From the NCBI GenBank assembly GCA_026387665.1, contig JAPLLG010000007.1:372001-436000 (forward strand): DNA of 64,000 nucleotides. Direction: 5' to 3'. Each line of letters opens with the position of its first letter. The stretch's first letter is position 1. Positions 1 through 64,000 of the stretch are shown piece by piece. Both the position numbers and the translations under genes were made by a program. Below the pieces are notes generated by a model that worked only from the letters and a program-made list of their open reading frames with translations, was not told where the DNA came from and did not search any database. Source of the stretch: Nitrospirota bacterium (GTDB taxonomy: Bacteria; Nitrospirota; Nitrospiria; Nitrospirales; Nitrospiraceae).

Positions 1-96
1 CCGAGCGGCTGCCCGCTCGATGACCCACATGCCTGCGTTGTGGCGGGTCTGGGCATAGGAAGCGCCCGGATTGCCCAGCCCAACAATGAGACGCAA
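1..96 (-). CDS. pth: Peptidyl-tRNA hydrolase, N-terminal part (runs off the window)
   Basis: Only the first 32 codons are present. They begin [11 protein letters not shown] and continue to TRHNAGMWV, the N-terminal signature of Pth, which frees tRNA from drop-off peptidyl-tRNA. The His-Asn of the TRHNAG segment belongs to the family's active site. The start is a TTG, because the in-frame codons before it lie at the end of rplY. Only two bases separate it from the rplY stop, and the purine-rich end of rplY can serve as its ribosome binding site, so translation is probably coupled. Identity is secure; the start codon is inferred. Confidence 0.9.
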
Positions 97-98
97 TG

Positions 99-869
99 TT
101 ACTTCTTCTTTTCGGTTTCTTTCTTCTCAGCTTTTGGTGCAGCAGCGCCCTTTTTGTCGCCGCCCTTGGCATCGGCAGCCGCGCCAGCCTTCGCCGCATC
201 GCCACCAGCCGCGCCTTCAACTTTGCCCTTCGCGGCCACTTCAGGCTCTTTCCCGCCCTCCGCACCGGCTACGCCGCTCGCAAGGAGCGACTCCAGCTTG
301 GCTTCCGTGATCGGCGCCGCCACGCTCACCACCATCTGCTCAGGATCGTCGAGATAGCGGATCCCTTCGTGCACGACCACATCTTTCAGGTGGAGACCCT
401 GAGAAATGTTGAGACCCGACGCATCGACTTCGATGAAGTCCGGCAACACATCCGGCAGACATTCAATATGCAACTCACGCATATTGTGGTGCAGGATACC
501 GCCTTCCTTGACGCCGGCCGGCACGCCGCCGGTCAAATGCAGGGGTACCTTGACGCGAATCGGCTTATTCATCGAAATTTCGAACAAATCCGCATGCAGG
601 ACGTTGCCCTCGACCGGATCGACCTGAAAATCGCGCAAGAGCGCGGTCCGTTTCGGTTTGGACTTCGCGCCGGTCAACGTGAGCGACACGAGCGCGGACC
701 CTCCAGACTGGGCCTTCAAAATCTTGACCAAGCTATCCGGCTCAATCGTCAACATCAGGCATTCGCCCTGCCCGTACAACACGCCGGGGATCTTGCCTTC
801 CCGCCGAAGCTGGCGCGCCGCACCTTTGCCCGTTGTTTCTCTTACTGTGACTGCTAGTTCAAATTTCAT
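99..869 (-). CDS. rplY: 50S ribosomal protein L25 (TL5/Ctc family)
   Basis: The 256-residue product starts [16 protein letters not shown] and includes GKIPGVLYG, typical of the 5S-rRNA-binding domain of bacterial L25. It is the long TL5/Ctc form with an extra beta domain. The last 50 or so residues are an Ala/Gly/Lys/Glu-rich, probably disordered tail ending in a lysine run. GGAGG lies six bases before the ATG. It sits between prs and pth, a common bacterial order (prs-rplY-pth), probably in one transcription unit. Confidence 0.95.
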
Positions 870-919
870 GGTACTCCTCCGTCCCCTTCTCGCTAATCTT
901 CAGATGCTGTGATCTCGAG

Positions 920-1861
920 CTAGGCAAACAATGAACTGACCGACTCATCTTCATGGATACGCCGGATCGCTTCACCCAAGAGTGGCGCGACCGATAATTG
1001 ATGCAACTTCGGACAGATCTTTTCCTTGCCCCGCAATGGAATCGAATTGGTGACGATCACCTGCTTCAGGCAGGACTGCTGAATCCGGTCCAACGCCGGC
1101 CCGGTCAGCACGGCATGGGTGCACGCGGTCCAGACTTCCCGCGCCCCTTTATCGAGACAGGCCTGCGCCCCCTTCACGATGGTGCCGGCCGTGTCGATCA
1201 TGTCGTCCAACAAAAGCGCGCTCTTGCCCGCGACGTCGCCGATGATATTCATCACCTGCGTCTGGTTGGGTCCTTCACGCCGCTTGTCGATAATGGCCAA
1301 ATTCGCTTGAAGCCGTTTCGCAAATGCTCTGGCTCGTTCCACGCCACCGGCATCCGGAGACACCACCACCAGATCACTGACCTTTTGCTTGGTAATGTAA
1401 TCCAGCAAGACCGGAAGCGCGTAGAGATGGTCCACCGGGATATTGAAGAATCCCTGAATCTGCCCCGCATGGAGGTCCATCGTGAGGACACGGTCCGTGC
1501 CAGCCGTGCTGATCAGATCAGCCACGAGCTTCGCTGAAATAGGCACCCGCGGCTGGTCCTTGCGATCCTGCCGGGCATAGCCGAAATAGGGGATGACTGC
1601 GGTGATGCGGTTCGCGGAAGACCGTTTGAGCGCGTCAATGATGATCAACAACTCCATCAGGGAGTCATTGACCGGCTGACAGCTGGACTGCACGACGAAG
1701 ACGTCGGCGCCGCGCACGTTTTCCTCGATCTTGACGCGAATCTCACCGTCACTAAATGACGCAACCGTGGCCTCGCCGAGCTTTATCCCGAGATAGGCGC
1801 AAATCTCATGGGCCAGGGCCGGATTCGCATTACCGGAGAATATCTTGATCTCTCGACTCAT
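920..1861 (-). CDS. prs: Ribose-phosphate pyrophosphokinase
   Basis: This 313-residue enzyme makes PRPP from ribose 5-phosphate and ATP for nucleotide, His and Trp synthesis. It begins [17 protein letters not shown] and carries the PRPP-binding loop around [11 protein letters not shown] and [12 protein letters not shown], plus the late signature [12 protein letters not shown]. The frame is open 32 codons further upstream, but that part does not look like Prs, so the ATG at 1861 is chosen; it gives the usual family length. A sigma70-like promoter lies about 150 bases upstream. rplY and pth follow on the same strand. Confidence 0.96.
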
Positions 1862-2012
1862 TGATTTCCCAGATGGTCCTTTGGATGCAACTGCTAAGAT
1901 TCTGATTTCGTTGCGTGGTTCGTCTCGACGGCGGACATTCGGCAGGCGCAACAGCACTGCTCGCCTACCCCTCTGAACTGCGCGCTATTGAGGAAGCCAA
2001 CTAAGGGGTCAG

Positions 2013-2042
2013 ACTGTAACGGAATGCACGGAAGGTTGTCAA
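2013..2042 (-). promoter_or_regulatory. Predicted sigma70 promoter for prs-rplY-pth
   Basis: On the minus strand TTGACA (2037-2042, a perfect -35) is followed after 18 bases by TACAGT (2013-2018, 4 of 6 matches to the -10). It lies in the 188-base gap between ispE and prs and points at prs. Predicted by eye only. Confidence 0.5.
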
Positions 2043-2049
2043 CCGAGGC

Positions 2050-2965
2050 CTATCGCGGAGGCCCCTCCTGCACGAGGAGTGGACCGGAACAGGTCGGGAC
2101 GACAAACAAGGCCATTCCCTGCTCACCCGCAAACGTGGCGTGAGCCAGACGCGCGGCCGCTTCATCCGCAAAGACCCCGAACACCGTCGCCCCGCTTCCG
2201 GATAACAACGCAATCTCAGCCCCTTGCGCCTGCAGGTGCTGCTTAATCTCCCTGAGCTTCCCATGCGCAGCAAAGACCGGGGACTCGAAGTCATTCGCGG
2301 CTGCGGCAGCCAATTGCGGCCAACTCACCCGTGCCTGCCGGTCGAGCTCGTGCTGGATCTGGGATAAAGACGTGACTCCGGTCCTGGCAGCCGCCAATTC
2401 CTGGTAGGCCCACTTGGTATTGACCCCGAACCCTGGGTTGACCAACAGGACCCAGCGAACCCCTTCAACCACGACTGGACGAACCGTTTCGCCCCGACCG
2501 GCCACAAATGCCGAGGGAGCAAAGAGAAAGAAGGGCACATCGCTCCCCAGCGCTTGCCCGACATCAGCCATCTCCAGCGACGACCAGCCCAACCGCAACA
2601 GGCGGTTCAATCCGATAATCGTCGCGGCGGCATCGCTACTCCCCCCACCCAGACCCGCGCCCATGGGAATGCGCTTCCGCAGTGCAATGTCGAGACCGAT
2701 CGATTGCCGGGCTCGCGCCAAGACCGCGGCGGCGGCGCGATAGACGAGATTGCTCTGATCCGCCGCCAACTGCACGGCATCGCAGCTCAAATGGATGCCA
2801 GGCCGGTCGGGACAGAGCCTGATCCGCACCTCGTCTTCGAGCCCGACCGTCTGCATGATCGACCAGAGATTGTGGAACCCGTCGGGACGGCGGTCGAGAA
2901 CACGGAGGATGACATTGATTTTGGCCGGAGCGAAAACGGTGAGCTCCGAGGAACGCAGTGGCGGA

Positions 2966-2991
<26 letters not shown>
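2050..2991 (-). CDS. ispE: 4-diphosphocytidyl-2-C-methyl-D-erythritol kinase
   Basis: This GHMP-family kinase phosphorylates CDP-methylerythritol in the non-mevalonate isoprenoid pathway. The N-terminal part has FAPAKINVILRVLDRRPDGFH with the catalytic Lys/Asn region. The ATP-binding motif PMGAGLGGGSSDAAA lies near residues 100-114, and LLSGSGATVFGVF near the C-terminus is the third GHMP motif. Length (313) is slightly above usual because of about 15 extra N-terminal residues. The ATG at 2991 overlaps the end of the response regulator gene; a GTG at 2973 is an alternative, but the AGGGAGG before it is too close for ideal spacing. Coupled translation is likely. Confidence 0.93.
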
Positions 2992-4335
<1,344 letters not shown>

Positions 4336-4351
<16 letters not shown>

Positions 4352-6033
4352 GGCGTTCGTCCCTCATGCCACAACCGCACCCCGGCAGCGCCGGACCGCG
4401 GCATACATACCACAAACCGCGAGCCATGCCCCGCCCGGCTATCGACCTTGATCCAGCCCCCATGCAGATCGACGATGCGATGCACGGCGGCGAGACCCAG
4501 CCCCGAGCCTTCTTTCTTCGTCGTAAAAAACGGAAGAAAGATTTTATCGAGATTCTGTTTGGGAATACCTTCCCCGGTGTCGTGAAACGCAATTTCGATG
4601 ACGTCGCTCTTGCGGCCCGCGATATCAATGTGGCGGCAGCTCGTCGAGATCGTCAACTGCCCGCCTTCCGGCATCGCCTCAAAGGCGTTCGTGGCCATAT
4701 TCCAGAAGACCTGGCGGAGCTGATTCTGATCAACCTGCGCCGCCAGCGCCTCGGCAGCCAATGTCGTCACAATTTTGATGTTCGAACGGGCGCGCGCTTC
4801 ATGTTGAACGAGATCGAGTGTCTCAGCAAGCACTTTATTGAGGTCATGCTCGGCGAGATTGAGCGCCGGCGGGCGCGCGTACTGGAGGAATTCGGCAATG
4901 ATGTTGTCGAGTCTGGTCGCCTCCCGAATGGCGATGTCCATCAGCCGGCCATTGGTTTCGTCTCCCGTGGCATCCCGCCGGAGCATTTGCATCGCACCAG
5001 CCAGCGCGCCAAGAGGATTCCTGATTTCATGGGCCATCCCGGCCGACATCTCGCCTAAACTCGCCAGCCAATCCTTGCGCCGCATCTCCTCTTCCAAATC
5101 CCGAATCTGCGTCAAGTCTTTGAATACGCCGACCAACCCGGTCTGCGCCCCCTGCCCATGCAAAGGGGACAGGGTCAGACCGAGGATCAGGCGATTGCCG
5201 TCCGCCCTCGTACATTCCACTTCAAACCGTGTCGTCGTCAGCAAGGCGTCGCCGAGCGACTCGTCTGATTCCTGATCCGGGTGCCAGTTGAAGATCTCGC
5301 GCCAGGGACGGCCTGCCACTTGCGCAATCGTGTAGCCGGTGGCTTCCTCTGCCGCCGGATTGAACGAGGTAATGCAGCCCGTGGCATCTGCCGTAAACAC
5401 GCCGCTGCTGATGCTGCGAACGATATTTTCGTGAAAGACTTGGAGCCGGCTCAGCCCCTGCTCCTTCTCCCGCAACGATTGGTCCGCCTGCTGCAGCTGG
5501 TCCGCCAAGGTGCCGCCAAGAATCCCGACGACCAGAAGGGCGAGTGCATAGATGCCGAAGGTTTGAAAGGTTTCAGGCGCCGCCAGCCGGCTCGGCATCA
5601 TCCACCCCCACCCCTCCACCAGACCATAGAGCTGAACGTTCGTTAAGAGCCCGAACAGAATGATGCCGAAACAGGCGGCCAGCAGCCCCACCCGCCGGCG
5701 GGGGACTAGGCTGGCCACCGCCACAGTCATGACATAGAGCACCGCAAAGGGACTCTCGACTCCTCCGGTCCTGGCCACCAGCACCGTCTCAAGGAGAAAA
5801 TCGATCCCGACCTGCACCCAGAAAAATATCGTCAGGACGAGTGGGGCGGTCAGGGCACGGAGCAGAAAGACGGAGGGGATCGTCAGCAGATAGGTCGCAA
5901 TGATCAGGGCGTAGAACGTGTCGATCCGCCCGCCCTTCACAACCTGGAAAGCGAGGGACAGGCCGAGCATCAGGGTCACCAGGGCCATCCGAAGCCCCAT
6001 GAGCCAATACAGCCTTATGCGCAAATCATTCAT
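4336..6033 (-). CDS. Membrane PAS-domain sensor histidine kinase, PilS-like
   Basis: This 565-residue kinase has about six hydrophobic segments in the first 175 residues, a coiled linker, a PAS domain (about 195-310) and a HisKA/HATPase_c core. The phospho-acceptor H335 is in MAHEIRNPLGAL; the N box is NMATNAFEAMPEGG; the G boxes are DTGEGIP and GSGLGLAAVHRIVDLHGG. A multi-helix membrane anchor with a single PAS matches PilS. It is directly followed by its overlapping response regulator and preceded by pilC. The signal it senses cannot be read from the sequence. Confidence 0.9.
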
Positions 6034-6145
6034 GAGTGGAAGACCGCGGTGGAAGAAGGAAGAGCCCTGAAGCGAGACAGGCCCCCTCGCTCCCCGAAGA
6101 CAAGGGATCGGGCCTTTCAGGCAGGGAGCGAAACCGCACGCCGAC

Positions 6146-7363
6146 CTAGCCGATGGCAGAAGCCATTTTGAAGATCGGGAGATACATCGCGATCACGATA
6201 AATCCAATGACAATTCCCAAGAACACCATCATCGCCGGCTCCAGCAATGAGGTCAGAGAAGCCACAGCCTGATCCACTTCGTCTTCGTAAAAATCTGCGA
6301 TTTTCCCCAACATGCTGTCCAACGCGCCGGTCGACTCGCCGACGGCGATCATATGCGTCACCATCTTCGGGAAGACCCCGCTGGCGGCCAAGGGATCGGC
6401 GATCGTCTTACCCCCGCTGATACTGATGCGGGCGCTGAACAGGGTCTCTTCAATCACCTTATTCCCCGCGGTCTTGGCACAGATAGTCAAGCCATCCAGC
6501 AACGGCACACCGCTACCAAGGAGGGTTCCCAGGGTCCTGGTGAACTTGGCGACCGAAGCTTTCCGGATTAAATCTCCAACCACCGGCAGCTTGAGCAGCA
6601 ACGTATCGATGACCTTCCGCCCTTGAGCGGTCGCATAGTATTTCTTCACCCCCACAACCGTCCCCACAATGGCCCCAAGAATGACGTACCAGTACGCGAT
6701 GAAAAAATTGCTGGTATCGATGACCACTTGCGTCGGACCGGGCAGAGCCATTTTCCCATTCGACAGCTCCAGGAACATCTTGGCAAAGATGGGAATGACG
6801 AACAACATGAGCACCGTGATCACAATCACCGCCACGCCCATAATCGACGCGGGATAAATCATGGCAGACTTGATCTGCCCTTTCAGCTTCATCGCCTTTT
6901 CAATGTATTTGGCGAGACGCGTCAAGATCGTGTCGAGTAGACCTCCGACTTCGCCCGCATGCACCAAGTTGACGTAGAGATCGTCGAAGACTTTCGGGTG
7001 GCGCCGCAAGGCGTCAGAAAAGGTCGAACCGGCTTCCACCTGATTCTTCACTTCCCCGATCGTCTCTCGCAGCACTTTATTCTCAGATTGGGTCGAGAGG
7101 ATTTCGAGACACTGCACCAAAGGCAGACCGGCGTTGATCATCGTGCCGAATTGTCGCGTAAAGACGACCAGATCTTTATCGGTAAGGCCGGACCCGAAAC
7201 TGATCTTGAATCCGCCGGCGCCGCCTTTCTTCTCTTCGAGGCTAGTAACGACGACACTTTGCTTGCGAAGCTGGTCCACCGCCTCATCGCGGGTTTTTGC
7301 GCTCAGCTCGCCCTTTTTGGAAGCGCCTGACCTGGTTCGCCCGACATACGCAAAGGTCGCCAT
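6146..7363 (-). CDS. pilC: Type IV pilus assembly / type II secretion inner-membrane protein PilC
   Basis: The protein has two T2SF (GspF) domains, each followed by hydrophobic helices, for example MIYPASIMGVAVIVITVLML and the C-terminal MMVFLGIVIGFIVIAMYLPI. The N-terminal MATFAYVGRTRSGASKKGEL is typical of PilC. PilC is the platform protein that couples the PilB/PilT motors to pilus assembly. The ATG at 7363 gives 405 residues; three upstream codons starting with GTG are less likely. No pilB, pilT or pilA is visible in this window; the PilS/PilR-like pair lies downstream on the same strand. Confidence 0.93.
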   Translation of the reverse strand: MATFAYVGRTRSGASKKGELSAKTRDEAVDQLRKQSVVVTSLEEKKGGAGGFKISFGSGLTDKDLVVFTRQFGTMINAGLPLVQCLEILSTQSENKVLRETIGEVKNQVEAGSTFSDALRRHPKVFDDLYVNLVHAGEVGGLLDTILTRLAKYIEKAMKLKGQIKSAMIYPASIMGVAVIVITVLMLFVIPIFAKMFLELSNGKMALPGPTQVVIDTSNFFIAYWYVILGAIVGTVVGVKKYYATAQGRKVIDTLLLKLPVVGDLIRKASVAKFTRTLGTLLGSGVPLLDGLTICAKTAGNKVIEETLFSARISISGGKTIADPLAASGVFPKMVTHMIAVGESTGALDSMLGKIADFYEDEVDQAVASLTSLLEPAMMVFLGIVIGFIVIAMYLPIFKMASAIG

Positions 7364-7429
7364 ATGCAACACTCGCCCTTCGATGCAGCCGCCCCGGCCG
7401 GTTGTAGAGAGGGAAATACCTGTCAGGCG

Positions 7430-7459
7430 AGTCTACGGGCCACCAGAAAACCTGTCAAA
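7430..7459 (-). promoter_or_regulatory. Predicted sigma70 promoter upstream of pilC
   Basis: On the minus strand TTGACA (7454-7459) is separated by 18 bases from TAGACT (7430-7435, 4 of 6). It lies in the 153-base gap between pgsA and pilC and is oriented toward pilC and the two-component genes. Confidence 0.45.
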
Positions 7460-7516
7460 CAAATGCAGAATTTTTGCGCAGGGAGCCAGACACGCGGGCT
7501 CACACACGGCAACACC

Positions 7517-8053
7517 TTAGCTAGTGGTCGCACTCGTGTGCCGATAGCCCCGGTAGAGGTAATGCAGCCCGGACATGAGAGTAAAGGAGACCATGCAGAA
7601 CAACAGCGGCGGCATGACGGCGGGATTGACGTGATGGGAACTCAGGAATATCACCATCACGATATAGGATAGCTGGAGCAGCGTCGTGCCCTTGCCCAGG
7701 AACGTGGGGGTAATATCCACATGAGAATCCGTGACGTGCGCCACCGCCGTTCCCAGCATCAAGATCACATCCCGGCTGACCACGAGGATGGTGACCCACG
7801 AGGGGATCAAATGAATCAACGAGAGCGTGATAAATCCGGACGTGAGGAGCAGCTTGTCGGCCAAGGGATCCAACACAGCCCCCAGCTTCGTATGCTGATT
7901 CGTGATGCGGGCGATCGCCCCATCGAGCGCATCGGTGATGCCCGCCACAATCAGCACGATCAACGCCTGATCGAACCGGCCGTAGACCAACAACCCGACG
8001 TAGCAGGGAATCAGGAGGATCCGGAGGATGGTCAAACTGTTGGGGATATTCAT
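7517..8053 (-). CDS. pgsA: CDP-diacylglycerol--glycerol-3-phosphate 3-phosphatidyltransferase
   Basis: This 178-residue integral membrane enzyme makes phosphatidylglycerol phosphate, the first step toward phosphatidylglycerol. The CDP-alcohol phosphotransferase motif D-x2-DG-x2-AR-x8-G-x3-D-x3-D is intact (DALDGAIARI, then GAVLDPLADK). The N-terminal MNIPNSLTILRILLIP is characteristic of PgsA rather than of CLS or PssA. About five hydrophobic helices are present. It is probably monocistronic or the first gene ahead of pilC, which lies about 150 bases downstream with its own promoter. Confidence 0.92.
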   Translation of the reverse strand: MNIPNSLTILRILLIPCYVGLLVYGRFDQALIVLIVAGITDALDGAIARITNQHTKLGAVLDPLADKLLLTSGFITLSLIHLIPSWVTILVVSRDVILMLGTAVAHVTDSHVDITPTFLGKGTTLLQLSYIVMVIFLSSHHVNPAVMPPLLFCMVSFTLMSGLHYLYRGYRHTSATTS

Positions 8054-8123
8054 ATTTTCCGGAACATATCCTCTGCCGTAGCGGGGGGGAATGATAGGAG
8101 GGCGCTACACGGATGTCAACGGC

Positions 8124-8152
8124 TTGCAGTCGGCAGGGCCTCTCCCTATAAT
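8124..8152 (+). promoter_or_regulatory. Predicted strong sigma70 promoter for the small gene at 8195
   Basis: TTGCAG (8124-8129) and a perfect TATAAT (8147-8152) are 17 bases apart, about 43 bases before the ATG. Transcription would start near 8159. This is one of the best -10 matches in the window and is divergent from pgsA. Confidence 0.6.
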
Positions 8153-8194
8153 CGGAGCCCTGGGCCATTCCACTTGCCTGTCATGGAGGTCGTG

Positions 8195-8512
8195 ATGAGT
8201 TCGCTGCCCCTGCTCTTCAAAAAAGAAGGTCTCGTCGAAAAGCACCAGGTTGAAGGAGTCGATCCGAGCGACCGGTATTTCAATCGCGCCGTCCTCGTCA
8301 ATCGAACCCCCTCCGGCTACGCCGCCAAGACGATGTATGAAGCCCTGACGGTCGAAGGGCACTCGCATCCGACCATCGGCGCTGCCGTACAGGAACTCAT
8401 CGGAGCGATGCAGGGATTCGGCTTTAGCAAACTGAGAACCCGCGCCAACTTCAAAGGCACGAAGTATCTCGCCGAAAAAGAAACCTGGGTCGATTATCAA
8501 GACCTGGCGTAA
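8195..8512 (+). CDS. Small conserved protein of unknown function
   Basis: The 105-residue protein starts MSSLPLLFKKEGLVEKHQV and has no signal peptide or membrane segment. It is charged, with an N-terminal beta-rich stretch and a central helix-like region (TIGAAVQELIGAMQGFGF). I recognise no family. The start is set by GGAGGT at 8185-8190, four bases before the ATG; an in-frame ATG at 8183 would ignore that site. A strong promoter lies just upstream. It stands alone, facing the serine hydrolase gene, with a family A hairpin between the two converging ends. Confidence 0.7.
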   Translation: MSSLPLLFKKEGLVEKHQVEGVDPSDRYFNRAVLVNRTPSGYAAKTMYEALTVEGHSHPTIGAAVQELIGAMQGFGFSKLRTRANFKGTKYLAEKETWVDYQDLA

Positions 8513-8589
8513 CCCCTGATTATCCCGGCAAGCCCAGGCATACCAGCGCTTCACTGGCCCACACGCCTCACACAACAGAACAACCGCTC

Positions 8590-8714
8590 GCAGGACGCTC
8601 AAAAAGGCCGTCAGCAAGGCCGCAGGCGAGTCGAAACCGGAGGCGTACCCTCAGGGTACGTTGAGGATTTCGATGAGCCGAGAACGAGGCTGACGGATTT
8701 TTTCAGCGTCATGC
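8590..8714. repeat. Family A hairpin repeat, copy A1
   Basis: This is an imperfect long palindrome of about 125 bp. The outer arms are GCAGGACGCTCAAAAAGG on the left and the matching TTTTTTCAGCGTC on the right. Inside is a second paired segment (CGAGTCGAAA with TTTCGATGAG) and an apical stem GCGTACCC-TCA-GGGTACG. It lies between two convergent genes, and its right arm runs over the stop codon of the serine hydrolase gene. Related copies occur at 33141, 45911 (split), 56889 and 59254. Confidence 0.9.
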
Positions 8715-9833
8715 CCTCGCCACAAACTCCCTGTACACGAGATCGTGAATGAGCGGGCGGAAAATCTTAATCTTCTCGTTCTTCCGGCTGGGGTGGACCC
8801 GGTTGGAGAGCAGCACCACTTCCAATTCTGACAGTGGATCGATCCACAGCGACGTCCCGGTATAGCCGAGATGCCCGAACGACTGCTCGGAAAAATAGGC
8901 TCCAGAAGAGGACGGAGCAGACGGAGTATCCCATCCCAAGGCCCAACTGGATTGGAAGGCCGATGTTTGACGCGCTGTAAACTGCCTGACCAACGCGCCA
9001 TCCAGCATCGACTCTTTCCCGTGATAGGCGCTGAGCCAGGCCCCTGACACAGCCAGCACAGACTCGGCGGTCCCGAATAGTCCTGCATGGCCCGCAACCC
9101 CGCCCATCGCCCCAGCATTTTCGTCATGCACCTCGCCGCGCAATAGCCGCTGGCGCCTCTCGTCCCGCTCAGTCGGAGCAATTCTTGCCACATCGATGGG
9201 AACTTGCCCGTTCCTTGTTACGGGGAAAAATAACAATGGATCGGCTCCCAGCGGCCTTGCGATCGTTTCTTCACACCAGCGGTCCAAGGCCATTCCACTG
9301 AGACGCTCCACCAACAAGCCCAGCAGGATAAACCCAAGGTCGCTGTAGAGACTTCGCTCGCCCCGTTCGTAGATCAACGGTTCGTCACGAATCAGCTCCA
9401 GCATTGCCGACTTGATGGACTGATTGCCGCCAACCTCTCCAGGAACCAGACCCCGCGCTTCAAGCCTCTCATACAACGGCCGCCAGCCCGGCAAGCCTGA
9501 GCGATGGGCCAGAAGATCCCGCACCGTCGCCTGCCCGATCGGCGCCCCTTCCAACTCTGCAAAGATCTGTTGCAGGGAGTCATCGAGCGCAATCTTTCCG
9601 CGCTGAGTCAGGAGCAAGAGCGAGGTGACCGTCACCAGCGGCTTCGTGAGAGAGGCCAAGTCATAGATCGTGGACGCTTGCACGGGAAGGCCGGGAGGCT
9701 CCGACGACAATCGTCCTGCCACCAGCAGACATTGCAGCTTGCCACGCAGACGCACCGCCAATTGGGCGCCGGGAAAGACCCCCTCATCGATGGCCGATTG
9801 CAAGGCCGCTGCAATATGTTGTGGAGTAGCCAT
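8709..9833 (-). CDS. Beta-lactamase family serine hydrolase (class C / PBP4* fold)
   Basis: The protein has the catalytic SxxK motif as SLTK (residues 61-64), the YxN-equivalent YSD at 163-165 and an HLGYTG segment near the C-terminus that corresponds to the KTG/HxG box. DLLAHRSGLPGW is typical of this hydrolase group. No clear signal peptide is seen, so a cytoplasmic esterase, amidase or peptidase role is as likely as cell-wall work. The ATG at 9833 is preferred; a GTG two codons upstream is possible. Its last codons lie inside family A repeat A1, so the hairpin reaches into the coding end. Confidence 0.85.
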   Translation of the reverse strand: MATPQHIAAALQSAIDEGVFPGAQLAVRLRGKLQCLLVAGRLSSEPPGLPVQASTIYDLASLTKPLVTVTSLLLLTQRGKIALDDSLQQIFAELEGAPIGQATVRDLLAHRSGLPGWRPLYERLEARGLVPGEVGGNQSIKSAMLELIRDEPLIYERGERSLYSDLGFILLGLLVERLSGMALDRWCEETIARPLGADPLLFFPVTRNGQVPIDVARIAPTERDERRQRLLRGEVHDENAGAMGGVAGHAGLFGTAESVLAVSGAWLSAYHGKESMLDGALVRQFTARQTSAFQSSWALGWDTPSAPSSSGAYFSEQSFGHLGYTGTSLWIDPLSELEVVLLSNRVHPSRKNEKIKIFRPLIHDLVYREFVARA

Positions 9834-9939
9834 AGGCACGACAACCAGTTATCGGTGGGGAAATCTGCTGGCGGCGGGCGGCGCGAAGCGCACAGGGGAA
9901 CGCATCAGCGAAGGGGGAGCGGCGGCCGGGTCGAACCCA

Positions 9940-10452
9940 TCACAAGGCCGGTCGAGACTCTCCCGCCAACTTGTTCTCCGATGCGGTCGCGGCGTCATGA
10001 AACGCTTCCTGCTCTTCCACTTCCAACATCCGCTCGAACATCCGCAGCGACGCGCGCAACCGTTCGACCATGAGCAACCGCTGTTTCTGGAGCGCCGACA
10101 GATCCCGCTGTGTATCAGTCAGATCGACTCTGGCCTGACGGATCAATTCGCCGGCCTTCAGCTCGGCCTCCTTGACGACCAGGTCCGCCTCGCGCTGCGC
10201 ATTCCGCTTCAAATCCTCCGCCAGCGACTGCGCCGACAAGAGCGTGCTCGACAGGGTCGATTCCGTCCGCTTCAGCTCGGCAAGCTGCTGCTCCAGCGAC
10301 AGGATCCGTTCTCGCTGGACCGTACAGTCCAGGTTCAACGATTCGACCGTCTGCGCCAGCTCTTCAAGAAAGCGATTGACCTCGTCCTTGTCGTACCCGC
10401 GAAAGCCGACCCTGAAGACCATTTGCTGAATATCGAGCGGTGTAATTCTCAT
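9940..10452 (-). CDS. divIVA: DivIVA-domain coiled-coil protein
   Basis: The 170-residue protein begins MRITPLDIQQMVFRVGFRGY and has YDKDEVNRFLEELA, the DivIVA N-terminal lipid-binding domain. A long coiled coil follows (about residues 50-150). DivIVA marks curved membranes at poles and division sites. AGGGGG six bases upstream supports the ATG at 10452 over one six codons earlier. Its place after yggT at the end of a dcw-linked series resembles the Gram-positive ylm-divIVA arrangement, although this is a diderm-type gene set. The neighbourhood argues for a role in division or wall growth. Confidence 0.85.
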   Translation of the reverse strand: MRITPLDIQQMVFRVGFRGYDKDEVNRFLEELAQTVESLNLDCTVQRERILSLEQQLAELKRTESTLSSTLLSAQSLAEDLKRNAQREADLVVKEAELKAGELIRQARVDLTDTQRDLSALQKQRLLMVERLRASLRMFERMLEVEEQEAFHDAATASENKLAGESRPAL

Positions 10453-10471
10453 GGCATCCCCCCTGGTCATC

Positions 10472-10768
10472 TCAGTTCATCCTCAGGGCCAATTCCTTGA
10501 GTGATTGCACAACTGCGATCTGCAAAAACGTAATGATCAGAATCACGATGATCGGCGATAGATCGATCCCCATGCGCCAGCCGACCCATCCACGAATCGG
10601 CGCCAAGACCGGCTCGGTCGCGCGATCGAGAAATTGCACGATGGGATTCCAGGGGTCCGGGTTGACCCAGGAGATCAGGGCTCGCGCGATGATCACCCAC
10701 ATATAGAGCCACAACACATAATCGAGAATCGTCGCAATCGCCGTGATGACATTCCCTGCAACAAACAT
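10472..10768 (-). CDS. YggT family membrane protein
   Basis: The 98-residue protein has two hydrophobic helices (about 5-27 and 70-88) flanking the family signature ARALISWVNPDPWNPIVQF and TEPVLAPIRGWV. YggT proteins, also found beside divIVA in Gram-positives, are linked to envelope stability and osmotic tolerance, but the molecular role is unsettled. The ATG overlaps the proC stop (TGATG), so translation is coupled. Confidence 0.88.
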   Translation of the reverse strand: MFVAGNVITAIATILDYVLWLYMWVIIARALISWVNPDPWNPIVQFLDRATEPVLAPIRGWVGWRMGIDLSPIIVILIITFLQIAVVQSLKELALRMN

Positions 10769-11586
10769 CAGTATCCCAGCTCCTTCGATCGTATCGTCGC
10801 CGCTTCGACGGCCGCCATCAACGTCGCCCGGAAGCTCCCCTGTTCAAGTTGATACAGCCCGGCAATGGTGGTGCCTCCTGGTGAGGCCACCCGATCTTTG
10901 AGTTGCGCGGGATGCACTCCCGACTCTAACACCAGCCGGGCCGCGCCGAGCACGGTTTGGGCGGCAAGCAGTTCGGCCGTCTGCCGCGGGAGCCCCATCT
11001 GGACGCCCCCGTCAGCCAGGGCCTCAATGGCAAGAAACACATAGGCCGGGCCGCTGCCGCTCAATCCTGTCACAGCATCCATCAATCGTTCTTCGACCAA
11101 CACTACCCGTCCGACCGCTTCGAATACCGTCCGAGCCAATCGACTGTCCTCTTCAGAGACCGCGCTGCCCAAGGCCAGGGCGGTCATCCCCTCCCGAACC
11201 AAGGCCGGAGTATTCGGCATGGCCCGCACGACCCTCATCGCCCCGCCCATCTGTTCCGCGATGGTCTTGATCGTCACGCCCGCCACAATCGAAATCACCA
11301 GGGACTGGGCCAGGGCCGGGCCCAGCTCGCTCAACACAGCAGGAAGCGTCTGGGGCTTCACCGCCAAGACCACCACATCGGCCCAGGCGATCGCCTCACG
11401 GTTGGCAGAGCCGACCCGAACGCCGAACTGGCTTTTCAAGTGATCGCAACGCGCAGTAACCGGATCGGTCGCCCAGATCGACTCGGCAGGGCAGAGCTGG
11501 CCCGCAAGCAGACCGCCGATCAAGGCCTCGGCCATCTGGCCGCCCCCGATAAATGCAATCTTGTTGGTGATCGTTGAATTAGACAT
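10768..11586 (-). CDS. proC: Pyrroline-5-carboxylate reductase
   Basis: The 272-residue enzyme makes proline from pyrroline-5-carboxylate with NAD(P)H. The Rossmann start KIAFIGGGQMAEALIGGLL is intact, followed by MRVVRAMPNTPALV and the C-terminal signature LMDAVTGLSGSGPAY with SPGGTTIAGL. The ATG at 11586 has GGAG six bases upstream; a TTG four codons earlier is an alternative. It overlaps the end of yggS by eight bases. yggS-proC is a very common gene pair. Confidence 0.95.
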   Translation of the reverse strand: MSNSTITNKIAFIGGGQMAEALIGGLLAGQLCPAESIWATDPVTARCDHLKSQFGVRVGSANREAIAWADVVVLAVKPQTLPAVLSELGPALAQSLVISIVAGVTIKTIAEQMGGAMRVVRAMPNTPALVREGMTALALGSAVSEEDSRLARTVFEAVGRVVLVEERLMDAVTGLSGSGPAYVFLAIEALADGGVQMGLPRQTAELLAAQTVLGAARLVLESGVHPAQLKDRVASPGGTTIAGLYQLEQGSFRATLMAAVEAATIRSKELGY

Positions 11587-12289
11587 GCCTTGCTCCAAAT
11601 ATCGCCGTACCGACCCGAACCATCGTGGCTCCCTCTTCGACTGCCACGGGATAATCGCTCGACATGCCCATCGACAATTCCTTCAATGAGACTGTGCTGA
11701 TCCCTTGGCGCGAGAGACGCTCGGCCAACTCCCGTAAACGACGGAAGGAGGAACGGGCCTGCTCCGGCTCGCTGACCGGAGGAGGAATCGCCATAAGTCC
11801 CCTGACTTCCACGTGGGACAGAGCCCCCACTTGCGGCAACAGACGCACAAGTTCGTCTGGCTGAAAGCCCGACTTCGTCGGCTCCCCTTCAAGATTCACT
11901 TCCAGCAACACCGCTTGCCTGATCCCTGCTTCCTGCGCCCGTTTATCGATCTCCTCCGCCAGTTCGAGACTATCGACCGAATGGATCAAGTCGAAGACCC
12001 CCACGACCGACCGGACCTTGCGCCGCTGCAAATGACCGATAAAATGCCACTGGATCGGCAGTCCCCGCAACGCCTCGATTTTGGGAAGCGCCTCCTGGAG
12101 GCGGTTCTCACCGAGGATCGTCAATCCCGCCGCGATGCCCTCGCGGATCTGCTCCAGCCCCACCGATTTCGTCGCCGCGACGAGGCGCACGCTCCCTTCG
12201 GGCCGTCCGGATCGCTGCGTCGCATGCCGGATCTGCTCGAACACGTCCCGAACATTCTCGCTGATTGCGCCGCCAGCCCGTAAATCCAT
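11579..12289 (-). CDS. YggS family pyridoxal-phosphate homeostasis protein
   Basis: The 236-residue protein has the PLP lysine in RLVAATKSV, then GENRLQEALPK, WHFIGHLQRRK, LEVNLEGEPTKSGF and the C-terminal LSMGMSSDYPVAVEEGATMVRVG. This is the single-domain alanine-racemase-like fold that carries PLP and balances vitamin B6 and amino-acid pools; it is not itself a known enzyme. It lies between pgeF and proC on the same strand with an overlap into proC. Confidence 0.93.
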   Translation of the reverse strand: MDLRAGGAISENVRDVFEQIRHATQRSGRPEGSVRLVAATKSVGLEQIREGIAAGLTILGENRLQEALPKIEALRGLPIQWHFIGHLQRRKVRSVVGVFDLIHSVDSLELAEEIDKRAQEAGIRQAVLLEVNLEGEPTKSGFQPDELVRLLPQVGALSHVEVRGLMAIPPPVSEPEQARSSFRRLRELAERLSRQGISTVSLKELSMGMSSDYPVAVEEGATMVRVGTAIFGARHV

Positions 12290-12388
12290 TGCATCTGATC
12301 AGCCACAGCTGAATTCCCGTTTTGCAAAAAGTCCTCGGGCATTCTACCGAAACCGCCCGTCAAATGTCAGGGCAGACGCGGCTGGCGG

Positions 12389-13123
12389 CTATTTGCCGGA
12401 GACCAGCGTAATGCCGCTGACCATCGTCCCCTTCACCGCACCTTCCCGCCGATAGGAATAGAAGAGTTCCCCATGGCAGATCGTGCAGAGATTCACTGAC
12501 GAGACCGAGGGGGCAGACACGCCCTCTTCCTCCACTTGCCGGCGGATCAGAGCCTTGAGATCCAACCGCGCCTGATGCCCCTGATAGTCCCGCAGCACCG
12601 ATTCCCACTTCGGCAATCCCGCTCGCAGTTGTTCAAGCACCGGCTCGTCCACTTCATAACAACAGGGACCGGCGGAGGGGCCGATACTGATGCGCAGATC
12701 CGAACTCGTCGAGCCGAACCGAGCCGCCATCAACGCGATCGTCTTCGGAACAATTCCAGCGACGGCGCCACGCCAGCCTGCATGAATCGCCGCCACCACA
12801 CGCCGGCGCGGGTCATGCACGAGCACTGGGACGCAATCGGCGGTCCGCACCGCCACCGTCACGCCTGGCTGGTCGGTCACCAACGCATCCCACCCGCCGG
12901 GGAACTGGTCGGAGTCGGTCAGCGGCCGATCCACCACCAGGGCATCGGTCCCATGCACCTGCTTGACGGACAACAGCCAGCCGCGCCCCTTCGCCCCGGA
13001 CTGACGGGCGGGCACTCCAACCGCGAGAGCCAACGAGTCGGCATGGCGGCGCGTGCCGAAAAAATGCCGGATTCCGTCCCGCGCGGACGCAAAGGCAGGA
13101 ACCGTAATGACCGCTGCACTCAT
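12389..13123 (-). CDS. pgeF: Peptidoglycan editing factor PgeF (laccase domain, YfiH/YlmD family)
   Basis: The 244-residue protein has the metal-site motifs of the family: KQVHGTDALVV, VAVRTADCVPVLVHD, AAIHAGWRG and GPSAGPCCYEVD (His, Cys, His and Cys ligands). Family members remove wrongly incorporated L-Ser from UDP-MurNAc peptides; purine-nucleoside phosphorylase or adenosine deaminase activity is also reported. The location directly after ftsZ suits a wall-precursor quality role. GGAG seven bases before the ATG at 13123 favours that start over one two codons upstream. Confidence 0.9.
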   Translation of the reverse strand: MSAAVITVPAFASARDGIRHFFGTRRHADSLALAVGVPARQSGAKGRGWLLSVKQVHGTDALVVDRPLTDSDQFPGGWDALVTDQPGVTVAVRTADCVPVLVHDPRRRVVAAIHAGWRGAVAGIVPKTIALMAARFGSTSSDLRISIGPSAGPCCYEVDEPVLEQLRAGLPKWESVLRDYQGHQARLDLKALIRRQVEEEGVSAPSVSSVNLCTICHGELFYSYRREGAVKGTMVSGITLVSGK

Positions 13124-13168
13124 GGCCATACTCCGTTCACAGGACTCACCCGTGGGAAACCGGCCGGC

Positions 13169-14362
13169 TTAGTCGACCTGCTTGCGCAAAAATGTCGGGA
13201 CGTCCCACTCATCGTCCGCCACCACGGCCACTCGCTCCATCGATTCCCGCGAATCGCTCATCCGCCGCAAAAATGTCGGGCGGTCGAGATCTTTGCTCGT
13301 CCGGTCAGAAACCCGCTCTCCCGTCTGGGCGCCGGTACCGGCCATGACTTGCTGTCCGGTGCGTGCCGTCCGCGGCATGATCACGGGCATCGGCGCGGGC
13401 AGCTCTTCCCGCTCAAATCCTGTGGCAATCACTGTCACAACCAGGTCGTCGCCCATATCGGGATTGATCACCTGTCCGACGATGATGTTGGCTTCCGGAT
13501 CGGCTGTCTGCTGGACGATCATGGCCGCTTCCTCGATCTCGTGCAGCGACATGTTCGGTCCGCCGGTGATGTTCAGCAACACCCCGCGCGCTCCCTCGAC
13601 ACTGCCTTCCTCCAGCAAGGGACTGCAGATCGCTTTCTGCGCCGCCTCAATCGCCCGGTTCGTCCCGCGCGCGACGCCCATGCCCATCACAGCCCGGCCC
13701 GTATGGGACATCACGGTGCGCACATCGGCAAAGTCCACGTTCACATGGCCGGTCGTCGTGATCACGTCCGCAATTCCCTGGATCGCCTGGCGAAGGACGT
13801 CATCGGCCACCTTAAAGGCTTCGAGCAGCGGCGTGGATTTATCCACGATGCCCAGCAAGCGCTGATTCGGAATCACGAGCAGGGTATCCACATGGCGGCG
13901 AAGATCGCGAATCCCTTCATCCGCATGCAGCATCCGGCGATGGCCTTCGTAGGAAAACGGCTTGGTCACGACCCCGACCGTCAGGATCCCGAGTTCGCGC
14001 GCGATGCTCGCCACGATCGGCGCCGCGCCGGTCCCGGTCCCGCCGCCCATGCCCGCCGTCACGAACACCATGTCGGCGCCTTCGAGACATTCCCGGATCT
14101 GATCTTTGCTTTCCAGCGCCGAATCTTTCCCGACTTCCGGCTTCGCCCCGGCCCCGAGCCCCCTGGTCCGATCAGGACCCAATTGCACCTTATAAGAAGC
14201 CCGCGACCGATCCAACGCCTGCAGATCGGTATTCGCCGCAATGAAATCGACCCGCGCCAATCCGGACAGGATCATCGTATTGATGGCGTTACAGCCGGCG
14301 CCACCGACACCGATCACTTTGATCCGGACAGGGGAGACCACATCCTCTTCGAATGAAAACAT
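13169..14362 (-). CDS. ftsZ: Cell division GTPase FtsZ
   Basis: The 397-residue tubulin homologue polymerises into the Z ring. The GTP-binding signature GGGTGTG is at 106-112 with the N-terminal [17 protein letters not shown]. After the globular domain (to about 325) comes a linker and a tail. The tail is unusual: the partner-binding motif occurs twice, as RPTFLRR at 361-367 and as [10 protein letters not shown] at the terminus. GGAGGT six bases before the ATG is the strongest ribosome binding site of the cluster, as expected for a protein needed in excess over FtsA. It follows ftsA at a distance of 54 bases. Confidence 0.97.
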
Positions 14363-14416
14363 TGGGACACCTCCCTTGATAAAATACGCGGAACGGCCTG
14401 CCGTCTCGCCTCACGG

Positions 14417-15661
14417 TTAAAAGAACTCGAACATCCAAGACTTCATACGATCAAACGCCTTACTCAACGGCCGCCTGCCGCGCAGCCCCGCCGTGGCCAT
14501 CTCCTGGGCATGGTGCCTGGCATGGAGCAGCAGACCGACTCCCGTGGCATGCATGGGATTACTGGCGATCTCGCGCAGGCCGCCGATCCCGGATGGCGCG
14601 CCGCGGCGGGCGGGAAGATTCAAGACCTTCTCTGCCGCATCGGGCATCCCTTCCAGCAACGACGTGCCCCCGGTAATCACCACCCCGGCCCCCAACATGC
14701 CCTCGTAGCCGGCGCGCGCGATTTCCCGGCGGACCAGCTCGAATATTTCTTCGACCCGCGGCTCAAGAATCTCGGCCACGTCACGGCGCGAAAAGGTCCT
14801 GACAGGGCGATCCCCGACCGACGGCACTTCCACCGTCTCATGGCCCTGCACCAATTCTGTCCGGGCAATCCCGTACTGCAACTTGATCTTCTCCGCCTCG
14901 GTCTGCGTGGTCAGCAACCCGATCGCGAGATCCTTCGTCAAATTCTGCCCGCCGATCGGCAACACCGCGGAATGTCTGATGCTCCCATCGAGGAAAATCG
15001 CGAGATCGGTCGTCCCGCCGCCGAGATCGACCATCACGACGCCCAGATCCCGCTCTTCCAGGCTCAACACCGCTTCACTGGAGGCCAAGGGCTGCAGCAC
15101 GATATCCACGACATCCAACCCCGCGCGATTGACGCACTTGATGATGTTCTGCGCAGAGGTCACGGCGCCGGTAATCACATGCACGTTGACCTCAAGGCGG
15201 TTGCCGGACAGCCCCAAGGGCTCCCGCACCCCCTCTTGCCCGTCCACCGTGAATTCGCGCGGCAGGACATGGAGGATCCGCCGCTCGTGAGGGATGACCG
15301 CCAGCGTCCGCGCGCTCTCGATGGCCCGCTGGATATCCTCCCGCGTCACCTCCGACTTTTTAAGCGCCACCACGCCCTTGCAGTTCTCCGCGGAGATGTG
15401 ACTGCCCGCAATCCCGGTATAGACGGAGTTGATCTGAACCGCCGCCATGAGTTCCGCTTCCTCGACCGCTTTCTTGATCGATTCGACGGTGCTCTCGATA
15501 TCAACCACGACACCTTTACGGAGACCGCGAGACGGACTGGTTCCGACCCCGATGATGTTGAGGGTCCCCTCATCGGTCACCTCCGAAACTATGGCGCAGA
15601 TCTTCGTGGTCCCGATATCCAACCCCACAAGAATCTGATCACGCTTCGGCACAGCCCTCAC
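14417..15661 (-). CDS. ftsA: Cell division protein FtsA
   Basis: The 414-residue actin-fold ATPase tethers FtsZ to the membrane and links it to septal wall synthesis. It opens with LVGLDIGTTKICAIVSE (phosphate 1 motif), has VVMVDLGGGTTDLAIF (phosphate 2) and GAGVVITGGTSLLEG (adenosine motif). The C-terminal KAFDRMKSWMFEFF is an amphipathic helix of the membrane-targeting type. The start is a GTG that overlaps the ftsQ stop as GTGA, so translation is coupled. ftsZ follows. Confidence 0.97.
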   Translation of the reverse strand: MRAVPKRDQILVGLDIGTTKICAIVSEVTDEGTLNIIGVGTSPSRGLRKGVVVDIESTVESIKKAVEEAELMAAVQINSVYTGIAGSHISAENCKGVVALKKSEVTREDIQRAIESARTLAVIPHERRILHVLPREFTVDGQEGVREPLGLSGNRLEVNVHVITGAVTSAQNIIKCVNRAGLDVVDIVLQPLASSEAVLSLEERDLGVVMVDLGGGTTDLAIFLDGSIRHSAVLPIGGQNLTKDLAIGLLTTQTEAEKIKLQYGIARTELVQGHETVEVPSVGDRPVRTFSRRDVAEILEPRVEEIFELVRREIARAGYEGMLGAGVVITGGTSLLEGMPDAAEKVLNLPARRGAPSGIGGLREIASNPMHATGVGLLLHARHHAQEMATAGLRGRRPLSKAFDRMKSWMFEFF

Positions 15662-16527
15662 CCCCTTTCACGCACAATGACACGGTTGTCGTAACGCAAA
15701 TCGATCTCGCTTGCCTCCCGCTTCCGCCCGTCGAATGCCACAGCCCTGAACGATGGCTTCACTTTCTGGAACCGCTCCCACTGCCCGACCAAGGAGTCGT
15801 TGCCGAACTGGAAGCGCACCCCGTCGGTCGACGCCACCACATTCGACGGATTCGCGAGATCCACTTCGACCCGCCCCTCGATCGTATTGGCGATCAGCTT
15901 AGCCAGCACGACCCCGGACTGCACCGCATTGCGAGCGCGTGGATCGCCCAGCAGCAGGGCCTTCGATTCCAGTCCGACCAATAGGGGCAGTGTAGGATCA
16001 TCCTGGCTGCCCAGCTTGGCCAGGAGGTGCCCGTTCTCATCGCTCAGCCAATGATCGACGCCTGTGCGAATGATCGCAGTCGGCGTGCGCTCTAAGATGG
16101 TCACATGCAGCACATGCGGCAGCCTGCGTTCAACCGCCGCGTCTTTGATCCAGGAATGCGTCCTCACTCGCTCAGCCAGAAAGGTGACGCTGACCTGATG
16201 GAGCCCCATGCCAGGCTTCAAGGCCAGCAACTCCTCCACTTCCGGCTTCGTCACATGGTGGATCCCCTCCACCTCGACCGACTGGATTTCCAGCCACTCC
16301 TGGAGCACCGGCCCCATCTCTCTAGTCACAAAGGTCAATCCCCAGGCCAGCGCTGCCAGACCGATAATCCATTGTCCTATCCGCAGCGCCCGGCGGCCCC
16401 GCGAGAATAATTTTTCCCGACGCGCCTGTTGCCGTTGATCGGCGGCCTGACTGGCGCGCGCGCCCTTCCATTGATTCAGCCGCGGGCCAGCGTTGCGCGC
16501 CGACCGCTTCCGCATGAACAGCTTCAT
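15658..16527 (-). CDS. ftsQ: Cell division protein FtsQ
   Basis: The 289-residue bitopic protein has a positively charged cytoplasmic head, one membrane helix at about 50-68 (IGQWIIGLAALAWGLTFVT) and a POTRA domain beginning with IQSVEVEGIHHVTKPEVEEL. RTHSWIKDAAVERRLPHVL is the typical FtsQ/DivIB stretch. FtsQ links early and late divisome proteins through FtsL/FtsB. The ATG overlaps the ddl stop as ATGA and its own stop overlaps the ftsA start. Order ddl-ftsQ-ftsA-ftsZ supports the call although FtsQ sequences vary. Confidence 0.92.
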   Translation of the reverse strand: MKLFMRKRSARNAGPRLNQWKGARASQAADQRQQARREKLFSRGRRALRIGQWIIGLAALAWGLTFVTREMGPVLQEWLEIQSVEVEGIHHVTKPEVEELLALKPGMGLHQVSVTFLAERVRTHSWIKDAAVERRLPHVLHVTILERTPTAIIRTGVDHWLSDENGHLLAKLGSQDDPTLPLLVGLESKALLLGDPRARNAVQSGVVLAKLIANTIEGRVEVDLANPSNVVASTDGVRFQFGNDSLVGQWERFQKVKPSFRAVAFDGRKREASEIDLRYDNRVIVRERG

Positions 16528-17525
16528 GACGTGGCTCCTTCCCCCGACGAACGGTCCAGACGCGCGAGCGCCGACTCCAGAATCCGTTCGGTCAGTTCGT
16601 CGTACTCGATCGTGGCCTTCGCCGCCGCCATCGGCAGCAAACTCGTCTCCGTCATGCCAGGCGCCGTATTGATCTCCAAGACGAACGGACGGCCGCGCGG
16701 CGTGATGCGGAAATCGACCCGGGCCGCCCCTTCACAGCCCAGCACCTCATAGGTGCGCAAGGCCAGCGCCCGAATCTGCTTGGTCACCGCCGCAGACAAG
16801 GGCGCGGGACAGAGATACTGGGTTTTTCCCTTTTCATACTTCGCCGCAAAATCGTAGAACCCGCCAGGCGCCACGATCTCCACAGCTGGTAGCACCAAGG
16901 GGGCCGCATGGCGCCGTCCGATGATCGAGACCGTGACCTCATGCCCGGGAATATAGGCTTCGACCATCGCATCCGTATCGTACCGATGGGCCAAGGCCAG
17001 CGCCTCGCGCCATTGCGACGGCTTCCGCACAATCGTGACGCCAATGGTGGATCCTTGCGAGGCAGGCTTCACGACCACGGGCCAGCGCAACTTCGCCGGC
17101 CGCAAGAGGGCGGCGCTGGAGACGGTCTTCCCTCGCTTCACGACCGTGCCGGCCGGCACAGGAATATGCGCCACAGCCAGGAGCGTTTTCGTCGTCACTT
17201 TATGCATGCCGATCGCGCTGGCCTGGACGCCGGAGCCGGTGTAGGGAATGCCCAGCGTTTCCAGGAATCCTTGAATCGCGCCATCTTCCCCGCCCGGTCC
17301 ATGCAAGGCGAGAAAGGCCACCGCAATCTTCTGTTCGCGCAAATCCTGAAAGAGCGTCGGGCCGACATCGATGGCCACCGCATCGTAACCGCGACGCACC
17401 AGCGACCGATGCACGGCGGCGCCGGTCCGGAGCGAGACTTCGCGCTCCGCCGATTGCCCGCCCATCAGCACCCCGATGCGGGCGCGGGTCAGCAGGGGTC
17501 GCGTTGTCGAACGAAGGTCGCTCAT
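16524..17525 (-). CDS. ddl: D-alanine--D-alanine ligase
   Basis: This 333-residue ATP-grasp enzyme makes the D-Ala-D-Ala dipeptide for MurF. It has VLMGGQSAEREVSLRTG near the N-terminus, the glycine-rich ATP loop PASQGSTIGVTIV, VEAYIPGHEVTVSIIG and the metal site FVLEINTAPGMTETSLLP. Length and motifs are standard. It lies between murB and ftsQ, four bases after murB, and its stop overlaps the ftsQ start. Confidence 0.95.
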   Translation of the reverse strand: MSDLRSTTRPLLTRARIGVLMGGQSAEREVSLRTGAAVHRSLVRRGYDAVAIDVGPTLFQDLREQKIAVAFLALHGPGGEDGAIQGFLETLGIPYTGSGVQASAIGMHKVTTKTLLAVAHIPVPAGTVVKRGKTVSSAALLRPAKLRWPVVVKPASQGSTIGVTIVRKPSQWREALALAHRYDTDAMVEAYIPGHEVTVSIIGRRHAAPLVLPAVEIVAPGGFYDFAAKYEKGKTQYLCPAPLSAAVTKQIRALALRTYEVLGCEGAARVDFRITPRGRPFVLEINTAPGMTETSLLPMAAAKATIEYDELTERILESALARLDRSSGEGATS

Positions 17526-17529
17526 AGCG

Positions 17530-18480
17530 CTACGTCTCTCCTACGATTTTCAGTTCAAGGTCCAACCGCACGCCGGCCCGCCGGCGAATGGCGCTGCGGA
17601 CCTTTCCGATCAGGGCAATCACGTCCGCGGCGCGCGCCTGCCCCCGGTTCACCATGAAGTTGGCATGTTTCGTCGAGACTTCCGCATCGCCCACGCGAGC
17701 GCCCTTGAGGCCCACAGTCTCGATCAGTCGGCCAGCAGAATCGTTCGGAGGATTCTTGAACACACAGCCGGCGCTTGGCATCGCGAGCGGCTGCGTATCC
17801 CGCCGATAATGGAGATAGTCCTTGACCACTTTTTCAATCTCCGACCGGACTCCCTGCTTCAATTGAAGCCAGACCCCCACGACGATGCCGCGCGGCAACC
17901 GCGCCCGGCGATACTCGAACGGAATCTGGCCCGCCTCCAGGTCCACGATCTGGCCTTTCAGATTCACCATGCGAACCGCCTTGACGGCATCCTTCATCTC
18001 CCCGAGCTTCGTGCCGGCATTCATCACCACACAACCGGCCACCGTTCCGGGAATGCCCGCCGCCCATTCCAACCCCGCAAGGGAATGTTTGATGGCGTAG
18101 CCGATCAACGTCGGCATCCCCACTCCCCCTTCGGCATAGAGAACGTGGCCCGGTTCTTCCTTGATGGCCCGCAGCCGCACCAGGCTGACCACGATGCCGC
18201 GGATGCCCCCGTCCCGGATGAGCAGATTCGTTCCGCCCACGACGAACAGAGGGACCTTACGTGCGCGCGCCTGCTGGACCACCAGACAGACATCCTCAAT
18301 ATCAAGCGGTTCCACCACAACATCTGCAGGCCCTCCGATCTTGAATGAGGTATACTCTCGCAACGGAGCCTGGAAGAACACAGGGCCCCGGAGACCTGCC
18401 ACAGCGGCCCGCACATCCGCCTGCGTGAATCGCGCAGACTGTCTCGCTGCTGTCGTGGCACGCGTCCCACCTCGTTTCAT
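17530..18480 (-). CDS. murB: UDP-N-acetylenolpyruvoylglucosamine reductase
   Basis: The 316-residue flavoenzyme reduces enolpyruvyl-UDP-GlcNAc to UDP-MurNAc with NADPH. FAD-binding motifs YTSFKIGGPADVVV and VVGGTNLLIRDGGIRG and the segment EWAAGIPGTVAGCVVMNAG are clear. Where many MurB have a proton-donating Ser before FKNP, this protein has PSAGCVFKNPPNDSAGRLIE with Cys at about 239. The N-terminal 20 residues are basic and may be dispensable. It lies four bases after murC and four before ddl. Confidence 0.95.
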   Translation of the reverse strand: MKRGGTRATTAARQSARFTQADVRAAVAGLRGPVFFQAPLREYTSFKIGGPADVVVEPLDIEDVCLVVQQARARKVPLFVVGGTNLLIRDGGIRGIVVSLVRLRAIKEEPGHVLYAEGGVGMPTLIGYAIKHSLAGLEWAAGIPGTVAGCVVMNAGTKLGEMKDAVKAVRMVNLKGQIVDLEAGQIPFEYRRARLPRGIVVGVWLQLKQGVRSEIEKVVKDYLHYRRDTQPLAMPSAGCVFKNPPNDSAGRLIETVGLKGARVGDAEVSTKHANFMVNRGQARAADVIALIGKVRSAIRRRAGVRLDLELKIVGET

Positions 18481-18484
18481 GGCA

Positions 18485-19876
18485 TCATGCGGGAGGGGTC
18501 AAACGGGCCAAGAGTCCTGGCCCCGTCTTCCAAATATCCCCAGCCCCCAAGGTAATGACGAGATCCCCCGATTTCAGATGGGGCAAGACCTGCTCCACCA
18601 GCTGGTCTTTCTGTTCCACAAAGGTCACGGAGGGATGACCTGCCGCACGAACGATCTCGGCCAGCTTGGCTCCGGACACCCCCGGAATCGGCTGCTCGCC
18701 TGCCGCATAAATTTCCGTCAGAAACAGCACGTCCGATTGCGCGAAGGCCTTGGCAAAATCCTCCAGCAGATCGCGCGTCCTGGTATAGCGATGGGGCTGG
18801 AACACCACCACCAACCGCCGGTCTCCCCAGCCTTGTTTCGCAGCGGACAGGGTCGCCTTGATCTCCGTCGGATGGTGCCCGTAATCGTCCACGACCATGA
18901 TCCCGTTGACTTCCCCTCGCAGATGGAAGCGCCGCTCCACTCCCGTGTAGGCCGCCAGCGCCTTTCGAATCAGGTCCACCGGCACATCCAACTCGACCCC
19001 GATCGCAATCGCCACGAGCGCATTGGAAACATTGTGTCGGCCCGGCACCGCCAGGCGGAACGGGCCCAGGTTGCGCCCGCGGAACTGCGCCCGGAACTCC
19101 GCGCCCCATTGGTTCAAGCTGATGTCCGTCGCAAAGAAATCCGGCGTGACTCCATCTGGTTCACTGAGCCCATAGGTCTGATAGCGTTTCACGATCTTCG
19201 GAAACAACGCCCTCAGCCGATCGTCGTCCGCGCACAATACGGATAATCCGTAGAAGGGCACCTTATTGATGAATTCGAGGAAACATTCGTTGATGCGCTC
19301 CATGCTGCCGTAATGTTCGAGATGTTCCCGGTCGAGATTCGTAACGGCGGCGATGGTCGGAGACAGACGGAGGAACGACCCGTCGCTCTCGTCCGCTTCC
19401 GCCACGAGAAGATCGCCCCGGCCAAGACGGGCATGACTCCCCAGCGCATTCACCTTGCCCCCGATCACCATGGTGGGATCCAAGCCCCCCTGCGCCAGCA
19501 CATTGGCCACCATCGACGTCGTCGTGGTCTTCCCGTGGGCGCCGGCAATGGCAACGCCGAATTTCAACCGCATCAGCTCCGCCAGCATTTCGGCCCGCGG
19601 AATCACGGGAATCTGTTTGGCCTTGGCCGCCACCACCTCGGGGTTCTGGGCCGACACGGCGGAGGAGATGACCACCACTTGCGCTTCCCCCACATTCGAC
19701 TCCTGATGGCCGACAAAGATGCGACCGCCAAGCTCTTCCAATCGCCGCGTCGTATCGGACGCCTGCAAATCTGAGCCCGTCACTTTATAACCCAGGGTCA
19801 GCAGCACCTCGGCGATGCCACTCATCCCCGAGCCCCCGATGCCAACTAGATGAATCTGTTGCGTCTTGCGAAACAT
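18485..19876 (-). CDS. murC: UDP-N-acetylmuramate--L-alanine ligase
   Basis: The 463-residue Mur ligase adds L-Ala to UDP-MurNAc. MFRKTQQIHLVGIGGSGMSG is the usual MurC N-terminus, GAHGKTTTTSM the ATP loop, and DDYGHHPTEIKATL plus VFQPHRYTRTRDL the late family blocks. The frame is open 35 codons further upstream, but that stretch is not MurC-like and would run into murG, so the ATG at 19876 with AAGG nine bases upstream is preferred. It follows murG with a 67-base gap. Confidence 0.95.
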   Translation of the reverse strand: MFRKTQQIHLVGIGGSGMSGIAEVLLTLGYKVTGSDLQASDTTRRLEELGGRIFVGHQESNVGEAQVVVISSAVSAQNPEVVAAKAKQIPVIPRAEMLAELMRLKFGVAIAGAHGKTTTTSMVANVLAQGGLDPTMVIGGKVNALGSHARLGRGDLLVAEADESDGSFLRLSPTIAAVTNLDREHLEHYGSMERINECFLEFINKVPFYGLSVLCADDDRLRALFPKIVKRYQTYGLSEPDGVTPDFFATDISLNQWGAEFRAQFRGRNLGPFRLAVPGRHNVSNALVAIAIGVELDVPVDLIRKALAAYTGVERRFHLRGEVNGIMVVDDYGHHPTEIKATLSAAKQGWGDRRLVVVFQPHRYTRTRDLLEDFAKAFAQSDVLFLTEIYAAGEQPIPGVSGAKLAEIVRAAGHPSVTFVEQKDQLVEQVLPHLKSGDLVITLGAGDIWKTGPGLLARLTPPA

Positions 19877-19943
19877 GGTCGCGCGCCTTACTCCACCGAC
19901 CGGTGGATATGAAGATTGCCCCTGACGACGTTGCTCTGCACCA

Positions 19944-21062
19944 TTAGACTCCCGCCTCTCTACCAGACCGGTCGACATCATGATGGCCCTCCATGAGTGC
20001 GTAGCATTCGCGGACGATGACCTCCGCCGCGTCGGTTCGTCTCATCGCTAGACTGGCAGCGCCCATCGCCTGCACTCGCGCTGGATCCCCGAGAATATCC
20101 GCCACCGCGCGAGCCAACGTAGAACCAGTGAGCGCCGCTTGCGGAAGCACGACGGCGGCCCCTGCCGCCTCCATCACCTTGGCATTCTGCATCTGATGGT
20201 TATAGATGGCGGACGGCAGCGGGATCAGGATGGCTGGCTTGCCACATGTCGTCAGTTCCGCCACTGTCATGGCTCCGGCTCGCGCCACCACGAGGTCCGC
20301 CTGCCGTAACTCGGCAGGCATGTCATAAAGGAATGGGGTCACCTGAGCGGAGATGCCGGCGCGACGATAGGCCTCAGCCACCCGCGCCTGGTCGGACTCG
20401 CCGGTCTGATGGGTTACGGTAAACTGTGGCAACTGCGTCATCAATTCTGGCAATCCTTCTATCACCGCCGTATTAATCGCCTTCGCCCCCTGGCTCCCGC
20501 CGAAAATCAACAGATGGAACGGCTTCCGGTTTTCCTGGCTCTGCTGCGCGAAGTCCAGAAAGGTCTTGCGAATCGGAATCCCCGTCACCCGCACCTTGGA
20601 CCGCGTGAACGACGCGGCCGCTGACTCGAATCCGAGAAACACCAATTGCGCGAAGGGGCCCACCGCTTTATTCGCCATACCGGGCCGTGCATTCGGCTCA
20701 AGAATCACGCGTGGCACCCCCGTCAAGGCTGCGGCTAACAGCACCATTGGACTGGTATAGCCGCCGATCCCGATCACCAGATCCGCCCGTCTCGTTCGCA
20801 GAATCTTCAAACACTGCCACAAACTTTTCGGCAGGACGCACAGTCCCCTCACCGCCCCGAATAGCCCCTTGCCCATCACCGGCTGGGCACTGATCAGAGC
20901 CAGCTCGAATCCCTCATGGGCCAGCACCTTCGATTCGAGTCCCCGCGAGGTCCCCACGAAGAGCACCTGGGTTGCGGGGTCGCGCCGGAGAAACTCTCGC
21001 GCCAACGCCACAGCCGGATAGAGATGACCACCGGTTCCCCCTGCTGCAATGACGATCGTCAT
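19944..21062 (-). CDS. murG: UDP-N-acetylglucosamine--MurNAc-pentapeptide-PP-undecaprenol GlcNAc transferase
   Basis: The 372-residue GT28 enzyme converts lipid I to lipid II at the inner membrane face. It starts MTIVIAAGGTGGHLYPAVAL and has IGIGGYTSPMVLLAA, LIFGGSQGAKAIN and the UDP-GlcNAc site ADLVVARAGAMTVAELTTCGKPAILIP. The open frame continues for over 440 codons upstream, but that part is only an antisense-like shadow of ftsW, so the ATG at 21062, which overlaps the ftsW stop as ATGA, is clearly the start. Confidence 0.96.
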   Translation of the reverse strand: MTIVIAAGGTGGHLYPAVALAREFLRRDPATQVLFVGTSRGLESKVLAHEGFELALISAQPVMGKGLFGAVRGLCVLPKSLWQCLKILRTRRADLVIGIGGYTSPMVLLAAALTGVPRVILEPNARPGMANKAVGPFAQLVFLGFESAAASFTRSKVRVTGIPIRKTFLDFAQQSQENRKPFHLLIFGGSQGAKAINTAVIEGLPELMTQLPQFTVTHQTGESDQARVAEAYRRAGISAQVTPFLYDMPAELRQADLVVARAGAMTVAELTTCGKPAILIPLPSAIYNHQMQNAKVMEAAGAAVVLPQAALTGSTLARAVADILGDPARVQAMGAASLAMRRTDAAEVIVRECYALMEGHHDVDRSGREAGV

Positions 21063-22255
21063 TCGTGATCCGATCCACCCCGTCCACCTCGCGAGCCGCC
21101 CGCATGCCGGTCGCGAGAAATGCTGAGCAAGATCCCCACACCGATCAAACTGACCACAAGCGACGACCCCCCGTAACTGACGAACGGCAAGGTCAGCCCC
21201 TTCGTCGGCAAGAGCCCTGTCACCACCGCCGCATTCACCAAGGCCTGACCGCCGATCAAGAGGGTAATGCCCATGCCCAGATGCCGGCCGAACGGCACCC
21301 GCGCGCGCGCGGCGATCTGAAAGCCCCGCCAGACGAACACCGCAAAGAGCAGGATCACGGTGACGGTCCCCACGAGCCCCAGTTCTTCTCCCACCAACGA
21401 CAACACAAAATCCGTATGAGCCTCCGGGAGGAAGTAGAGCTTCTGCTTGCCCTCGCCCAACCCCACTCCGAAGGACCCGCCGCTGCCGAACGCCAGAAAG
21501 GACTGAGTAATTTGAAACCCGGCAGCCGACGCTTCCTTCCAGGGAGCCAGAAAAGTCATAAGCCGTTGCCGCCGGTAACTGGACCCGAGGACCAGCACCA
21601 TGACGACCGGAATAGCGCAGAGAGCCAGCGTCAACAGATGGGAAAGACGCGCCCCGGCGAGGAAACAAAGCCCGATCGTCACCAGCCCGATCACCACGAC
21701 CGTCCCAAGATCCGGTTCGAGCAAGACCAGCCCGCTCAGCACGCCCAACACGATCAAGGCCGGCAGCAGACCCTCGCGAAACGACGCGATCTTGTCCCCT
21801 TTTCTGGTCAGATAGGCCGCCATATAAATGACCACCACCAGCTTGATCATTTCCGCCGGCTGCATCGAGATCGGCCCCAACCGCAACCAGCGCCGCGCCC
21901 CCTTGGCCGCCACACCCAGCCCCGGCACCAGCACCATGATCAGCAGCAGCAGCATGCAGAGCAACATCGGAATGGAGAGCTTCTTCCACAGCGTGTAATC
22001 GATGCGCGACGTGAGATGCATCAAGAGAAAGCCGAAGGCGAGCCAGGCGATCTGCCGCTTCAGGAAAAACCCTGAATCGTGAAACCGGTTGCCCGCCACA
22101 ATGGCGCTCGCGCTGAACACCATGACCAGGCCCACCAGGGCCAGGGTCATGGTAACCGCCAACAGCGTGTGGTCCGCCGCCACCCGCTGCTTGCCCGATC
22201 GTTGGCTGGTCTGGGACCATGGAAGCGCCAGGGTCCCTGCTGATCGATGCGCCAT
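21059..22255 (-). CDS. ftsW: Peptidoglycan glycosyltransferase FtsW (SEDS family)
   Basis: The 398-residue polytopic protein polymerises lipid II at the septum together with FtsI. About ten membrane helices are visible. Family signatures include MVFSASAIVAG at the first helix, ARRWLRLGPISMQPAEMIKL with the catalytic-loop region after it, LLEPDLGTVVVI, and FVSYGGSSLVVSLIGVGILL near the C-terminus. The tail is Gly/Arg-rich and cytoplasmic. It lies between murD and murG and shares four bases with murG. Confidence 0.96.
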   Translation of the reverse strand: MAHRSAGTLALPWSQTSQRSGKQRVAADHTLLAVTMTLALVGLVMVFSASAIVAGNRFHDSGFFLKRQIAWLAFGFLLMHLTSRIDYTLWKKLSIPMLLCMLLLLIMVLVPGLGVAAKGARRWLRLGPISMQPAEMIKLVVVIYMAAYLTRKGDKIASFREGLLPALIVLGVLSGLVLLEPDLGTVVVIGLVTIGLCFLAGARLSHLLTLALCAIPVVMVLVLGSSYRRQRLMTFLAPWKEASAAGFQITQSFLAFGSGGSFGVGLGEGKQKLYFLPEAHTDFVLSLVGEELGLVGTVTVILLFAVFVWRGFQIAARARVPFGRHLGMGITLLIGGQALVNAAVVTGLLPTKGLTLPFVSYGGSSLVVSLIGVGILLSISRDRHAGGSRGGRGGSDHE

Positions 22256-22287
22256 TGCTCAGAACCGCCCCTCCCTTGCCTGGCACG

Positions 22288-23697
22288 TCACGCCGGTAAC
22301 GCATGAACCAATGTCTTAAATTGACGACCACGGTCTTGATAGTCCGCGAACATATCGAAGCTGGCGCAGCAAGGAGACAACAACACGACATCGCCGGACG
22401 CAGCCCCCTGCGCCGCGCAATCCACGGCCTCCTGCAAGCTGGCCGCGTCGGTCATCGTGGCGACCCCCTCCCAGGCCCGTCGCAACAAAGGCGCCGCTTC
22501 TCCGATCAGAATCACGCGCTTGACCCTCCGGCCGACCGCCTGAGCCAGCCGCGAAAAGTCGCCGCCCTTATCCCGTCCGCCGGCAATGAGCCAAATCGGT
22601 TGATCGATACTCTCCAGCGCCTTGAGCGTGGCATCGACATTCGTGCCCTTCGAATCGTTCACGAATCGGACCCCCCGCCGCTCACGGACAATCTCCAACG
22701 CATGTTCGAGTCCGGGAAAGGTCGCGAGGACTCGCCGAATCACCTCAAGGGGACAGCCGCACAACACCGCATAGGTCACGGCCGCCATGACGTTCTGCAC
22801 ATTGTGATTGCCGATGATGCGGATCTCGCTCCTGCGACAAATCTCCTGCCGAACTCCTGTGACCGTTGTCACGATCCGGTCTCCTTCGAGATAGGTTCCC
22901 CCGGACAGATCGGCCCCGATCGTAGACCCACTCGTAAATCCCAGCCGCTGTGCGGACACACGATGCCGCAACGGGGCCACACGGTCATCGTCGAGGTTGA
23001 ACAGGGCGAAATCCGACGAGGTTTGATTCTCGAAGATCCGCTGTTTCGCCGCGACATAATCGTCCAGCGACTCATACCGGTCCTGATGATCCACCGTCAC
23101 ATTGAGCAGGGCAGCGACCCAGGGATGGAATCGGTCGATCGTTTCCAGCTGGAAACTGGAGACCTCCACGACCAGATAATCGTAGGGACTTGGCTTCTCC
23201 TCTTGCTGGGCGCGAAAATCTTCCAGCGCCGCCTCGCTCAAGGCCGTGCCGAGATTGCCGCCGACAAATGCCCGCTTGCTGCTCTCGGCCAGAAACTTAC
23301 CGATCAAGGTCACAGTCGTGCTCTTGCCGTTGGTGCCGGTGATGGCCAGAATCGGACTTCGAATAAATTGCGAGGCCAACTCCAATTCGCCGATCACCTT
23401 CACCCCACGCCGACGCGCTGCTTCGAGCGAGGCCAAGCGATAGGGCACTCCCGGGCTGATCACCACCAGCTCCGCCTCATCCAGCGACGATTCGTACCGA
23501 GCCCCGACGGTCACGCCGACGTGATCGCGATCGATGGAACCGAGGATCGACGTCAGTTCCGCCGGTTCCTTCCGGTCTGCCACCGTGACCTGGGCCCCCG
23601 CAGCCTGGAGCAGGCGGCAAGCAGCCACGCCACTTCTGGCCAGTCCCATCACTGTGACTTTGGCTCCCGCAAGTTTCACTGTGGCGACTCCCACCAT
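22288..23697 (-). CDS. murD: UDP-N-acetylmuramoyl-L-alanine--D-glutamate ligase
   Basis: The 469-residue Mur ligase adds D-Glu. The N-terminal domain has [15 protein letters not shown], the ATP loop is [16 protein letters not shown], and [18 protein letters not shown] and [13 protein letters not shown] are the usual MurD blocks. The end has [20 protein letters not shown], where a Ser is more usual than the first Cys (SPACAS). It begins four bases after mraY and is followed by ftsW. Confidence 0.96.
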
Positions 23698-23701
23698 GCC
23701 A

Positions 23702-24778
23702 TCACCGGAGCTTTAAGGTACTCAAACTCAACAAGGCCAACAGAATGGCGATGATCCACAAACGCACCACGACCTTCGGCTCCTCCCATCCCTTCATCTC
23801 AAAGTGATGATGGATCGGCGCCATGAGGAAAATCCGCTTCCCGCGCGACTTGAACGACACGACCTGGAAAATGACCGAGACCGCTTCGATCACAAATACC
23901 CCGCCGACCATGAGGAGCAGCAGCTCGTGTTTGCTGATCACCGCGACTGTCCCCAGCGCCGCCCCCAGCGGAAGCGACCCGACGTCTCCCATGAACACGG
24001 TCGCCGGATAGGAATTGAACCAGAGGAATCCCAGACTCGCCCCCAGGATGGAGGCGGTGAAGACCGCCAGTTCGCCCGCTCCCTCGATGTGTTGAATGAG
24101 CAGATAGTCAGACATCACGCGATGGCCGACGATATAGGCTACGATCGTATAGGCCAGGGCCGCGATCATGACCGGTCCGATCGCCAATCCATCGAGGCCG
24201 TCGGTCAGATTGACGGCGTTGGAGCTCCCGACAATGACCAGGACGGCAAAGGCGATATAAAACCAGCCGAGATCCGGAACGAAATTCTTGAAGAAGGGAA
24301 TGCTGAGCTTGGTCGTATAGCCAGGCAGGAAATAGAGAGCGACCGCGATCGCCAAGGCCAGCACGATTTGCGCCGTAAATTTCTGCCCCGCGGTGAGCCC
24401 CTTCGACTGCGCCTTGACGAACTTGAGATAGTCGTCCACAAATCCGATCGCCCCGAACCCCACCGTGGCGGCGAGCACCAGCCAGACATAGGCCCGCGAG
24501 ATATCGGCCCAGAGAAGCGTCGAGATGACCACCGCAAAAATGATGAGCACACCTCCCATGGTGGGCGTGCCGCTCTTGGCCAGATGGCTCTTGGGACCGT
24601 CATCGCGGATCTGCTGGCCCAGCTTAATTTCCTGCAACTTCCGGATCACCCAGGGCGCCAGGACGAAGGCAATCAAAAATGCCGTCACGGCCGCATAGAT
24701 GATGCGGAAGCTCAAATACCGAAAGACGTTCAGGAACGAATATTCGGTATGAAACGGATAGAGCCAGTTATAAAACAT
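23702..24778 (-). CDS. mraY: Phospho-N-acetylmuramoyl-pentapeptide transferase
   Basis: The 358-residue enzyme with about ten membrane helices makes lipid I from undecaprenyl phosphate. Diagnostic segments are [20 protein letters not shown], the aspartate-rich [43 protein letters not shown] and the histidine motif [15 protein letters not shown]. The N-terminal [19 protein letters not shown] is typical. It is the fifth step-encoding gene of the cluster, between murF and murD. Confidence 0.97.
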
Positions 24779-24817
24779 GCCGTCTATACCTCAACCAAAA
24801 TGAACCACACCGATGCC

Positions 24818-26272
24818 TTACGATGCCTGCTTGATGACCGCCCTCATCCCCGTCAGAACCTGGACCACCTGCTCCATCTTCATGCCGCGAGAAGCCTTCA
24901 CCAGCACCACGTCACCCTGCCGCACCATCTTCTTGAGCCGATCGGCCGCGGCCACCGCATCCGCCGCTTCCTCGATCTGCGCATCGGCCATCCCGCCGCG
25001 CCTGGCTCCCTCTGCGATGTCCCGACCCAATGTTCCACAGGCGATCAGCCGCGACAGACCCTGCGTGGCCAGGAACTGCCCGACCTCCCGGTGCATCGGG
25101 CGGCTCTCAGGGCCGAGCTCCAGCATATCTCCCAGGACGGCAATCCGTTCGCGCGCCGGGCTCCACTGCGCCAACAGCTGAAGCGCCGCTTTCATCGACG
25201 CCGGGTTGGCGTTGTAGCAATCGTTGATGATATGGACGCCATGATGGGTCACCACCTGCGACCGCATCGCGGCGGGGCGGAATCGGCCCAGCCCCTGAAC
25301 AATCATCGAACCGGACAGGTTCAACGCCGCACCGACTGCCGCAGCGGCAAGCGCATTGGTCACGTTGTGGGCTCCATGCACCTTGATTCGCACGGCGATG
25401 GGACGGCTCTTTCCGGGAAGGTGCAGGCGGAAGGTCGTGCCCTGGCGGGCGTCGGACGTGACCTCGCTCGCGCGGACATCGGCCATCTCTGAAAATCCGA
25501 ACGACATGACGCGGCATTGCGCGCGCGAGGCGAGATAGTCGAAGTAGGGATCGTCGGCGTTCAAGATCGCCGTGCCATCGGCCGGAAGCATGTCCAACAG
25601 TTCCGCCTTGGCCTGCGCCGAGCCTTCCATGCTCCCGAAGAACTCCAGATGATCGGGGCCGATATTGGTGATCAACCCGACCGTGGGCCGGACAATCTCA
25701 CAGAGCCTGGTCGTCTGCCCCTGATGATCCACTCCCATCTCGATGACCGCCGCTTGATGGCGAGCTGTGAGCCGGAACAGGGTATGGGGCACGCCGATCC
25801 GATTATTGAAATTCCCCTCGGTCTTCAACGTGCGCCACCGCTGCGCCAACACCGCCGCCACCATATCTTTCGTCGTCGTCTTGCCGTTGCTGCCGGTCAC
25901 CGCCACCACGGGGATCGAGAATCGGCTGCGATGATGGGTCGCCAACTGCTGATAGGCGAACAGGGGATCCTGCACGCCGAACAGAAAGGGGGCCGACCGT
26001 CCCTCAAAAAGCCGCGCCGACGCGGAGCCGGACGGCAGGCGGTATTCATCGTGCACGATCGCGCCAGCCGCGCCTTTCGCGAGCACGGCCGGCACGAACT
26101 CATGGCCATCGAACTGCTCGCCTCGCAACGCGACAAAAAGATCCCCGCGGCGAATCGATCGCGAATCCGTGCTGACCTGTCTGATCCGGCGCTTCCCCGA
26201 TACCGAATCCCGGCCAGCGAGGATCTTCACGCTGATGACTTCCCGCAATTCTTCAACCGTAAAGAGTCCCAT
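24818..26272 (-). CDS. murF: UDP-N-acetylmuramoyl-tripeptide--D-alanyl-D-alanine ligase
   Basis: The 484-residue Mur ligase adds D-Ala-D-Ala, completing the pentapeptide. It has STDSRSIRRGDLFVALRGE, the ATP loop VAVTGSNGKTTTKDM, NRIGVPHTLFRL, HGVHIINDCYNANPASMKAA and VAVLGDML-type block IAVLGDMLELG. GAGG five bases before the ATG at 26272 fixes the start; a TTG 17 codons upstream would overlap murE. It follows murE by 41 bases. Confidence 0.95.
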   Translation of the reverse strand: MGLFTVEELREVISVKILAGRDSVSGKRRIRQVSTDSRSIRRGDLFVALRGEQFDGHEFVPAVLAKGAAGAIVHDEYRLPSGSASARLFEGRSAPFLFGVQDPLFAYQQLATHHRSRFSIPVVAVTGSNGKTTTKDMVAAVLAQRWRTLKTEGNFNNRIGVPHTLFRLTARHQAAVIEMGVDHQGQTTRLCEIVRPTVGLITNIGPDHLEFFGSMEGSAQAKAELLDMLPADGTAILNADDPYFDYLASRAQCRVMSFGFSEMADVRASEVTSDARQGTTFRLHLPGKSRPIAVRIKVHGAHNVTNALAAAAVGAALNLSGSMIVQGLGRFRPAAMRSQVVTHHGVHIINDCYNANPASMKAALQLLAQWSPARERIAVLGDMLELGPESRPMHREVGQFLATQGLSRLIACGTLGRDIAEGARRGGMADAQIEEAADAVAAADRLKKMVRQGDVVLVKASRGMKMEQVVQVLTGMRAVIKQAS

Positions 26273-26313
26273 CGATTCCTCGCCCTGTCCGACCTTGGCT
26301 ATGCCCTGAATCG

Positions 26314-27831
26314 TCACGCGCAACCCTGCAGCTGCTGGATCGCTTCGCGCGCGACCTCCCGGTCGTCAAAATGAAATTTCTTCGTCCCGATGATTTGATA
26401 GTCTTCATGCCCCTTGCCGGCAATGAGCACCATGTCGCCGCGGTGCGCCTCGCGGATCGCCGCGCCGATCGCCTCACGCCGGTCCGGCACCAGGCGATAC
26501 TGCACATGGCTCCGGTGCGCCAGCGCCTCGCGCACGCCGACCTCGACTTCACGAAGGATCGCCATCGGGTCCTCGGTGCGCGGATTGTCGGAGGTCAGCA
26601 CCACCACATCACTGTACTCCACGGCGGCGCGGCCCATCTTAGGCCGCTTCCCTCGATCCCGATCACCGCCGCAGCCGAACACCGTAATGATCCGATCGGT
26701 CTTTAAGACCTGGGCGGCCGTGAGCAGCCGGACGAGGGCATCTTCCGTATGGGCATAATCGACGACCACGGTAAAGTCCTGCCCCGACGAGACCCGTTCG
26801 AACCGGCCTGGGACATTCGTAATATGGGCAGCCGCTTCGCAGATCTGATCCGCCGTTGCCCCATCATGCAGCGCCACTCCGATCGCCCCCAGCAAGTTGT
26901 AGACGTTATGTTCCCCCACCAGCCGGCTCTCGACCGTGAACGAACCGGCAGGAGTCGCAGCGGTAAAGGTCGTCCCCGACAGAGAGAGACGCACAGCTTC
27001 CGCCTTGAGCTCAGCCTTGTTCTGCAGGGCATAACCCCAGACCGGCACAGGACAGGCGGCCCGGATCGCAGTCCCTCTCGGATCATCCATATTGACGATG
27101 GCGCGTTTCCCCGTCTTCTGCCCCCCGGCCAATCCGGTAAATAATTTCAGCTTCTCTGCAAAGTACTCATCCATCGTGTGATGAAAATCGAGGTGATCCT
27201 GCGTGAGGTTCGTAAAGACCGCCACGTCATACTCGCAGCCGGACGTCCGGTCTAACGCGAGGGCATGGGACGACACTTCCATCACGGTGGCATCGAGTCC
27301 ATGTTCAACCATCTTCGCCAACAATTGCTGAAGATCGAGCGCGCCGGGCGTCGTGTGCGAGGCGGGAAAGGTCTCCTGCCCGATCTGATACCCCACCGTG
27401 CCGATCAACCCCACCTTCCGACCGATTCCTTCCAGCAACGATTTACAGAGGCACGTGGTCGTAGTCTTTCCGTTCGTGCCGGTCACGCCGATCATCTTGA
27501 GACGGGAAGAAGGATCTCCATGGAACCGGCTTCCGAGCAGCCCGAGCGCCTTGCGCGAATCAGCCACCAGCACGAGGGGCAACGGCCCTGAAGCCACAGG
27601 AACCTGCGCAACAATCGCGCCGGCTCCGGCCTTGATGGCCTGCTCGATAAAATTGTGGCCGTCGACTCGCTCGCCCTTGACGGCCACGAAAAGACTCCCG
27701 GCCGTGACCGCCCGTGAATCGTCCGTAATCCCCTGCACCGGACGAGTCATCTCGCCGCGCTGCTCCAGAATCGCGACCTGCCCACGGAGCGCCGTGAGCA
27801 ATTGCGTAAGGGTGAGAGGATCGCGCGTCAT
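26314..27831 (-). CDS. murE: UDP-N-acetylmuramoyl-L-alanyl-D-glutamate--2,6-diaminopimelate ligase
   Basis: The 505-residue Mur ligase adds the third stem residue. The ATP loop is GVTGTNGKTTTTCL, then LDFHHTMDEYFAEKLKLF, VDYAHTEDALVRLL and GCGGDRDRGKRPKMGR. The substrate motif is DNPRTEDP, whose DNPR form is known to select meso-diaminopimelate rather than lysine, so the wall is inferred to be of the DAP type. It starts five bases after ftsI and precedes murF. Confidence 0.96.
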   Translation of the reverse strand: MTRDPLTLTQLLTALRGQVAILEQRGEMTRPVQGITDDSRAVTAGSLFVAVKGERVDGHNFIEQAIKAGAGAIVAQVPVASGPLPLVLVADSRKALGLLGSRFHGDPSSRLKMIGVTGTNGKTTTTCLCKSLLEGIGRKVGLIGTVGYQIGQETFPASHTTPGALDLQQLLAKMVEHGLDATVMEVSSHALALDRTSGCEYDVAVFTNLTQDHLDFHHTMDEYFAEKLKLFTGLAGGQKTGKRAIVNMDDPRGTAIRAACPVPVWGYALQNKAELKAEAVRLSLSGTTFTAATPAGSFTVESRLVGEHNVYNLLGAIGVALHDGATADQICEAAAHITNVPGRFERVSSGQDFTVVVDYAHTEDALVRLLTAAQVLKTDRIITVFGCGGDRDRGKRPKMGRAAVEYSDVVVLTSDNPRTEDPMAILREVEVGVREALAHRSHVQYRLVPDRREAIGAAIREAHRGDMVLIAGKGHEDYQIIGTKKFHFDDREVAREAIQQLQGCA

Positions 27832-27836
27832 AGCTA

Positions 27837-29555
27837 TTAGTAGTCCCTCGTCGCTAATGCGATTTTCACTGTGTCCTCCCTGGACACTCCGAGATAGTTC
27901 AACACCTGCTCCCCGACCCGCCGAAAGACTGGCGCCGCCACGGTCCCGCCCCAGGCTTCGCCTTGCGGCTCATCGATGACCACGATCATGGCCAAGCGGG
28001 GCGATTCAGCCGGCACATAGCCGACGAACGACCCGACAAACAGAGTGGAGGAATAGCCGCCGGTTCGCGGATCGATCTTTTGCGCCGTCCCCGTTTTGCC
28101 CGCCACACGGAACCCGGGAATCGCCGCCTTCGTGCCCGTACCGTTCGTCACAACCCCTTCCAACATCGTCGTCACCGTCTTGGCCGTCTCCTCCGACACA
28201 ACACGCCGCTTGGCGTGCGGCAGCACTTCCTTCAGGAGGAGCCCCTTCTGATCACGCACTTCGGACACCACATAGGGCTTCATCATCACGCCCCCGTTGG
28301 CGAGGGTCGCCACAGCCGACACCATCTGGAGAGGCGTCACCCCGATCTCCTGTCCCATCGAAATCGACGCCAGCGTGCGGCGGCCCCAGTCCTTGGGCGC
28401 CTTCAAGAGCCCGTTGACTTCGCCCGGCAGATCGATCTCCGTCCGTTGACCGAATCCGAACGCCTGGAGATAGCGGTAGAGCCGCTGGTCGCCGAGCGCC
28501 ATCCCGGTTTTCGCGGCGCCGATGTTGCTGGACTTTTGAATCATCTCGGAAAACGTCATCCAGCCGAGCTTTTCATGGTCGTGAATCGTCGTACTCGCAA
28601 TCGTCATCTTGCCGTTTTCACCGAAGATCATGGAGCCGGGCGTCATCACCTTTTCTTCCAGCGCCGCCGCCGCCACCATCGCCTTCATGGTCGATCCAGG
28701 CTCGTAGGTATCGGTCAGCGCGCGGTTACGCCACCGGTCCGGCGTCAACGAGCTGACGGCATTCGGATCGAACCGCGGACTGACCGCCATCGCGAGAATC
28801 GCGCCTGATTGCGGCTCCATAACAATGATCGTCCCGGACTTGGCATGGGTGCGAACGACCGTCTCGTCGAGTTCTTTTTCTGCAATGTATTGAATGACCT
28901 CGTCCACGGTCAGCGTCAGGGCCTGACCCGGCGTCGGCACTTGCTCTTTTACGCCCTTGGGGAAAATCGTGCGGCCCAGCGCATCGCGCTGCAGCACGGT
29001 CACACGTTTTTCTCCATGCAGTTGCGCATCGTATCGACGCTCAAGCCCCTCCAGCCCCTGCCCATCCATCCCGGAAAATCCAAGGACATGAGACAGCAAC
29101 GGCCCATTGGGATAGAAGCGCTGGCCCTCCATCACCACCCCGATGCCGCCCAACGACAACTGTTCCAACCGCCGCCCCTGCTCAGGCTCGACCTTTCGCG
29201 CCAGCCAGACGAAACTCTTATTCTGCCGGAGCTTCTTCTCCAGCTCGCCGCTTCGAATATGGAGCACCGGGGAAAGATGGCGGGCCACGGCCGAGGGGTT
29301 CTCCAGCGACGTGGGCACGCCGAACACGGAGGGCACCTCCACATTCATCGCGAGCACCTTGCCGTGACGATCCGACACCATGCCCCTGGCACCCTCGAAC
29401 GACACAGTTTTTTGATGTTGGCGATCGGCCTTGGCCGTGAGCTCTGCCGCTTGAAGCACTTGGAGCGTGACTAACCGAAACAGAATGATGCTGAACCCGC
29501 AGAAAAACAGGAACAGCATCACATAGCGACGACCGCGTGAGGGGCCGACTGTCAC
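27837..29555 (-). CDS. ftsI: Peptidoglycan D,D-transpeptidase FtsI (PBP3)
   Basis: The 572-residue class B penicillin-binding protein cross-links septal wall. It has one N-terminal membrane helix (about 12-33), a pedestal domain and a transpeptidase domain with SxxK as STMK (288-291), SxN as SSN (342-344) and KTGT (487-490). It works with FtsW. The start is a GTG overlapping the ftsL stop (GTGA). The C-terminus ends shortly after KTGTAQK and the WGGTVAAPVF segment and has no PASTA domains. Confidence 0.96.
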   Translation of the reverse strand: MTVGPSRGRRYVMLFLFFCGFSIILFRLVTLQVLQAAELTAKADRQHQKTVSFEGARGMVSDRHGKVLAMNVEVPSVFGVPTSLENPSAVARHLSPVLHIRSGELEKKLRQNKSFVWLARKVEPEQGRRLEQLSLGGIGVVMEGQRFYPNGPLLSHVLGFSGMDGQGLEGLERRYDAQLHGEKRVTVLQRDALGRTIFPKGVKEQVPTPGQALTLTVDEVIQYIAEKELDETVVRTHAKSGTIIVMEPQSGAILAMAVSPRFDPNAVSSLTPDRWRNRALTDTYEPGSTMKAMVAAAALEEKVMTPGSMIFGENGKMTIASTTIHDHEKLGWMTFSEMIQKSSNIGAAKTGMALGDQRLYRYLQAFGFGQRTEIDLPGEVNGLLKAPKDWGRRTLASISMGQEIGVTPLQMVSAVATLANGGVMMKPYVVSEVRDQKGLLLKEVLPHAKRRVVSEETAKTVTTMLEGVVTNGTGTKAAIPGFRVAGKTGTAQKIDPRTGGYSSTLFVGSFVGYVPAESPRLAMIVVIDEPQGEAWGGTVAAPVFRRVGEQVLNYLGVSREDTVKIALATRDY

Positions 29556-29887
29556 TCGTTTACTCTCCCGGTTACCACATGCCTCGCCAAACGAACCTGC
29601 TCCACGGGCGGAGACGACAAGCCAGGCGCGTCCATCGGCTGATGCACCATCATGACTTGTCCCTGCTGCGGCGGAAGCATCCCCAGCTTCTCCGTCGCCA
29701 CCTTCGCGATCCGCTCAGGCGCCGCCAGCGAAGAAAACTTCACTTGCAGCTGATCCCGCTCCCGCTCCAGCAATATCTTCTGACTCTTCGATCGCTCGAT
29801 CTGATACCCCAGCCGAACGACATCCACCCGTTCCCACACAAACACGAAGACCAACATCACACCGGCTAGAATCGTTAGCGTCTTCAT
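29552..29887 (-). CDS. ftsL: FtsL-like division protein
   Basis: The 111-residue bitopic protein has a membrane helix at the very N-terminus (TILAGVMLVFVFVWERV) followed by a short coiled coil (IERSKSQKILLERERDQLQ) and LAAPERIAKVATEKLGMLPP, a typical FtsL ending. FtsL pairs with FtsB and activates FtsWI. The sequence family is weakly conserved, so the call rests mainly on size, topology and its place between rsmH and ftsI, overlapping both by four bases. Confidence 0.88.
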   Translation of the reverse strand: MKTLTILAGVMLVFVFVWERVDVVRLGYQIERSKSQKILLERERDQLQVKFSSLAAPERIAKVATEKLGMLPPQQGQVMMVHQPMDAPGLSSPPVEQVRLARHVVTGRVNE

Positions 29888-30801
29888 GAATGACCCTCCA
29901 TGGCTACCCGTTGAGCGGCGCGCAGCTTGGCGCTGCGCGACCGGGGATTCCTATCTGACTCTTCGCTGCTGGCGACCTGCGGTCTCTTCGTGAGCACCGT
30001 CAACAGGGGGTCCTCCTTGCCGGAGAGCGCCCGAAACGTGTGCTTCACAATCCGATCTTCGAGCGAATGAAACGAGATCGCACAGAGACGTCCGCCGGGA
30101 GACAACACATCCACCGCATCGCGCAACGCCGGCTCCAGACAATCGAGCTCCTGATTGACGGCAATGCGAAGGGCCTGGAACGTGCGGGTCGCGCAATGGA
30201 GCCGACCATGCCGGTACTTGGCAGGCACCGACCCTTCGATCACGGAAACCAGCTCCTTCGTCGTCGCCAGCGGATGACGCTCCCGCGCGCTCACGATGGC
30301 GCGCGCAATGCGCCGGGAAAACCGTTCCTCGCCGAATTGAAAAATCACGTCGGCCAACTGCGTCTCCGGCCATTGATTGACCAGATCGGCTGCAGTCCCG
30401 CCCGTCGATTGATCCATACGCATGTCCAACGGACCATCTCCCTGAAAACTGAAACCCCGAGCCGCTTCATCCAACTGCGGAGACGAGACTCCCAGATCGA
30501 ACAAAATCCCATCGACTCGACTAATGCCATTCGCAGCAAGATGCTGCTTCAGATCCACAAAATGCCCATGTATAAGGAGTGCGCGGTCGCCGAATCGCGC
30601 GAGTCGTTCGCGACTCGCCGCAATAGCCATGGCATCGCGATCCAGCCCGATAAGCCTGCTACCAGACCCACTTGCCTCGAGAATTCTTTCAGCATGCCCA
30701 CTGTACCCCACCGTGCAATCAAGATAGGTTCGGCTCTCTTCTTGAATAAGCCAAAACAGGACCTCTGCCGACATGACCGGTAAATGTCTAGAATCCTCCA
30801 T
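29884..30801 (-). CDS. rsmH: 16S rRNA (cytosine(1402)-N(4))-methyltransferase
   Basis: The 305-residue SAM-dependent enzyme (formerly MraW) methylates C1402 in the ribosomal P site. MEDSRHLPVMSAEVLFWL is the natural start, TYLDCTVGYSGHAERIL the SAM motif, then ISRVDGILFDLGVSSPQLDEAARGF, GEERFSRRIARAIV and the C-terminal LCAISFHSLEDRIVKHTF. It is the first gene of the dcw cluster here. No mraZ is seen upstream; a strong promoter at 30847-30874 lies before it. The ribosome binding site is weak. Confidence 0.95.
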   Translation of the reverse strand: MEDSRHLPVMSAEVLFWLIQEESRTYLDCTVGYSGHAERILEASGSGSRLIGLDRDAMAIAASRERLARFGDRALLIHGHFVDLKQHLAANGISRVDGILFDLGVSSPQLDEAARGFSFQGDGPLDMRMDQSTGGTAADLVNQWPETQLADVIFQFGEERFSRRIARAIVSARERHPLATTKELVSVIEGSVPAKYRHGRLHCATRTFQALRIAVNQELDCLEPALRDAVDVLSPGGRLCAISFHSLEDRIVKHTFRALSGKEDPLLTVLTKRPQVASSEESDRNPRSRSAKLRAAQRVAMEGHS

Positions 30802-30846
30802 AAATATCAGCGACCAAAGCCACCCACTTTCTCCCACATGCTGGCG

Positions 30847-30874
30847 AGTATACACCCACCAAAAGACTTGTCAA
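30847..30874 (-). promoter_or_regulatory. Predicted main promoter of the dcw cluster
   Basis: On the minus strand a perfect TTGACA (30869-30874) and TATACT (30847-30852, 5 of 6) are 16 bases apart, about 45 bases before the rsmH start. With no further obvious promoter or terminator in the tightly packed genes downstream, it could drive rsmH through ftsZ. No MraZ-type direct repeats are evident. Confidence 0.65.
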
Positions 30875-31131
30875 TAAGAAATTCATGTACTTACGAGGCC
30901 TGGAGCCCCCTTCCGTTTAGCCCTAATGGTCCCCGCACCTGTGGATAAGAAATGACTGCACTTTTTTGTCCATCCAGATCCTGCCAGCTAAAGCTGGCTG
31001 CGGATCCGGAAGAAAAATGGTCGTTCTGGCCGATGAATAAGAACGCTGCCTCGCCAATTGAAAAATCTGCCGCCTACACGCAGTTGGAGGGTTTCGTTGA
31101 CAAGAATTCCGGTCGGGTTGAGAATGATTTT

Positions 31132-32079
31132 ATGTCTTTACTGAGCACAGCCAACGCCTTCCGCCTCATCCTCCTCATGGGAACCGTTATCCTGACGTGC
31201 AGCGGGACCAGCATCGCCACAGCGTCAGCCGCATCACCGCTTTACTGGTGTCCTGATCGAAAAGCGGATCAACAATATTCCGCCACCAAAGGCCCTGGAT
31301 GCGTGCCGCTCGTTGAGAAAAAGAAAACAGAGACGACAGAGCAAACAGGCGAAGCTGCTGCGCGCGACCAACAGCCCCGCGATTTTAAAATTGAGAATCT
31401 GCAGCGCGAGGTCTCGACATTTCTGAACAGGTATCGCCTCTTTCTCGCTTGCTGCAAAACCGATCCGGACGAGCTTCAGCAGATTGAAGAGCTGGGAGAA
31501 GAAGTGGGAGAGCTGTTGTCTGCAACGCAAGCCAACCTCTCCAACTACGCCCTGGCAGCACGAGGCATCATGCTTCGCGAACTAATTACTCCTGTGGCCA
31601 AGGCCAGAGCCGACCTCAAAATCTTGCGCACGAGATTGGAACAAATCGGCGAATCGTCAGGCCGGCTCAGGCAGGCAGATGTTGAAGGGGCGGGGCGTGA
31701 GATCCGCAAGATACAAGAGCTTGAAGAGTCCATCGACCAAGACATTCGTGCGCCACAGCTACCAGGGAGCGCCAAAACTGGAGCGGATATCGGCGTCGCG
31801 CCAGCCGTGGGACCGAACATTGGGAAAACACCTAGGGCCGGATCAGCGATAGGCAGCGAGGGCCGGACCGGTCAGGATATCGGAGTCTCACCGAGAAGCA
31901 GCAGGGACATTGGCACCAGCGGCCCGAGCGGATTTGATATTGGCGCTACCGGACGAGCAGGCCCCGCGATCGGAGAATCGACGCTCAACAACGAGACCTC
32001 GTCAGGCGTGAACTCATCGCTCCAACGTTCAACTGTCGGCTCCAGCCTACAAGAACGCCCAACTGGCCCACAGCAGTAA
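31132..32079 (+). CDS. Secreted protein with C-terminal decapeptide repeats
   Basis: From the ATG at 31132 the product has 315 residues: a signal-like hydrophobic stretch (AFRLILLMGTVILTCSGTS), then LYWCPDRKADQQYSATKGPGC with two cysteines, a helical, probably coiled middle with an ACC cysteine pair, and a C-terminal region (216-285) of seven ten-residue repeats of pattern x-G-x-D-I-G-x-x-x-R. The frame is open upstream to 30952, but the signal peptide favours 31132. A possible promoter (TTGACA at 31097, GAGAAT at 31120) would leave almost no leader. I recognise no family. It lies between the divergent dcw promoter and a convergent beta-propeller gene. Confidence 0.7.
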   Translation: MSLLSTANAFRLILLMGTVILTCSGTSIATASAASPLYWCPDRKADQQYSATKGPGCVPLVEKKKTETTEQTGEAAARDQQPRDFKIENLQREVSTFLNRYRLFLACCKTDPDELQQIEELGEEVGELLSATQANLSNYALAARGIMLRELITPVAKARADLKILRTRLEQIGESSGRLRQADVEGAGREIRKIQELEESIDQDIRAPQLPGSAKTGADIGVAPAVGPNIGKTPRAGSAIGSEGRTGQDIGVSPRSSRDIGTSGPSGFDIGATGRAGPAIGESTLNNETSSGVNSSLQRSTVGSSLQERPTGPQQ

Positions 32080-32093
32080 CGTCTCCCCGACCA

Positions 32094-33122
32094 TCAGCCT
32101 CGCGGCGAATCTGCCACCACCGGCGGCATCGGCTCCCACGTCTCGCCCGCATCCTTGCTGCGATACAATCCGCTCCCGTTCGTCCCGAGATAAAACAGTT
32201 TCGGATCGATGGAACTCTGCGCCAGAGACCGCACGTTCGACGTCGCCAAACCTTTATTCATCATGGTCCAGGTGTTGCCGCCGTCTTCGCTCCGGTGGAC
32301 GCCTTCCCTGCCGCTCAGATACAGCACGCCTTTTCTCGTCCGATCCAAGATCATCGAAAACACCATTTGGTCCTGCAGGGACTGGCCGATGCGCGCCCAC
32401 GAGGCCGCCCCATCCGTCGTCTTATAGAGCCCTGCGAGCGTCGCGGCATAGACCGTATCCGGCTCATAGGGATCGACTAGAATCGCCGTGACATTCAAGG
32501 CGCGCGACGACTTGATGATGGCCGGATCCACCAGTCCGTTATTCACCTTCTCCCAATGGCCCGCTTGATCGATCGATTTATAGACGCCGCCGCTCGTGCC
32601 CGCATAAAGGATCTCAGGCCTCGTCGGGTCCAGGCCAAGCGTCACCACCATCAGCACCTCCTTCATGCCCTCCATCCGCTTCGTCCAACTGTCGCCAGCA
32701 TCCTTCGTTTCAAACACGCCCATCGTTGTCGCGGCGAAGAGATGGTTATTGTCAGCCGGATCGAAGACGAACTGATTGACCACGGAGGAGACCGTCACAT
32801 CGTCCAGGCCGGCTCGTTGCGAGACCCACCGCTGGCCTCCGTCGTAACTCTTGTACACCGCATCGCCCTTCGTGCCGGCATAGACCGTGGCAGGATAGAC
32901 CGGATCGAGCGTCATCGAAATCACGCGTGAGTGGCTCATGCCCCGAGACAGATTCGTCCAGGTCAGGCCCCCATCACGCGTCTTATAGATGTAGTCGTTC
33001 GTCGCGACGTAGATGATGTCGGGATTCTTCGGATGAAGCTGGATCACAACAATCGCATCGCTGCGATTGCAGCCAGCGAGGGAGGCGACGAGGAGAAACG
33101 CGAGGAGAAGAATTCTAGCCAT
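32094..33122 (-). CDS. Beta-propeller lipoprotein with BNR/Ycf48-like repeats
   Basis: The 342-residue product begins MARILLLAFLLVASLAGCN, a lipoprotein signal with lipobox cysteine. The rest is a chain of about six or seven repeats of the form DP-x2-P-x2-VYAGT-x-G-x-YKS-x-DGG-x2-W, the BNR/sortilin-type blade found in sialidases, Vps10 and Ycf48. Such propellers usually bind proteins or carry adhesion or assembly functions; no catalytic residues are recognisable. The ATG at 33122 is preferred over a TTG two codons earlier. Its upstream flank is family A repeat A2. Confidence 0.85.
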   Translation of the reverse strand: MARILLLAFLLVASLAGCNRSDAIVVIQLHPKNPDIIYVATNDYIYKTRDGGLTWTNLSRGMSHSRVISMTLDPVYPATVYAGTKGDAVYKSYDGGQRWVSQRAGLDDVTVSSVVNQFVFDPADNNHLFAATTMGVFETKDAGDSWTKRMEGMKEVLMVVTLGLDPTRPEILYAGTSGGVYKSIDQAGHWEKVNNGLVDPAIIKSSRALNVTAILVDPYEPDTVYAATLAGLYKTTDGAASWARIGQSLQDQMVFSMILDRTRKGVLYLSGREGVHRSEDGGNTWTMMNKGLATSNVRSLAQSSIDPKLFYLGTNGSGLYRSKDAGETWEPMPPVVADSPRG

Positions 33123-33140
33123 GCACAAGACCAGACTTTA

Positions 33141-33263
33141 CAGGATGCTCAAACAGGTCATCCAGCAAGGCCGCAGGGAGATCAAGCGCCGAGGCGTGCT
33201 ATCGTGCACGTTGAGGCGCTTGATCGACCGAGAACGAAGCTGGTGACCTGTTTCAGCATCCTG
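33141..33263. repeat. Family A hairpin repeat, copy A2
   Basis: The outer arms are CAGGATGCTCAAACAGG and CCTGTTTCAGCATCCTG, a perfect match. The inner segments are GATCAAGCGCC with GGCGCTTGATC, and an apical stem GTGC-TATC-GTGCAC. It has the same left-to-right order as A1, A3 and A4 but carries compensatory changes in the stems. The right arm ends two bases before the yajQ stop codon (minus strand). Confidence 0.9.
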
Positions 33264-33265
33264 TC

Positions 33266-33763
33266 TTAGCGGTAGTTGGTGAACTGTAGATCAATCCCAA
33301 AATCCTGCCCCTTGAGAAAGGCCATGGCAGCCTGGAGATCGTCCTTGCTCTTGCTCAGCACGCGCACCTGCTCGCCCTGGATCTGCGCCTGCACTTTCAG
33401 CTTGGACTCCTTGATAGCCTTCGTCACTTCCTTCGCCTTGTCCGCTGCGATCCCGCTTTGAATCTTCGCCACCTGGCGCACCGTTCCGCCCAGCGCCGCT
33501 TCGATGGTCCCATAGTCAAAGGCCTTCAATGAGACCCCGCGCTTCACGCACTTGGCTTTGATAATGTCGATCACCGCATTGAGCTTGTACTCGTCGTCGG
33601 AGACCAGAGACAGCTCCTTCTCTTTCTCCTTCAAGGTGATTTCCGTCTTCGAGTCCTTGAAGTCGAAACGCTGCTTCACTTCCTTCGACGCTTGATCGAC
33701 GACATTCTTCATCTCTTGCATATCCACTTCCGACACCACATCGAATGAAAATTGCTCAGCCAT
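33266..33763 (-). CDS. yajQ: YajQ family nucleotide-binding protein
   Basis: The 165-residue protein shows the full family pattern: SFDVVSEVDMQEMKNVVDQA, RFDFKDSKTEI, LVSDDEYKLNAVIDIIKAKC, QVKIQ-like QVAKIQSGIAADKAKEVTK and SKSKDDLQAAMAFLKGQDFG. YajQ proteins bind RNA or nucleotides and some bind cyclic di-GMP to act with transcription factors; the role here is inferred from family only. It is preceded by cstA with a 38-base gap and followed directly by family A hairpin A2. Confidence 0.93.
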   Translation of the reverse strand: MAEQFSFDVVSEVDMQEMKNVVDQASKEVKQRFDFKDSKTEITLKEKEKELSLVSDDEYKLNAVIDIIKAKCVKRGVSLKAFDYGTIEAALGGTVRQVAKIQSGIAADKAKEVTKAIKESKLKVQAQIQGEQVRVLSKSKDDLQAAMAFLKGQDFGIDLQFTNYR

Positions 33764-33801
33764 AGCTCCCCTCCGCTTCTCGCGCTTTTCCTGCTACCTA
33801 T

Positions 33802-35817
33802 TTAACAGCAGCCGCCACCAGGCAACTGCAATCGCTTTGCTTCATCCTGACGAACTGTCGTCTGCAATCGTCCCGGCGTTCCCCCGCCTGCCATCACCAC
33901 GACTTCGCTGCTGGTGAAGGGCCGCTTCAAGATCACATAGCCATACCACTGCCTGATACTATCGCCCAAGACGATCACCGCGAGCAAGGCCACCACCGCC
34001 ACCAGCCCCGCATCCAGATAGAGGGCAAAGGCCTGCCCACCGTCGGCAGTAGCGGAGGCCTTGGCCACGAACAGGCCGAACATCTCATAGGACCCGACCA
34101 GGGTGACAGCCCCGACGAACAGCATCGGCAGCGCCGTAATCCAGAGATATTGCGCCTTCCGCATCTTGATGAGCACCGTCGTCCCGATGCAGAGAGCCAG
34201 GGTGCCGAGCAACTGATTCGCCGCCCCGAACATCGGCCAGAGCGTCGAGATGCTGCCAGTGCCGATGAGATAGGCCCAGGCCCCCACGATCAGCCCGCTG
34301 CTCACCGCCACACCGGGCCACCAATTCATCCGCCGCAAGGGAGCATAGAACCGCCCGCCCATCTCCTGAATGAGATAGCGCCCCACGCGCGTGCCGGTAT
34401 CGATCGTCGTGAGAATGAACAGGGCCTCGAACACCAGTGCAAACTGATACCAATAGGCCATCAAACCTGCCATGCCGGGCAAGGCGGCAAAGATCGAGGC
34501 CATGCCGACCGCCAGGGACACGGCCCCGCCAGGCCTGCCAGCCACATCCGCCTCGACCAATTGCGAAAGCTCCTGAATCCGCGAGACAGGAAAGCCCATC
34601 GCAGCCAGCGCCTCAGGCGAGAGCATCGTATTGATCGCCAGATAATCGCCGGGGACCAACACGGATGCCGCAATGAGCGCCATCACCCCGACAAAACTCT
34701 CCAGCAACATCGCCCCATAGCCGACCGTGGCCTGGGATTCCCGCTCGATCATCTTCGGCGTGGTCCCGGACGAGACCAACGAATGAAAACCCGACACGGC
34801 CCCGCAGGCGATGGTGATAAAGAGAAAGGGAAAGAGCGTACCGGGAATAATCGGGCCGCCTCCGCTCGCGAAGATCGTGACGCGCGGCATCTCGATCGTC
34901 GGCGCCATCAGAATCACGCCCACTCCCAGCAAGGCCACCACGCCCAGCTTCATAAATGTGGAGAGGTAGCCGCGCGGCACCAACAACATCCAGCCAGGCA
35001 AAACTGACGCGAGAAACCCGTAGCCTGCCAGGCCCCACACCAGCGTCGTCCGCTCGAACTCGAACCAGCCGGCCACAGAAGATTGAGCGACCACCCGCCC
35101 GAAGATCACAGCCGCCACCAACAGCACCACGCCGATCAAGGAGACTTCCGCCACCCGGCCTGGCCGGAACTTTTGCAGATAGAAGCCCATGAGGAAGCCG
35201 ATGGGAATCGTCATCACAATCGTGAAGGTGCCCCAGGCATTGCGATAGAGCGCGTTCACCACGGCAAAGCCCAGCCCAGCCAGCGCCACCACCACGATAA
35301 AGAGCACCGCCACCGCCGTGGCCGTCCCAGTGACAAGACCCAGTTCATCATGCGCAATTTCAGGAAGGGAGCGGCCATTCCGTCTCATCGACGCCACCAG
35401 GATAATAAAGTCCTGCACCGCCCCGCCCAGCACAGCTCCTATCACTAACCAGAGAAAGCCCGGCAAGAATCCGAACTGCGCCGCCAGCACCGGCCCCAGC
35501 AAAGGTCCTGCTCCGGCAATCGCCGCAAAGTGATGGCCGAACAGGACATACTTATTGGTGGGATGAAAATTGACGCCGTCATTCAACCGCACAGCCGGCG
35601 TGACCCGCTGATCGTTGAGTTCAACGACCCGTTGCGAAATCCAGCGGCCATAGAAGCGAAAGGCCAGCACATAGATACAGGCAGCCGCCACGACCAGCCA
35701 GAGCCCATTCACCTTTTCCTGTGGATGGGCGAGCCCTGTCACAAAGGCAAGCGCAACGGCACCGAGAATGGCGACCAGGCCCCAGATGAAGACTAAAAGG
35801 TGTTTCACGCGCGGCAT
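33802..35817 (-). CDS. cstA: CstA family peptide/pyruvate transporter
   Basis: The 671-residue protein has about 16-18 hydrophobic helices and the CstA signatures NDGVNFHPTNKYVLFGHHFA, GPVLAAQFGFLPGFLWLV, FHSLVSSGTTPKM and MFGAANQLLGTLALC. CstA/BtsT proteins import peptides or pyruvate during carbon limitation. The C-terminus has a cysteine pair (GGGCC) after a basic stretch. A promoter on the opposite strand for a toxin-antitoxin pair lies between this gene and position 35875. Confidence 0.93.
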   Translation of the reverse strand: MPRVKHLLVFIWGLVAILGAVALAFVTGLAHPQEKVNGLWLVVAAACIYVLAFRFYGRWISQRVVELNDQRVTPAVRLNDGVNFHPTNKYVLFGHHFAAIAGAGPLLGPVLAAQFGFLPGFLWLVIGAVLGGAVQDFIILVASMRRNGRSLPEIAHDELGLVTGTATAVAVLFIVVVALAGLGFAVVNALYRNAWGTFTIVMTIPIGFLMGFYLQKFRPGRVAEVSLIGVVLLVAAVIFGRVVAQSSVAGWFEFERTTLVWGLAGYGFLASVLPGWMLLVPRGYLSTFMKLGVVALLGVGVILMAPTIEMPRVTIFASGGGPIIPGTLFPFLFITIACGAVSGFHSLVSSGTTPKMIERESQATVGYGAMLLESFVGVMALIAASVLVPGDYLAINTMLSPEALAAMGFPVSRIQELSQLVEADVAGRPGGAVSLAVGMASIFAALPGMAGLMAYWYQFALVFEALFILTTIDTGTRVGRYLIQEMGGRFYAPLRRMNWWPGVAVSSGLIVGAWAYLIGTGSISTLWPMFGAANQLLGTLALCIGTTVLIKMRKAQYLWITALPMLFVGAVTLVGSYEMFGLFVAKASATADGGQAFALYLDAGLVAVVALLAVIVLGDSIRQWYGYVILKRPFTSSEVVVMAGGGTPGRLQTTVRQDEAKRLQLPGGGCC

Positions 35818-35837
35818 ACTAACAACCCGCTGGATGC

Positions 35838-35866
35838 TTGTAAATCAAGCCGAGTCTGGCTATCCT
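35838..35866 (+). promoter_or_regulatory. Predicted promoter of the DUF433/PIN-like pair
   Basis: TTGTAA (35838-35843) and TATCCT (35861-35866) are 17 bases apart. Only eight bases separate the -10 box from the ATG at 35875, so the transcript would be leaderless or nearly so. No Shine-Dalgarno sequence is visible before that ATG, which agrees. Confidence 0.45.
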
Positions 35867-35874
35867 GATAGGCA

Positions 35875-36096
35875 ATGGCACCCTCCAAAACACCTCTCAT
35901 CGCCTCGTCACCAGATGTGCTCGGCGGTACGCCCGTCTTTGCTGGCACCCGGGTGCCAGTCCAGACCCTGATCGAATATCTGGAAGGCGGCGAAACAATC
36001 GACGATTTCCTTCAAGGGTTCCCGACCGTGACGCGCGACCAAGTGATCGCCTTCCTTGAAGAAGCTAAGACCCGCATGCTCGCCAAGGCTTCGTGA
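35875..36096 (+). CDS. DUF433 domain protein, putative antitoxin
   Basis: The 73-residue protein contains the DUF433 pattern SSPDVLGGTPVFAGTRVPVQTLIEYLEGGETIDDFLQGFP and then TRDQVIAFLEEAKTRML, a small winged-helix-like domain. DUF433 proteins are paired with PIN-like DUF5615 proteins in many genomes and are thought to be the antitoxin and DNA-binding partner. Its stop overlaps the next start as GTGA. It begins an accessory stretch directly after cstA. Confidence 0.88.
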   Translation: MAPSKTPLIASSPDVLGGTPVFAGTRVPVQTLIEYLEGGETIDDFLQGFPTVTRDQVIAFLEEAKTRMLAKAS

Positions 36097-36413
36097 ACAT
36101 TCTTCTCGACGAGTGTATCGACCGACGATTCGCAAAAGAGATCGAGGGACATGAGGTGGTAACCGTCCCTCAGGCCGGATGGGCAGGGATCAAGAACGGC
36201 GAGTTACTGACACGAGCCCAAATGCAATTCGACGCCTTCGTCACCGTTGACTGCAATCTAGCCTTTCAACAGAATATCCCGCAGTTCACCATTGCGGTCA
36301 TTGTTCTGCAGGCTCCAACCAATCGATTGAAAGACCTTCGCCCGCTCCTGCCAAAACTCCAGCAGATTCTTCCAATTGCTCCCAAAGGTGAAGTCAGCCG
36401 AGTGAGCCTGTAA
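36093..36413 (+). CDS. DUF5615 PIN-like protein, putative toxin
   Basis: The 106-residue protein begins with a GTG and reads MNILLDECIDRRFAKEIEGHEV, with an acidic pair like the first PIN active-site aspartates. A second acidic site is FVTVDCNLAFQQN. DUF5615 proteins are truncated PIN-fold nucleases. Translation is coupled to the DUF433 gene by a four-base overlap. Activity as an RNase toxin is inferred from pairing and fold, not shown. Confidence 0.85.
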   Translation: MNILLDECIDRRFAKEIEGHEVVTVPQAGWAGIKNGELLTRAQMQFDAFVTVDCNLAFQQNIPQFTIAVIVLQAPTNRLKDLRPLLPKLQQILPIAPKGEVSRVSL

Positions 36414-36499
36414 CAGGCACCTTCGAAGCACCAGCATTCACGGCGACATGCTCGGCACCCTAGGATAAATAAGAAGAGGGCAGCCTGGTCAATCTCTTG

Positions 36500-36696
36500 T
36501 GCTCGCGCAACGCGCGGCCTGAGAAGGATGGGAAGGGAGCCGCCGGACCATCCTTCTTGCTCGCAGAACGCGCACGATCAGAATGTGCTCGTCCGATGCG
36601 CGCAGTGAAGGACAGGCCGGCGACTCCCTTGGGAGAGAAGATGTGTCGTGTTTCTGAAAAGACCGCAAGAGGCCCTCGTTGGACGCGCGCAGTGAG
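36500..36696. repeat. Family C repeat cluster (one copy interrupted by another)
   Basis: Three pieces of the family C core lie here in reverse orientation. 36500-36527 matches one half of the core (TGCTCGCGCAACGCGCGGCC), 36668-36696 the other half (CCCTCGTTGGACGCGCGCAG), and 36559-36608 between them is a more diverged whole core (TGCTCGCAGAACGCGCACG ... GATGCGCGCAGTGA). The layout looks like one copy split by another. The 500 bases between the PIN-like gene and 36916 hold nothing else that I can read as coding. Confidence 0.75.
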
Positions 36697-36840
36697 AGAT
36701 CAACCAGGCCGCCCCCTAGAGAGACAACGAGCGAGCTTGGAAGGAGCATCTGTAACCTCGCTCGACGCCCACAGTCGGACCGGCCGGCGCACCCCCTCTA
36801 AAATAACAATGAGCAAGCTTAAAAGAATCGCATGTAAACT

Positions 36841-36871
36841 GACTTGACCCGCGGTTTACAAAGCCGCAGGT
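36841..36871. repeat. Short inverted repeat before the AT-rich gene
   Basis: TGACCCGCGG and CCGCAGGTCA form a 9-of-10 hairpin around TTTACAAAG. A related word (CAAACCGCAGGTC) recurs at about 37773, on the other side of the AT-rich gene. It could be a remnant of an integration site or a tRNA-like arm, but no tRNA can be folded from it. Confidence 0.4.
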
Positions 36872-36915
36872 CACTCTGTTGGTCTTTTGTCTGGTTGCTG
36901 CTATATTCATTGGCA

Positions 36916-37632
36916 ATGATCAGACCTATGAAATCGAAAATCGACAAGAATTATCTCCTATGGCTCACTGGTACAGTTGTCATTGCCATTTTTTCAAATG
37001 CGATCTGGGAATTCTTAGTTAAGCCAGCTTTATTATCTGTCCAAAACGGCATTCTTAATCTTACGACCCTCGGTATTCGGAGTTTCAAAGATGCTATTTA
37101 TGCCGAAATTGCGAAGGGCCACCATGATCGAGCAAGCGACGAATTGCTTTTCCTATTTGTTGCTCTGATGATTGGTGTAGTGGCGTTTATTAACTCTACC
37201 CACTTTGAGCGTCTTGGTCGAATAAGAAAGAAGCATAAGGAACTTGCCAAAAGCTTAGATCGCTTACAGCAAACTAGTGGCACCGACGAACCGCTTCACA
37301 CAATTGAATCCATCAAGACTACTCTCGTATCGACTGAACGAAACCAGGTGATACTCCGGAGGCTGGCTCTTCTTTTTGCTGGACTTGCTCTGTTCTTCGC
37401 TATTAGCACCATAACTATGGCGGCAAAAATCAAGTACATTTCATCAGCTGTTACTTATTATGATCAGCTAATAAAGATCGCAACTCCGTACATAACTGAT
37501 AGCCAGAGAAAACTTATCGATTCACAATTTTCGCAAATCAAAAAAGAAGAAGATTTTGACCGTATAGTGACTCATCTCAATTCCATCGCCATATCGAACA
37601 GCCAGACGGTTCCCGCGTTCAAAGTTTGGTAA
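36916..37632 (+). CDS. Membrane protein of unknown function, AT-rich
   Basis: The ATG at 36916 gives 238 residues with a membrane helix near 18-35 (LWLTGTVVIAIFSNAIW), a second at about 79-95 (LLFLFVALMIGVVAFI), a charged coiled region and a third helix near 160-180 (LALLFAGLALFFAISTI), then a soluble C-terminal third. I recognise no family. Base composition and codon use are clearly AT-richer than in all neighbours, a sign of transfer. A -10 box TATATT at 36902-36907 lies eight bases before the ATG. It is flanked by repeats on both sides. Confidence 0.7.
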   Translation: MIRPMKSKIDKNYLLWLTGTVVIAIFSNAIWEFLVKPALLSVQNGILNLTTLGIRSFKDAIYAEIAKGHHDRASDELLFLFVALMIGVVAFINSTHFERLGRIRKKHKELAKSLDRLQQTSGTDEPLHTIESIKTTLVSTERNQVILRRLALLFAGLALFFAISTITMAAKIKYISSAVTYYDQLIKIATPYITDSQRKLIDSQFSQIKKEEDFDRIVTHLNSIAISNSQTVPAFKVW

Positions 37633-37844
37633 CGTCAAATCATTTCCATTTCCTGCTACCTCACTGCTACCAGGCCAGAACAAAACAGGCCACCTACGCC
37701 CGTTTCAGAGTTATCCTGGATCGTAGTTTCTTGTGGGGTTAGGTTGTCGGTGTGTGGATCGGGTGAAATTCGCAAACCGCAGGTCGATTGACGAATCCCT
37801 CTACCTCGGTATCGAGCGATGAGCCGTTCTTCTGCTTTTCCTTT

Positions 37845-37939
37845 GAGGGTGGGCTAGAGGGTCTCCCGCTGCGCGTGTCCAACGAGGGCCTTCTGAGGCC
37901 GCGCGTTGCACGAGCACAGGAGACCGTCTAGCCCGCCCT
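37845..37939. repeat. Family C palindrome, copy C2
   Basis: Outer arms AGGGTGGGCTAGAGGGTCTC and GAGACCGTCTAGCCCGCCCT pair with two mismatches. They enclose the family core CTGCGCGTGTCCAACGAGGG / CCTTCTGAGGCCGCGCGTTG, itself partly self-complementary. The core is shared with 44117-44165 and the cluster at 36500, while the outer arms differ between copies, so each copy keeps its own pairing flanks. Confidence 0.8.
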
Positions 37940-37948
37940 CCCATCCCC

Positions 37949-38050
37949 TGAGTCGCGAGTGAGACTTCCGGAATCGCCACCGATCGCCCGCCGACAAAGG
38001 TCAGACAGAGCAGGCCCAGCCCAATCCAGACCAGTTCACGGAATCGCCTA
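37949..38050 (-). pseudogene. Fragment of a flippase-like gene, 3' end
   Basis: The minus strand encodes RRFRELVWIGLGLLCLTFVG and then GRSVAI, nearly identical to the C-terminus of the intact gene at 39656-40675, and DNA identity to about 39665-39768 is high. The rest of that gene is missing on the upstream side. It directly adjoins palindrome C2. This is a remnant of a duplicate. The remaining bases between 37633 and 38122 carry no recognisable gene. Confidence 0.8.
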
Positions 38051-38122
38051 AGCGAGGTCCCTCTACCACCAAAAACCTCTTTTACCTGAAATGGCCGAAG
38101 CAGTCCCCCGGCCCGCTACCGA

Positions 38123-38608
38123 TCACTTCTGCAAGAAGGGGAGTAGATCCGTGTGGTGGCCAATCATTTTCCACTTGCCCTGCTCTTTACGGAAAAGATT
38201 GGTGGCACGGATTTCAACTTTCTGAGGTTGGCCATCAGGCCCGACATTTTCCCCGACCTCGTAGTTACTGACGATGGCCAGATCGCGCCCCACAGTCATA
38301 TGCATGTCCTTGGGTTCGACTTTGCCGCCGAGCTTCAAGCCCGCCTGCGCTTTCCATTCGGCCTGGACCTGGTTCCACCCGAAACGAAGGCCGCCTGAAG
38401 GGCCCATATAGGTAATATCGGCCGCGTGAGACCACACGTCCTCCATGGGCGCGGAACTCCCAGTAAAGAGGACGTTCAAAGCAGAATAGAACTGTTGCGT
38501 GGCCTTGGAAACTGCTTCCGTATCCGGCTTCGCGGCCTGTGCGGAAACAGTGAAGAGTCCGAGAACCGCACCGATCGTGATGGCAATACCGACAACCAGC
38601 GTCTTCAT
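38123..38608 (-). CDS. Exported SnoaL-like/DUF4440 (NTF2-fold) protein
   Basis: The 161-residue product has a signal peptide (VVGIAITIGAVLGLFTVSAQA, cleavage after AQA) and a single NTF2-like domain: QFYSALNVLFTGSSAPMEDVWS, VTYMGP-like ITYMGPSGGLRFGWNQVQAEW, VGRDLAIVSNYE and the final GKWKMIGHHTDLLPF. Such domains bind small ligands or act as accessory enzymes; no catalytic residues can be assigned. It sits between two fragments of a flippase-like gene. Confidence 0.82.
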   Translation of the reverse strand: MKTLVVGIAITIGAVLGLFTVSAQAAKPDTEAVSKATQQFYSALNVLFTGSSAPMEDVWSHAADITYMGPSGGLRFGWNQVQAEWKAQAGLKLGGKVEPKDMHMTVGRDLAIVSNYEVGENVGPDGQPQKVEIRATNLFRKEQGKWKMIGHHTDLLPFLQK

Positions 38609-38855
38609 CTTCTGCTCTCCTCTTTATTGACGTCCAAGAATAAATGTCGCGCGGCAATTTCATCTCAGTGGCGGCGACTCTACAGGGGATCACAACATGA
38701 CACAAGGTATCTCAGCGGCTGACTGACCCGATGCAACATACGTCTGCGGCCGCCCTACTACCGAAACAGGCCAAGCTAAGCCGATTGACGAGTCACTTTA
38801 ACTGCCCCAGCGCTCTCACCCCCCACCCACTGACACGCCGCAGAGTACGCCTCTT

Positions 38856-38905
38856 CAATCCAGACGAGTTCGCGGAATCGCCGGAGCAACGCAAAGGCAA
38901 TGTTG
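38856..38905 (-). pseudogene. Second fragment of a flippase-like gene
   Basis: The minus strand encodes NIAFALLRRFRELVWIE, matching GITFALLRRFRELVWIG of the intact gene at 39656-40675, with about three quarters identity at the DNA level. It lies a few bases after the doc stop codon. The 300 bases from 38609 to 38910 hold nothing else recognisable. Confidence 0.65.
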
Positions 38906-38910
38906 GCGGG

Positions 38911-39300
38911 TTATGGCTTGGCGTTTTCTCGGAAGAAGTCTGCAATGGCGTCTTTTCCAACTTGGCCCTGGGCGGCCTGTAAAACGAGCGTTTCAAAAGC
39001 CAATTCGTCCGCCTCAAGCGTGAGGCCGTTTAGCTTCAAGAATACGAACGCCGCCATTGTTCCCGCTCGCTTATTGCCATCAATGAAGGGGTGATTTTGA
39101 ACGATATGATAAAAATACGCGGCGGCCATTTCGAACAAATCGGCATGAAGATATTGATCGCCAAACCCGGCTTCCGGCATTCCGAGTGCAGAATGCAACA
39201 GCTCAACATCGCGGACACCAAGACTCCCACCATACCGCCGAATTTGGTCGGCATGAATCTCAATGACATCCTCGATTGAGAGAAATATCGGGCCAGGCAT
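38911..39300 (-). CDS. Doc/Fic-type toxin (death-on-curing family)
   Basis: The 129-residue Fic-fold protein has the active motif HPFIDGNKRAG at 70-80 (His plus GNKR), and the N-terminal FLSIEDVIEIHADQIRRYGG typical of chromosomal Doc proteins. Doc toxins phosphorylate EF-Tu; others of the family AMPylate targets. It follows the AbrB-type gene by three bases, so the two form a toxin-antitoxin operon controlled by the palindrome at 39541-39569. Confidence 0.9.
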   Translation of the reverse strand: MPGPIFLSIEDVIEIHADQIRRYGGSLGVRDVELLHSALGMPEAGFGDQYLHADLFEMAAAYFYHIVQNHPFIDGNKRAGTMAAFVFLKLNGLTLEADELAFETLVLQAAQGQVGKDAIADFFRENAKP

Positions 39301-39303
39301 TCG

Positions 39304-39528
39304 CTACGCCAACCTTTTTAGCATCTTCCCATATCGACGATTACCTTCCTCCAACGCCGCTTGGAACTTTTTCTCCCGCGCGGGAGTCTGAGCCGGTGTC
39401 ACGATGAGACATTTCCCGTCTGTCTTGATGTTGAGGGGCGTGTCTGCATCGATCTCCAGGAGATCGAGCACGCCGCGATCAATCACCAGGGCCAGACTAT
39501 TGCCGTGCTTCGTCAACTTCTTCACCAT
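39304..39528 (-). CDS. AbrB/MazE-type antitoxin
   Basis: The 74-residue protein begins MVKKLTKHGNSLALVIDRGVLDLLEIDADTPL, a SpoVT-AbrB swapped-hairpin DNA-binding domain, and has a basic, helical tail that probably covers the toxin. GGAGGT six bases before the ATG at 39528 fixes the start; a GTG two codons earlier overlaps that site. Autoregulation through the perfect palindrome just upstream is likely. Confidence 0.88.
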   Translation of the reverse strand: MVKKLTKHGNSLALVIDRGVLDLLEIDADTPLNIKTDGKCLIVTPAQTPAREKKFQAALEEGNRRYGKMLKRLA

Positions 39529-39540
39529 ACGCACACCTCC

Positions 39541-39593
39541 ATACTGGTACTACAATGTGGTACCAGTATAGCATCGGCGCTTCGCATGGTAAA
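39541..39593 (-). promoter_or_regulatory. Promoter and palindromic operator of the antitoxin-doc operon
   Basis: ATACTGGTAC (39541-39550) and GTACCAGTAT (39560-39569) form a perfect 10-bp inverted repeat with nine bases between. On the minus strand the right arm overlaps a -10 box TATACT (39565-39570), preceded after 17 bases by TTTACC (39588-39593). Binding by the antitoxin complex would block the -10 box and the start site. The arms fit an AbrB-type dimer. Confidence 0.75.
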
Positions 39594-39655
39594 GCATTCC
39601 GCTCTTACGCTTAGCCAGGGAGGGCACCGCTGTGTTTCTGGAGAAAGGGAAAATG

Positions 39656-40675
39656 TCAGGAATCGTCTCTTGAGTCGCGAGTGAGGTCCTCTTCAATAGC
39701 CACCGATCGCCCGCCGACAAAAGTCAGACAGAGTAGCCCCAGTCCAATCCAGACCAGTTCGCGGAACCGCCGCAGCAGCGCGAAGGTGATGCCGGTGACT
39801 TCGCTATAGCCGAAAGCTGTGAGCAGTAACAAATTGCCTCCGTCTTGGGCGCCAAGGCTGCCGGGAATGAAGAAGGTACCGCCTTTGATAAAGACGGAGA
39901 GGGCGCCGATGGAGATAGCGGAGAGGGCCATGGCAGGACCGCCGAGATAATAGATGATGACGTACACCTCCAAGGCCTCAGACAGCCAGCCCAACAAGAA
40001 GAGCCCGGTGGAGGCATAAAAGGCCGGACGTTTGTGGCGGTAGAAGTCCAAGATCGTGCGATCCAGCGACCGTAGCTTTTCCTCTCGCGCTTCGAGATAA
40101 GCAATCTTCAGCCCGACCTTCCGCAGAAATTCCAAAAGCCAGGTAAAGAGCCCTTGCCGCTGCACGAACACGAAGGCCGCTGTCCCGAAAGCCAATAGGC
40201 CCACGCTTAAGAGCGCCGCTGCCACGGTCTGACCGGATGAATCGTTCCCGCCCAACAGCCACACGCCCAACGCAATGCCGAGCAGAATGAACAGGACTTC
40301 GGCAATCGTCATCGTCGTTTTCGCAATGATGACCGAGGCGAGCCCCTCCACCATCGGCACATCGTGTTTCTTGAGCAGATAGGCCTTGAGCGGTTCGCCC
40401 CCGACATAAGCGGTCGGTGTGGTCATGTTCACCACTTCCCCTGCCGTCCTGATCGCAAGGATGCGCCAGAAGGGAATCGCCTTGGCCGAGGGCCCCAGCG
40501 TCACTTTCCACCCGTAGGCTTCGATCGCATACATGATGACGGAGGGAATCAACATGACGAGGAGCGCGACCGGCCCGAGCTGCGCCGCCGCGTCATAGAT
40601 ATTCCCAGGACCGATATGCCAGACGATAAGGCCGAGAGTGAGGAGACCGACGATGAGTAGGAAGAGTCTAAACAC
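39656..40675 (-). CDS. Flippase-like integral membrane protein (AglD/UPF0104, lysylphosphatidylglycerol synthase TM family)
   Basis: The 339-residue protein has about eight membrane helices and the family blocks TPTAYVGGEPLKAYLLKKH near residue 85 and GGTFFIPGSLGAQDGGNLLL near 275. Family members are MprF membrane domains, HpnL and AglD; many are thought to move lipids across the membrane. It overlaps the CDP-alcohol phosphatidyltransferase gene by eight bases and is the last gene of the putative phosphonolipid operon, so transport or flipping of its product is the suggested role. Two fragments of duplicates lie downstream. Confidence 0.85.
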   Translation of the reverse strand: MFRLFLLIVGLLTLGLIVWHIGPGNIYDAAAQLGPVALLVMLIPSVIMYAIEAYGWKVTLGPSAKAIPFWRILAIRTAGEVVNMTTPTAYVGGEPLKAYLLKKHDVPMVEGLASVIIAKTTMTIAEVLFILLGIALGVWLLGGNDSSGQTVAAALLSVGLLAFGTAAFVFVQRQGLFTWLLEFLRKVGLKIAYLEAREEKLRSLDRTILDFYRHKRPAFYASTGLFLLGWLSEALEVYVIIYYLGGPAMALSAISIGALSVFIKGGTFFIPGSLGAQDGGNLLLLTAFGYSEVTGITFALLRRFRELVWIGLGLLCLTFVGGRSVAIEEDLTRDSRDDS

Positions 40676-42095
40676 TGGTAGTAGCGGAAGGTCTGATTAC
40701 CCAGAGCATCAAACAGGAAAACACCATGGAACCGATTGAGGCCATCCAGAGGAACCAGTCCAGCTTGCCCAGGATCGCGAAGAGCAGCACGACAACGGAA
40801 AAATCGCGGCTCGCAACGTTCTTGAGCATGAAGTCGGCCCAGGCAGCCTGCACCGGGGTCTTCCAGCAGTTTGCGGATTTAATCTTCTGCGCGAGGGTGA
40901 CGAACCAGAACGACAGTCCATTGCCCAGGATCGCCGCAGCCCCAAGAGCCAGGGGAATCCAGGCGCCCTCGCTCCCGGCCAGACGCAGGTAGGAGCCCAC
41001 TGCGATGCCGGCGAAAATCGCCATATGCACCACGTTGTCCATCGCGATATCGAGCCAGGCCCCGAAGGGCGACTCGGTGAAGGTCAACCGCGCCACTTCT
41101 CCATCGCAACAGTCGATGACCGCCGCGAGCTGGAACAGGAGCGCGGCCACGATGCCGGAGCTGTAGGTTCCGAGGCCGAAGCCCGCGGCTGAGACCAGCC
41201 CGACCACCGTCGCAATCATCGTAATGGCGTTCGGCGAGAGGCCTGAGGCGAGAAAGAGACGGGTGAACCAGCGGGAAACCTTCCGATTGAAAAACCGGTC
41301 GACGAATCCTTCGAGGTCGCCCTTGAGGGAATTGAAGAGCTTCTTCTCGGCAGCCTTCACATCGGCTGCCTCGCGCACGATCTGATACCAATGGAAGCGG
41401 TTCGTTTCGGTGGATAGAACCCGCACCTGCCCCTCCACCGCGGCCAATTCGAGCCATCGGCGCACCGGCACGATACCTGTTTCCAAACCGGCTTGCCCGG
41501 CCGCCTTCATGAAGCTGCTCGGCAGCACGACGAGATCCGTGGCGATCAGCGAGGCCTCGTCCTGTCTCGATGTCATGGAGAGGAGTCGTCCCTCCTGCAC
41601 CTTCACGCGCAGGCTCGACCGGCGGGGCTGTCGATCCCGTTCGTGATGGGCCTGTGCGACGACGATCGCCTGACCCTCCTGCACCTCCCGGCGCAGACTC
41701 TCGATCAAGGGGCAGGAAAAGATTCCTTGCACCCCGGACAAGAGACAGAAGCCACGCACTTCGGCTGCGAGGGCTTCCCAGGTGCGGGCATCGTCCAGAG
41801 GAAATTCGCGAATCGGCATCCAGCGCACGGGGATCGTCACGCGGGGCCCTTTGCCCAAGGCCTGTTTGAGTTGATCCTCTTCCGGACCGACCAGAACCAT
41901 GAGTTGCCGAATGCCGGCTCGCTGCAGCGTCAAGACCGTCCGATGGAAGAGGCCGATGCCCACTACGCTCGTAAGCGGACCGGCATCATCGGCATACAAT
42001 TCGGCCGGCTCGCCGAACAGACTGACCGAAGGCAAGAGAATCGCCGTGCTCAATCCCTGCACGTCTGTCTGTTTCTGAACTGCGCTTTCGTTCAT
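40668..42095 (-). CDS. CDP-alcohol phosphatidyltransferase with N-terminal nucleotidyltransferase-like domain
   Basis: Residues from about 260 to the end form a CDP-alcohol phosphotransferase with an intact motif (DCCDGEVARL, then GAWLDIAMD) and about six helices. The first 230 residues resemble a nucleotidyltransferase fold (SVVGIGLFHRTVLTLQRAGI) but lack the GxGxR-type nucleotide loop. This two-domain plan recalls the bifunctional inositol-phosphate cytidylyltransferase/phosphotransferase of thermophiles, with the first domain decayed. In this operon it would transfer phospho- or phosphono-alcohol from a CMP carrier to a lipid. The ATG at 42095 is preferred; codons upstream lie in repeat B1. 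Confidence 0.85.
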   Translation of the reverse strand: MNESAVQKQTDVQGLSTAILLPSVSLFGEPAELYADDAGPLTSVVGIGLFHRTVLTLQRAGIRQLMVLVGPEEDQLKQALGKGPRVTIPVRWMPIREFPLDDARTWEALAAEVRGFCLLSGVQGIFSCPLIESLRREVQEGQAIVVAQAHHERDRQPRRSSLRVKVQEGRLLSMTSRQDEASLIATDLVVLPSSFMKAAGQAGLETGIVPVRRWLELAAVEGQVRVLSTETNRFHWYQIVREAADVKAAEKKLFNSLKGDLEGFVDRFFNRKVSRWFTRLFLASGLSPNAITMIATVVGLVSAAGFGLGTYSSGIVAALLFQLAAVIDCCDGEVARLTFTESPFGAWLDIAMDNVVHMAIFAGIAVGSYLRLAGSEGAWIPLALGAAAILGNGLSFWFVTLAQKIKSANCWKTPVQAAWADFMLKNVASRDFSVVVLLFAILGKLDWFLWMASIGSMVFSCLMLWVIRPSATTSV

Positions 42096-42099
42096 AGTT

Positions 42100-42252
42100 C
42101 TCGTCGCTCGTATCTCGTCAGAAGAAAAGAGCATATGGCGTATGGCTTATGGCTGGAATTCAGAGCTGGAACTGCCGAGCCAATGTCGGCTCCTCTTCCT
42201 GAGAAACGGTGCGTTTCCAAGCCATCAGCTATAAGCCATTAGCTATCAGCTC
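42100..42252. repeat. Family B hairpin of heptamer repeats, copy B1
   Basis: The left arm includes GCATATGGCGTATGGCTTATG, readable as 7-base units (GCATATG, GCGTATG, GCTTATG). The right arm is AGCTATAAGCCATTAGCTAT, again in 7-base units, and the two pair imperfectly. The inside includes a short palindrome GAGCCAATGTCGGCTC. It fills the gap between the cytidylyltransferase gene and the phosphatidyltransferase gene of the same operon. A related copy is at 45944. Confidence 0.75.
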
Positions 42253-42272
42253 CGCCCTCCCGCTACCCCAGG

Positions 42273-42992
42273 TTACAGTTTCGGCAACACGTCCCGTTCC
42301 GCTTTTTCTATGTCTTCCAGGAAATCGATTTCGGTCCAGGGGAGCCCGCCGATCTTCTCATGCCCGACTTTGACGTCGGCGAAGAACCCGACCAGCGCAT
42401 CCTCATATTCCATCTGCCAAGCCTCACGGTCCACATGGGTCTTGAGCGAGGCCACCACGTGGGGCGCATCGGCATGACGGACCTTGAGGAAGCCCACACC
42501 TTCTCCGGCGTAGTCGTAGCGCGAGGGCATTTTCTTGGTCAGGGCGATCACGCGCCCTCCCTCGACCACGACCATACATTCTTCTCCGGTCTGCTTGACG
42601 GTTTCGTCCATGAGCAGCGCGTTCGCGCAGGGGGATTGCACCAGGCGGCGCAAAATCTCTTGATGGAACAGGACATCCGCATCCATGACGATCGCATCGT
42701 CGTCCAGCGCGTGGCGCGCAATCCAGAGCGAGGAGATACTGCCACGATGGAACTCCTCGTTGACGAGGAAGTTCACGCGCACGTCACAGGAGTTCGCCTC
42801 CACCGCCGCGCGAATCATCTCCTGTTTGTAGCCCACGACGATGTCGGCGCGCTGGATCCCAACGCTCCGGAGCGACGTGAGGTAGCGATGCAGGAGCGTC
42901 TTCCCGCCGATCTCGATGAGACATTTGGGCCGGTGCTGCGTGACCTGCCACAAACGTTTCCCGACCCCGGCCGCGAGGATGATGGCTTTCAT
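42273..42992 (-). CDS. Nucleotidyltransferase, probable 2-aminoethylphosphonate cytidylyltransferase
   Basis: The 239-residue protein begins MKAIILAAGVGKRLWQVTQH and RPKCLIEIGGKTLLHRYL, the sugar-phosphate nucleotidyltransferase signature, and has SISSLWIARHALDDDAIVMDADVLF, close to LicC-type CTP:phosphocholine cytidylyltransferases. The start overlaps the aminotransferase stop as ATGA. In Treponema PntC an aminoethylphosphonate aminotransferase and a cytidylyltransferase are fused, which supports CMP-2-aminoethylphosphonate as the product here. The substrate is inferred from context. Confidence 0.82.
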   Translation of the reverse strand: MKAIILAAGVGKRLWQVTQHRPKCLIEIGGKTLLHRYLTSLRSVGIQRADIVVGYKQEMIRAAVEANSCDVRVNFLVNEEFHRGSISSLWIARHALDDDAIVMDADVLFHQEILRRLVQSPCANALLMDETVKQTGEECMVVVEGGRVIALTKKMPSRYDYAGEGVGFLKVRHADAPHVVASLKTHVDREAWQMEYEDALVGFFADVKVGHEKIGGLPWTEIDFLEDIEKAERDVLPKL

Positions 42993-44071
42993 GCTTTCGT
43001 ACAGATCCGTTCAAACGCGTCGAGGAATCCGACGATCTGCGGCTCCGTCAGGACGCCCATGTTGGCCACGCGGAAGATCTGGCTCTCGAATTGGCCTTGG
43101 CCCGCGTAGATCACGTAACCCTGCTCTTTCAGCTTGTCGTGCAGCGACTGATAAGTGATGCCTTCTGGGAGATGATAGGCCGTGATCGTGTTGGACTGTT
43201 TGTCGGGAGTCAGGACCGGCTTCACGCCCAGCTTCGCCATACGATCACGGATCAGCGTCGCGATCTTCTTGTAGCGCTGAATCCGCTTGGCGACCCCTTC
43301 CTCCATCAATTCGTTCAAGGCTTCGTCGAAGGCATAATAGATCTGCACGGCCGGCGTGAAGGGAGTCGTCCCGGCTCCCTGGTTATCCACATACTGCGTG
43401 AGGTGGAGATAGACCGACCGTCTGGGATAGCTGCGCATCTTCTCCAGGAATCCCTTGCGGATGAGCACGAAGCCCAGGCCCGGGAATCCCTGGATGCACT
43501 TGCCGGATGTGCCGGCCACCATATAGATGTGGGGACCTGCGATATCCAACGACTCTCCTGCCAAGGCGCTGACCGCGTCCAGAATGAAGACCCGGTTCTG
43601 ACTGTCGACCACGTCCGCGATTTCCTTGACCGGATTGATGAGGCCGGTGGTCGTCTCATGATGGACCATCGCCACGGCCTGCACTTCCGGATGTTGCCGG
43701 AGCGCCAGCCTGAGCCGTTCAGGATCGGGCTTCGTCGTCCAGTCGTATTTGAGTTCGGACACGCCCAGCCGATAGAGGCCGATCATCTGGGAGATGCGCT
43801 CGCCATAGACGCCGTTGTTCAGCACCAGCATCCGCTTGCCTTGCGGGAGCGACGACATGACAGCAGACTCGACCGCCGCAGTCCCCGATCCGGTCAGCAC
43901 CACGGCGGCATAATCCGCCTCCGCGCCCGGCACAAAGAGCTTCAGCAGCTTCGCCTGAATCCCGTGGAGGAGCTCCGTGAACTCCGATTCCCGATGGCAG
44001 ATATCAGGACGCAACAAGGCCTGCCGCACCCGCTCCGACACATTGACCGGTCCTGGATTCAATAAGATCAT
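42989..44071 (-). CDS. 2-aminoethylphosphonate--pyruvate aminotransferase family enzyme
   Basis: The 360-residue PLP enzyme begins MILLNPGPVNVSERVRQALL and RPDICHRESEF, the PhnW/AEP-transaminase N-terminus. PLP-binding features are TGSGTAAVESAV, D165 in FILDAVSAL and the Schiff-base lysine K191 in GTSGKCIQG. It would interconvert phosphonoacetaldehyde and 2-aminoethylphosphonate; in this operon the biosynthetic direction is likely. GGAAGGA five bases before the ATG fixes the start 20 codons inside the open frame. Family C palindrome C3 lies between it and the decarboxylase genes. Confidence 0.88.
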   Translation of the reverse strand: MILLNPGPVNVSERVRQALLRPDICHRESEFTELLHGIQAKLLKLFVPGAEADYAAVVLTGSGTAAVESAVMSSLPQGKRMLVLNNGVYGERISQMIGLYRLGVSELKYDWTTKPDPERLRLALRQHPEVQAVAMVHHETTTGLINPVKEIADVVDSQNRVFILDAVSALAGESLDIAGPHIYMVAGTSGKCIQGFPGLGFVLIRKGFLEKMRSYPRRSVYLHLTQYVDNQGAGTTPFTPAVQIYYAFDEALNELMEEGVAKRIQRYKKIATLIRDRMAKLGVKPVLTPDKQSNTITAYHLPEGITYQSLHDKLKEQGYVIYAGQGQFESQIFRVANMGVLTEPQIVGFLDAFERICTKA

Positions 44072-44096
44072 CTTGTTCCTTCCCACTACCCTAATT

Positions 44097-44185
44097 AAGT
44101 GATCGAGACCGCTCCGACTGCGCGCGTCCAACGAGGGTCTTCCGAGACCGCGCGTTGCGCGAGCAAGGAGGCGGCTCGATCGCTT
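44097..44185. repeat. Family C palindrome, copy C3
   Basis: Outer arms AAGTGATCGAGACCGCTCC and GGAGGCGGCTCGATCGCTT pair with a few mismatches around the core CTGCGCGCGTCCAACGAGGG / TCTTCCGAGACCGCGCGTTG, shared with copy C2. The right arm reaches the stop codon of the decarboxylase beta gene. It lies inside the operon, so it could tune transcription or message stability between the decarboxylase and aminotransferase genes. Confidence 0.82.
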
Positions 44186-44762
44186 ATTCGATCGCTTTCA
44201 TGAACCGCTTTGTTATGTCCGGCGGATCCAGCATCACGCGTCCGGCATCTTCCACCATCTCGTTGACTTTCACCAGCAACATGCTCGGCCCGTCCTTCTT
44301 CAGCATGTCCTTGAACTCGTAGACGAGGTCTTCGCGTTCCCGCACCCGCTCGACGTTCACATAGCCTGCCGCCTTCGCCACCTTCTCCAGCGGCACCACA
44401 TTGGAAATCGTCGGCTGATTGCCGGTCGTCCCGTAGACTTCGTTATCGAAGACCACATGGATGAAATTTTTCGGCTTGAGCGCGCCGACCGTAGCCAGGG
44501 TGCCCATCCCCATCAGCACGTTCCCGTCGCCGTCGAAGATCACCACTTGCTTCTTCGGCTTGGCCAGCGCCACGCCCAGCCCGATCGCCGCAGCCGATCC
44601 CATAGACCCGATCATGTAGAAATGGGTCGGTCGGTCGGCAATTTTCTGAGCTTCCCGCGAAGGGAAGCCGTTGCAAATGATCACCGGCTGGTCGGTGAGC
44701 AGCTCCATCAAGGCCGCCATAGCCATCGCCCGACTCTGCATGGTTCCTTGCTCCGGCCTCAT
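44184..44762 (-). CDS. TPP-dependent phosphonopyruvate/sulfopyruvate decarboxylase, beta (C-terminal) subunit
   Basis: The 192-residue protein is the TPP-pyrophosphate domain. The cofactor motif starts GDGN at 78-81 and ends VFDNEVYG near 104-111; GSMGSAAAIGLGVALA precedes it. It needs the alpha subunit encoded just upstream, and the two overlap as ATGA. Phosphonopyruvate decarboxylase makes phosphonoacetaldehyde; the related sulfopyruvate enzyme is also split. The next gene is an aminoethylphosphonate-type aminotransferase, which favours phosphonopyruvate. Confidence 0.85.
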   Translation of the reverse strand: MRPEQGTMQSRAMAMAALMELLTDQPVIICNGFPSREAQKIADRPTHFYMIGSMGSAAAIGLGVALAKPKKQVVIFDGDGNVLMGMGTLATVGALKPKNFIHVVFDNEVYGTTGNQPTISNVVPLEKVAKAAGYVNVERVREREDLVYEFKDMLKKDGPSMLLVKVNEMVEDAGRVMLDPPDITKRFMKAIE

Positions 44763-45256
44763 GGGTGCAACCCTTTCACGACACCTTTGGTAATCAAGAG
44801 GGCGACGGGGACCCGCTGCTTCATGAAAGTCTCCGCCAGCCATTTCAGATCCTCGACCGCCGTCTTTTCCGTCAGGGTGCGGTGGGGGATCTTCATGATA
44901 TCGAGAAAGGGCTCCATCACCTCGCCCATCACCAGATGCTCCGGCGCATCCTTGCCATGCTGGCCGCGCCAGGACACGATCAGGATGCAGGGCTGGCGGT
45001 AAATCGCGTTCAACGAAATAATCGTATTGAGGGACGTGCCCAGCCCGGAGTTCTGCATGAGCACGGCCGGGATCTTGCCGGCCATATAGGCCCCGGCTGC
45101 CATGGCCACCGCTTCATCTTCTCGCACGGCCGGGACATAGATCCGCCGTTCCATCAACTCGGCAATGATGCCGCCCAGGATCGAGTCAGGGACCCCCGTA
45201 AAGAAATCCACCCCGATATCTTGCAGGGCTTGAACGAATGCGTCGCTTTCAATCAT
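44759..45256 (-). CDS. TPP-dependent phosphonopyruvate/sulfopyruvate decarboxylase, alpha (N-terminal) subunit
   Basis: The 165-residue protein is the pyrimidine-binding domain. It has FFTGVPDSILGGI, VREDEAVAMAAGAYMAG with the cofactor-activating Glu (about E48), VLMQNSGLGTSLNTIISL and VSWRGQHGKDAPEH, the typical blocks of this decarboxylase group. It is the first gene of the six-gene operon, about 35 bases after a strong predicted promoter. No phosphoenolpyruvate mutase gene, which would supply phosphonopyruvate, is present next to it. Confidence 0.85.
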   Translation of the reverse strand: MIESDAFVQALQDIGVDFFTGVPDSILGGIIAELMERRIYVPAVREDEAVAMAAGAYMAGKIPAVLMQNSGLGTSLNTIISLNAIYRQPCILIVSWRGQHGKDAPEHLVMGEVMEPFLDIMKIPHRTLTEKTAVEDLKWLAETFMKQRVPVALLITKGVVKGLHP

Positions 45257-45297
45257 CGTGTCGGTTCCTCGCCGCTAAGCACATGGAAAAACGCGCC

Positions 45298-45327
45298 ATT
45301 ATAAGCTATGCCTCGCGACATTCTCAA
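45298..45327 (-). promoter_or_regulatory. Predicted strong promoter of the phosphonate operon
   Basis: On the minus strand TTGAGA (45322-45327, 5 of 6) and a perfect TATAAT (45298-45303) are 18 bases apart; transcription would start near 45291, about 35 bases before the decarboxylase alpha start. The next gene upstream is divergent, so this should be the operon's main promoter. Confidence 0.65.
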
Positions 45328-45376
45328 CAAAACTGAGGGAGTTGCGCCATCAAATCGACCGTGGTAGCGTTCTGCC

Positions 45377-45910
45377 ATGATTGAACGGCAACGGAATCGC
45401 ACAGGCCTGTACTTACTCCTCTTGGGACTCCTCCTCTCAGTAGGCCATCCCCTGTCCGCCCAGGCAGTCCCGATGGTCAACGATCCGAACGGGTTCCAGA
45501 ACCTGACCTGGGGCGCCACCCTGACTGAACGGCAGGATCTGGAAGTCGCCCGAGCAGGCCCCCATGTGAACGAATTCCAATTGCGGAGCGGCGCGCCGTC
45601 CTATGCAGGGATCCCGGTCGAAAGCGTCCGCTTCTTAGCGGTCGACGATCAATTTGCCCGTGTGACCATCCGCTACCAGGGCGACGATCGCCACAAACAG
45701 ATCCTGACCTATCTTGAACAACAGTTCGGCTCTCTGGATCGTATCCCGGGCCAGATGCTGCGGGGCCTCAATCAACAATATACCTGGCGCGGCATCGATA
45801 CGGAGATCAGCCTGACCTATCATGCCAACACGGAGCGGGGATTTATCTTTATCGATAGCCGGACCCTGGCTCCCCGGTTCAACGACCGCATCACCGATTC
45901 AGCGGAGTAA
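45377..45910 (+). CDS. Exported protein of unknown function, paralogue 1 of a tandem pair
   Basis: The 177-residue product has a signal peptide (GLYLLLLGLLLSVGHPLSAQA) and one domain of about 140 residues starting VNDPNGFQNLTWGATL, with ARVTIRYQGDDRHKQILTYL and a late FIFIDSRTL strand. The next gene repeats the domain (NDPNGF-x4-WGA, ARVTVRYQGK, YGSLDRTPGQ). I recognise no named family; a small alpha/beta periplasmic domain is likely. Its stop codon is followed at once by the arm of a split family A repeat. Confidence 0.75.
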   Translation: MIERQRNRTGLYLLLLGLLLSVGHPLSAQAVPMVNDPNGFQNLTWGATLTERQDLEVARAGPHVNEFQLRSGAPSYAGIPVESVRFLAVDDQFARVTIRYQGDDRHKQILTYLEQQFGSLDRIPGQMLRGLNQQYTWRGIDTEISLTYHANTERGFIFIDSRTLAPRFNDRITDSAE

Positions 45911-46143
45911 CAGGATGCTGAAACAGACCGCCAGCACAACGACCGTATCTCGTGAAGCATATCTCGTCCGGGATAAGAGCGTATGGCGAATGGCGTATAG
46001 CTGGGAGCAAAGATCCTCCCTTTCTTCATTCCGGACCATAACGCTATGGGCTATAGGCCATATGCTCTTCTCAGGAACGAGATACGCTTCACGCTTCACG
46101 AACGACGGACACACCATAAGGACGGCCTTTTTGAGCATCCTGG
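45911..46143. repeat. Split family A element carrying a family B hairpin (A5 + B2)
   Basis: CAGGATGCTGAAACAG (from 45911) and CCTTTTTGAGCATCCTGG (to 46143) are the two outer arms of family A, in inverted orientation relative to the other copies. The usual interior is replaced by a long hairpin (45944-46100) whose arms read CGTATCTCGTGAAGC ... GCGTATGGCGAATGG and CCATATGCTCTTC ... GAGATACGCTTCACG, family B with 7-base units. The first arm begins on the base after the stop codon of paralogue 1. Confidence 0.8.
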
Positions 46144-46634
46144 TCCAAGCGCTCAGTGTGCTCGCCCTCTCCGCCAGCCTGGCCTTTGCCGTGCCGATGC
46201 AGAACGACCCCAACGGCTTCGAAGGTATTCCCTGGGGCGCCGCCTTCTCGGAAACCGACACCTTCGTCAAAGTCGAGGATGCCGGCCGCGCGCAAACCTA
46301 TGAACTGAAGACTGGAGCTCCCTCACTCGGCCCTGCGAAGGTCGATTCCATGCGGTTCCTGACCGTCGACGGGAAGTTCGCGCGCGTCACGGTCCGCTAC
46401 CAAGGCAAGACCACCCACGAACAGGTCCTGGCCTATCTCCAATCCCGCTATGGTTCGCTCGACCGCACACCGGGACAATTCACCGGAGGGCCCGTCAAGT
46501 TTTACAGTTGGACCGGCTTCGAGAGCGACATCAACCTCCGTTACGAAACCGCCACGGACCGCGGCATCATTTTCTTCGAGAGCCAGGAACTCCGCCTCAA
46601 AATCACCGAGGGCAATTCCGCCACCGTGTTTTAA
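46131..46634 (+). CDS. Exported protein of unknown function, paralogue 2 of a tandem pair
   Basis: The mature domain (VPMQNDPNGFEGIPWGAAFS to IIFFESQELRLKI) repeats that of the upstream gene. A TTG at 46131, after AAGGA, starts a signal peptide (LSILVQALSVLALSASLAFA). That TTG lies inside the right arm of the split family A element, so the repeat seems to have supplied the start. An ATG at 46062, within the family B hairpin, is the alternative and would add 23 residues before the hydrophobic core. The start is uncertain, the domain is not. Confidence 0.72.
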   Translation: MSILVQALSVLALSASLAFAVPMQNDPNGFEGIPWGAAFSETDTFVKVEDAGRAQTYELKTGAPSLGPAKVDSMRFLTVDGKFARVTVRYQGKTTHEQVLAYLQSRYGSLDRTPGQFTGGPVKFYSWTGFESDINLRYETATDRGIIFFESQELRLKITEGNSATVF

Positions 46635-46853
46635 CCGGCCGCCTCTCGCACATTTTCCACTCGCCTCGCATCAGACCAGCTCCACTCCCCATCGCGCCCC
46701 CCAGCCAAACCGCATCAATTACTTACAATACAAGAACAACCTGCTACTGTAGCCAACCTTTCACGCACATGAACGGAATGTCCTGGCCCTGCAAGACAAA
46801 ATCTCCGAGTGAAAACTACCCACAAGATATGTAAAGCCGATAACGGAGGGACA

Positions 46854-47954
46854 ATGAAACGCCATCTAATTTCTTTAACCGGCACAATCCTTATTATGCT
46901 TGCAGGCATGGCGACGTCAGGGTGCTTATCAATGATGGCCCCGTCACCCCACATAGGCAACTCACTGAACTATGTCCGCCAACACAAGGGTGAAGGTACG
47001 AGGCGTGCCCTGCTGGGCAACGAAACAGAACTGATGGGCCAAGCGGCAAAGAGCTTGGAGGAGGCAAGTTTCACCGTCATTCGGGAACCTCACGCGATCT
47101 TGGGCAAGATCGCGTTTGGCGACCTTGATGACGATCTCCAATCCTACGCCTTCTATTTCTATCCATCCCAGGCCAACGGCCACACCGATGTCGAAGCCCT
47201 CACCGCAAGCCGTTGGCTGAAGGATCAACAGCAACAGGAACAGCAGAAACAGGCATTACCACACTTTTTTCCCTTAGCCTATATACACACGAGACTTCAG
47301 GAGGACGGATATGACCCTAACGTAAAGGAAGGGCACATGTTCGCGTTAAGCAGGGCTGCATTTTATGGTTATCGGGGGACCGCAAAGAAATTAATAAGCA
47401 AAGGTGCGAATGTGGATGTATCGATCAGTGAACTAGAAGCATTTGCATCGAATGCTTCGGCCGGCGCCAGGCTCAATTCCCAATATTTGGACAGGCCTGC
47501 TAACAAAAGAGCATATGATATATCCCAAATTAACTATGGCAAAGCCAATGCAGGCGTTGAGTTGCTCACTGGACTAAAAAAATACGCCAAGCGAAATGGA
47601 ACCGAGAGAGAAAGCGAAACCCGTTTTCAGGAAGCGTTGCGAACCTACCAAGCGGCGGCGGTGAAACCTCAACTGCCTGAAACCGCCAGGCAACTCATGG
47701 TTCAGGCCAATGGCGCCGTCCGCGACAAGGATTACCAGGAAGCGACCGACCTTTACGAGCAGACACTGGTGCTCGCCCCCTGGTGGCCGGAGGGGCACTT
47801 CAACCTCGCATTGGTATTAGCTGAAACCGATGATCCAGACCGGGCGATCGTCGAGATGAAACGCTACCTCGCCCTCGCGCCCACTGCGCCGGATGCACGC
47901 GCCGCCCAGGACAAAATCTATGATTGGCAACGCAAAGCAGCGAAGCTCCAATAA
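46854..47954 (+). CDS. TPR lipoprotein of unknown function
   Basis: The 366-residue product begins MKRHLISLTGTILIMLAGM and ATSGC, a lipoprotein signal. A middle part reads FALSRAAFYGYRGTAKKLIS and KGANVDVS, like an ankyrin repeat. The C-terminal 100 residues form tetratricopeptide-like helices (YQEATDLYEQTLVLAPWWPEGHFNLALVLAE). GGAGGG a few bases before the ATG marks the start. The C-terminal block is shared with the next gene. The two are probably in one transcription unit with the coiled-coil and protease genes that follow. Confidence 0.78.
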   Translation: MKRHLISLTGTILIMLAGMATSGCLSMMAPSPHIGNSLNYVRQHKGEGTRRALLGNETELMGQAAKSLEEASFTVIREPHAILGKIAFGDLDDDLQSYAFYFYPSQANGHTDVEALTASRWLKDQQQQEQQKQALPHFFPLAYIHTRLQEDGYDPNVKEGHMFALSRAAFYGYRGTAKKLISKGANVDVSISELEAFASNASAGARLNSQYLDRPANKRAYDISQINYGKANAGVELLTGLKKYAKRNGTERESETRFQEALRTYQAAAVKPQLPETARQLMVQANGAVRDKDYQEATDLYEQTLVLAPWWPEGHFNLALVLAETDDPDRAIVEMKRYLALAPTAPDARAAQDKIYDWQRKAAKLQ

Positions 47955-48029
47955 CATGCTTATAACGCGGACAGGAACTGCAAGTAGGAACTGGCTGCAC
48001 GAACAACGAACAAGTAAGGAGACGGCCTG

Positions 48030-49343
48030 ATGAGCGGTACACGGAACGCTATTACATCCGCAAGAATGGCAGTCATCCTCTTGCTATGGACAATCGCAGG
48101 AACAGGATGTGAGACCACCCGCCATACGATCGACTACGAGAAACAATACCCCTCGGCTCAACAACGGATCGCAGACAGGCCAGCCGTCCTGCTGCAGGTT
48201 GAGGATGCAATCCCGGAGGAAGAGTTCAGGAAAGCTCAGAACTTTCTCGGCGAAGACATGACCATGTTCGCGACCAACGTGTTCATCATCCCAATGAACA
48301 AATATTCAATTTATTCCGCAGATCAGCCACGAAGCCAGCTTGTCGGCTCTGTGCTGCAGGAACATTTCTCCACAGCCGGACTACCGACACTCGCTCTCTC
48401 CGGGCAGAAGCCTGGCCCATTCGACGAAGGGGCGCGCGAGGCGCTATCCGTGTCGGTCCGGGTCAAGAAACTGGCAGTCACGACGTCCTTCTCGGGTACG
48501 ATCCTGCCGTTACTCTTCACGACCATCATAACCTTTCACGATAAACAGGTTGATACAGTCCTCGACTGCCAGATCACTCAGCCGGGCAGTCAAGCCGTGC
48601 TCTGGAAGGGGACCCTGTCTGGCAAGGCGGAAAGCAAAGAACTTGAAAAGATGGACGAGACCGCCAGAGCGAAGGTCAAGAACTTGGATGCGTGGATGGT
48701 GCATGAAGCGATCGACCGGGCAGTCTCGGCCTTTCTCACCCAATCACAGGCGATACAAATAGCCGTACGACTGCGAAACGAGACCTTCGCGAAAGCGATG
48801 AAAACAGCTCAGGACACAGAGGCCGGTGGCAATCTGCGAGCGGCACTCAATCAATACGGCCGCGCCTACCGCGCAGCCGGCGACAGCGAGCAATCGCTGG
48901 CCGTCATTAAGACCGTGGCCGAGGTGGTGCGTAAGTTACCGAACAGACCGGAGCTGCCGGAGGACGCGCGACGATACGGTGTGCAGGCCAACACGGCAAC
49001 GGAGCGTAAAGGCTATGACGAGGCGATTACGTTGCTCTCTCAAGGCCTGGAGGCGGCCCCTTGGTGGGCGGAAGGCCACTTTAACCGTGCGCTGCTTCTC
49101 GCCAATCAGAATCGCTATCAAGAGGCCGTGACCAGCATGAAACAGTTCCTGATACTGACGCCGAATGCCCCGGACGCACGGGCCTCGCAGGACAAGATCT
49201 ATGAATGGGAGCTAAAGGCCGGACCCGTAACGGCAAGCGGCCTCTCTGCCAATCCTGGCGCATCGTCATCTCCATCTTCTACCTCTGGACCAAGGGGTCT
49301 ATCACTTGACGATACGATCCGTGGAGTAGTCGAGAAAAGATAA
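48030..49343 (+). CDS. TPR lipoprotein of unknown function
   Basis: The 437-residue product has a signal peptide ending at a lipobox (VILLLWTIAGTGC). Residues 30-230 look like the alpha/beta fold of small outer-membrane lipoproteins (LVGSVLQEHFSTAGLPTLAL, SVRVKKLAVTTSF, HDKQVDTVLDCQI). Residues 245-400 are TPR-like, ending AAPWWAEGHFNRALLLANQN and APDARASQDKIYEWE, closely similar to the upstream gene. The tail is Ser/Pro-rich. AGGAG eight bases before the ATG fixes the start. No family is recognised. Confidence 0.78.
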   Translation: MSGTRNAITSARMAVILLLWTIAGTGCETTRHTIDYEKQYPSAQQRIADRPAVLLQVEDAIPEEEFRKAQNFLGEDMTMFATNVFIIPMNKYSIYSADQPRSQLVGSVLQEHFSTAGLPTLALSGQKPGPFDEGAREALSVSVRVKKLAVTTSFSGTILPLLFTTIITFHDKQVDTVLDCQITQPGSQAVLWKGTLSGKAESKELEKMDETARAKVKNLDAWMVHEAIDRAVSAFLTQSQAIQIAVRLRNETFAKAMKTAQDTEAGGNLRAALNQYGRAYRAAGDSEQSLAVIKTVAEVVRKLPNRPELPEDARRYGVQANTATERKGYDEAITLLSQGLEAAPWWAEGHFNRALLLANQNRYQEAVTSMKQFLILTPNAPDARASQDKIYEWELKAGPVTASGLSANPGASSSPSSTSGPRGLSLDDTIRGVVEKR

Positions 49344-49412
49344 CGTCTCAACATAGGGCTGTTCTACTTACGTGGAGCACGATCGTACGTAGCAGCGAAG
49401 GAGGAGAGGGCG

Positions 49413-50408
49413 ATGCATGCACTTTATCGATCAGTTGGGACCGGGTTCGTCATCGCCCTATCACTGACGACCTTCCTTGCCTCCTCGGCCCATGCCTGCT
49501 GTAGCAATTACGCAGAATTCGCTGCGCAGTGTCGTGCACAGGGCGGCATCCCCGGCTTTGGCGCGACGTGCAAGCCTCAGAGTAGTGGAGGGTCAAGCGG
49601 TGGCTCCGGCTACTCTGGCGGAAGATCAAGTTCGAACCAGCAGATGCTCGGCATGGCCAACGCCTTGGGAGCCGCATTCGGGGAGGCGCTTAAGCAACAA
49701 GAAGCGGACCGGGCTCAAGCACGCCAGCAAGAAATGGAACGGGCGGCAATAGAGATGGCCCGGTTCCAAGCCGAAGAACAGGAACGCATGAAACAATTGG
49801 AAGCGCGGCACCAGAAATTGCTAGGCAGCCTGAAGGGAGGGCTCGGCAACACGGAGCTAGGGCTGAAGCGCATGGAATCAGGAACGCTGGAACTAAAGAG
49901 CGGGACCGCGATGTTTGGACAATCGAACGTGACCGGAACGTTGAAGTACGGCGAGGACACTACAGGCCTGACACTCAAGATGCCAGAGGCACCTCCAACA
50001 CCGACGGGCAAGGTCGTGGACATGGCCACCATGGATAAAGTTTGGCAGGACTATTATCAGGCCGCTGACAAGGCAGCTCAAGCGGACCTGCGGCGTCAGC
50101 AACTGGAAGAAGAGAAGCAGCTGGCCGAACAAATCAAGAAGGAAGCGGAGAAGAAGTATCAGGAACAACAGCAGCGATCGGCATTGATCCAGAAGGATCA
50201 ACCGTCCAAGCAGGAGGCAGACGACAAGCTGGCTGAAGCAGAGAAGCTCCTGAACCAAGCGACAGACCTGGACCGGAAGGCAACTCAAGATCTGAACAGC
50301 GCAAAACAAGATCTCAAACAGGCCAAGCTCGATCTCGACCGAACCGAGAAGGAACGCGCCAAAGCGGAGAAGAGCTTAGTCCAAGCCGAGCAGGGACAAT
50401 CCAAATAG
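49413..50408 (+). CDS. Exported coiled-coil protein
   Basis: The 331-residue product has a signal peptide (FVIALSLTTFLASSAHA), a Cys-rich start (CCSNYAEFAAQC, later C), a Gly/Ser-rich linker (SSGGSSGGSGYSGG), and two long Glu/Gln/Lys/Arg coiled coils (about 85-140 and 205-330) around a beta-rich stretch (GTLELKSGTAMFGQSNVTGT). It may be a periplasmic spacer or scaffold. A strong GGAGGAG site precedes the ATG, and the next gene starts 12 bases after its stop. Confidence 0.75.
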   Translation: MHALYRSVGTGFVIALSLTTFLASSAHACCSNYAEFAAQCRAQGGIPGFGATCKPQSSGGSSGGSGYSGGRSSSNQQMLGMANALGAAFGEALKQQEADRAQARQQEMERAAIEMARFQAEEQERMKQLEARHQKLLGSLKGGLGNTELGLKRMESGTLELKSGTAMFGQSNVTGTLKYGEDTTGLTLKMPEAPPTPTGKVVDMATMDKVWQDYYQAADKAAQADLRRQQLEEEKQLAEQIKKEAEKKYQEQQQRSALIQKDQPSKQEADDKLAEAEKLLNQATDLDRKATQDLNSAKQDLKQAKLDLDRTEKERAKAEKSLVQAEQGQSK

Positions 50409-50419
50409 CGAGGACGTGC

Positions 50420-50977
50420 ATGAAACGCTTTACAGCCAGCATTCAGACCCGCCCCCCACTATGCTACTGGCCGCTGCTGATTACCCTCGCCGTGATTCTC
50501 TGCGCTAGTGGAAGCTGGGCGGCCCCCTCGACACCGGCCTCATCCATGACCCCTCGCGCCAAGCTGGACCGGATACTCGCCTGCCAACAGACGGAAAAGG
50601 ATGCCGCGCTGGCGGAGAAGCGTAAGACACAAGATACAATGGCCGCGGTCGAATCGTTTATCGGCTCCCTCAGCGACCAGCCCAAACATTACGCGGCCCA
50701 TGAGCGAGCCAATCGGGCATTGACCCTGGCGCGCGAGGCGCTCGCCAAGATCGACGAACGGCTGCAGCTTGCCGACCGAAAAATCGGCATGACCGTTCGC
50801 GCGCTACAGTATCTCGCGCCTGCACAAAGCGGCGTCACGAGGGCTCTCTTCTTGCCGACGTGCCACGACAATACACAGATTGGCTCGCGGACGGCGAAAA
50901 CGAAAGTCGCTACCTCGATGGTTTATTCGGAGAGGAATACGGCTTTGTCACAGATCCTGCCCTGCTGCAACGGATGA
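50420..50977 (+). pseudogene. N-terminal part of a frameshifted exported M48 protease
   Basis: The frame encodes a signal peptide (LLITLAVILCASGSWA), then a helical region (LDRILACQQTEKDAALAEKRK to LQLADRKIGMTVRAL). After about GVTRALFL the reading no longer looks like protein and ends at 50977. The downstream protease frame overlaps this stretch. One added base after 50854 would join both into a continuous GVTRALFLADVPRQYTDW. GAGG six bases before the ATG marks the start. Either a true frameshift or an assembly error. Confidence 0.7.
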
Positions 50978-51552
50978 CCGCCCTGGTCACTCGTCTGCAG
51001 ATGCTGTCATCCAGACCCGATGTACCGATCCAGGTGAGGGTGCTCGCGACAGAAAGCGGAATGGGAGCCTCTGCCACAGCAACGGCAATCTATTTCGACA
51101 AGGCCTATCTTGACCTCATGCCCTCCGAATCCGAACTGTTGTTCGTTGCCGGCCATGAACTCGCACATGTGCAACTGGGACATTTCAGCGAAGCCATCAT
51201 CGGACGCGAACGCGACACACAGAGGATCCGCAAAGACCTAGGCCCTGGAGGAACGGCTATCCTTGGCTTGAGAACCCAGGAGGTGCTGCTCAAGATGCGA
51301 ACGGGCCCCTGGGAACAACGACAGGAAGAAGCCGGTGCGGCCCCCAAAGGCATTCAGGAAGCGATGCTGCGGATGAACGAGGATGAGAAAACCGGGGTGA
51401 AGAAAGTTCCCCCGGACATTCAACGCTATCGAGACTCATTGCGGGATCACGCCAAACCCCTAGATCGCCTCAAGGCCCTCGAAACGGCCCTGGGCAGCAA
51501 ATTCTGGGAACGGACCGATCTGACGTTCGGAGCCCTCTGCCCTCACCCCTGA
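50860..51552 (+). pseudogene. M48-type metalloprotease domain, downstream part of a frameshifted gene
   Basis: The frame encodes the catalytic part of an M48 peptidase: YGFVTDPALLQRMTALVTRL, then the zinc site HELAH in LLFVAGHELAHVQLGH, with the third-ligand region further on. There is no signal peptide of its own and no good ribosome site at the first GTG (50860), whereas the upstream frame supplies an export signal. The family normally works in the envelope, so this part alone would be misplaced. If the frameshift is real the protease is probably inactive. Confidence 0.78.
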
Positions 51553-51668
51553 CTTCGTTTTTTCGCTTGCCCTCCGCACCTCTGGTTCTGAAACTCCCAC
51601 GAGAACCGCTCACCCCAGACAGGGACAGGCCCCCTTCTGCCCCCTCCAACCACAAACAGCATCGTTTC

Positions 51669-51720
51669 TTGTCATGAAACATCTCGCCATGTTATCGTGC
51701 AATGGTGAGTAATGACTCAC
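51669..51720 (+). promoter_or_regulatory. Predicted promoter and operator of the TetR-RND operon
   Basis: TTGTCA (51669-51674) and TATCGT (51693-51698) are 18 bases apart. Just after them GTGAGT-AATG-ACTCAC (51705-51720) is a perfect inverted repeat placed at the expected transcription start. It is the natural site for autorepression by the TetR-family protein encoded from 51737. Confidence 0.6.
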
Positions 51721-51736
51721 TCACTATTGGAGCTCG

Positions 51737-52384
51737 ATGCGACAGACCACTCGAACCGTGCGCCCCTCCAGCAGAGAACGGCAGGCCGGCTTGATCGCCG
51801 CGGCTGCGTCGCTCTTTGCCGCCAAGGGGTTCAACGGCACCACCACAAAAGAAATCGCCAAATCGGCGGGCGTGAGCGAGGCCCTGGTCTTCAAGTATTT
51901 CCCGACGAAACGGGCGCTCTATGCCGCGATCCTGGCGGAGAAAGTGACCGTCAACGAACTGCTCGAAGCGGTGGAGGAAGCCTCCAAGAAACGGGACGAC
52001 CATCGCGTCTTCACCATGATCGCGAGCTCGCGCATTCGCCCCGACGTCGATTCGACCCTTTTGCGGCTCCTCTTGTTCAGCGCCCTGGAGGGGCATGAAC
52101 TCTCCGAGATGTTCTTCGGCAAGCACCATAAAGTGTTCTACGACCACCTGGCTTCCTACATTCGAACCAGGATCGACGACGGGGCCTTTCGTCCGGTCGA
52201 TCCCCTCCTGGCGGCCCGCGCCTTCATCGGCATGGTCGTCCATCACCGTTTGCTCCATGAAATTTTCGAAGTCCCGATGCATCAATCCCACGAGGACACG
52301 GTCTCGACCTACGTCGATCTGTTCCTCACCGGTCTGATCAAGCAACCAGCCAGCCGTACGACGCCGGGGAGGCGTGCGCGATGA
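51737..52384 (+). CDS. TetR family transcriptional regulator
   Basis: The 215-residue protein has an N-terminal helix-turn-helix: SRERQAGLIAAAASLFAAKG then TTTKEIAKSAGVSEALVFKYFPTKRALYAAIL, and an all-helical ligand domain of no recognisable class. It overlaps the membrane fusion protein gene by four bases (ATGA), so it is cotranscribed with, and probably represses, the efflux genes. The palindrome at 51705-51720 is the likely operator. The inducer is unknown. Confidence 0.92.
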   Translation: MRQTTRTVRPSSRERQAGLIAAAASLFAAKGFNGTTTKEIAKSAGVSEALVFKYFPTKRALYAAILAEKVTVNELLEAVEEASKKRDDHRVFTMIASSRIRPDVDSTLLRLLLFSALEGHELSEMFFGKHHKVFYDHLASYIRTRIDDGAFRPVDPLLAARAFIGMVVHHRLLHEIFEVPMHQSHEDTVSTYVDLFLTGLIKQPASRTTPGRRAR

Positions 52385-53556
52385 ATTCCTTGAAGCAACA
52401 TCCGATTGTCACGCTCGGCGTGATCATTTTCTTTGCGGTCACGGCCCTCGTCGTGTTTCGCCTCAGCAGCGGCGCCAAGAGCGATGTCCGAAAAACCCGC
52501 GTCATCACCGTCGCCACCGCGACGCCGCTGAAGCAGGACCTGGACATTCGGCTTACCTATACCGCCGACATCATCCCCAACCAGGCGGTCAATCTGTTCT
52601 CGCGGGTGGACGGCTATATCGGCAAGATCTACGTCGATAAGGGCGACCTGGTGAAAGCCAACCAGCTCCTGGTCGAGATCGACCATACGGATTACCAACA
52701 TGCCGTCAACCAGGCCAAAGCCAACCTGGCGGCAGCCAGAGCGAGGGTCGCGCAGCAGGATGCGAGCGTCCGCAATGCCACCCTCACCCTCCATCGGATG
52801 CGGGCGCTGATCAAAGACCAGTTCGTCTCGCAGCAGGATCTGGATAACGCCCAGGTCTCGTACGACGCAGCGGTAGCGGCGCTCGACTCGCTCCGCGCGC
52901 AGGTCCAGCAAATGGAGGTCGCCCAGGCCCAAGCCGAAACGAACCTGGCCTACTCCTATATCCGCGCGCCCTTCGCCGGCTATGTGGCTGAACGCAACCT
53001 CGATCTCGGCGCCTATGTCAGCGGCGCCACCGCCGGCACCTCCACCACCTCGCGCGGGATCCTCACCCTCCATGAAATCCAGACGGTCCGCATTCTGATC
53101 GAGGTGGTGGAGAAAGACGTCCCGCTCATCCAGGTGGGTCAAAAGGCGGACGTGCGAGCCGAGGCCTATCCCGAGCGAATCTTCGAGGGCACGGTCACCA
53201 GAATCGTCCAGGCGCTGAACCGGGCCACCCGCACCATGACGGTCGAAGTGGACCTCCCGAACAAGGACCATGTCTTGAAGGGCGGCATGTTCGCCCGCGT
53301 CGAGGTCCTGGTCGGCAGCCATCGCAACGCGATTCAGATCCCCATCGACGCGGTCAGCCGTTTGGAAGATGCCCAATATGTCTATATTGTGCGCGAGGGC
53401 AAGGCCCAGCGCGTGCCGGTGGAAATCGGCGTCCGCGAGGACAACCGGGTCGAGATCACCAAGGGCCTGGATGGGTCCGAGCAGGTGATCGTCTCAGGAA
53501 AAGATCTCGTACATGACGGAACAGCTGTGCAGACGCAGCCGAGCCCTCAGTCCTGA
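52381..53556 (+). CDS. RND efflux periplasmic adaptor (membrane fusion protein)
   Basis: The 391-residue HlyD/AcrA-type adaptor has an N-terminal membrane anchor (TLGVIIFFAVTALVVF), a lipoyl half-motif (VDGYIGKIYVDKGDLVKANQLLVEID), an alpha hairpin (about 105-185), the second lipoyl half (YSYIRAPFAGYVAERNLDLGAYV) and a beta-barrel/proximal domain ending RVEVLVGSHRNAIQIPIDAV. It joins the RND pump to an outer-membrane channel, which is not encoded nearby. It is followed by a heptamer hairpin (family D) and the pump gene. Confidence 0.93.
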   Translation: MNSLKQHPIVTLGVIIFFAVTALVVFRLSSGAKSDVRKTRVITVATATPLKQDLDIRLTYTADIIPNQAVNLFSRVDGYIGKIYVDKGDLVKANQLLVEIDHTDYQHAVNQAKANLAAARARVAQQDASVRNATLTLHRMRALIKDQFVSQQDLDNAQVSYDAAVAALDSLRAQVQQMEVAQAQAETNLAYSYIRAPFAGYVAERNLDLGAYVSGATAGTSTTSRGILTLHEIQTVRILIEVVEKDVPLIQVGQKADVRAEAYPERIFEGTVTRIVQALNRATRTMTVEVDLPNKDHVLKGGMFARVEVLVGSHRNAIQIPIDAVSRLEDAQYVYIVREGKAQRVPVEIGVREDNRVEITKGLDGSEQVIVSGKDLVHDGTAVQTQPSPQS

Positions 53557-53662
53557 GTGCTGAGTGCTGAGTGGAAATTGCCGATGTAGGCTGGCGAGGA
53601 AGAATATTGCAGGTACAACCAAAATGATCTCAGCACCCAGCACCCAGCACTCAGCACTTCCA
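53554..53662. repeat. Family D hairpin of heptamer repeats
   Basis: The left arm is TGAGTGC repeated two times then TGAGTGG, starting on the stop codon of the adaptor gene. The right arm is CAGCACC, CAGCACC, CAGCACT, CAGCACT (53631 on), which pairs with it over about 25 bp. A 54-base loop lies between. The right arm ends a few bases before the start of the pump gene and removes any Shine-Dalgarno site there. Confidence 0.85.
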
Positions 53663-53664
53663 TC

Positions 53665-56600
53665 ATGTGGCTAACCCTTCTCGCACTTCGCAATCGCATC
53701 GGCATCTTGATGCTGTCCCTGGCCATGGTGCTGCTGGGCGCCACCTCGCTGCAGCGGCTGCCGGTCGATCTCTTTCCCCAGATTCAAGTGCCGGTGGCCT
53801 TCGTCGGCGTCATCTATAAAGGCGCGCCGCCCCTCGACATCGAACAAAGCGTCGTCTATCCCATCGAAAAGGCCGTGAGCTCCGCCTCGAACGTCGAACA
53901 TGTCGAGTCCTTCGCCAAGCAGGGCATCGGCGCGGTGCAGATCTGGTTCAACTGGGGCGCGGACATCAACGTCGGCCAGATGGAGGTGATGCAGCGGGTC
54001 ACGCAGATCCTGAACAGCCTGCCGCCCGGCATCTTGCAGCCCTTCATCGTCAAATTCGACGTCTCCAATATCCCCGTCTCCTTCGTGACGGTCTCCAGCG
54101 ACGATCTCGACGAACGGGCCCTCTACGACCTGGCCTACAACACGATTGCGCCGCAAATCGAGCAGATCGCCGACGTCGCCGCCGCCACCGTGGAAGGCGG
54201 GAAGATCCGCCAGATCAACATCAACCTCGACCCGGCCCTCTTGAACGCCCGGAGCCTCTCGATTCTCGACGTCGTCAAATCCGTGAAGGCCGCGAACCTG
54301 ATTCTTCCCTCCGGCGACATCAAGGCCGGCAATCTGGACTACAACGTCTTCACCAATAATCAGTTCCGCACGGTCGACCCGATCCAGGACGTGATCGTGA
54401 AGGTGAACCCACAGGGCAGCCCCGTGCGGGTGCGGGACGTCGGGACCGTCACCGATTCGTCGGACATTCAGACCAACATCGTCCGGACGGACGGGGCCAG
54501 AGCCGTCTATCTACGCGTCAATAAACAGCCCATCGCCAACACCGTGGCGGTGGTGGATGCGCTGCGCAAGGCCCTGCCGAAGATGGTCGGCATCCCCTCC
54601 AGCGTGAAGCTCGGCATTTCCTTCGACCAATCGGTCTACATCCGCCAGTCGATCAACAACCTCGTCGAGCAGGCGCTGCACGGATCGCTGCTGGCTGCGG
54701 CCGTCATCCTGATCTTCCTCCGTAATTTCACGAGCACCCTGATCATTTCCGTCTCCATTCCCCTCTCGATCATGGTGACCTTCATCGTGCTCTATTTCTC
54801 CGGGCAAACCCTGAACGTGTTCACCCTGGGAGGCCTGGCCCTGGGCATCGGCCGGCTGGTCGACGACTCCATCGTGGAGCTGGAGAATATTCAGCGCCAT
54901 CTCAACGACACGCCCCGCCGATGGGACGCGATCCTGGAAGCGGCGCGCGAAGTGGCGATGCCGATTCTGGCCTCGACCATCACCACGGTCGTCGTGTTCC
55001 TCCCGATTTTCTTCGTCGCAGGCATTGCCCGGTTGCTCCTGATTCCCCTGACCATCACAATCGCGATCTCGCTCTTCACCTCCTTCTTCGTCTCCCGCAC
55101 GGTGACCCCGGCGCTCTGTTACAAATTCCTCAAGCCGGAGCAGGAAGCCCACAAGTCGATGCCGCGCTGGTTCGTACGGATGATGGGTTGGAGCCGCGAA
55201 CGGTATGAGTCTCTGGACCGGGGCTATGAAGACTCGCTCCGCTGGGTCCTGGCCCATCGCCGACTCTTTATCGGCGGCATCCTGCTCCTCTTCGCCGCCT
55301 CGCTCGCGCTGGTGCCCAAGATCGGCACGGAATTTTTGCCTGTGTCGGACGAAAGCCAGTTCCGCATCGTTCTGCGAGGGCCGGTCGGTCAGCGCGTGGA
55401 GAAAACCGAGCAGCAAGTGGCGGAGGTCGAACGGGTGCTGCGGGCCCAGATCCCGGCAGAGGAACTGGAAACCATCATTTCCAGCACCGGCGTCTTGGCC
55501 CAGGGCCGCTCCTCCCTCTTCAATCCGAACACCGGCCCCCATACGTCGGTCATCTCCGTCTATCTGGTCTCGCCGGACAAACGGACCAGAAACCAAGTCC
55601 AAATCATGAACGACGTGAGACCCAAAGTGCTCAAACTCTTTCCGGGCGTCGCGATGTTCTTCGATCCGGGCGGGCTCGTGAAACGGGTCACCAGCTTCGG
55701 GGCTCAGAAATCCGTCGACGTGGAGATCTACGGCTACGATTTTGAAAAGGCCCGGGGAGTCATCCGCGAAGTCGAGACCATGATGCACCATATCCCTGGC
55801 CTGGCCGATATCGAAGTCAGCCGCGAGGAGAACTATCCAGAGGTCAACGTGGTGGTGGACCGCGAGAAGGCAGCCCTGCTTGGCATCAGCGAAACGGACG
55901 TGGCCAACGCGGTGCTCTTCTCACTCAACGGCAACGGCCAAACCGATCCCATCATCTATACCGACCCGCAAAACGGGAACGAGTACTACATCAGCGCATG
56001 GCTCGCGGAAGAACACCGGCAGGACCTCACGGACATCGAGAACATCGTGCTGACCGCCAAGACCGGTGAGCCGGTCCTCCTCAAGAACGTGGCTTCGCTC
56101 AAGCTGAATGCCGGCCCGGTGAAGATCGAGCGCAAATACTTCCAGCGGGTCGTCCATCTGACCGCCAACCCTGTGAACCGGGATCTCGGCGCCATCGGGG
56201 CCGATCTGGAGGCAGGCTTTGCCAAGATCCAGCTCCCCACCGGCTTCAGTCTCAAGCTGGCCGGCCAGATCCAACAACAGCGAGAGACCTTCGAGGGACT
56301 GATGTTTGCCACAGTCCTGGCGCTCATCCTCGTCTATATGGTGATGGCGGCCCAGTTCAAATCGCTGATCGACCCCTTCGTCATCATGTTTGCGGTCCCG
56401 ATGGGCTTCCCTGGCGTCATCCTGATCCTCTTCCTGACCGACACGACCCTCTCCACCACCTCGATGATGGGCATCATCATGATGCTGGGCATCGTGGTCT
56501 CGAACGGTGTCCTCTTGGTGGATTACACGAACGTCCTGCGGCGGAAAGGACGGGAGTTACACGATGCGGCCATCACGGCGGCGCGGACGAGACTCCGCCC

Positions 56601-56856
56601 CATCCTGATGACCTCCCTCGCCACCGTCGCAGGGCTGCTGCCCATGGCGATCGGCTGGGGCACGGGCGGCGAAACGAACGCCCCCCTGGCCCGCACGGTC
56701 GTCGGAGGACTCAGCGTCTCGACGATCCTCACGCTCTTTCTCGTCCCCACGATCTATGTGATGTTAGAAGAACGGCTCCCCCGTCATAAGGACGAGGCTC
56801 CGCAAGAAGCCGATTGGATACCGGCAGAACCGGGGCAAACACCGACCAATCAATAG
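53665..56856 (+). CDS. RND efflux pump permease (AcrB/MdtB-like)
   Basis: The 1063-residue protein has the full 12-helix, two-loop RND layout. The proton-relay aspartates D400 and D401 are in GIGRLVDDSIVELEN of helix 4. FLPVSDESQFRIVLRGPVGQ opens the second periplasmic half and GIIMMLGIVVSNGVLLVDY is the helix 10-11 signature. Loss of the HAE1-like porter details points to the broader hydrophobe/heavy-metal-independent group; the substrate cannot be told. It is coupled to the adaptor and the TetR gene. The C-terminus is acidic and Pro-rich. Confidence 0.94.
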   Translation: MWLTLLALRNRIGILMLSLAMVLLGATSLQRLPVDLFPQIQVPVAFVGVIYKGAPPLDIEQSVVYPIEKAVSSASNVEHVESFAKQGIGAVQIWFNWGADINVGQMEVMQRVTQILNSLPPGILQPFIVKFDVSNIPVSFVTVSSDDLDERALYDLAYNTIAPQIEQIADVAAATVEGGKIRQININLDPALLNARSLSILDVVKSVKAANLILPSGDIKAGNLDYNVFTNNQFRTVDPIQDVIVKVNPQGSPVRVRDVGTVTDSSDIQTNIVRTDGARAVYLRVNKQPIANTVAVVDALRKALPKMVGIPSSVKLGISFDQSVYIRQSINNLVEQALHGSLLAAAVILIFLRNFTSTLIISVSIPLSIMVTFIVLYFSGQTLNVFTLGGLALGIGRLVDDSIVELENIQRHLNDTPRRWDAILEAAREVAMPILASTITTVVVFLPIFFVAGIARLLLIPLTITIAISLFTSFFVSRTVTPALCYKFLKPEQEAHKSMPRWFVRMMGWSRERYESLDRGYEDSLRWVLAHRRLFIGGILLLFAASLALVPKIGTEFLPVSDESQFRIVLRGPVGQRVEKTEQQVAEVERVLRAQIPAEELETIISSTGVLAQGRSSLFNPNTGPHTSVISVYLVSPDKRTRNQVQIMNDVRPKVLKLFPGVAMFFDPGGLVKRVTSFGAQKSVDVEIYGYDFEKARGVIREVETMMHHIPGLADIEVSREENYPEVNVVVDREKAALLGISETDVANAVLFSLNGNGQTDPIIYTDPQNGNEYYISAWLAEEHRQDLTDIENIVLTAKTGEPVLLKNVASLKLNAGPVKIERKYFQRVVHLTANPVNRDLGAIGADLEAGFAKIQLPTGFSLKLAGQIQQQRETFEGLMFATVLALILVYMVMAAQFKSLIDPFVIMFAVPMGFPGVILILFLTDTTLSTTSMMGIIMMLGIVVSNGVLLVDYTNVLRRKGRELHDAAITAARTRLRPILMTSLATVAGLLPMAIGWGTGGETNAPLARTVVGGLSVSTILTLFLVPTIYVMLEERLPRHKDEAPQEADWIPAEPGQTPTNQ

Positions 56857-56888
56857 CCAGCATATGTGCACGACGGATACACACTCCA

Positions 56889-57015
56889 GCAGGATGCTCA
56901 AAAAGTCATCCAACTAGGCCGCAGGCGAGTCAAAACCGGAGGCGTACCCTTCGGGGGTACGTTGAGGATTTTGACGAACCGAGAACGACGTTGGAGGGCT
57001 TTTTCAGCATCCTGC
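56889..57015. repeat. Family A hairpin repeat, copy A3
   Basis: The outer arms are GCAGGATGCTCAAAAAG and CTTTTTCAGCATCCTGC, a perfect match. The inner segments are CGAGTCAAAACC with GGATTTTGACGA, and an apical stem GCGTACCC-TTCG-GGGGTACG with a stable TTCG-type loop. It lies between the convergent ends of the pump gene and the SCP2 gene, the right arm 17 bases from the SCP2 stop. A bidirectional terminator role is conceivable. Confidence 0.92.
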
Positions 57016-57031
57016 CAGAGAAGCAGGCTGG

Positions 57032-57364
57032 TTAGCCGAGGGTGGGAAAGAGTGCTTTCAGTTGCATCGCGAGACCGATGTCCCCGCTGATCTTGAGCCG
57101 GCCCGACATGGCGACGGCCGGCCCGCTCAACTGCCCCTTCAGAATCTTGATGCAATCCTCTCCAGTCATCGAGAGCGAAACTTGCGGGTCCTCATGCAAC
57201 CCCTCTGTGACCTGACAGGCCCCCTCACGAATTGTGAGAATGTACTGCCCGCCCTGCGCGCCGCTCAAATCGAATTGATAGACCGCATCAAGGTCTTCGG
57301 CCGCCTCTGCGTCGAGTTTGCCGGGAAGAAGCTGGAAAAAGTCTTTAACAGTGTTGGGGTTCAT
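57032..57364 (-). CDS. SCP2 sterol-carrier domain protein
   Basis: The 110-residue protein is one SCP2 domain: VYQFDLSGAQGGQYILTIREGACQV, LSMTGEDCIKILKGQLSGPAVAM and SGRLKISGDIGLAMQLKALF. These small proteins hold lipids or acyl chains in a hydrophobic tunnel. Stand-alone bacterial forms have no settled role. It follows the SpeD-like gene by 65 bases on the same strand. Confidence 0.88.
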   Translation of the reverse strand: MNPNTVKDFFQLLPGKLDAEAAEDLDAVYQFDLSGAQGGQYILTIREGACQVTEGLHEDPQVSLSMTGEDCIKILKGQLSGPAVAMSGRLKISGDIGLAMQLKALFPTLG

Positions 57365-57429
57365 CGGTACATGGGATGGGAGACGCGAATCGATACGGGG
57401 GCCGCGTTGCCGCGGCCCCCGATCCAGAG

Positions 57430-57870
57430 CTAGTACCGGAGCGTCACCGTCGCGGTGCTGCGACGCGCGCCGAAAAAGTCTTTGGAGAACGTCTCGACAA
57501 CGGCAGGGTCATAGCCCTTGCAACTGAAAATGTCGAGGTAGGCGTTGTTCGTATCGTTCGCAAAATGGCCGCTGATCAACGACGTCGAGATCAGCTGCAC
57601 CATGGAATAGCCGGCGACCCGACCTGAGCCGAAATCGACGACCTGGCACTCGCCGAAACGCTTCATGCCGATCAGCTCACAGAGCTCCACGACATAGCGG
57701 CGAATATGGTCGGCGTTGCGAATAAGATCGGGATTACAATCTTGAAGGTCGACGGAGGTGCACAGTCCCCACGCTTTCCCCTCTCCCACCATCTCTTGGG
57801 GGGCAATCGGGGCAGCTGCTGGGGACTCAGGTGGAAAGATCGCGGACTCGGAACCGGCCGAGCTACTCAT
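57430..57870 (-). CDS. S-adenosylmethionine decarboxylase (SpeD) homologue
   Basis: The 146-residue product has a variable, Pro/Ala-rich N-terminal extension of about 30 residues and then a SpeD-like domain. The three residues known from bacterial SpeD keep their spacing: S97 (pyruvoyl precursor), H102 five residues on and C117 twenty residues on, in STSLISGHFAND and AYLDIFSCKGYD. Before S97 there is Thr instead of the usual Glu at the self-cleavage bond. It could supply decarboxylated SAM for spermidine or be one of the SpeD homologues with changed substrate. No speE is nearby. The ATG at 57870 follows AAGGTG. Confidence 0.82.
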   Translation of the reverse strand: MSSSAGSESAIFPPESPAAAPIAPQEMVGEGKAWGLCTSVDLQDCNPDLIRNADHIRRYVVELCELIGMKRFGECQVVDFGSGRVAGYSMVQLISTSLISGHFANDTNNAYLDIFSCKGYDPAVVETFSKDFFGARRSTATVTLRY

Positions 57871-58047
57871 AAAGGGTGACACCTTTCTGTTAGGAGGGTG
57901 AAAAAACTGTGACGACAAACCGTCATGCCAAACTATACCACGATTTTTTTCGCATCAGGGAGGCTGACGAAACTTTTTTTCACACGAGGCGCTCCCGGGT
58001 CCCCCGGTCGGTTGACAAGGTTCTCAGCGGTCGGAGAGAATGCGCTC

Positions 58048-58245
58048 ATGACCACGAGCACTCCATCGAATCCGACCTCGACCCAGTCGTCAGCCGACCT
58101 CCCGGACCGCCTCTGCACCTGGTGCAAGGTCGCCATGCGGAAACGGCTGGTCGCCAGCGGGCAATTCGTCCATTACACCTGCCCCATCTGCGTCTTCCAA
58201 CATACGACCAGACGGGGCCCCAAACCGGCTGCCCCAGCCCATTGA
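58048..58245 (+). CDS. Small double-CxxC (zinc-ribbon-like) protein
   Basis: The ATG at 58048 with GGAGAG eight bases upstream gives 65 residues: a Ser/Thr/Pro-rich start, then CTWC and CPIC pairs 24 residues apart, typical of a zinc ribbon, and a basic tail. No family is recognised. It is divergent from the SpeD-like gene and convergent with the DUF1499 gene. Confidence 0.6.
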   Translation: MTTSTPSNPTSTQSSADLPDRLCTWCKVAMRKRLVASGQFVHYTCPICVFQHTTRRGPKPAAPAH

Positions 58246-58259
58246 TCTCCGGTTGACGG

Positions 58260-58634
58260 TTAGAGTTTCCCCTCGACAAGCTTCCGGATCGCTTCCATCC
58301 TCTGACGGTTGACCCCGAAATCACGGTAGCCAGTCCGGGACGCAGACCGGAAATGGACCGTCTTCGCCTCGTCGTCGAACAGAAACTCCACATCGTCCAC
58401 GAATCGCAGCAACAGGCTGGTGAACTCATAATGGAGATAGGTCTCGTCTTCCTCCACCAGCTTGGTGCGGGGAAGGGATTGGACAATCGCCTTCAGCGCC
58501 TCTTTCGCGTCAGCCCTGGCTTTCCGGTAGCGAAAGGGCGCAATGGCATGGCCCTCGTCTTGCGCCTGCGTCGACACACAGTTAGGACTTGCGGGACAGG
58601 GACGGAGCCGTTGAAAAGTTTCGGCAGGCATCAT
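58260..58634 (-). CDS. DUF1499 family protein
   Basis: The 124-residue protein has the DUF1499 hallmarks CPASPNCVST near the start and SASRTGYRDFGVNRQRMEAIR near the end, with YLHYEFTSLLLRFVDDVEFLF between. Its function is unknown; many homologues are exported, this one has no signal peptide. The ATG overlaps the stop codon of the broken toxin gene (ATGA), with a second ATG directly after it. Confidence 0.85.
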   Translation of the reverse strand: MMPAETFQRLRPCPASPNCVSTQAQDEGHAIAPFRYRKARADAKEALKAIVQSLPRTKLVEEDETYLHYEFTSLLLRFVDDVEFLFDDEAKTVHFRSASRTGYRDFGVNRQRMEAIRKLVEGKL

Positions 58635-58888
58635 GGAACAATCAGCTTGTCATAGTGAGCGTGAGTGCCAATCCAGAACCAGTGGATTCCATCTGGGACA
58701 TCGAAACCAAGCGCTCGATAGTGATCACCGACTCGTACCGACCACAATTATCCGATACGCTTGAGGTGAAGGGACGGGTGATGCGGGTTGGATTTCAAAA
58801 GCTGAAAATTCTTATCAGCCAACGCGCGAACATCTTCCGGGAGAGCCTGATACGCGGTCCAAAACCGTGACGAAGCGGTATGTTTCAC
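58631..58888 (-). pseudogene. ParE/RelE-like toxin gene with an in-frame nonsense codon
   Basis: From a GTG at 58888 that overlaps the antitoxin stop (GTGA), the frame reads MKHTASSRFWTAYQALPEDV and so on to SLHLKRIG, then TAA as codon 47 (58748-58750), then LWSVRVGDHYRALGFDVPDG, IHWFWIGTHAHYDKLIVP and a final stop. The two halves join into one RelE/ParE-fold toxin with the conserved LWSVRVG-x-HYRALG core. A single A-to-T change at a lysine codon would create the TAA. The truncated product lacks the catalytic C-terminal strands. Confidence 0.85.
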
Positions 58889-59085
58889 AGAGGTCTAGCG
58901 TTGCCTTGCCCAAATTCGGCCCGCGCCTCAGCGATCGACTGATCCAGTTTCCCGGCCTTGAGATCCGCCTCAATCTGCGCGTCCCAGACGCGTCCCTCGA
59001 ACTCAAGAAACCATGCCCGAAACTGCGCGAAGTCCTCGTGAGAGAGATTCAAGACCGTTTGCTCAAGCTGTTCAATCTTGCTCAT
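58885..59085 (-). CDS. Antitoxin of a ParE/RelE-type pair
   Basis: The 66-residue protein starts MSKIEQLEQTVLNLSHEDFA and has FRAWFLEFEGRVWDAQIEAD, GKLDQSIAEARAEF, the pattern of helical antitoxins paired with this toxin family. Its stop overlaps the toxin GTG. It is intact although the toxin is broken, so it may persist as a repressor or as protection against related toxins. AGGTAATCT lies before the ATG. Confidence 0.8.
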   Translation of the reverse strand: MSKIEQLEQTVLNLSHEDFAQFRAWFLEFEGRVWDAQIEADLKAGKLDQSIAEARAEFGQGNARPL

Positions 59086-59210
59086 AGATTACCTCCCACC
59101 AGGCTGCACTGAGTTGCCGACGTCCATGGAAGAGTCTAGCGAATTTGCCGTTTTCACGCAATCCGCTTCCCATTCGATGCGGTCGGCGAACCGGCGCAGC
59201 CGCGCAGACG

Positions 59211-59380
59211 GCTCAAAACGATCATCCAACGAGGCCGCAGCGAGAGCACATGCGCAGGATGCTCAAACAGTCCGTCCAGCAAGGCTGCAGCCGATGAACG
59301 CACCGGAGGCGTAGCCTTGGGCTACGTTGAGGATGCGTTCGAGGCGAGAACGACGCTGGCGAACTGTTTCAGCATCCTGC
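59211..59380. repeat. Family A hairpin repeat, copy A4, with a truncated copy before it
   Basis: 59254-59380 is a whole copy: outer arms GCAGGATGCTCAAACAG and CTGTTTCAGCATCCTGC are perfect, inner GATGAACGCACC pairs with GGATGCGTTCGAGG, apical stem GCGTAGCC-TTG-GGCTACG. 59211-59253 is a left part of a further copy (GCTCAAAACGATCATCCAAC, GAGGCCGCAG), joined head to tail. The right arm ends on the first base of the stop codon of the gene at 59380. Confidence 0.88.
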
Positions 59381-60441
59381 TAGATGAAGGGGGGCAGCGG
59401 CGCATACACCACCGAATGCCCGATCAACTGCCCTAAACAGACAGTCATCAGCTCTTCACTCAGCGGAGCCCGGTTCAGGCGGACCTCGATATGAAATCCC
59501 GCCTCGTTGCCGACGATCCCGATAATGGCGGACGCATCCTCTTCACCGGGAAACAGTTCCTGCGTTTGGAACTCGCAGAGGGTGCTATAGAGGCGGCCGT
59601 CTGGTTCGATCACGGATCGGAGCTCCGGCAGATCGTCGAGCACGCAATGCACCGAACAACGGTAGACGAAGCGGGCGGTGGGATCGATCGATTGGAAGTC
59701 CACCAGCGCGTCCTCGGAAAAGCCCGTCAGATAGGCCCGGACGCTGGCTGGTTCTGTGGCAGAGGTCGCAGCCAACTTACTGGCCGGCACCAGAAACTCA
59801 TAGGCGTCTGCCGTGTTGTACTCGAACTGACAGGGCCCGAAGGCATCGGGCCAGGAGCAGAAGAAATGCGCAGAGGGATCGACCGGACGCAAGATCAGCT
59901 GCTGCTTTTCCACCGATGTCTCGACGGGAAGCTCCAGCAGCGTGATCGCTTCGAGAAACGCCGTGCGCCGCTCTTCCAGCCATTGGCCCCGCTCGGCATC
60001 GCCGCGCGTTTCACCGGGGGTGATCACCTCATGCGTCTGGAGCCTCACGCGGATAAACGAATGGGCATGGCGAAACCCCAGCCAGAACATGCTGCGGGGA
60101 TCGTGCAGCCGCAACGGATCGCGAATGCGCCAGGGATGGCTGATCGAACAGTAGGTGCCGACGTCCTGATAGCGCTGGTAGACGGTGTGATAGGCCCCGG
60201 CCAGAAGGAAGAAGTCGCCGCGCCACCCCTCCCGGACATGGATCAGCGTCGCATCCTCCGTGGACCAGGCGTCCAACTGGTCGAAATCCTCCGGCGCCTC
60301 GACCGTCCATTCTTCGATGTAACAGATGACGTCCTTCGAGGGCGCCGCCGGCTTGAATCCTAACGCAGCCAGCCGTTCGCCCACGGCGAGCACCTGCCCG
60401 AAGGTCAGGGGAGTCGTCGTTTCCCAACGACGTTCACGCAC
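59380..60441 (-). CDS. Conserved protein of unknown function
   Basis: The 353-residue soluble protein has no signal peptide, membrane helix or motif I know. It is rich in aromatic residues in its first half (YCSISHPWRIRDPLRL, MFWLGFRHAHSFIRVRLQTH) and acidic in the second. A repeated beta-type pattern suggests two related domains. The ATG at 60441 has no strong ribosome site. It ends in family A repeat A4 and lies just downstream of a lipoprotein gene. Confidence 0.65.
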   Translation of the reverse strand: MRERRWETTTPLTFGQVLAVGERLAALGFKPAAPSKDVICYIEEWTVEAPEDFDQLDAWSTEDATLIHVREGWRGDFFLLAGAYHTVYQRYQDVGTYCSISHPWRIRDPLRLHDPRSMFWLGFRHAHSFIRVRLQTHEVITPGETRGDAERGQWLEERRTAFLEAITLLELPVETSVEKQQLILRPVDPSAHFFCSWPDAFGPCQFEYNTADAYEFLVPASKLAATSATEPASVRAYLTGFSEDALVDFQSIDPTARFVYRCSVHCVLDDLPELRSVIEPDGRLYSTLCEFQTQELFPGEEDASAIIGIVGNEAGFHIEVRLNRAPLSEELMTVCLGQLIGHSVVYAPLPPFI

Positions 60442-60467
60442 GGTGGATCATCGCTCCCCCCGACCCA

Positions 60468-61127
60468 TTAACGGGCCGTCCGCACAGCCTTCTGCTCGAT
60501 CGTCGTATCGGCGAGATAGCGGTCGAAGTCGTCTTTCAGGGTTGCCGCCAATAAGTGCTGAACATCCTCGTCGCAAAACCAGAACAGGGTGTCGCGCTGT
60601 GAGCCCTCGACATTCCTGGTCGTCGTGCCCTGATCGCCAAGATTCTTCGCCGTGATGACCAGCTTGCTGCTGGTGTTCACCACCGTCGAAAAGACCCGGC
60701 TCTTGGCGTTGGCTGAAAAATCGAGCAGCTGCCCGCTGATGACGATATCGGCATCCTGCGATGTAGTCGCCCCCGCGCTGGAGGCCACCCGCACCGTCCA
60801 AGCCCGATCCTTCCACCCGCGCGTGCTCAAGCGATCTGCGAGGGCCTGGGCCAGCACCACCCCTGGCCGCTCCCCTGCCAAATCGAAGTAGGTGACCCCG
60901 CCCCATAAGTGGGTCCGCAAACCAAGGCGGGTCTTCTCAGCCCGCCGGTCGTCAAAAGGCTCAATGACGATGCGGACCGGTTCCGGAGCCAGGGATAGGG
61001 CTGCCACCTGTTTCTGCGGCACATCCAAATGCACCGTCTGCCCGGTTCCGGCGCAACCGGCGCCGATCAACAGACTTGCCGCGAACAGAATACCAACACT
61101 CAGTCGTCCCATTTTTGCACTTTTCAT
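60468..61127 (-). CDS. Lipoprotein, possibly YajG-like
   Basis: The 219-residue product has a lipoprotein signal (LSVGILFAASLLIGAGC) and a domain beginning VRIVIEPFDDRRAEKTRLGL, then VLAQALADRLSTRG, DADIVISGQLLDFSANAKS and a C-terminal helix. This layout resembles the uncharacterised YajG lipoproteins and part of the lipoprotein at 48030. AGGAG six bases before the ATG at 61127 fixes the start 24 codons inside the open frame. Function unknown. Confidence 0.75.
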   Translation of the reverse strand: MKSAKMGRLSVGILFAASLLIGAGCAGTGQTVHLDVPQKQVAALSLAPEPVRIVIEPFDDRRAEKTRLGLRTHLWGGVTYFDLAGERPGVVLAQALADRLSTRGWKDRAWTVRVASSAGATTSQDADIVISGQLLDFSANAKSRVFSTVVNTSSKLVITAKNLGDQGTTTRNVEGSQRDTLFWFCDEDVQHLLAATLKDDFDRYLADTTIEQKAVRTAR

Positions 61128-61208
61128 ATTCTTCTCCTTGCGATTGGCCGCCCCACCATTGACGCAGTCCAGTCTACCCAAGTTACTAATCAGAGACAAA
61201 TGCTGTTG

Positions 61209-61823
61209 CTAGCGGGTCACAACCGGGAGGATGGCGCGAAAGGTCTCGCGGCTAAACTCCGGCGCCTGACCGGCTTGAATCCTTGGATCGGTGAACGGCA
61301 GGAAACGAACAATCTTCAGAAATGACCGTTCGGCCAGGACCGCAGCAATCTGCGCCTTGCGATCATGGGTGATCGGCAGAGTATAGCCCTCGCCTCGCTT
61401 CCATTCCCACAGAGTCGGCGCCAGCGACAGTTCCAGCCCCTGCCCGGCGAGCTGATGAAACCGGTCCACGATCCGGGCCTTATGCTGCTTGATCCCCTCC
61501 CCCTCCAACATCAGGGCGCAAACGACATGGTGCCCCCACCAAAAGAGCGTCCGGAAGGCAAAGACGTTCGAGGCATGAAAATGTTTCGGAAAATCCAGAT
61601 ATTGATAGGGAAAGAGCTCGAGATGTTCACCCTTCACGAAATGGCAGTTGGCGGGATTGAAATCCGGCGGGGTCAGGAGAGAAACCGCCGAGACCTCCTC
61701 TTTCAACGCCGCATGGGTGGCCGTGAGATCATGCCGCACCTTGGCCATGATCTTCGCCTTGGCGCGAAAGAACTGCTGATCAGCCAGCAAGGCCGCTTCT
61801 TCTGCTGTGAAGGGTAATGACAT
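61209..61823 (-). CDS. Conserved protein of unknown function
   Basis: The ATG at 61823 gives 204 residues starting MSLPFTAEEAALLADQQFF. It is rich in aromatic and histidine residues (HLELFPYQYLDFPKHFHASN, LFWWGHHVVCALMLEG) and has no signal peptide. I recognise no family. It follows the double-CxxC gene at 61865 on the same strand with a 41-base gap. Confidence 0.65.
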   Translation of the reverse strand: MSLPFTAEEAALLADQQFFRAKAKIMAKVRHDLTATHAALKEEVSAVSLLTPPDFNPANCHFVKGEHLELFPYQYLDFPKHFHASNVFAFRTLFWWGHHVVCALMLEGEGIKQHKARIVDRFHQLAGQGLELSLAPTLWEWKRGEGYTLPITHDRKAQIAAVLAERSFLKIVRFLPFTDPRIQAGQAPEFSRETFRAILPVVTR

Positions 61824-61864
61824 AGCTATGAGTAGGCTGGATGAACGGATCGAAGTATGCTGCG

Positions 61865-62233
61865 CTATTTCTGCTGCGTTTCGAACTGGGAGACCGTCAA
61901 GTCGTACTGCGCCCGACATTCCGCACAACGGACCCACAGGGCATCCTGAAACACGTCCATCTCACGGACCGACAGGGCCGACATATGAGTCCCCATGCAG
62001 GTCTTGAGCGCCGCGAGCGCATCTTGTTCCGCAGACCCAGCCTCAGACAAGGCGGACTCGGCTGCCGATGCCTGCCTGGTAATCGCGCCGGTAGTTACCC
62101 GATGGACCATGCGGCAAGAACTGCACGTGAGCACCACAATGCGCTCCGGCTCGACGCGTTTGACCGTCAGACAAAGCGGATGCACCGACCAACATTGCTG
62201 GAGAAAGGCTCCGCCGCGAATTGTCTCTGCCAT
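61865..62233 (-). CDS. Cysteine-pair protein of unknown function
   Basis: The 122-residue protein has CSSC at about 37-40 and CAEC near 103-106, plus three single cysteines, suggesting a bound zinc. Between them is a helical segment (ASAAESALSEAGSAEQDALA). I recognise no family. It lies between the family E hairpin and the gene at 61209, on the same strand. Confidence 0.6.
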   Translation of the reverse strand: MAETIRGGAFLQQCWSVHPLCLTVKRVEPERIVVLTCSSCRMVHRVTTGAITRQASAAESALSEAGSAEQDALAALKTCMGTHMSALSVREMDVFQDALWVRCAECRAQYDLTVSQFETQQK

Positions 62234-62258
62234 TACCTGTCCTCGCGCCCAAGCAGGT

Positions 62259-62340
62259 TAGTCTGGTTGATCTGGTTCATTTGGTTAGTTTCGTTCAAGC
62301 AAAAACCAGACAAACCAGATAGACCAAATGAACAAAACGG
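62259..62340. repeat. Family E hairpin of 9-base repeats
   Basis: The left arm has GATCTGGTT, CATTTGGTT, AGTTTCGTT and the right arm AAACCAGAC, AAACCAGAT, AGACCAAAT, GAACAAAAC, all degenerate 9-base units. The arms pair over more than 30 bases with a loop of about five. Like the other families it is directly downstream of a stop codon (gene ending at 62342). Confidence 0.8.
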
Positions 62341-62341
62341 G

Positions 62342-62677
62342 CTACAGAGCCCAAAGGATCAGCATCACCAGCAGGCCAAGCCCATAGGGGAGCACGCAAG
62401 AATAGAGCAATGCCGACCTGGCTCGGTCCGTCGACCCGTTGCGCGACAGTTGCTCCTTGTAGACGAATTCACGGGAGAGAATCAGCACGGTGAGAGTCAG
62501 CGCCAAGGTCCGGCTTGTTCGCGGCCAGGTGTAGGCGCCGCTGGCAATGAAGTTCGCCGTGAAAAATCCACTGAAGAAGAGAATCAACGGCGCCAGAACG
62601 AAGCGGACTGAGTCGGAAAAAAAGGCATGCCAGCCCGGACGGGTTTCCACTGGACTGGACTGTGAGCTGGGAGTCAC
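62342..62677 (-). CDS. Small membrane protein of unknown function
   Basis: The GTG at 62677 overlaps the stop of the upstream zinc-ribbon gene as GTGA and gives 111 residues with three hydrophobic helices (FVLAPLILFFSGFFTANFIA, LALTLTVLILSREF, SCVLPYGLGLLVMLILWAL). No family is recognised. Coupled translation with the zinc-ribbon protein suggests a joint role. Confidence 0.65.
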   Translation of the reverse strand: MTPSSQSSPVETRPGWHAFFSDSVRFVLAPLILFFSGFFTANFIASGAYTWPRTSRTLALTLTVLILSREFVYKEQLSRNGSTDRARSALLYSCVLPYGLGLLVMLILWAL

Positions 62678-62961
62678 GACCCGACGGCCACGGGAGTCTC
62701 TTCCTTCGGCGAAAGAGAGGGACTGCCCTCTTGGGCGGCGCGGCAGGCCTTGCATACGCGGGGACGAACTTTCAGGAATGTCACTTTGCCGCTGGCCAGG
62801 CAGCTGTAATGGACGAACTCGTCACACAGGGTGCAGCGAGACCACCCGCCGGAGAAAAACGTTTTGTTGCGGTAGAGCCCTTCCTTGCAGACCTTGCAGT
62901 TGCGGGGCTCAATCCCCAACAACATCGGCTCCCAATCTCCACCCGCTTTCCTGATACTCAT
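62674..62961 (-). CDS. Zinc-ribbon-like protein with three CxxC pairs
   Basis: The 95-residue protein has CKVC (22-25), CTLC (43-46), a single Cys after YSC and CKAC (about 70-73), a pattern for two bound zinc ions in a RING- or treble-clef-like fold. It has an acidic C-terminus. Its stop overlaps the start of the small membrane protein gene. I recognise no named family. Confidence 0.65.
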   Translation of the reverse strand: MSIRKAGGDWEPMLLGIEPRNCKVCKEGLYRNKTFFSGGWSRCTLCDEFVHYSCLASGKVTFLKVRPRVCKACRAAQEGSPSLSPKEETPVAVGS

Positions 62962-63033
62962 GGTGCGGAGTATAGCGAAGGCAAGCAGCGAGAGGCAAGG
63001 GGCGCAGAAGCCGTGACACTTCTTGCTTCTGAC

Positions 63034-63068
63034 CTTTCACGTTTCACCTTTTACGTCTCACGCCTCAC
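63034..63068. repeat. Tract F: five degenerate heptamers
   Basis: The bases read CTTTCAC, GTTTCAC, CTTTTAC, GTCTCAC, GCCTCAC, five tandem 7-base units. It lies between the start of the zinc-ribbon gene and ispA. A short relative, CGCTTCA repeated twice, occurs in the family B hairpin near 46086. No matching second arm is seen here. Confidence 0.7.
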
Positions 63069-63149
63069 GGTTTGACAGCCCCCAGCCTGTTTGTTACTCT
63101 CCCCAGCCGACTCTCATTACCAGACACCACAACCTCCATCTTCACGCTC

Positions 63150-64000
63150 ATGAACATCAAAGACTACCTTGAACAGAAGCGAAACGACGTGGATCGGTTC
63201 CTCGATTCCGTCATGCCCAGCGCCACCACGCCGCCCGCCACGCTCCACGAGAGCATGAGATACAGTCTCATGGCGGGAGGAAAGCGCGTCCGCCCGATCC
63301 TGGCCATGGCCGCGGCAGAAGCGGTGGGGCAGCCGGCGCCTGGATTGATGCCGGTCGCCTGCTCGCTGGAGCTGATCCATACCTACTCCCTGATTCACGA
63401 CGACCTGCCCGCGATGGACAACGACGACTTCCGCCGCGGGAAACCGACGAACCACAAGGTCTATGGCGACGCCATGGCGATCCTGGCCGGCGATGCCCTG
63501 CTGACGATGGCCTTCGATCTCTGCAGCCGTCCTGATCTCATGAAAGGCTGCGACCCGGCTCGCCAAGTGCGGCTGATTCAAGAGCTGGCCTATGGATCGG
63601 GAAACGTGGGGATGGTGGGAGGGCAGGTCTTCGATATCCAAGCCGAGAACAAAGACATCGATCTCGCAACGCTCCAGAACATTCATAAACATAAAACCGG
63701 CATGTTGATCCGCGCCGCGGTGCGGATGGGCGCCATTGCCGCCGGCGCAACCGACCGCCAACTGGACGACCTCACGAGCTATGCCGAGGATGTCGGACTG
63801 GCCTTTCAAATTGCGGACGATGTGCTCAACGTGACGGGGACGCGCGAGGAACTGGGCAAGAATCCCAACACCGACGCGGAACGGGGCAAGAAAACCTACC
63901 CGACGTTCTACGGAGCCGAGGGAGCCAGGAAACTGGCGGACGACTGTGTGGCCCGCGCCATCGCGCGCCTTTCCTCGTTCGGCCCAGCCGCCGAGCCGCT
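63150..64000 (+). CDS. ispA: Farnesyl/geranyl diphosphate synthase (runs off the window)
   Basis: The 283 codons present start MNIKDYLEQKRNDVDRFLDS and carry GGKRVRPILAMA, the first aspartate-rich motif in LIHDDLPAMDNDDFRRGKPT, GGQVFDI, HKHKTGMLIRAAV and the second aspartate motif FQIADDVLNVTGT. This prenyl transferase extends DMAPP with IPP. The two residues inserted in the first motif (DDLPAMD) are the bacterial FPP-synthase type. It continues past the window end, and its 3' end is not seen. Confidence 0.93.
   Translation, partial: MNIKDYLEQKRNDVDRFLDSVMPSATTPPATLHESMRYSLMAGGKRVRPILAMAAAEAVGQPAPGLMPVACSLELIHTYSLIHDDLPAMDNDDFRRGKPTNHKVYGDAMAILAGDALLTMAFDLCSRPDLMKGCDPARQVRLIQELAYGSGNVGMVGGQVFDIQAENKDIDLATLQNIHKHKTGMLIRAAVRMGAIAAGATDRQLDDLTSYAEDVGLAFQIADDVLNVTGTREELGKNPNTDAERGKKTYPTFYGAEGARKLADDCVARAIARLSSFGPAAEP

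Follow-up and report, generated by a model that had tools for sequence, protein, structure and literature searches.

The window, a stretch of 64,000 nucleotides on contig JAPLLG010000007.1, belongs to a Nitrospira-type genome of 2.64 Mb (G000) and carries two tandem paralogous genes with a nested repeat between them. Within positions 45377-46634, we distinguished the following features:

45377-45910, + strand: paralogue 1, an open reading frame for a predicted exported protein of 177 aa, which adjoins paralogue 2 across the genus
45904-45907, + strand: GGAG within the end of paralogue 1, by its hybridisation match the likely Shine-Dalgarno sequence of paralogue 2
45911-45935, + strand: left arm of a family A element (CAGGATGCTGAAACAGACCGCCAGC), from inverted-repeat and element comparison
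45915-46634, + strand: paralogue 2 as reinterpreted here, a putative 239-aa precursor starting at the left-arm ATG, as judged from 11 alleles that share one phase and have this frame open
45947-46101, + strand: family B hairpin, standing where a family A element normally has its own interior, strongly folded (z -7.9) and with further copies in the genome
46118-46142, + strand: right arm of the family A element, coding TAFLSIL, the first half of the hydrophobic core
46131-46133, + strand: TTG, a possible secondary internal start, unconserved (CTG in L008, CCC in L016)
46143-46190, + strand: native remainder of the signal peptide (VQALSVLALSASLAFA), from gapless alignment with insert-free relatives

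The TAA stop codon of paralogue 1 lies 4 nt 5′ of the left-arm ATG, and the GGAG falls within the last codons of that gene. The original prediction, made from the letters of the window, had described family A arms around a family B hairpin between the paralogues, and this arrangement was borne out: the arms (45911-45930 and 46123-46142) are inverted and 85% complementary, and with the enclosed hairpin they make an element of 232 bp (45911-46142). As had been proposed, LSIL is encoded by the right arm, and the hairpin contains an alternative ATG (position 46062). In the precursor as we read it, residues 1-76 are repeat-encoded and residues 77-92 are the native remainder of the signal peptide, with cleavage expected before VPMQ to leave a mature domain of ~147 aa. 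The paralogue family is predicted to be exported and is near-universal in the taxonomic family, occurring in 166 of 175 genomes. Sequence searches of Pfam, NCBIfam and PDB gave no match for the paralogues beyond a sub-threshold hit to DUF423 (E 0.12), and the mature-domain model was confident (pLDDT 86), yet had no significant fold match in PDB.

Family A elements are numerous in this genome, in which the arm word CAGGATGCTSAAA occurs 169 times compared to 0 times for a reversed control. Most of the 70 complete elements (58) have the usual length of 122-127 bp, and the other 12 measure 138-245 bp and carry exchanged interiors. Because of these 12, nested or exchanged interiors can be seen as a general property of family A here rather than a peculiarity of our locus. 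Another interior family (TGTGCTCGCGCAACGCGCGG...) was also found nested in family A arms in six elements of 165-245 bp (L107, L130, L132, L134, L136, and L137). With terminal inverted repeats, a length below 300 bp, no protein of their own and many copies, family A elements are MITE-like. Their flanks have the consensus CTAG on the left and C[GT][AG]G on the right (with the element, CTAG followed by CAGGATGCTG), and a check for target site duplication gave 8 matches between 4-bp flanks vs. 3.5 expected. The GTAG or GTGG that marks the hairpin foot in REP/RAYT systems is absent from family A, the flank being CTAG-like. A search of Rfam returned nothing. We rejected a RAYT transposase as the mover of family A because the window genome contains no RAYT-type Y1 transposase (Y1_Tnp, PF01797), with positive controls.

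Throughout the genome, family A elements lie right behind genes and in a preferred orientation (e.g., 33141-33263 and 56890-57014 in the window), with long-ORF stop codons near the left end in 58 cases and near the right end in 12. In 37 of 70 elements, an ORF of at least 80 codons has its stop codon exactly at -3 of the left end. Coding has been shown by comparison for one of the 70 sampled elements, that of paralogue 2; the others mostly follow stop codons, and orthologues were compared for a minority of them. A TatD gene with an open family A element upstream (L105) is no fusion on present evidence, as an apparent native start (MLIDTHTHLDD) stands just behind the element.

To place the window in context, we compared it with its relatives. 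Homologues were present in 29 of the 32 genus genomes, nearly always as a pair, and in 39 named loci. In insert-free relatives (e.g., L017-L033 and N. defluvii, L064), the ATG of paralogue 2 most often follows the stop of paralogue 1 by 1 nt, and the native spacer between that stop and the mature protein is mostly 94 nt. The same interval in insert-bearing alleles is 277 nt (window), 139 nt (L007), 217 nt (L008), 190 nt (L009-L011), 211 nt (L012), 127 nt (L013), 193 nt (L016), or 322 nt (L014 and L015). The inserts come in eight lengths and have four kinds of interior, yet the native phase is kept in all 11 alleles that carry one. The paralogue 2 frame contains no in-frame stop in any of the 11, and both other forward frames contain stops in each. 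The original prediction had named relatives without the repeat as the comparison to make and an identical N-terminus there as its refutation; the outcome was in its favour, as the N-termini there are different (e.g., MAHHLSSRIPAPLIAAL... or MPRRPHTDPW...). One insert-free orthologue of paralogue 2 (L023) is reported with a single TAA within the matched stretch, which may be an error or mark a pseudogene. A readthrough fusion of paralogues 1 and 2 was rejected since the two are in different frames in all alleles (counted with the stop, the spacer is 1 mod 3). In other genera, long open frames upstream of homologues (L218-L225) were considered as repeat-built N-termini and proved ordinary, with no complete family A element.

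These comparisons make it likely, in our judgement, that the repeat, which stands in place of the native start of paralogue 2, is translated in frame from ATG 45915 as the n-region of the signal peptide. A MITE-like family A palindrome, lying after paralogue 1 and before the hydrophobic core of the next signal peptide, has replaced the native start and n-region of paralogue 2. The kept phase, the open frame, the lost native start and the turnover of interiors are seen directly in the alleles, and the start codon, the coupling and the cleavage are inferred from them. Ribosomes that end paralogue 1 would re-initiate 4 nt later at ATG 45915 with the help of the GGAG, and the whole repeat would be read in frame to give a signal peptide of ~92 residues whose n-region is long, variable and derived from the repeat. 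Cutting off this leader on export would leave its sequence nearly free, so that accepted changes, including swaps of interior among repeat families A, B, and C, need only keep the phase and lack stops.

The ATG at 45915 (context CAGG-ATG-CTG) is found in nine of nine window-clade alleles, eight of which have the GGAG 7 nt upstream. The GGAG match is alike (-6.1 kcal/mol) in 10 of the 11 insert-bearing alleles, being weaker in L007, and in most native alleles, where the same GGAG serves the native start of paralogue 2. Based on this conservation, the left-arm ATG is most likely the main start. Re-initiation there is probably coupled, because the ribosome ending paralogue 1 stands beside it. It had been predicted that TTG 46131 in the right arm was the only start giving a normal signal peptide, and this was not confirmed, given that the frame is open through the whole insert and ATG 45915 is conserved. 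The broader claim that the repeat supplies the start is likely to hold, but through the left arm rather than the right.

Both starts could be in use: coupling at ATG 45915 would give a long precursor, and 46131 or 46062 would give a short one as a secondary product. Shine-Dalgarno matches at both 45915 and 46131 in the window fit this idea, and internal initiation at the TTG may occur there as an additional start. However, the internal starts are unconserved and lie within a very stable mRNA hairpin (predicted at -103.5 kcal/mol, z -7.9, with both ATG 45915 and TTG 46131 inside), and we regard two working starts as unlikely. That ATG 45915 is part of this hairpin also speaks against the main reading. 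We think it still less probable that the insert is an untranslated leader and that translation begins at the TTG with a short signal peptide (MSILVQALSVLALSASLAFA). This would yield a compact hydrophobic signal behind a well-spaced AAGGA (-7.3 kcal/mol in the window), and N-terminal REPs in other species are often suspected to be extragenic (PMC3733652). Yet the TTG is replaced in two alleles (CTG in L008 and CCC in L016), its Shine-Dalgarno match is weak in L008, L009, L012, and L014-L016, no positive charge precedes the core, and the conserved phase of the upstream insert would be left unexplained. The TTG is thus probably not the main start.

Returning to translation of the whole repeat from the left-arm ATG, we asked how readily its phase and openness could arise by chance. 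The probability that eight of eight insert lengths would be in phase is 1.5e-4. Of the 69 other family A elements in this genome, 10 are both in phase and open, a difference from the inserts with a Fisher P of 2e-6. Openness alone says little, because the corresponding frame is commonly open in family A (in 19 of 70 elements), and first-order resampling gave an open frame by chance in 4-33% of cases per allele. The weight of the argument therefore rests on phase.

As the best control, we used the family A element behind yajQ (33141-33263 in the window), which has the same orientation, lies between a stop codon and the next gene, and occurs in the majority of genus genomes. All three phases are represented across the genus both in the length of this element and in its distance from the next gene, in contrast to the element at paralogue 2 (Fisher P = 0.002, or 0.004 against the commonest yajQ phase). 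In most of the genus (L158-L187), the yajQ element keeps its place, as a rule 5 nt from where the stop codon begins, and its interior has been exchanged in L161, L167, L169, L170, L178, and L182. Parsimony on the paralogue tree gave about seven length changes and five interior changes within the inserted clade of 10 taxa. The evidence thus amounts to around seven events rather than 11, because the alleles share ancestry. That a non-coding insert kept its phase merely by chance, through common descent and gene conversion between cassettes that resemble one another, is very improbable, even though the window-clade alleles probably stem from one insertion and native elements are often open in this frame, since at least seven length and five interior changes in 10 taxa were all in phase and the yajQ element has no phase bias. 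The sequences come mostly from metagenome-assembled genomes, in which repeats are prone to assembly error, but the agreement of independent assemblies makes such error unlikely as a general explanation here.

Substitution patterns point to different constraints on the two parts of the precursor. Among L009, L010, and L011, the insert changes fast and with little codon-position bias, and the mature domains vary mostly at third positions. Between L009 and L010, the insert differs by 13 nonsynonymous and 8 synonymous codon changes, compared to 5/14 and 3/17 (nonsynonymous/synonymous) in the two mature proteins. By this measure, the mature domains are under purifying selection, and paralogue 2 is therefore very probably translated. 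The insert region is very probably translated as well, because its phase and open frame are kept in 11 alleles while the yajQ element occurs in all phases. The prediction of repeat-made coding sequence was thus upheld by phase and open frame, and it extends to ~76 codons rather than the four proposed. From 45915 to 46142, there are 76 repeat-derived codons, followed by 16 native codons to the expected cleavage site. The hydrophobic core is half repeat-encoded (FLSIL) and half native, and the most hydrophobic 12-mer includes the arm-coded LSIL in 10 of 11 alleles; in L016 the stretch begins at IL. The ~76 repeat-encoded amino acids are probably removed during export, and a frame that is kept while its amino acids appear free to change is as expected for a discarded leader.

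The comparison of alleles also bears on how the native start was lost. In L014 and L015, the element lies behind a retained native ATG (MPCHLSSR followed by MLKK...), an intermediate. The window clade, which has lost this start, lacks exactly 21 nt, in frame, between the paralogue 1 stop and the element, and the right junction is common to all. A deletion between TAACA and TAGCA could account for the missing 21 nt. In the tree of the mature genes, L014 and L015 group with repeat-free relatives, and repeat-free L034 falls inside the inserted clade. Because these placements conflict with the presence of the insert, exchange or loss must have occurred at some point.

Palindromic repeats that lie in frame are known from Rickettsia and Wolbachia (PMC10969869, PMC3767692). 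The Rickettsia palindromic elements (RPE-1 etc.; Ogata 2000, 2002, as cited in PMC10969869 and PMC3767692) are 100-150 bp long, in frame in protein genes, and kept open, and some of their sites hold different repeat groups in different species (PMC3767692). In its working, the family A insert is like such an element, being part of the reading frame of a protein gene and open in its orthologues, but we take it for a different family. Unlike those elements, it comes from another phylum, has another sequence as far as seen, is shown for one gene, and lies in a signal peptide, where the start codon has been replaced and the interior swapped among several families. Our case also works like the enterobacterial ERIC/RU-2 repeat fused to YPO1552, a signal-peptide fusion (PMC2759123). 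That repeat is unrelated, however, and the fusion is a single-genome annotation, whereas here the interior is nested and several alleles allow a test of phase. GTAG-tagged REPs also sit directly behind genes, often giving the TAG stop codon, and some lie at ORF N-termini, many of them possibly untranslated (PMC3733652). Family A differs from them in its length of 122-127 bp, its CTAG-like flank, and the lack of a detectable RAYT-type Y1 transposase in the genome. We found no literature on such repeats in Nitrospira in openly accessible papers. New in this case are a start codon that has been replaced, interiors that have been swapped, and evidence of phase from the comparison of alleles.

A single genome usually cannot tell whether N-terminal repeats in bacterial genes are translated, and it is often assumed in the literature that they are not. 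Here, one orthologous gene with eight insert lengths can be set beside a similar non-coding element of those genomes, and sequence comparison can then decide. As this case suggests, the n-region of a signal peptide can be replaced by mobile repeats time and again, and a repeat can take over the start codon of a gene. An evenly balanced possibility, in our view, is that an element behind a stop codon acts as a socket, with interiors repeatedly swapped for those of other repeat families by exchange between genomic copies and filtered for phase only, and with the start coming from the repeat. If true, the exported protein would begin at a site of turnover, with a signal peptide that is built from repeats and evolves fast.

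The abundance of family A varies across the genus. Arm words number only 6 in G029 and 14 in G001, two small genomes of 1.8 and 1.7 Mb, compared to 58-284 in the rest of the genus. Elsewhere in the taxonomic family, genomes contain at most 67, mostly <30.
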